A stretch of DNA of 12,636 nt from NCBI GenBank assembly GCA_002707085.1, contig PALY01000136.1, positions 2,382-15,017 on the forward strand, written 5' to 3'. The DNA is from Deltaproteobacteria bacterium (GTDB lineage Bacteria; Myxococcota_A; UBA796). This document shows, in pieces, positions 1 to 12,636 of the stretch. The stretch's first letter is position 1, and each line of letters starts with the position of its first letter. Under the pieces are notes generated by a model that saw only the letters and a list, made by a program, of their open reading frames with translations, did no database searches and had not been told where the DNA came from. Made by a program: the position numbers and the translations under genes.

Positions 1-857
1 CGGTCATAAATAACGATTGTATCGTTGAGTGAATACCCGATGATTGTAAGCAGGGCGCCAATCATCGGCAGGTTGAACTCATGTCCCGTAATCGTGAAAA
101 TACCGACCACAACCGTCACATCATGAAACAACGCCAACACCGCACCGGGTGCAAACGCCAAGTCGAAACGGAAACCGACGTACACCAAAATAAGGGCCAA
201 TGTCGCAAGAATGGCAACAAAACCCTGCCGACGAAGTTCCCCACCGACTTTGGGTCCAACCGCATCCACTTTCAATACCTTGAAATCGCGACCACTCAAC
301 GTGTCACGCAGTTTCTCACCAATCTGAGATGCCAGGCCAGGTAGGTTCACATAAACCATGTTTTCATCAAGTGCTGGTGCTGCCACCGCACCGGACACAC
401 CCGATACCGATCGCTGCACGTCTTCCACCGTTACCTGTTCACCGTTGTAGCGAACCGTCAGACGAGCCCCGACTTCTGCGGAATAATCGGTCTCGTTAAT
501 CCAATCGCTTCCAAACTGACTCGTGAGGGCCGCCTCAACTTCGGCACGCATTTCTGCAGTACCAAACTCAGGGTCTTGGATTCGAATGACATACTCGCCT
601 TCATCCTCCGCACCGATCTGCTGCACGGTATCGCTGGAAAGTTCCAACTGTGCGAGCGCAGTTCGAACTTCACCAATATCAACGGCATCATTAAACTTAA
701 GGTGAACCTCGGTTCCACCTGTGAAGTCGATACCCCAGTTGGGTCCTTTTACGAAGAACAGCACAAGACTGCAGGCAACCATTATGACCGACAAGACACC
801 AGCTTTCTTACGGCCTGCGACGAAGTCAATATTAGTTCCAGGTTTGACTAAATTCAT
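1..857 (-). CDS. secF: Protein translocase subunit SecF (3' part lies outside the window)
   Basis: SecF is the membrane partner of SecD. Together they use the proton motive force to help finish protein export through SecYEG. I translated 285 complete codons from the ATG at 855-857; the C-terminus is cut off by the window edge. Seen: a first membrane segment at about residues 20-37, then the SecF signature GIDFTGGTE (42-50), a long periplasmic region, then VGPKVGGELRR (200-210), a second membrane segment (about 212-231), ALFHDVTVVVG (242-252) and GYSLNDTIVIYD (274-285). All are hallmark SecF motifs. The start is preceded by GAGG at good spacing; that GAGG overlaps the secD stop codon, with a 7-nt gap, so the two genes are probably translationally coupled. 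Oddity: the periplasmic domain between GIDFTGG and VGPKVG is about 150 residues, clearly longer than E. coli SecF (about 85 by memory), apparently because of an extra alpha/beta unit at about 120-185. Confidence 0.96.
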   Translation of the reverse strand, partial: MNLVKPGTNIDFVAGRKKAGVLSVIMVACSLVLFFVKGPNWGIDFTGGTEVHLKFNDAVDIGEVRTALAQLELSSDTVQQIGAEDEGEYVIRIQDPEFGTAEMRAEVEAALTSQFGSDWINETDYSAEVGARLTVRYNGEQVTVEDVQRSVSGVSGAVAAPALDENMVYVNLPGLASQIGEKLRDTLSGRDFKVLKVDAVGPKVGGELRRQGFVAILATLALILVYVGFRFDLAFAPGAVLALFHDVTVVVGIFTITGHEFNLPMIGALLTIIGYSLNDTIVIYD

Positions 858-864
858 GGCAACC

Positions 865-2832
865 TCAAATGGACAAACGGGTTGTGGCTTTCCGTGTCAG
901 GAAATCCATCATGGTCCGCGAAACAAAGATTCCGGTAAACAGTGTGGTCACAATCCCAATCATCAGCGTGACGCTGAATCCCTTGATCGGCCCTGTACCG
1001 TATGTGTAGAGGACTACGCCCGCGATGAACGTAGTAATATTGGCATCAAGTACGGCAGTAAGCGCATTTGAGAAACCCGAATCTACGGCAGAACGCGTGG
1101 TTTTACCCAATCGTAATTCCTCACGGATTCGCTCATAAACGATGATGTTGCAGTCCACCGCCATACCCACGGTCAACGCAATACCCGCGATACCCGGAAG
1201 CGTCAGCGTGGCTCCCGCACCGGCCAACAGCGCCATAACCAGCATGATGTTGAAACTGAGCGCCAAGCAACTGACGACACCGGCTGCCCGGTAGTAGATC
1301 ATCATGAACAACAGGACAAGAACTCCGCCCACCGCAGTCGCACGCTTTCCAGCAGCAATCGCATCCGCTCCGAGACTGGAACCGACTGTACGAACGTCCC
1401 CAATCTCAACAGGGGCCGGCAAAGCGCCGGTACGAAGAACCAACGCCAAAACCGAGGCCTCAGTCAGTCCTTGATTATAGTCCTGTACACCCAGTTCAAT
1501 GCTCGCCCGTCCACCACAAATCGCTTCACGGATAACCGGTGCTGATCGCACCTTCTTATCCAAAACAATCGCGAAACGGCGTCCAACATTTTCTTGGGTA
1601 AGGTCACAGAAAATCTTGCCACCTCGTGGCTTGAACTCAAGTGCAACATAGGGTTCGTTGTATTGGTTCATCGCGGTCGAGGCGTCGTTTACGTCATCAC
1701 CGGTCAACACCACTCGGTCCCGAACAACGATGGCTCGTGTTCGAACATCACCCATTTCACCGCGTTCTTCGTATTCAAACATCACACGAGATTTGGAATC
1801 GATCTTGCCCTGACGAACCAGCCAATCACTCACATACAGGTCATCGTTAAACTGTTCTGGTGTCAGCGTATCTTCCGCATCCAGCAGCCCCTTGTCGAGT
1901 GATGCTTCATCTGCATCCTCATCCACCATCATGAAGTCCAGCACAGCCGTGGTACCAATCGCTGCCACCGCCTGCTCAATGTTTTCGATACCCGGCAACT
2001 GCACGTTGATGCGGTTTCCACCCTTAAGAACGATGGACGGCTCCTTGACGCCTGTTTCATCGATACGAGAGCGAAGCGTCTCAAGAGCCTGCTCTACTGC
2101 ACGATCACCAATCGACTTTGCCTGAATCTCTAAAAGACCGAAAGCCAGGTATTCTGCACCATCGACCTCGCGAGTATTCAGAAATTCATATTGATCGAAA
2201 CGCTTGGTCATAAACCGACGAACTGCGTCATCCCCCACTCCATCAGCGGCACGCACCAACAAGACCGGTTCGCCGCGAGCGCGTCGGACATCAGCGAGAC
2301 TAAGGCTGTCATCTGCAGCCAGTGTCTTCAATGGTGCGACATCCCGATGAACCGATGAAATGACGGCTTCATCGACCTGAACATCCAAGGTCATGTCGAT
2401 GCCACCCTGAAGGTCGAGTCCCAGACTAATGCGGCTTTCCGCCATCAAACTTTCCCACCACTCCGTGCGCGGGTTGAACGTCAAAAAGTCCGAATCTTCA
2501 TCGTCGAAAAATTCATATTCAGTGAAGTTCTTTTCCATCAACTCCACAACTTCATCTTCATTCGAAGCGCGGCCAACATCCAGAAGAAGCGCGTCATTCG
2601 CACCCCGTCGAACTTTTACCGAGCCAATGCCTGCAGCACTGAGTTGTGATTTGACGGCCTCGACGACTTCATCTTTGTTTTGTGCCGATTCAGATGCAGC
2701 TTGGGCATCCGAAGCTTGGGCCTGCAGCCGACTTTGGGTCGACTCTCCAGCAAATGTCGGGACCAACATCCATACGCCCCACAACACCACGCCTAAAATA
2801 ACAAATACGCGGCTCCACCAGGTACCAGCCAT
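865..2832 (-). CDS. secD: Protein translocase subunit SecD
   Basis: SecD is the large periplasmic-domain subunit of the SecDF accessory motor. It pulls preproteins out of the SecYEG channel at the expense of the proton gradient. The protein is 655 aa, slightly longer than E. coli SecD (615). Seen: TM1 at about residues 8-26; an Ala/Gln-rich stretch (38-52); the SecD signature LGLDLQGGIDM (137-147); a P1 base region with LRSRIDETGVKEPSI (253-267) and VQLPGI (277-282); ALVLRTGALPAP (463-474); then five TM segments (about 498-640) including GIAGIALTVGMAVDCN (547-562) with the conserved Asp560, and YERIREELRLG (566-576). I chose the ATG at 2830-2832, preceded by AGGGAGGGG with 6-nt spacing, rather than an in-frame codon 21 nt upstream inside yajC. 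It begins 1 nt after the yajC stop and is followed by secF after 7 nt. Confidence 0.97.
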   Translation of the reverse strand: MAGTWWSRVFVILGVVLWGVWMLVPTFAGESTQSRLQAQASDAQAASESAQNKDEVVEAVKSQLSAAGIGSVKVRRGANDALLLDVGRASNEDEVVELMEKNFTEYEFFDDEDSDFLTFNPRTEWWESLMAESRISLGLDLQGGIDMTLDVQVDEAVISSVHRDVAPLKTLAADDSLSLADVRRARGEPVLLVRAADGVGDDAVRRFMTKRFDQYEFLNTREVDGAEYLAFGLLEIQAKSIGDRAVEQALETLRSRIDETGVKEPSIVLKGGNRINVQLPGIENIEQAVAAIGTTAVLDFMMVDEDADEASLDKGLLDAEDTLTPEQFNDDLYVSDWLVRQGKIDSKSRVMFEYEERGEMGDVRTRAIVVRDRVVLTGDDVNDASTAMNQYNEPYVALEFKPRGGKIFCDLTQENVGRRFAIVLDKKVRSAPVIREAICGGRASIELGVQDYNQGLTEASVLALVLRTGALPAPVEIGDVRTVGSSLGADAIAAGKRATAVGGVLVLLFMMIYYRAAGVVSCLALSFNIMLVMALLAGAGATLTLPGIAGIALTVGMAVDCNIIVYERIREELRLGKTTRSAVDSGFSNALTAVLDANITTFIAGVVLYTYGTGPIKGFSVTLMIGIVTTLFTGIFVSRTMMDFLTRKATTRLSI

Positions 2833-2833
2833 C

Positions 2834-3169
2834 TTATTCCCCTCCCTGCACACGACCCACGAAGACTTTGTCTACGGTGATCTTGACCTTGTCCGAAACT
2901 TCCAAATCGATGGTTGAGTCTCCCACTGAAGCAATCCGCCCATGTACACCTGACTTGGTGACCACGCGCTGCCCTTTCACAAGTGAAGCAACCATTTCAT
3001 CGTGGGCCTTTCGCTCCTTGTTCTGTGGACGAATCAACACAAAATAGAAGATACCCACCATAATTATGATGAAGGGCAAACCACCCAATGGGTTCGCATT
3101 CGCCGCAGCGTCTTGCCAATGCACCGTCGTCTGCGGGACTTCTACGGTGATTGCAGTATTTTCGGACAT
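2834..3169 (-). CDS. yajC: Sec translocon accessory complex subunit YajC
   Basis: YajC is a small single-pass inner-membrane protein that associates with SecD-SecF. The protein is 111 aa from the preferred start. Seen: a polar N-terminal leader, a Gly/Pro-flanked membrane segment at about residues 31-47, directly followed by the family signature YFVLIRPQNKERK (42-54), and a soluble C-terminal beta-rich part containing GQRVVTKSGVHGRIASV (66-82), which matches the usual YajC pattern of a conserved G-x-x-V-x-T-x-x-G segment. An in-frame ATG 15 nt upstream (3184) has no Shine-Dalgarno sequence, whereas the ATG at 3167-3169 has GGAG 9 nt upstream. I therefore prefer the shorter form. The stop lies 1 nt before the secD start, so the two are coupled. 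A 27-nt gap separates it from tgt. Confidence 0.95.
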   Translation of the reverse strand: MSENTAITVEVPQTTVHWQDAAANANPLGGLPFIIIMVGIFYFVLIRPQNKERKAHDEMVASLVKGQRVVTKSGVHGRIASVGDSTIDLEVSDKVKITVDKVFVGRVQGGE

Positions 3170-3196
3170 GAACCTAAACTCCATTTTGGTGCGACT

Positions 3197-5382
<2,186 letters not shown>

Positions 5383-5383
5383 T

Positions 5384-5566
5384 CTAGTCCTGCTCACTCG
5401 TGCTTTCTTGTTCCGCGGCCTCTTCAGCAGAAAGCCTGCGTAGCGTCACATCTCGTGGGGCATCAATACACAAACGAACCCAGTTTCCCTTGATGCGCTT
5501 TACGTGAATTCGCACATCCGGCCCAATTTCTAGGATCTCCCCTTCTTTATGGGTGAGTACCAACAT
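5384..5566 (-). CDS. csrA: Carbon storage regulator CsrA (RsmA-type translational regulator)
   Basis: CsrA is a dimeric RNA-binding protein that binds GGA motifs, often in hairpins over ribosome-binding sites, and so represses or stabilises mRNAs. The 60-aa sequence aligns without gaps to E. coli CsrA over the core: MLVLTH at the start, GE (9-10), IG (14-15), VKRIKGNWVRL (22-32), APRDV (36-40) and RR (43-44). Leu4 and Arg44, known RNA-contact positions, are kept, but Arg6 is replaced by His6 (followed by Lys7). The tail after residue 46 is short and acidic. The start is preceded by GGAGG at 7-nt spacing. It is the first gene of the queA-tgt-yajC-secD-secF operon and lies 1 nt before queA, so its expression should be tied to theirs. 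CsrA is confidently assigned; its targets are not known from this window. Confidence 0.95.
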   Translation of the reverse strand: MLVLTHKEGEILEIGPDVRIHVKRIKGNWVRLCIDAPRDVTLRRLSAEEAAEQESTSEQD

Positions 5567-5639
5567 TTATTCGCCTCCGCGCAGATGAGGCGGCCCCGTA
5601 ACCCATAGTGGAATAGACAGGAGTCCCTTGAGGTGAGAC
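5567..5639. promoter_or_regulatory. Divergent promoter region between csrA and the S1-domain gene
   Basis: These 73 bases separate the minus-strand csrA operon from the plus-strand S1 gene and must carry the start signals of both unless the promoters lie inside coding sequence. The csrA hairpin occupies 5572-5592. On the plus strand GAGGTGA (5630-5636) is a good ribosome-binding site for the S1 gene, and a second GGA-containing stretch, ACAGGAG, lies just upstream of it (about 5617-5623). I could not identify a convincing -35/-10 pair on either strand. Confidence 0.4.
5572..5592 (-). promoter_or_regulatory. Hairpin covering the csrA ribosome-binding site; possible CsrA autoregulation site
   Basis: In the csrA transcript the arms CGCCUC and GAGGCG form a perfect 6-bp stem around a 9-nt loop. 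The 3' arm contains most of the GGAGG Shine-Dalgarno sequence, 7 nt before the ATG, and a GGA triplet straddles the loop/stem junction. CsrA proteins are known to repress their own genes through GGA motifs over the ribosome-binding site, so this arrangement suggests feedback control. The pairing is seen in the sequence; the regulation is inferred. Confidence 0.45.
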
Positions 5640-6959
5640 ATGTCAGACAATCGCATCCGTACCATTCGTCGCCGCACCAAGCCGAAAGGCGAGAAAACCG
5701 ACGAACAGGCGACCGAAGCCGCTGTTGAAACAGCGGCTGAACCCAGTGCTGAACCCGCAGTAGAACAGCCTGTACCTAAGAAGAAAAAGGCACGTTTAGG
5801 GCCAACAATGGACGTTCAAGCCCTAGAGGCAGAAGTCGACGCTTTGGGACCTGACGCAATGGGTAAACTGTTGGGTTCCGCTGTGCCCAACGATCCAGAA
5901 ACAGGACAACAAGTCTCTGGAACGGTGGTAACCATCACAGAAACGACAATCTTTGTTGACATCGGCGCAAAATCGGAAGCCGCGATCGACCGGGCCTCTT
6001 TTGCCAACTCAAATGACCTGGAAATGGGACAAAAGATTTCCGCCTACGTCGTCCGTGTAGACGATAGAGGAATCCAACTCGCGCCGAAACTGTCTGGAGC
6101 AGGGGCGCGTGAAATGTTGGCTGAAGCACACACCAATAAAATTCCCGTAGAAGGAAAAGTGGCCAGCCGAAACCCTGGTGGTTTTACCATCGAAATCGCA
6201 GGCATCAGCGCCTTTTGTCCAGTTTCCCAGATTGCGCGATACCCCGGAGACGATCTGGACAGCTATATCGGCCAAACCATGTTGTTCCGCATCCACGAGT
6301 TTAAGGAAAGAGACGTAGTCGTCAGCCATCGGGCCATCCAAGAAGAAGAGGCCGCCGGCGAAGCGGCAAAAGCATGGACTGAACTCAACGTTGGTGACGA
6401 ACGGGAAGGGGTTGTCACCGGCACAGAAGATTTCGGTGTCTTCGTCGACATTGGAGGCATCCAAGGCCTGCTTCATAAATCTGAATTCAATGTTGGAGAA
6501 GGCAGTAAAGCACCCGAAAAAGATGAGAAAATTACCGTACGGGTCAAGTCGATCGATTCAGCAAAACAGCGGGTCAGTCTGGCGCTAGCAGGCGAGCAAT
6601 CAGGACCATGGGCGCAGGTAGGTACGACTTTTGTAGAGGGCGGAACATACACGGGAACCGTCACTCGAGTCGCCGACTTTGGCGCGTTTGTGAAGCTGGG
6701 TCCAGGGCTAGAGGGCCTTGTCCATGTTTCACAACTCGCTGATCGCAGAGTGGACCACCCTCGAACTGTCGTCAAACAAGGCCAAGAAGTTCAAGTGAAA
6801 ATCATCGAAATCGATGAAGATCGGGCGCGAATTGCGCTGAGCATGAAGAAAGATGCTGCGACAGGTTCTTCCGATTGGAAGAAGCACACGGGTTCAAAAC
6901 AAAAGAAACAGTCTTTGGGCACATTCGCCGACTTATTGGGCGGCCTGAAAATCAACTGA
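5640..6959 (+). CDS. S1 RNA-binding domain protein with four S1 repeats (ribosomal protein S1-like)
   Basis: A 439-aa protein made of tandem OB-fold S1 domains, expected to bind single-stranded RNA in the cytoplasm. Residues 1-58 are low complexity: a basic start ([15 protein letters not shown]), an Ala/Glu/Pro-rich acidic stretch (21-45) and a KKKKAR patch (47-52). Four S1 repeats follow at about 89-150, 168-234, 251-317 and 334-403. Repeats 3 and 4 are the most canonical ([19 protein letters not shown] and [20 protein letters not shown]); repeats 1 and 2 are divergent. The tail ends [14 protein letters not shown], a motif common in short S1-type proteins. It is shorter than the six-repeat E. 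coli ribosomal S1, so it may be a compact S1 or a separate S1-family regulator. GAGGTGA precedes the ATG with good spacing. It is monocistronic here and its 3' end overlaps the convergent gene by 8 nt. Confidence 0.88.
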
Positions 6960-7764
6960 GGCGTTTGGCCACTTCTTGTAAATCTTCGAATGTCTCTCTC
7001 TTGGCACCATGCTGCCCGCGTGCAGCCATTGCCAAGAGTGCCTCTGGGTGATGCGTCAGGCGTGCTGCGGCTGCTCCACCAGACCACTCAACCTGCTGCC
7101 ACTCCCCTCGCCCAATCTGCATGCTGGCTTGCTCGCCCAATAAAGCTTGAGCGCTGAAGGTACCCATGACCAAAATCAAACCGGGTCGCAGCTTCACAAG
7201 GTCACGGCGCAGCTCCTCTCCGATCATTTCAGGAGAGCGAGAATCGCGAACCAGGTCCACTATCGCCACCTGTGTTCTATCGAGCTTGATCACGTTCTCA
7301 ATCATTCGCTCAAGCATCGTTTCTGCATTTTCGCTTGAACCCGCGCCTCGTACAATCATCAACGGCGCGTGAAGAGGCCCCACAATCTTGTAGGCAGCAC
7401 CACCCGTCATGTACGCATCCCAACTCGCAGACAGCCCAACATTTCCTGAAGCACCGGAAACAGTGTCCGTTTTTTTAATCGTCTGGGACTTCTTTTCTGG
7501 AAGTGCAGGCGTATTTTCTGGAGGCGCTGGCGTGGACTTGGCGACAGGTGCAGCGGGTTCAGCACGGCGAGCCACTGGTGCAGATATCCGCTGGGGACTC
7601 CGGACAGTACTCGGACGACGTGTACGTGATGGGACCACTGGAGCCCGCTCAGTACGGGGAATGTTTTCGAATGGCAGAACGGTTGAACCCAAGGACTGTT
7701 CCCACTCCAACAGTGCTTGAACATCTGCGCTCAACGCAGCAAACTCGTCCCACGGATTGCTCAC
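6952..7764 (-). CDS. Uracil-DNA glycosylase superfamily protein (divergent, no Fe-S cysteines)
   Basis: Uracil-DNA glycosylases excise uracil from DNA in base-excision repair. The 270-aa product has a short helical N-terminus (about 4-26, rich in Glu and Trp), a long Pro/Ala/Arg/Lys-rich, probably disordered linker (about 35-105), then a glycosylase-like domain (about 115-265). Family-like features: [20 protein letters not shown] (126-145) at the position of the GEGPG motif, LERMIENV (151-158), [15 protein letters not shown] (196-210), RG (219-220) and THHPEALL (237-244), matching the HPxxLL motif. The cysteines that ligate the 4Fe-4S cluster in family 4 enzymes are missing, and the first motif is degenerate, so activity is uncertain. 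I place the start at the GTG that overlaps the maf stop (GTGA); an in-frame TTG 81 nt upstream lies inside maf and has poor SD spacing. Its 3' end overlaps the S1 gene by 8 nt. Confidence 0.72.
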
Positions 7765-8342
7765 TGACCACCCGCCAATCGCCAACCACGCTTGCGAAGT
7801 CGACCAATCAAATCCAGTACAGGAAGCCCAAGCACGTTCAACCAATCTCCTTCAATGGATTCCACAAGCCAAGAACCTGTGCGCTCTACCATGTAGCCAC
7901 CCGCGCAACCTTTCGCCTCCCCTGAAGCGATGTACAAGTCCAATTCGGTATCACTGATGTCATCCCTAAAACGAACCTTGGTGGTGACATGAAAGACTTC
8001 AGTTCCGTGGTCGTCCACCAACGCCACTGCAGTGGTCAAATCATGAGTGCGCCCACGCAAAGCGATCAACCTTTCCTTCCAGACAACATCATTTGAAGGC
8101 TTTCCGATGGTCTGGCCATCCAGATCAATCACCTGATCTGCTCCCACGACAATGGTGCCCGAGTCTGGCCGATCGATTGCTTGTGCTTTGGCCTCTGCCC
8201 GAAGCCGTGCAGTCTCTATGGGAGTTTTCCCAACAATCTCAGACTCCACCACATCAGGCTCTGCGGTCTCGCAACGAATTCCTGCATCCAAGAGCAATTG
8301 ACGTCTCCAGGTACTTGTAGATGCCAGTATCAAACGCCCCAT
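7761..8342 (-). CDS. maf: Maf family nucleotide pyrophosphatase
   Basis: Maf proteins hydrolyse (often modified) nucleoside triphosphates to monophosphates, acting as house-cleaning enzymes. The 193-aa length is typical. Seen: LILASTSTWRRQLL (4-17), the nucleotide-binding start; GADQVIDLDGQTIGKP (67-82) with catalytic-site Asp69 and Lys81; LRGRTHDLTTAVAL (95-108); YIASGEAKGCAGGYMVE (137-153); and IEGDWLNVLGLPV (163-175). The Gln after Asp69 (DQ rather than DT) and the STSxWRR start resemble the YceF-type branch, known for 7-methyl-GTP, more than the dTTP/UTP branch; substrate is inference. The ATG is preceded by GAGGA at 7-nt spacing. The stop overlaps the GTG of the downstream glycosylase-like gene, so the two are coupled and may form a nucleotide-pool and DNA-uracil hygiene pair. 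Confidence 0.95.
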   Translation of the reverse strand: MGRLILASTSTWRRQLLLDAGIRCETAEPDVVESEIVGKTPIETARLRAEAKAQAIDRPDSGTIVVGADQVIDLDGQTIGKPSNDVVWKERLIALRGRTHDLTTAVALVDDHGTEVFHVTTKVRFRDDISDTELDLYIASGEAKGCAGGYMVERTGSWLVESIEGDWLNVLGLPVLDLIGRLRKRGWRLAGGQ

Positions 8343-8458
8343 TTCGTGGTCCTCTTCTCAAGCTTTGAAAGACATGCGCTGTAAAGTGGCACAACGCGGT
8401 TGTCCTTGGTACGTGTTTATATCCTACCAACGCCGCATAAAACGCTGGACTGACCACC
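8343..8458. promoter_or_regulatory. Divergent promoter region between maf and the Hsp70 operon
   Basis: This 116-base gap must carry the promoters for maf (minus) and the Hsp70-VWA operon (plus). An AT-rich stretch at 8416-8422 reads TATAAA on the minus strand and could serve as a -10 element for maf, but no good -35 sits at the right distance; on the plus strand the same stretch is preceded by TTGTCC at too short a spacing. The hexamer GACCAC occurs just before both start codons, on opposite strands. The Hsp70 start has only a weak Shine-Dalgarno sequence (TGGA, too far upstream). No CIRCE-type heat-shock operator is visible. Confidence 0.4.
8406..8430. repeat. Inverted repeat TTGGTA-N13-TACCAA upstream of the Hsp70 operon
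   Basis: Perfect 6-bp arms at 8406-8411 and 8425-8430 flank a 13-base AT-rich spacer that contains TTTATAT, the best -10 candidate in the gap. The arm centres are 19 bp apart, near two helical turns, a geometry that suits a dimeric repressor. It could also form a hairpin in a leader RNA. The repeat is seen; any operator role is inferred. Confidence 0.4.
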
Positions 8459-10465
8459 ATGAGCAACCGCGCGGTCGGCATCGACCTCGGAACAACATAT
8501 TCTGCCATTGCCCAGGTCAACAAGCATGGCGTCCCGGAGATCCTCGCCAATGCCGAGGGGGACCGCATTACGCCGTCTGTCATATTGTTTGACGAAGACG
8601 ATATTGTGGTCGGAAACTACGCCAAGCAGGCCGCGATTGCATACCCAGACCAAGTCGTTGACTTCATCAAGCGACAAATCGGTGATCCAAATTACGGGTT
8701 TGCATACGGCGGCGAAGTATACACCCCCGAAAAGCTTTCCAGCTTTATCTTGGCCAAACTAAAGCACGACGCTGAAATGCGCCTCGGCCACCCCATTGAA
8801 GAAGCCGTCATTACGGTCCCCGCTTATTTTGGAGACCAACAAAGACGGGCCACACTGAAAGCGGGAGAACTGGCTGGACTGAAAGTGTTGAAACTCATCA
8901 ACGAACCCACCGCCGCCGCATTCGCCTATGGGCTTGCGAACGCTGGCAAGGACATGAAAGTCTTGGTGTTCGACTTGGGGGGCGGCACCTTTGACGTCAC
9001 CTATGCAGAGATCGTGGGCAAGGACATCAAAGTCACTGCAACGACAGGCGACCATCAACTTGGTGGTAAAGACTGGGACGATTCGCTGATTAAATGGGCT
9101 GCGGAGCGATTTGTAGCAACGCACGGTATCGATCCACTCGATGACATCGCGGCGTACCATGACCTGCGACAAAAGTGTGTCAGTGCGAAGTTGACACTCA
9201 CTCGTCGCCCAAAGGTGAATCTATTTTTCGACTATGAAGGGAAAATACTTCGGGAAGAAGTGACTCGCGAGATGTTTGAGGAACTCACATCTCCTTTGGT
9301 GGCACGATGCGAAGCCCTCACTCTCGACGTCCTTCAAGATGCCAACGCAGAGGCCAGCGAAGTGGACGTGGTCCTATTGGCCGGTGGCTCCACTCGAATG
9401 CCGAGGGTTCGAAAGCTGATTGAAAATATGTTCAATCAGGCGGCGGCAACCGACATCAATCCAGACGAATGCGTGGCGCTGGGTGCAGCATTGACTGCCG
9501 CCCTTGAGAGCGCTCGACTCTCTGGAGAAGCCCCTCCTGTCGACATCAGAACTCACGACGTCACAAGTCACTCACTGGGCATGGTGGTCTTTAAAGACGG
9601 CGAACTGAAGAACAGTCAAATCATCCGACGAAACACCCGCATTCCCTGTGAACGCACCCGGGACAACTACGTCACGACACACGAAGGACAATCAACCATG
9701 GACCTGTGGCTGGTTCAGGGTGAATCGACGAACCCTACAGAATGCAATGCGCTGGGTCATTTTGAGTTCTACGGGATCCCACCAAGACCTGCCGGCGACA
9801 CGCGATTGGCCGTCACCTTCCGATACAACGCCAACGGCATCGTAGAAGTGGAAGCCATTGATCTAAACAACGGCCAAACCCTGGGTCACCGTCTCAGTGA
9901 TTCTGGAATCAGCCTGGATGATGTCACTCGTGATCAAGTCCCGATGCACATCGCCCTTTTAATGGACTGCTCTGGCTCCATGTACGGACAGAGCATCACT
10001 GCAGCACGGAAGTCGGCCGCATCCTTTGTGTCCAAAACGATGGGTGGCCAAACCAACCGAAAGCTCTCACTGGTCGCCTTCCCAGGTGGTCTAAAAACTC
10101 CAGTAACGGACAACAAAGACCAAATTCTAACCGCCGTCAATGGTCTCTCCCCGATTGGGTCCACCCCAATGGCCCTGGGCCTTGCACAAGCGCGAGCATC
10201 CTTAAAAGCATCTACTGGTGTGCAAAAAATCTATGTCGTACTGACCGATGGTCACCCCGACGATCCTGCGGGGACCTTGGAAGAGTGCAACCGAATCCGA
10301 CGGACGGGCGGTAGGATCATTACCATCGGTGTAGGGCAACAGGTTCAGCAAGATTACCTTCGAAGCCTATGTTCCAGTGCCAATGATTACCATCATTGCG
10401 ACGAGCCACTAGACCTTGAGGGCACGTTCATCAACCTTGCGACTGAATTGAGTGACGGAGCATAG
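8459..10465 (+). CDS. Hsp70-family chaperone fused to a C-terminal von Willebrand factor A domain
   Basis: A 668-aa ATP-dependent chaperone-like protein, cytoplasmic (no signal or membrane segment). The ATPase domain (about 1-355) has all core motifs: GIDLGTTYS (7-15) with Asp9, FIKRQIG (69-75) with Lys71, LINEPTAAAFAYG (146-158) with Glu149, FDLGGGTFDV (171-180) with Asp172, Thr177 and Asp179, GGKDWDD (202-208), and LLAGGSTRMP (306-315). Compared with E. coli DnaK about 23 residues are missing between Lys71 and Glu149. A beta-type substrate-binding domain follows (about 365-480: DVTSHSLGMVV, NTRIPCER, ITLxVxQGE-like LWLVQGES). The alpha-helical lid is absent. In its place is a VWA domain (about 494-668) with a full MIDAS: DCSGS (503-507), Thr569 and Asp597. 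The usual VLLLD linker is replaced by a polar DIRTHD (362-367). First gene of the operon; grpE follows after 4 nt. The start has a weak SD but directly precedes the ATPase motif. Confidence 0.93.
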   Translation: MSNRAVGIDLGTTYSAIAQVNKHGVPEILANAEGDRITPSVILFDEDDIVVGNYAKQAAIAYPDQVVDFIKRQIGDPNYGFAYGGEVYTPEKLSSFILAKLKHDAEMRLGHPIEEAVITVPAYFGDQQRRATLKAGELAGLKVLKLINEPTAAAFAYGLANAGKDMKVLVFDLGGGTFDVTYAEIVGKDIKVTATTGDHQLGGKDWDDSLIKWAAERFVATHGIDPLDDIAAYHDLRQKCVSAKLTLTRRPKVNLFFDYEGKILREEVTREMFEELTSPLVARCEALTLDVLQDANAEASEVDVVLLAGGSTRMPRVRKLIENMFNQAAATDINPDECVALGAALTAALESARLSGEAPPVDIRTHDVTSHSLGMVVFKDGELKNSQIIRRNTRIPCERTRDNYVTTHEGQSTMDLWLVQGESTNPTECNALGHFEFYGIPPRPAGDTRLAVTFRYNANGIVEVEAIDLNNGQTLGHRLSDSGISLDDVTRDQVPMHIALLMDCSGSMYGQSITAARKSAASFVSKTMGGQTNRKLSLVAFPGGLKTPVTDNKDQILTAVNGLSPIGSTPMALGLAQARASLKASTGVQKIYVVLTDGHPDDPAGTLEECNRIRRTGGRIITIGVGQQVQQDYLRSLCSSANDYHHCDEPLDLEGTFINLATELSDGA

Positions 10466-10469
10466 CCGG

Positions 10470-11021
10470 ATGTCTAAGCAAGAAACACCCAAATCGAAGA
10501 CTGCCGCAGAGAAGAAGAGTGTGGAATCCTTTGAGTCCATCGCTTCAGAGGTAGCTGAACTTAAAGATACACTGGCCCGGCAAGCGGACAACGATGGCGT
10601 ACAGCAGAAAGCCTTCGATCAACTCTACGAAGAACTGCGTCAATACAAAGAAGACTTTGTTTTTCAAAACGAAAAATCTCTTCTGTTGGACCTGCTTTTA
10701 TTTTATGACAGCGTAAATTGGTTCCAGCAAAGCCTTATCAAAAAAGAGATGAGTCCAGACGTGATTGCGGACTCTTTCCAATACCTGATCGATGAGTTGC
10801 TCGAATTGTTGTATCGACGAGATGTTCTACCAATGGAAGCATCAGACAGGTTTGACAGGAAGGTACACAAAGTCATCAAGACCGTACCTGCTCCAACTCC
10901 CGAGGAAGATTACGATATTCATCAAGTCCTAAAACGCGGATTCACACGTGGAAGTCGCGTACTTCGAGCAGAAGAAGTCGTTGTAAAACGTACTTCTCAA
11001 TCCAACCCAGCCAGTGAGTAG
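10470..11021 (+). CDS. grpE: Divergent GrpE-type nucleotide exchange factor
   Basis: GrpE proteins are dimers that release ADP from Hsp70 and so reset the chaperone cycle. This 183-aa protein has a charged, probably disordered N-terminus (1-20), a long helix likely to form the dimer coiled coil (about 20-75), a helical region (75-120), and a C-terminal part resembling the GrpE beta wing: DRFDRKVHKVIKTVPAPTPE (126-145) in place of the usual EPFDPxxHEAM segment, then VLKRGFTRGSRVLRAEEVVVKR (153-174), close to the canonical GYxLxxRVLRPAxVxV ending with Pro replaced by Ala/Glu. I chose the ATG at 10470, which has GGAG at 9-nt spacing, over a GTG 18 nt upstream. It lies 4 nt after the Hsp70-VWA stop and 12 nt before the second Hsp70, which argues for a dedicated exchange factor for these two proteins rather than the housekeeping GrpE. 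Confidence 0.85.
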   Translation: MSKQETPKSKTAAEKKSVESFESIASEVAELKDTLARQADNDGVQQKAFDQLYEELRQYKEDFVFQNEKSLLLDLLLFYDSVNWFQQSLIKKEMSPDVIADSFQYLIDELLELLYRRDVLPMEASDRFDRKVHKVIKTVPAPTPEEDYDIHQVLKRGFTRGSRVLRAEEVVVKRTSQSNPASE

Positions 11022-11033
11022 TCGTAGTCCATC

Positions 11034-12636
11034 ATGAACGACGTCATCCTCGGGATAGATCTCGGCACGACGTTTTCGGCCATGGCCGTAGTGGACCAAT
11101 TTGGAAAGGCCACCATTGTGGCCAATGGTGAAGGGCATCCAACCACACCGTCGGTGGTTCACTTCTACGAAGCTGGGGCATGCATTGTCGGAGAGGAAGC
11201 CATCAAGAGCGTGGTGGCAGATCCAGGCAATTCGATTCGCTTTGTAAAGCGCCTCATGGGCGAAGACCTGAGCCTAAACTTCTACGGTGAAGAGTTCACA
11301 CCACAGGCCATTTCAGCCTTGATTCTCAAGAAGCTAAAAGAAGATGCTGAAGAGGTCCTTGGACACGAAATATCTACCGCTGTGATTACAGTTCCCGCTT
11401 ACTTCAATTCTGCGCAAAGAGCGGCAACCGCAGAAGCTGGACGTCTGGCAGGACTCAATGTCCTATCCATGATCAACGAACCGACTGCTGCAGCCATCGC
11501 CCACGGGCTTGAGCGTTTTGGCGACGACAGACGAATGCTTGTCTTTGACCTTGGGGGCGGCACATTCGATGTCACCATCATGGACATTGCGGGAATCACT
11601 TTCACAACCGTAGCGAGTGACGGCAATGCCGAGCTGGGCGGAAAAGACTGGGACGACCGGCTCGTCGAATATGTCGCCCAACAATTCATGGAAAAACACG
11701 GTGTTGACCCACGAGATGATCCCCAACCGTACCAAGAATTGTATGAACGATGCCTTGCTGCAAAGATTGCATTGTCCACCAAGCCAAAGGCCGTCATTCC
11801 GATCAATTATCAGGGAAACCGAGAAGCCATTACCGTTACGCAAACCACTTTTGAAGCGATTACGCGCGATTTGGTCAAACAATGCGAAGACACGGCGAAC
11901 CTGCTGCTTGAATCGGCCAACCTTAATTGGAGTGAAATCGACGAAGTCCTTCTGGTGGGCGGGTCCACAAAGATGCCCATGATTCGACGCATGGTCGAAT
12001 CGCTCGCTGGAAAGGCTGACTTCCCTGTCGTAAACCCAGATGAAAGTGTAGCAGTCGGCGCAACGTTGGCTGGGGTCCTGCGACATCAACCCAAACATCC
12101 CGCCCTCCGAAAGGTCAGAAAAGCGCTGAAGCGTCGCGCGACAGAACAAACGGACCGTCAACAAGTGGCCACAGATGCCACAAATGAGATCGAAGAAGAT
12201 GTGGTGGATGAAGCCACAGAACCAGGCATTCCCGAAGTCACCATCAATGACGTGTGCACCCATCCGCTGGGAGTCGTGGCTCTTGACGACAACCTGAATG
12301 AAATGATCGTGATGCTAATCGACAAAGCCACCCCAGTTCCATGTGAACGAAAAGGACGTTTTGCATATGCCTACGACGGAATGACCGCTGTTCAAGTGGA
12401 AGTCACTGAAGGCACTGGCCGTAACCGAGAGGAAGTATTTGTCGTCGGCCAAATCGTGCTGGAAGATCTTCCACCACGCCCTCGGGGCACGCCCATCGAC
12501 GTCATCTATCGATACAATGTAAATCAGATTCTGGAAGTTGACGTCGTCGACGTGGAAACCGAAAGCGTTCGAAGCGCGCGGCTTCACCTTTCGTGGAACC
12601 GGCTCCAGCTGGGCCTTGCCCATCGCAGAGCCCACG
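11034..12636 (+). CDS. Second Hsp70-family protein with long charged interdomain linker (3' end outside the window)
   Basis: I translated 534 codons from the ATG at 11034 to the window edge with no stop. The ATPase domain (about 1-350) is complete and collinear with the upstream Hsp70: GIDLGTTFS (7-15), FVKRLMG (70-76) with Lys72, MINEPTAAAIAHG (146-158) with Glu149, FDLGGGTFDV (171-180), GGKDWDD (202-208), LLVGGSTKMP (306-315). The same roughly 23-residue shortening relative to DnaK is present. Residues about 351-402 form an insert not found in DnaK: a basic half (355-369, many Lys/Arg) followed by an acidic half (385-397). A beta substrate-binding domain begins at INDVCTHPLGVV (404-415), includes PVPCERKGR (434-442), and runs past residue 510. 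What follows (lid, VWA or other) cannot be seen. No clear SD precedes the ATG, so translation may depend on coupling with grpE 12 nt upstream. The DVC-PLG start of the binding domain resembles HscC-type Hsp70s. Confidence 0.92.
   Translation, partial: MNDVILGIDLGTTFSAMAVVDQFGKATIVANGEGHPTTPSVVHFYEAGACIVGEEAIKSVVADPGNSIRFVKRLMGEDLSLNFYGEEFTPQAISALILKKLKEDAEEVLGHEISTAVITVPAYFNSAQRAATAEAGRLAGLNVLSMINEPTAAAIAHGLERFGDDRRMLVFDLGGGTFDVTIMDIAGITFTTVASDGNAELGGKDWDDRLVEYVAQQFMEKHGVDPRDDPQPYQELYERCLAAKIALSTKPKAVIPINYQGNREAITVTQTTFEAITRDLVKQCEDTANLLLESANLNWSEIDEVLLVGGSTKMPMIRRMVESLAGKADFPVVNPDESVAVGATLAGVLRHQPKHPALRKVRKALKRRATEQTDRQQVATDATNEIEEDVVDEATEPGIPEVTINDVCTHPLGVVALDDNLNEMIVMLIDKATPVPCERKGRFAYAYDGMTAVQVEVTEGTGRNREEVFVVGQIVLEDLPPRPRGTPIDVIYRYNVNQILEVDVVDVETESVRSARLHLSWNRLQLGLAHRRAH

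Follow-up and report, generated by a model that had tools for sequence, protein, structure and literature searches.

Genes at the locus

We analyzed a stretch of 12,636 nucleotides (the window; all coordinates refer to it) from a deltaproteobacterium of the Myxococcota_A (GTDB lineage UBA796; assembly GCA_002707085.1, contig PALY01000136.1, positions 2,382 to 15,017). Positions 8459 to 10465 on the plus strand encode a protein of 668 amino acids (aa) that, from the translated open reading frame (ORF) and domain searches, is an Hsp70-VWA fusion. The ORF of a GrpE-like nucleotide exchange factor (10452 to 11021, plus strand; Pfam GrpE, 55.4 bits) overlaps the hsp70-vwa stop codon and is followed by a second Hsp70, here called Hsp70B (11034 to 12635, plus strand; Pfam HSP70, 393.5 bits), which is cut by the contig end and is lidless in its relatives. 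The end of Hsp70B right at the contig end (12550 to 12635) is unlike its homologs, possibly reflecting an assembly-end error.

The upstream part of the window (3 to 5397, minus strand) carries genes that we take to be secF, secD, yajC, tgt, and queA; the clusters in this region are common to many loci of the order. Positions 5640 to 6959 encode an S1-like protein of 439 aa, apparently a short S1, which matched ribosomal protein S1 models below their cutoffs. Between 6952 and 7845 lies the gene for a protein whose C-terminal part weakly matched uracil-DNA glycosylase models, also below the cutoffs.

Domains of the Hsp70-VWA protein

The Hsp70-VWA protein consists of an Hsp70 ATPase domain, a beta substrate-binding domain (SBDβ), and a VWA domain, in that order. 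The nucleotide-binding domain (NBD) occupies residues 1 to 361 (8459 to 9541); within it, the codon for Lys145 (8891 to 8893) corresponds to Arg167 of DnaK, the contact of the J-domain HPD aspartate. Residues 362 to 367 (9542 to 9559) are the interdomain linker, DIRTHD replacing DVLLLD. The SBDβ (residues 368 to 484; 9560 to 9910) is retained, the Pfam stretch covering residues 82 to 474 and the alignment reaching residue 491, with an AlphaFold2 (AF2) prediction that is in part poor. At the expected start of lid helix A there is a short helix (residues 485 to 493; 9911 to 9937); the canonical DnaK helical lid is absent, and the VWA domain, which replaces it, runs from residue 494 to the C terminus (9938 to 10462). 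The MIDAS is full (DxSxS-T-D) and is made up of DCSGS (residues 503 to 507; 9965 to 9979), Thr569 (10163 to 10165), and Asp597 (10247 to 10249). All of these features are on the plus strand.

The earlier note on this DNA had claimed that the lid of an Hsp70 is swapped here for a VWA domain with an intact MIDAS. Pfam, the alignments of homologs, and AF2 confirm it: residues 494 to 668 are predicted to have the Rossmann-like VWA fold, and the MIDAS is conserved among homologs. The ATPase site is conserved as well, the equivalents of DnaK D8, T11, K70, E171, and T199 being kept in all 115 close homologs and that of D201 in 114 of the 115.

Distribution of the Hsp70-VWA architecture

The earlier note had allowed that such domain unions might exist in databases, and they do. 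Two protein searches returned 252 and 243 proteins, and among the 120 matches listed in each, those that were read carry both Pfam domains. The first of these searches drew its words from the VWA domain, and the majority of its 120 listed proteins were 660 to 670 aa long and had both domains. Thus, the union is not rare, and it is already in databases. In the open-access literature that we searched, no description of such a fusion turned up.

When the phylum of the window was surveyed (E, 1e-20; the top 6 candidates scored per genome), Hsp70-VWA was found in 60 of 377 genomes, with one match each, and all 60 were among the 63 members of the window's order. There were no matches at this threshold in the remaining 314 genomes, which comprised 8 other members of the class and 306 other members of the phylum. 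The three order members that gave no match are 80 to 82% complete. An artefact or a chance fusion is ruled out by the presence of the gene in 60 of 63 order members.

A query from Metabacillus at an E value of 1e-15 matched 57 of 319 genomes, all 57 within the window's order. Outside the order, the architecture was rare. The class of Metabacillus had it in 1 of 299 genomes (Metabacillus itself) and the phylum of Haloarcula in 1 of 294. Among 246 genomes of the planctomycete phylum, there was one true fusion, that of the planctomycete itself; the other match (genome G1461) was a lone VWA protein. The search of the Flavobacteriales phylum (0 of 296 genomes) had no positive control, so its result shows nothing. 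The source names of the Hsp70-VWA protein matches include Bacteroidota, Methanosarcina, Methanoregula, Bacillaceae, and others, and the architecture is patchy in other phyla and in the archaea. In the first of the two protein searches, the source names were Myxococcota for some matches and Alphaproteobacteria, Oligoflexia, Deltaproteobacteria, or Pseudomonadota for others. A scan of genome contigs with alignment A1 (38 sequences), in which one of two patterns was DLGGGTFD, yielded mostly ordinary DnaK; among the 80 loci listed, the match extended far into the VWA domain at L011 and L012 alone.

A conserved operon

The order of genes around hsp70-vwa is conserved: hsp70-vwa comes first and is followed by grpE, the second, lidless hsp70, a gene for a membrane J-like protein, and usually a gene for a TPR-zincin. 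Besides the window, 59 order members had a match; we examined 40 of these together with the window, 41 loci in all. Neighbors were counted by tblastn because ORF-based calling in these GC-rich loci gave many shadow ORFs; the queries came from L124, L128, L132, L159, and the window, and those loci match themselves. Counting loci with room downstream, GrpE was detected in 38 of 39 and Hsp70B in all 31; the J-like protein was present in 28 of 30, and the TPR-zincin followed in 23 of 26. The gene maf lies less than 400 bp upstream of hsp70-vwa in 38 of 39 loci. The J-like gene is not seen at the window locus because the contig ends inside the second Hsp70. The neighboring grpE and second hsp70, which the earlier note overlooked, belong to the Hsp70-VWA system. 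In the genome of the window, which is 72% complete, there are three genes for GrpE, and Hsp70 matches occur at seven places, with an eighth that is weak and partial (contigs C104, C25, and C136 of genome G000).

Of the J-like genes detected in the tblastn searches, 15 were read as ORFs. A hydrophobic segment was present in all 15 proteins (maximum KD, 1.89 to 3.03), with a second one in that of L124, and the first repeat bore a motif of the QGQQ-ANPK or QGMQ-ANPK type in all 15. Three of the J-like proteins were tested for domains: two had a DnaJ Pfam match above the cutoff, one had a PEGA match above it, and two had a below-cutoff match to an AgmX/PglI tail. The sequences show that the operon encodes a pair of lidless Hsp70s, of which one carries a MIDAS VWA domain, together with a GrpE and a protein that has J-like domains and one hydrophobic segment.

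Relationship to GAP1-N2/DO-GTPase systems

At two loci outside the order, hsp70-vwa lies in a GAP1-N2/DO-GTPase operon of the kind described by Kaur et al. (2020). Both L012 (Metabacillus litoralis) and L168 (an archaeon) have, in this order, grpE, hsp70B, hsp70-vwa, and genes for a zinc-ribbon J-like protein, DO-GTPase2, and GAP1-N2. These genes were identified by Pfam matches over the cutoff, except for the J-like genes, which had no DnaJ Pfam match and were called by eye and by a weak profile match; the profiles of the J-like proteins of the order and of these two loci matched with an HHalign probability of 33% (E, 5e-4). Kaur et al. (2020; PMC7159879) reported that about 14% of GAP1-N2 neighborhoods encode HSP70 and GrpE, in some cases along with another HSP70, as well as an FNIII protein fused to DnaJ; the parts of that paper that we consulted make no mention of a VWA domain fused to HSP70.

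In a tree of NBDs (68 rows, subject to a long-branch warning), all Hsp70-VWA and Hsp70B proteins from both settings grouped on a single branch (100/100) that excluded the 15 other Hsp70s. Within this branch the Hsp70-VWA proteins of the order and those from elsewhere made two groups, and the Hsp70B proteins of the order were placed beside its own Hsp70-VWA proteins (98/81). Neither a single clade of all Hsp70-VWA proteins (P = 0.32) nor a single Hsp70B clade (P = 0.12) was rejected by the AU test, a result that allows for different numbers of fusions or losses. On the evidence of the aligned NBDs, the Hsp70s of the order share ancestry with those of the GAP1-N2/DO-GTPase operons.

The two kinds of systems have in common an Hsp70, a GrpE, a second Hsp70, and one branch of Hsp70s. 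A J-type partner, DnaJ fused according to the paper, may be a further common element, the J-like proteins of the order being weakly similar to those of L012 and L168. They differ in that the operon of the order has another gene order, a J-like partner with a transmembrane segment, and PEGA in one of three proteins, instead of a zinc ribbon, and in that the order has the full MIDAS.

Kaur et al. class such GTPase systems as conflict systems that act near the membrane (PMC7159879), and the company that Hsp70-VWA, GrpE, and the second Hsp70 keep in Metabacillus and the archaeon would fit a conflict or immune device in which the module has kept the threshold or sensing role of the GAP1-N2/DO-GTPase systems, now with other effectors. 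We judge this unlikely for the order. There, the gene is single copy, nearly universal, and beside maf, unlike the patchy defense genes and the patchy GAP1-N2 systems. GAP1-N2 was found in none of 39 order genomes, including that of the window, although the same model does match the Metabacillus genome; DO-GTPase2 (PF19993) exceeded the cutoff in 1 of the 39, on another contig, and was not found in the window's genome at its present completeness. The five operon proteins had no PADLOC match at an E value of 1e-5. In the planctomycete genome of L011 (G377), a GAP1-N2 gene is also present, on a contig other than that of Hsp70-VWA.

Changed contacts with co-chaperones

Current understanding of allostery in Hsp70s centers on three elements: the lid, the hydrophobic linker, and the contact between HPD and Arg167. 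Compared with E. coli DnaK (b0014), Hsp70-VWA has the same NBD, SBDβ, and ATPase residues, but the lid has become a VWA domain, and both the linker and the Arg167 position are altered. The equivalents of DnaK L390, L391, and L392 are R, T, and H in 111, 113, and 114 of the 115 close homologs, respectively, whereas these positions are hydrophobic in all 14 other Hsp70s compared. Mutations at L390 to L392 of the DnaK linker abolish function and weaken DnaJ binding (PMC6843406). In Hsp70B (19 of 19) and in Hsp70-VWA proteins from outside the order (106 of 110), residue 391 is Val or Ile, and residues 390 and 392 are mostly polar or small.

At the Arg167 position, the Hsp70-VWA proteins of the order have K (21), A (13), S (4), Q (1), or R (1) among 40 alignable loci, L129 being the single member that keeps Arg. 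Ser occupies it in all 20 Hsp70B proteins read, and Arg in all 14 of the other Hsp70s, a set that includes 5 encoded by the genome of the window. Outside the order, A (58) and R (37) account for most of the 110 Hsp70-VWA proteins. On the partner side, HPD is absent from the J2 loop in 13 of the 15 J-like ORFs read. The two exceptions, L128 and L131, have RHPD in J2 and are paired with Lys at the Arg167 position; Lys also occurs with J-like proteins that have no HPD, and the pairing gave no clean pattern. Lys, the commonest residue at this position, may still be able to bind an Asp. At L012 and L168, HPD is missing from the J-like start of the J-like partners as well. Since these partners do not have HPD, yet 37 of the 110 outside proteins keep Arg167, the losses of Arg and HPD are not tightly paired. 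In the laboratory, DnaK R167A is rescued by DnaJ D35N (quoted in PMC13012618), so there is precedent for a pair that stays functional when both partners have lost the contact.

The earlier note described Hsp70-VWA as an ATP-driven chaperone; that it is an otherwise standard one is doubtful, because the linker and the J-protein contact through which DnaK links ATP to its substrate have changed. The same changes bear on whether the protein is a duplicate DnaK serving general proteostasis, with the VWA domain merely a scaffold or oligomerization module. The retained SBDβ and the grpE within the operon would suit such a chaperone. We nevertheless consider it quite unlikely: the hydrophobic linker and Arg167, which DnaK needs (PMC6843406 and PMC13012618), are lost; the MIDAS is conserved; and further DnaK-like Hsp70s and two more GrpE genes are present in the window's genome.

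Conservation of the MIDAS

Mean column identity in alignment A1 was 78%, and D503, S505, S507, T569, and D597 were invariant. The complete set of these five residues was found in 114 of 115 full-length close homologs and in 39 of the 41 loci (the window and 40 order members). Outside the order, the position of the MIDAS Thr is occupied by G (81), C (18), A (5), S (4), or T (2) in 110 proteins (the 120 listed, minus 11 that were shorter than 640 aa, plus L011), although this is a gappy loop and the alignment there is uncertain.

The outside proteins, with Thr aligned in only 2 of 110, indicate that the fold stands without a full MIDAS, and L139 has a full MIDAS although no J-like gene was detected there by tblastn; both would agree with the VWA domain being a plain structural cap with no metal-bridged ligand. 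That reading is very unlikely, given the near invariance of the MIDAS in close homologs and the case of L138 (genome G026). This deviating order member, in which the Thr has become Gly and an Hsp70B match lies 28 bp downstream, is also the sole locus with no GrpE detected by tblastn and one of the two with no J-like gene detected.

The earlier note's idea that the VWA domain is a recruitment module, binding a partner through a metal ion, is reasonable by analogy with MoxR AAA+/VWA chaperones such as NorQ/NorD (PMC9976466). Those systems likewise join an ATPase motor to a MIDAS VWA domain that may hold the client, but in Hsp70-VWA the motor is an Hsp70 and is in the same chain as the VWA domain. 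In NorD MIDAS mutants, the ATPase NorQ was still bound and the target enzyme was left inactive, and the recruitment idea fits this result.

Interpretation

With moderate confidence, we favor the reading that Hsp70-VWA is the main ATPase of a dedicated, membrane-tethered, J-insulated Hsp70 machine that is core equipment of one order and in which the VWA domain clamps a partner. ATP cycling would persist. In the lid's place, the VWA domain would act as a clamp, with a metal ion and an acidic side chain mediating its grip on a partner or client, and the J-like protein would anchor the machine at the inner membrane. Because Arg167 is gone from most copies of both Hsp70s and most of the J-like proteins read lack HPD, the Hsp70/J-like pair may work through a changed interface, insulated from the cell's ordinary DnaJ. 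The machine is probably a separate, dedicated one, since the parts of this private operon have changed the standard J-protein contacts. A likely client would be an envelope complex near the outward domains of the J-like protein; this is the weakest step, drawn from weak domain hits.

More tentatively, the operon is possibly a natural orthogonal Hsp70-J pair, built on a chaperone module common with a GTPase conflict system and now core equipment of the order, in which both partners abandoned the contact between Arg167 and HPD and the clamping job of the lid passed to a MIDAS VWA domain. If so, the laboratory pair DnaK R167A and DnaJ D35N may have a natural counterpart here. It is also possible that a module of a conflict system became a core gene here; the change may have run in either direction. 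A conserved Hsp70 family that alters the lid, the linker, and the HPD-Arg167 contact but keeps the ATPase site could show what the Hsp70 motor does without them, and how cells separate parallel chaperone systems.

Other Hsp70s with added or associated domains

Three further systems were compared. The PilZ-DnaK chaperones CsdK1 and CsdK2 of Myxococcus xanthus (PMC10313047) are also DnaK paralogs that have gained a domain and serve a specific client, but the added domain is PilZ, and the term VWA is absent from the paper's main text. In the CoCoNuT restriction systems (PMC11090510), Hsp70 NBD and SBD units occur within larger systems that also have VWA proteins; there, the Hsp70 units are fused to McrB or McrC homologs, and the VWA domains are on separate proteins. 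SglK/GrpS of M. xanthus was considered as the closest known system, on the basis of published descriptions, and was rejected; neither VWA nor von Willebrand occurs in the main texts of PMC8265645 and PMC11019930. Complementation of E. coli dnaK is known for two Hsp70s of M. xanthus, and both belong to PRK00290 (PMC8265645).
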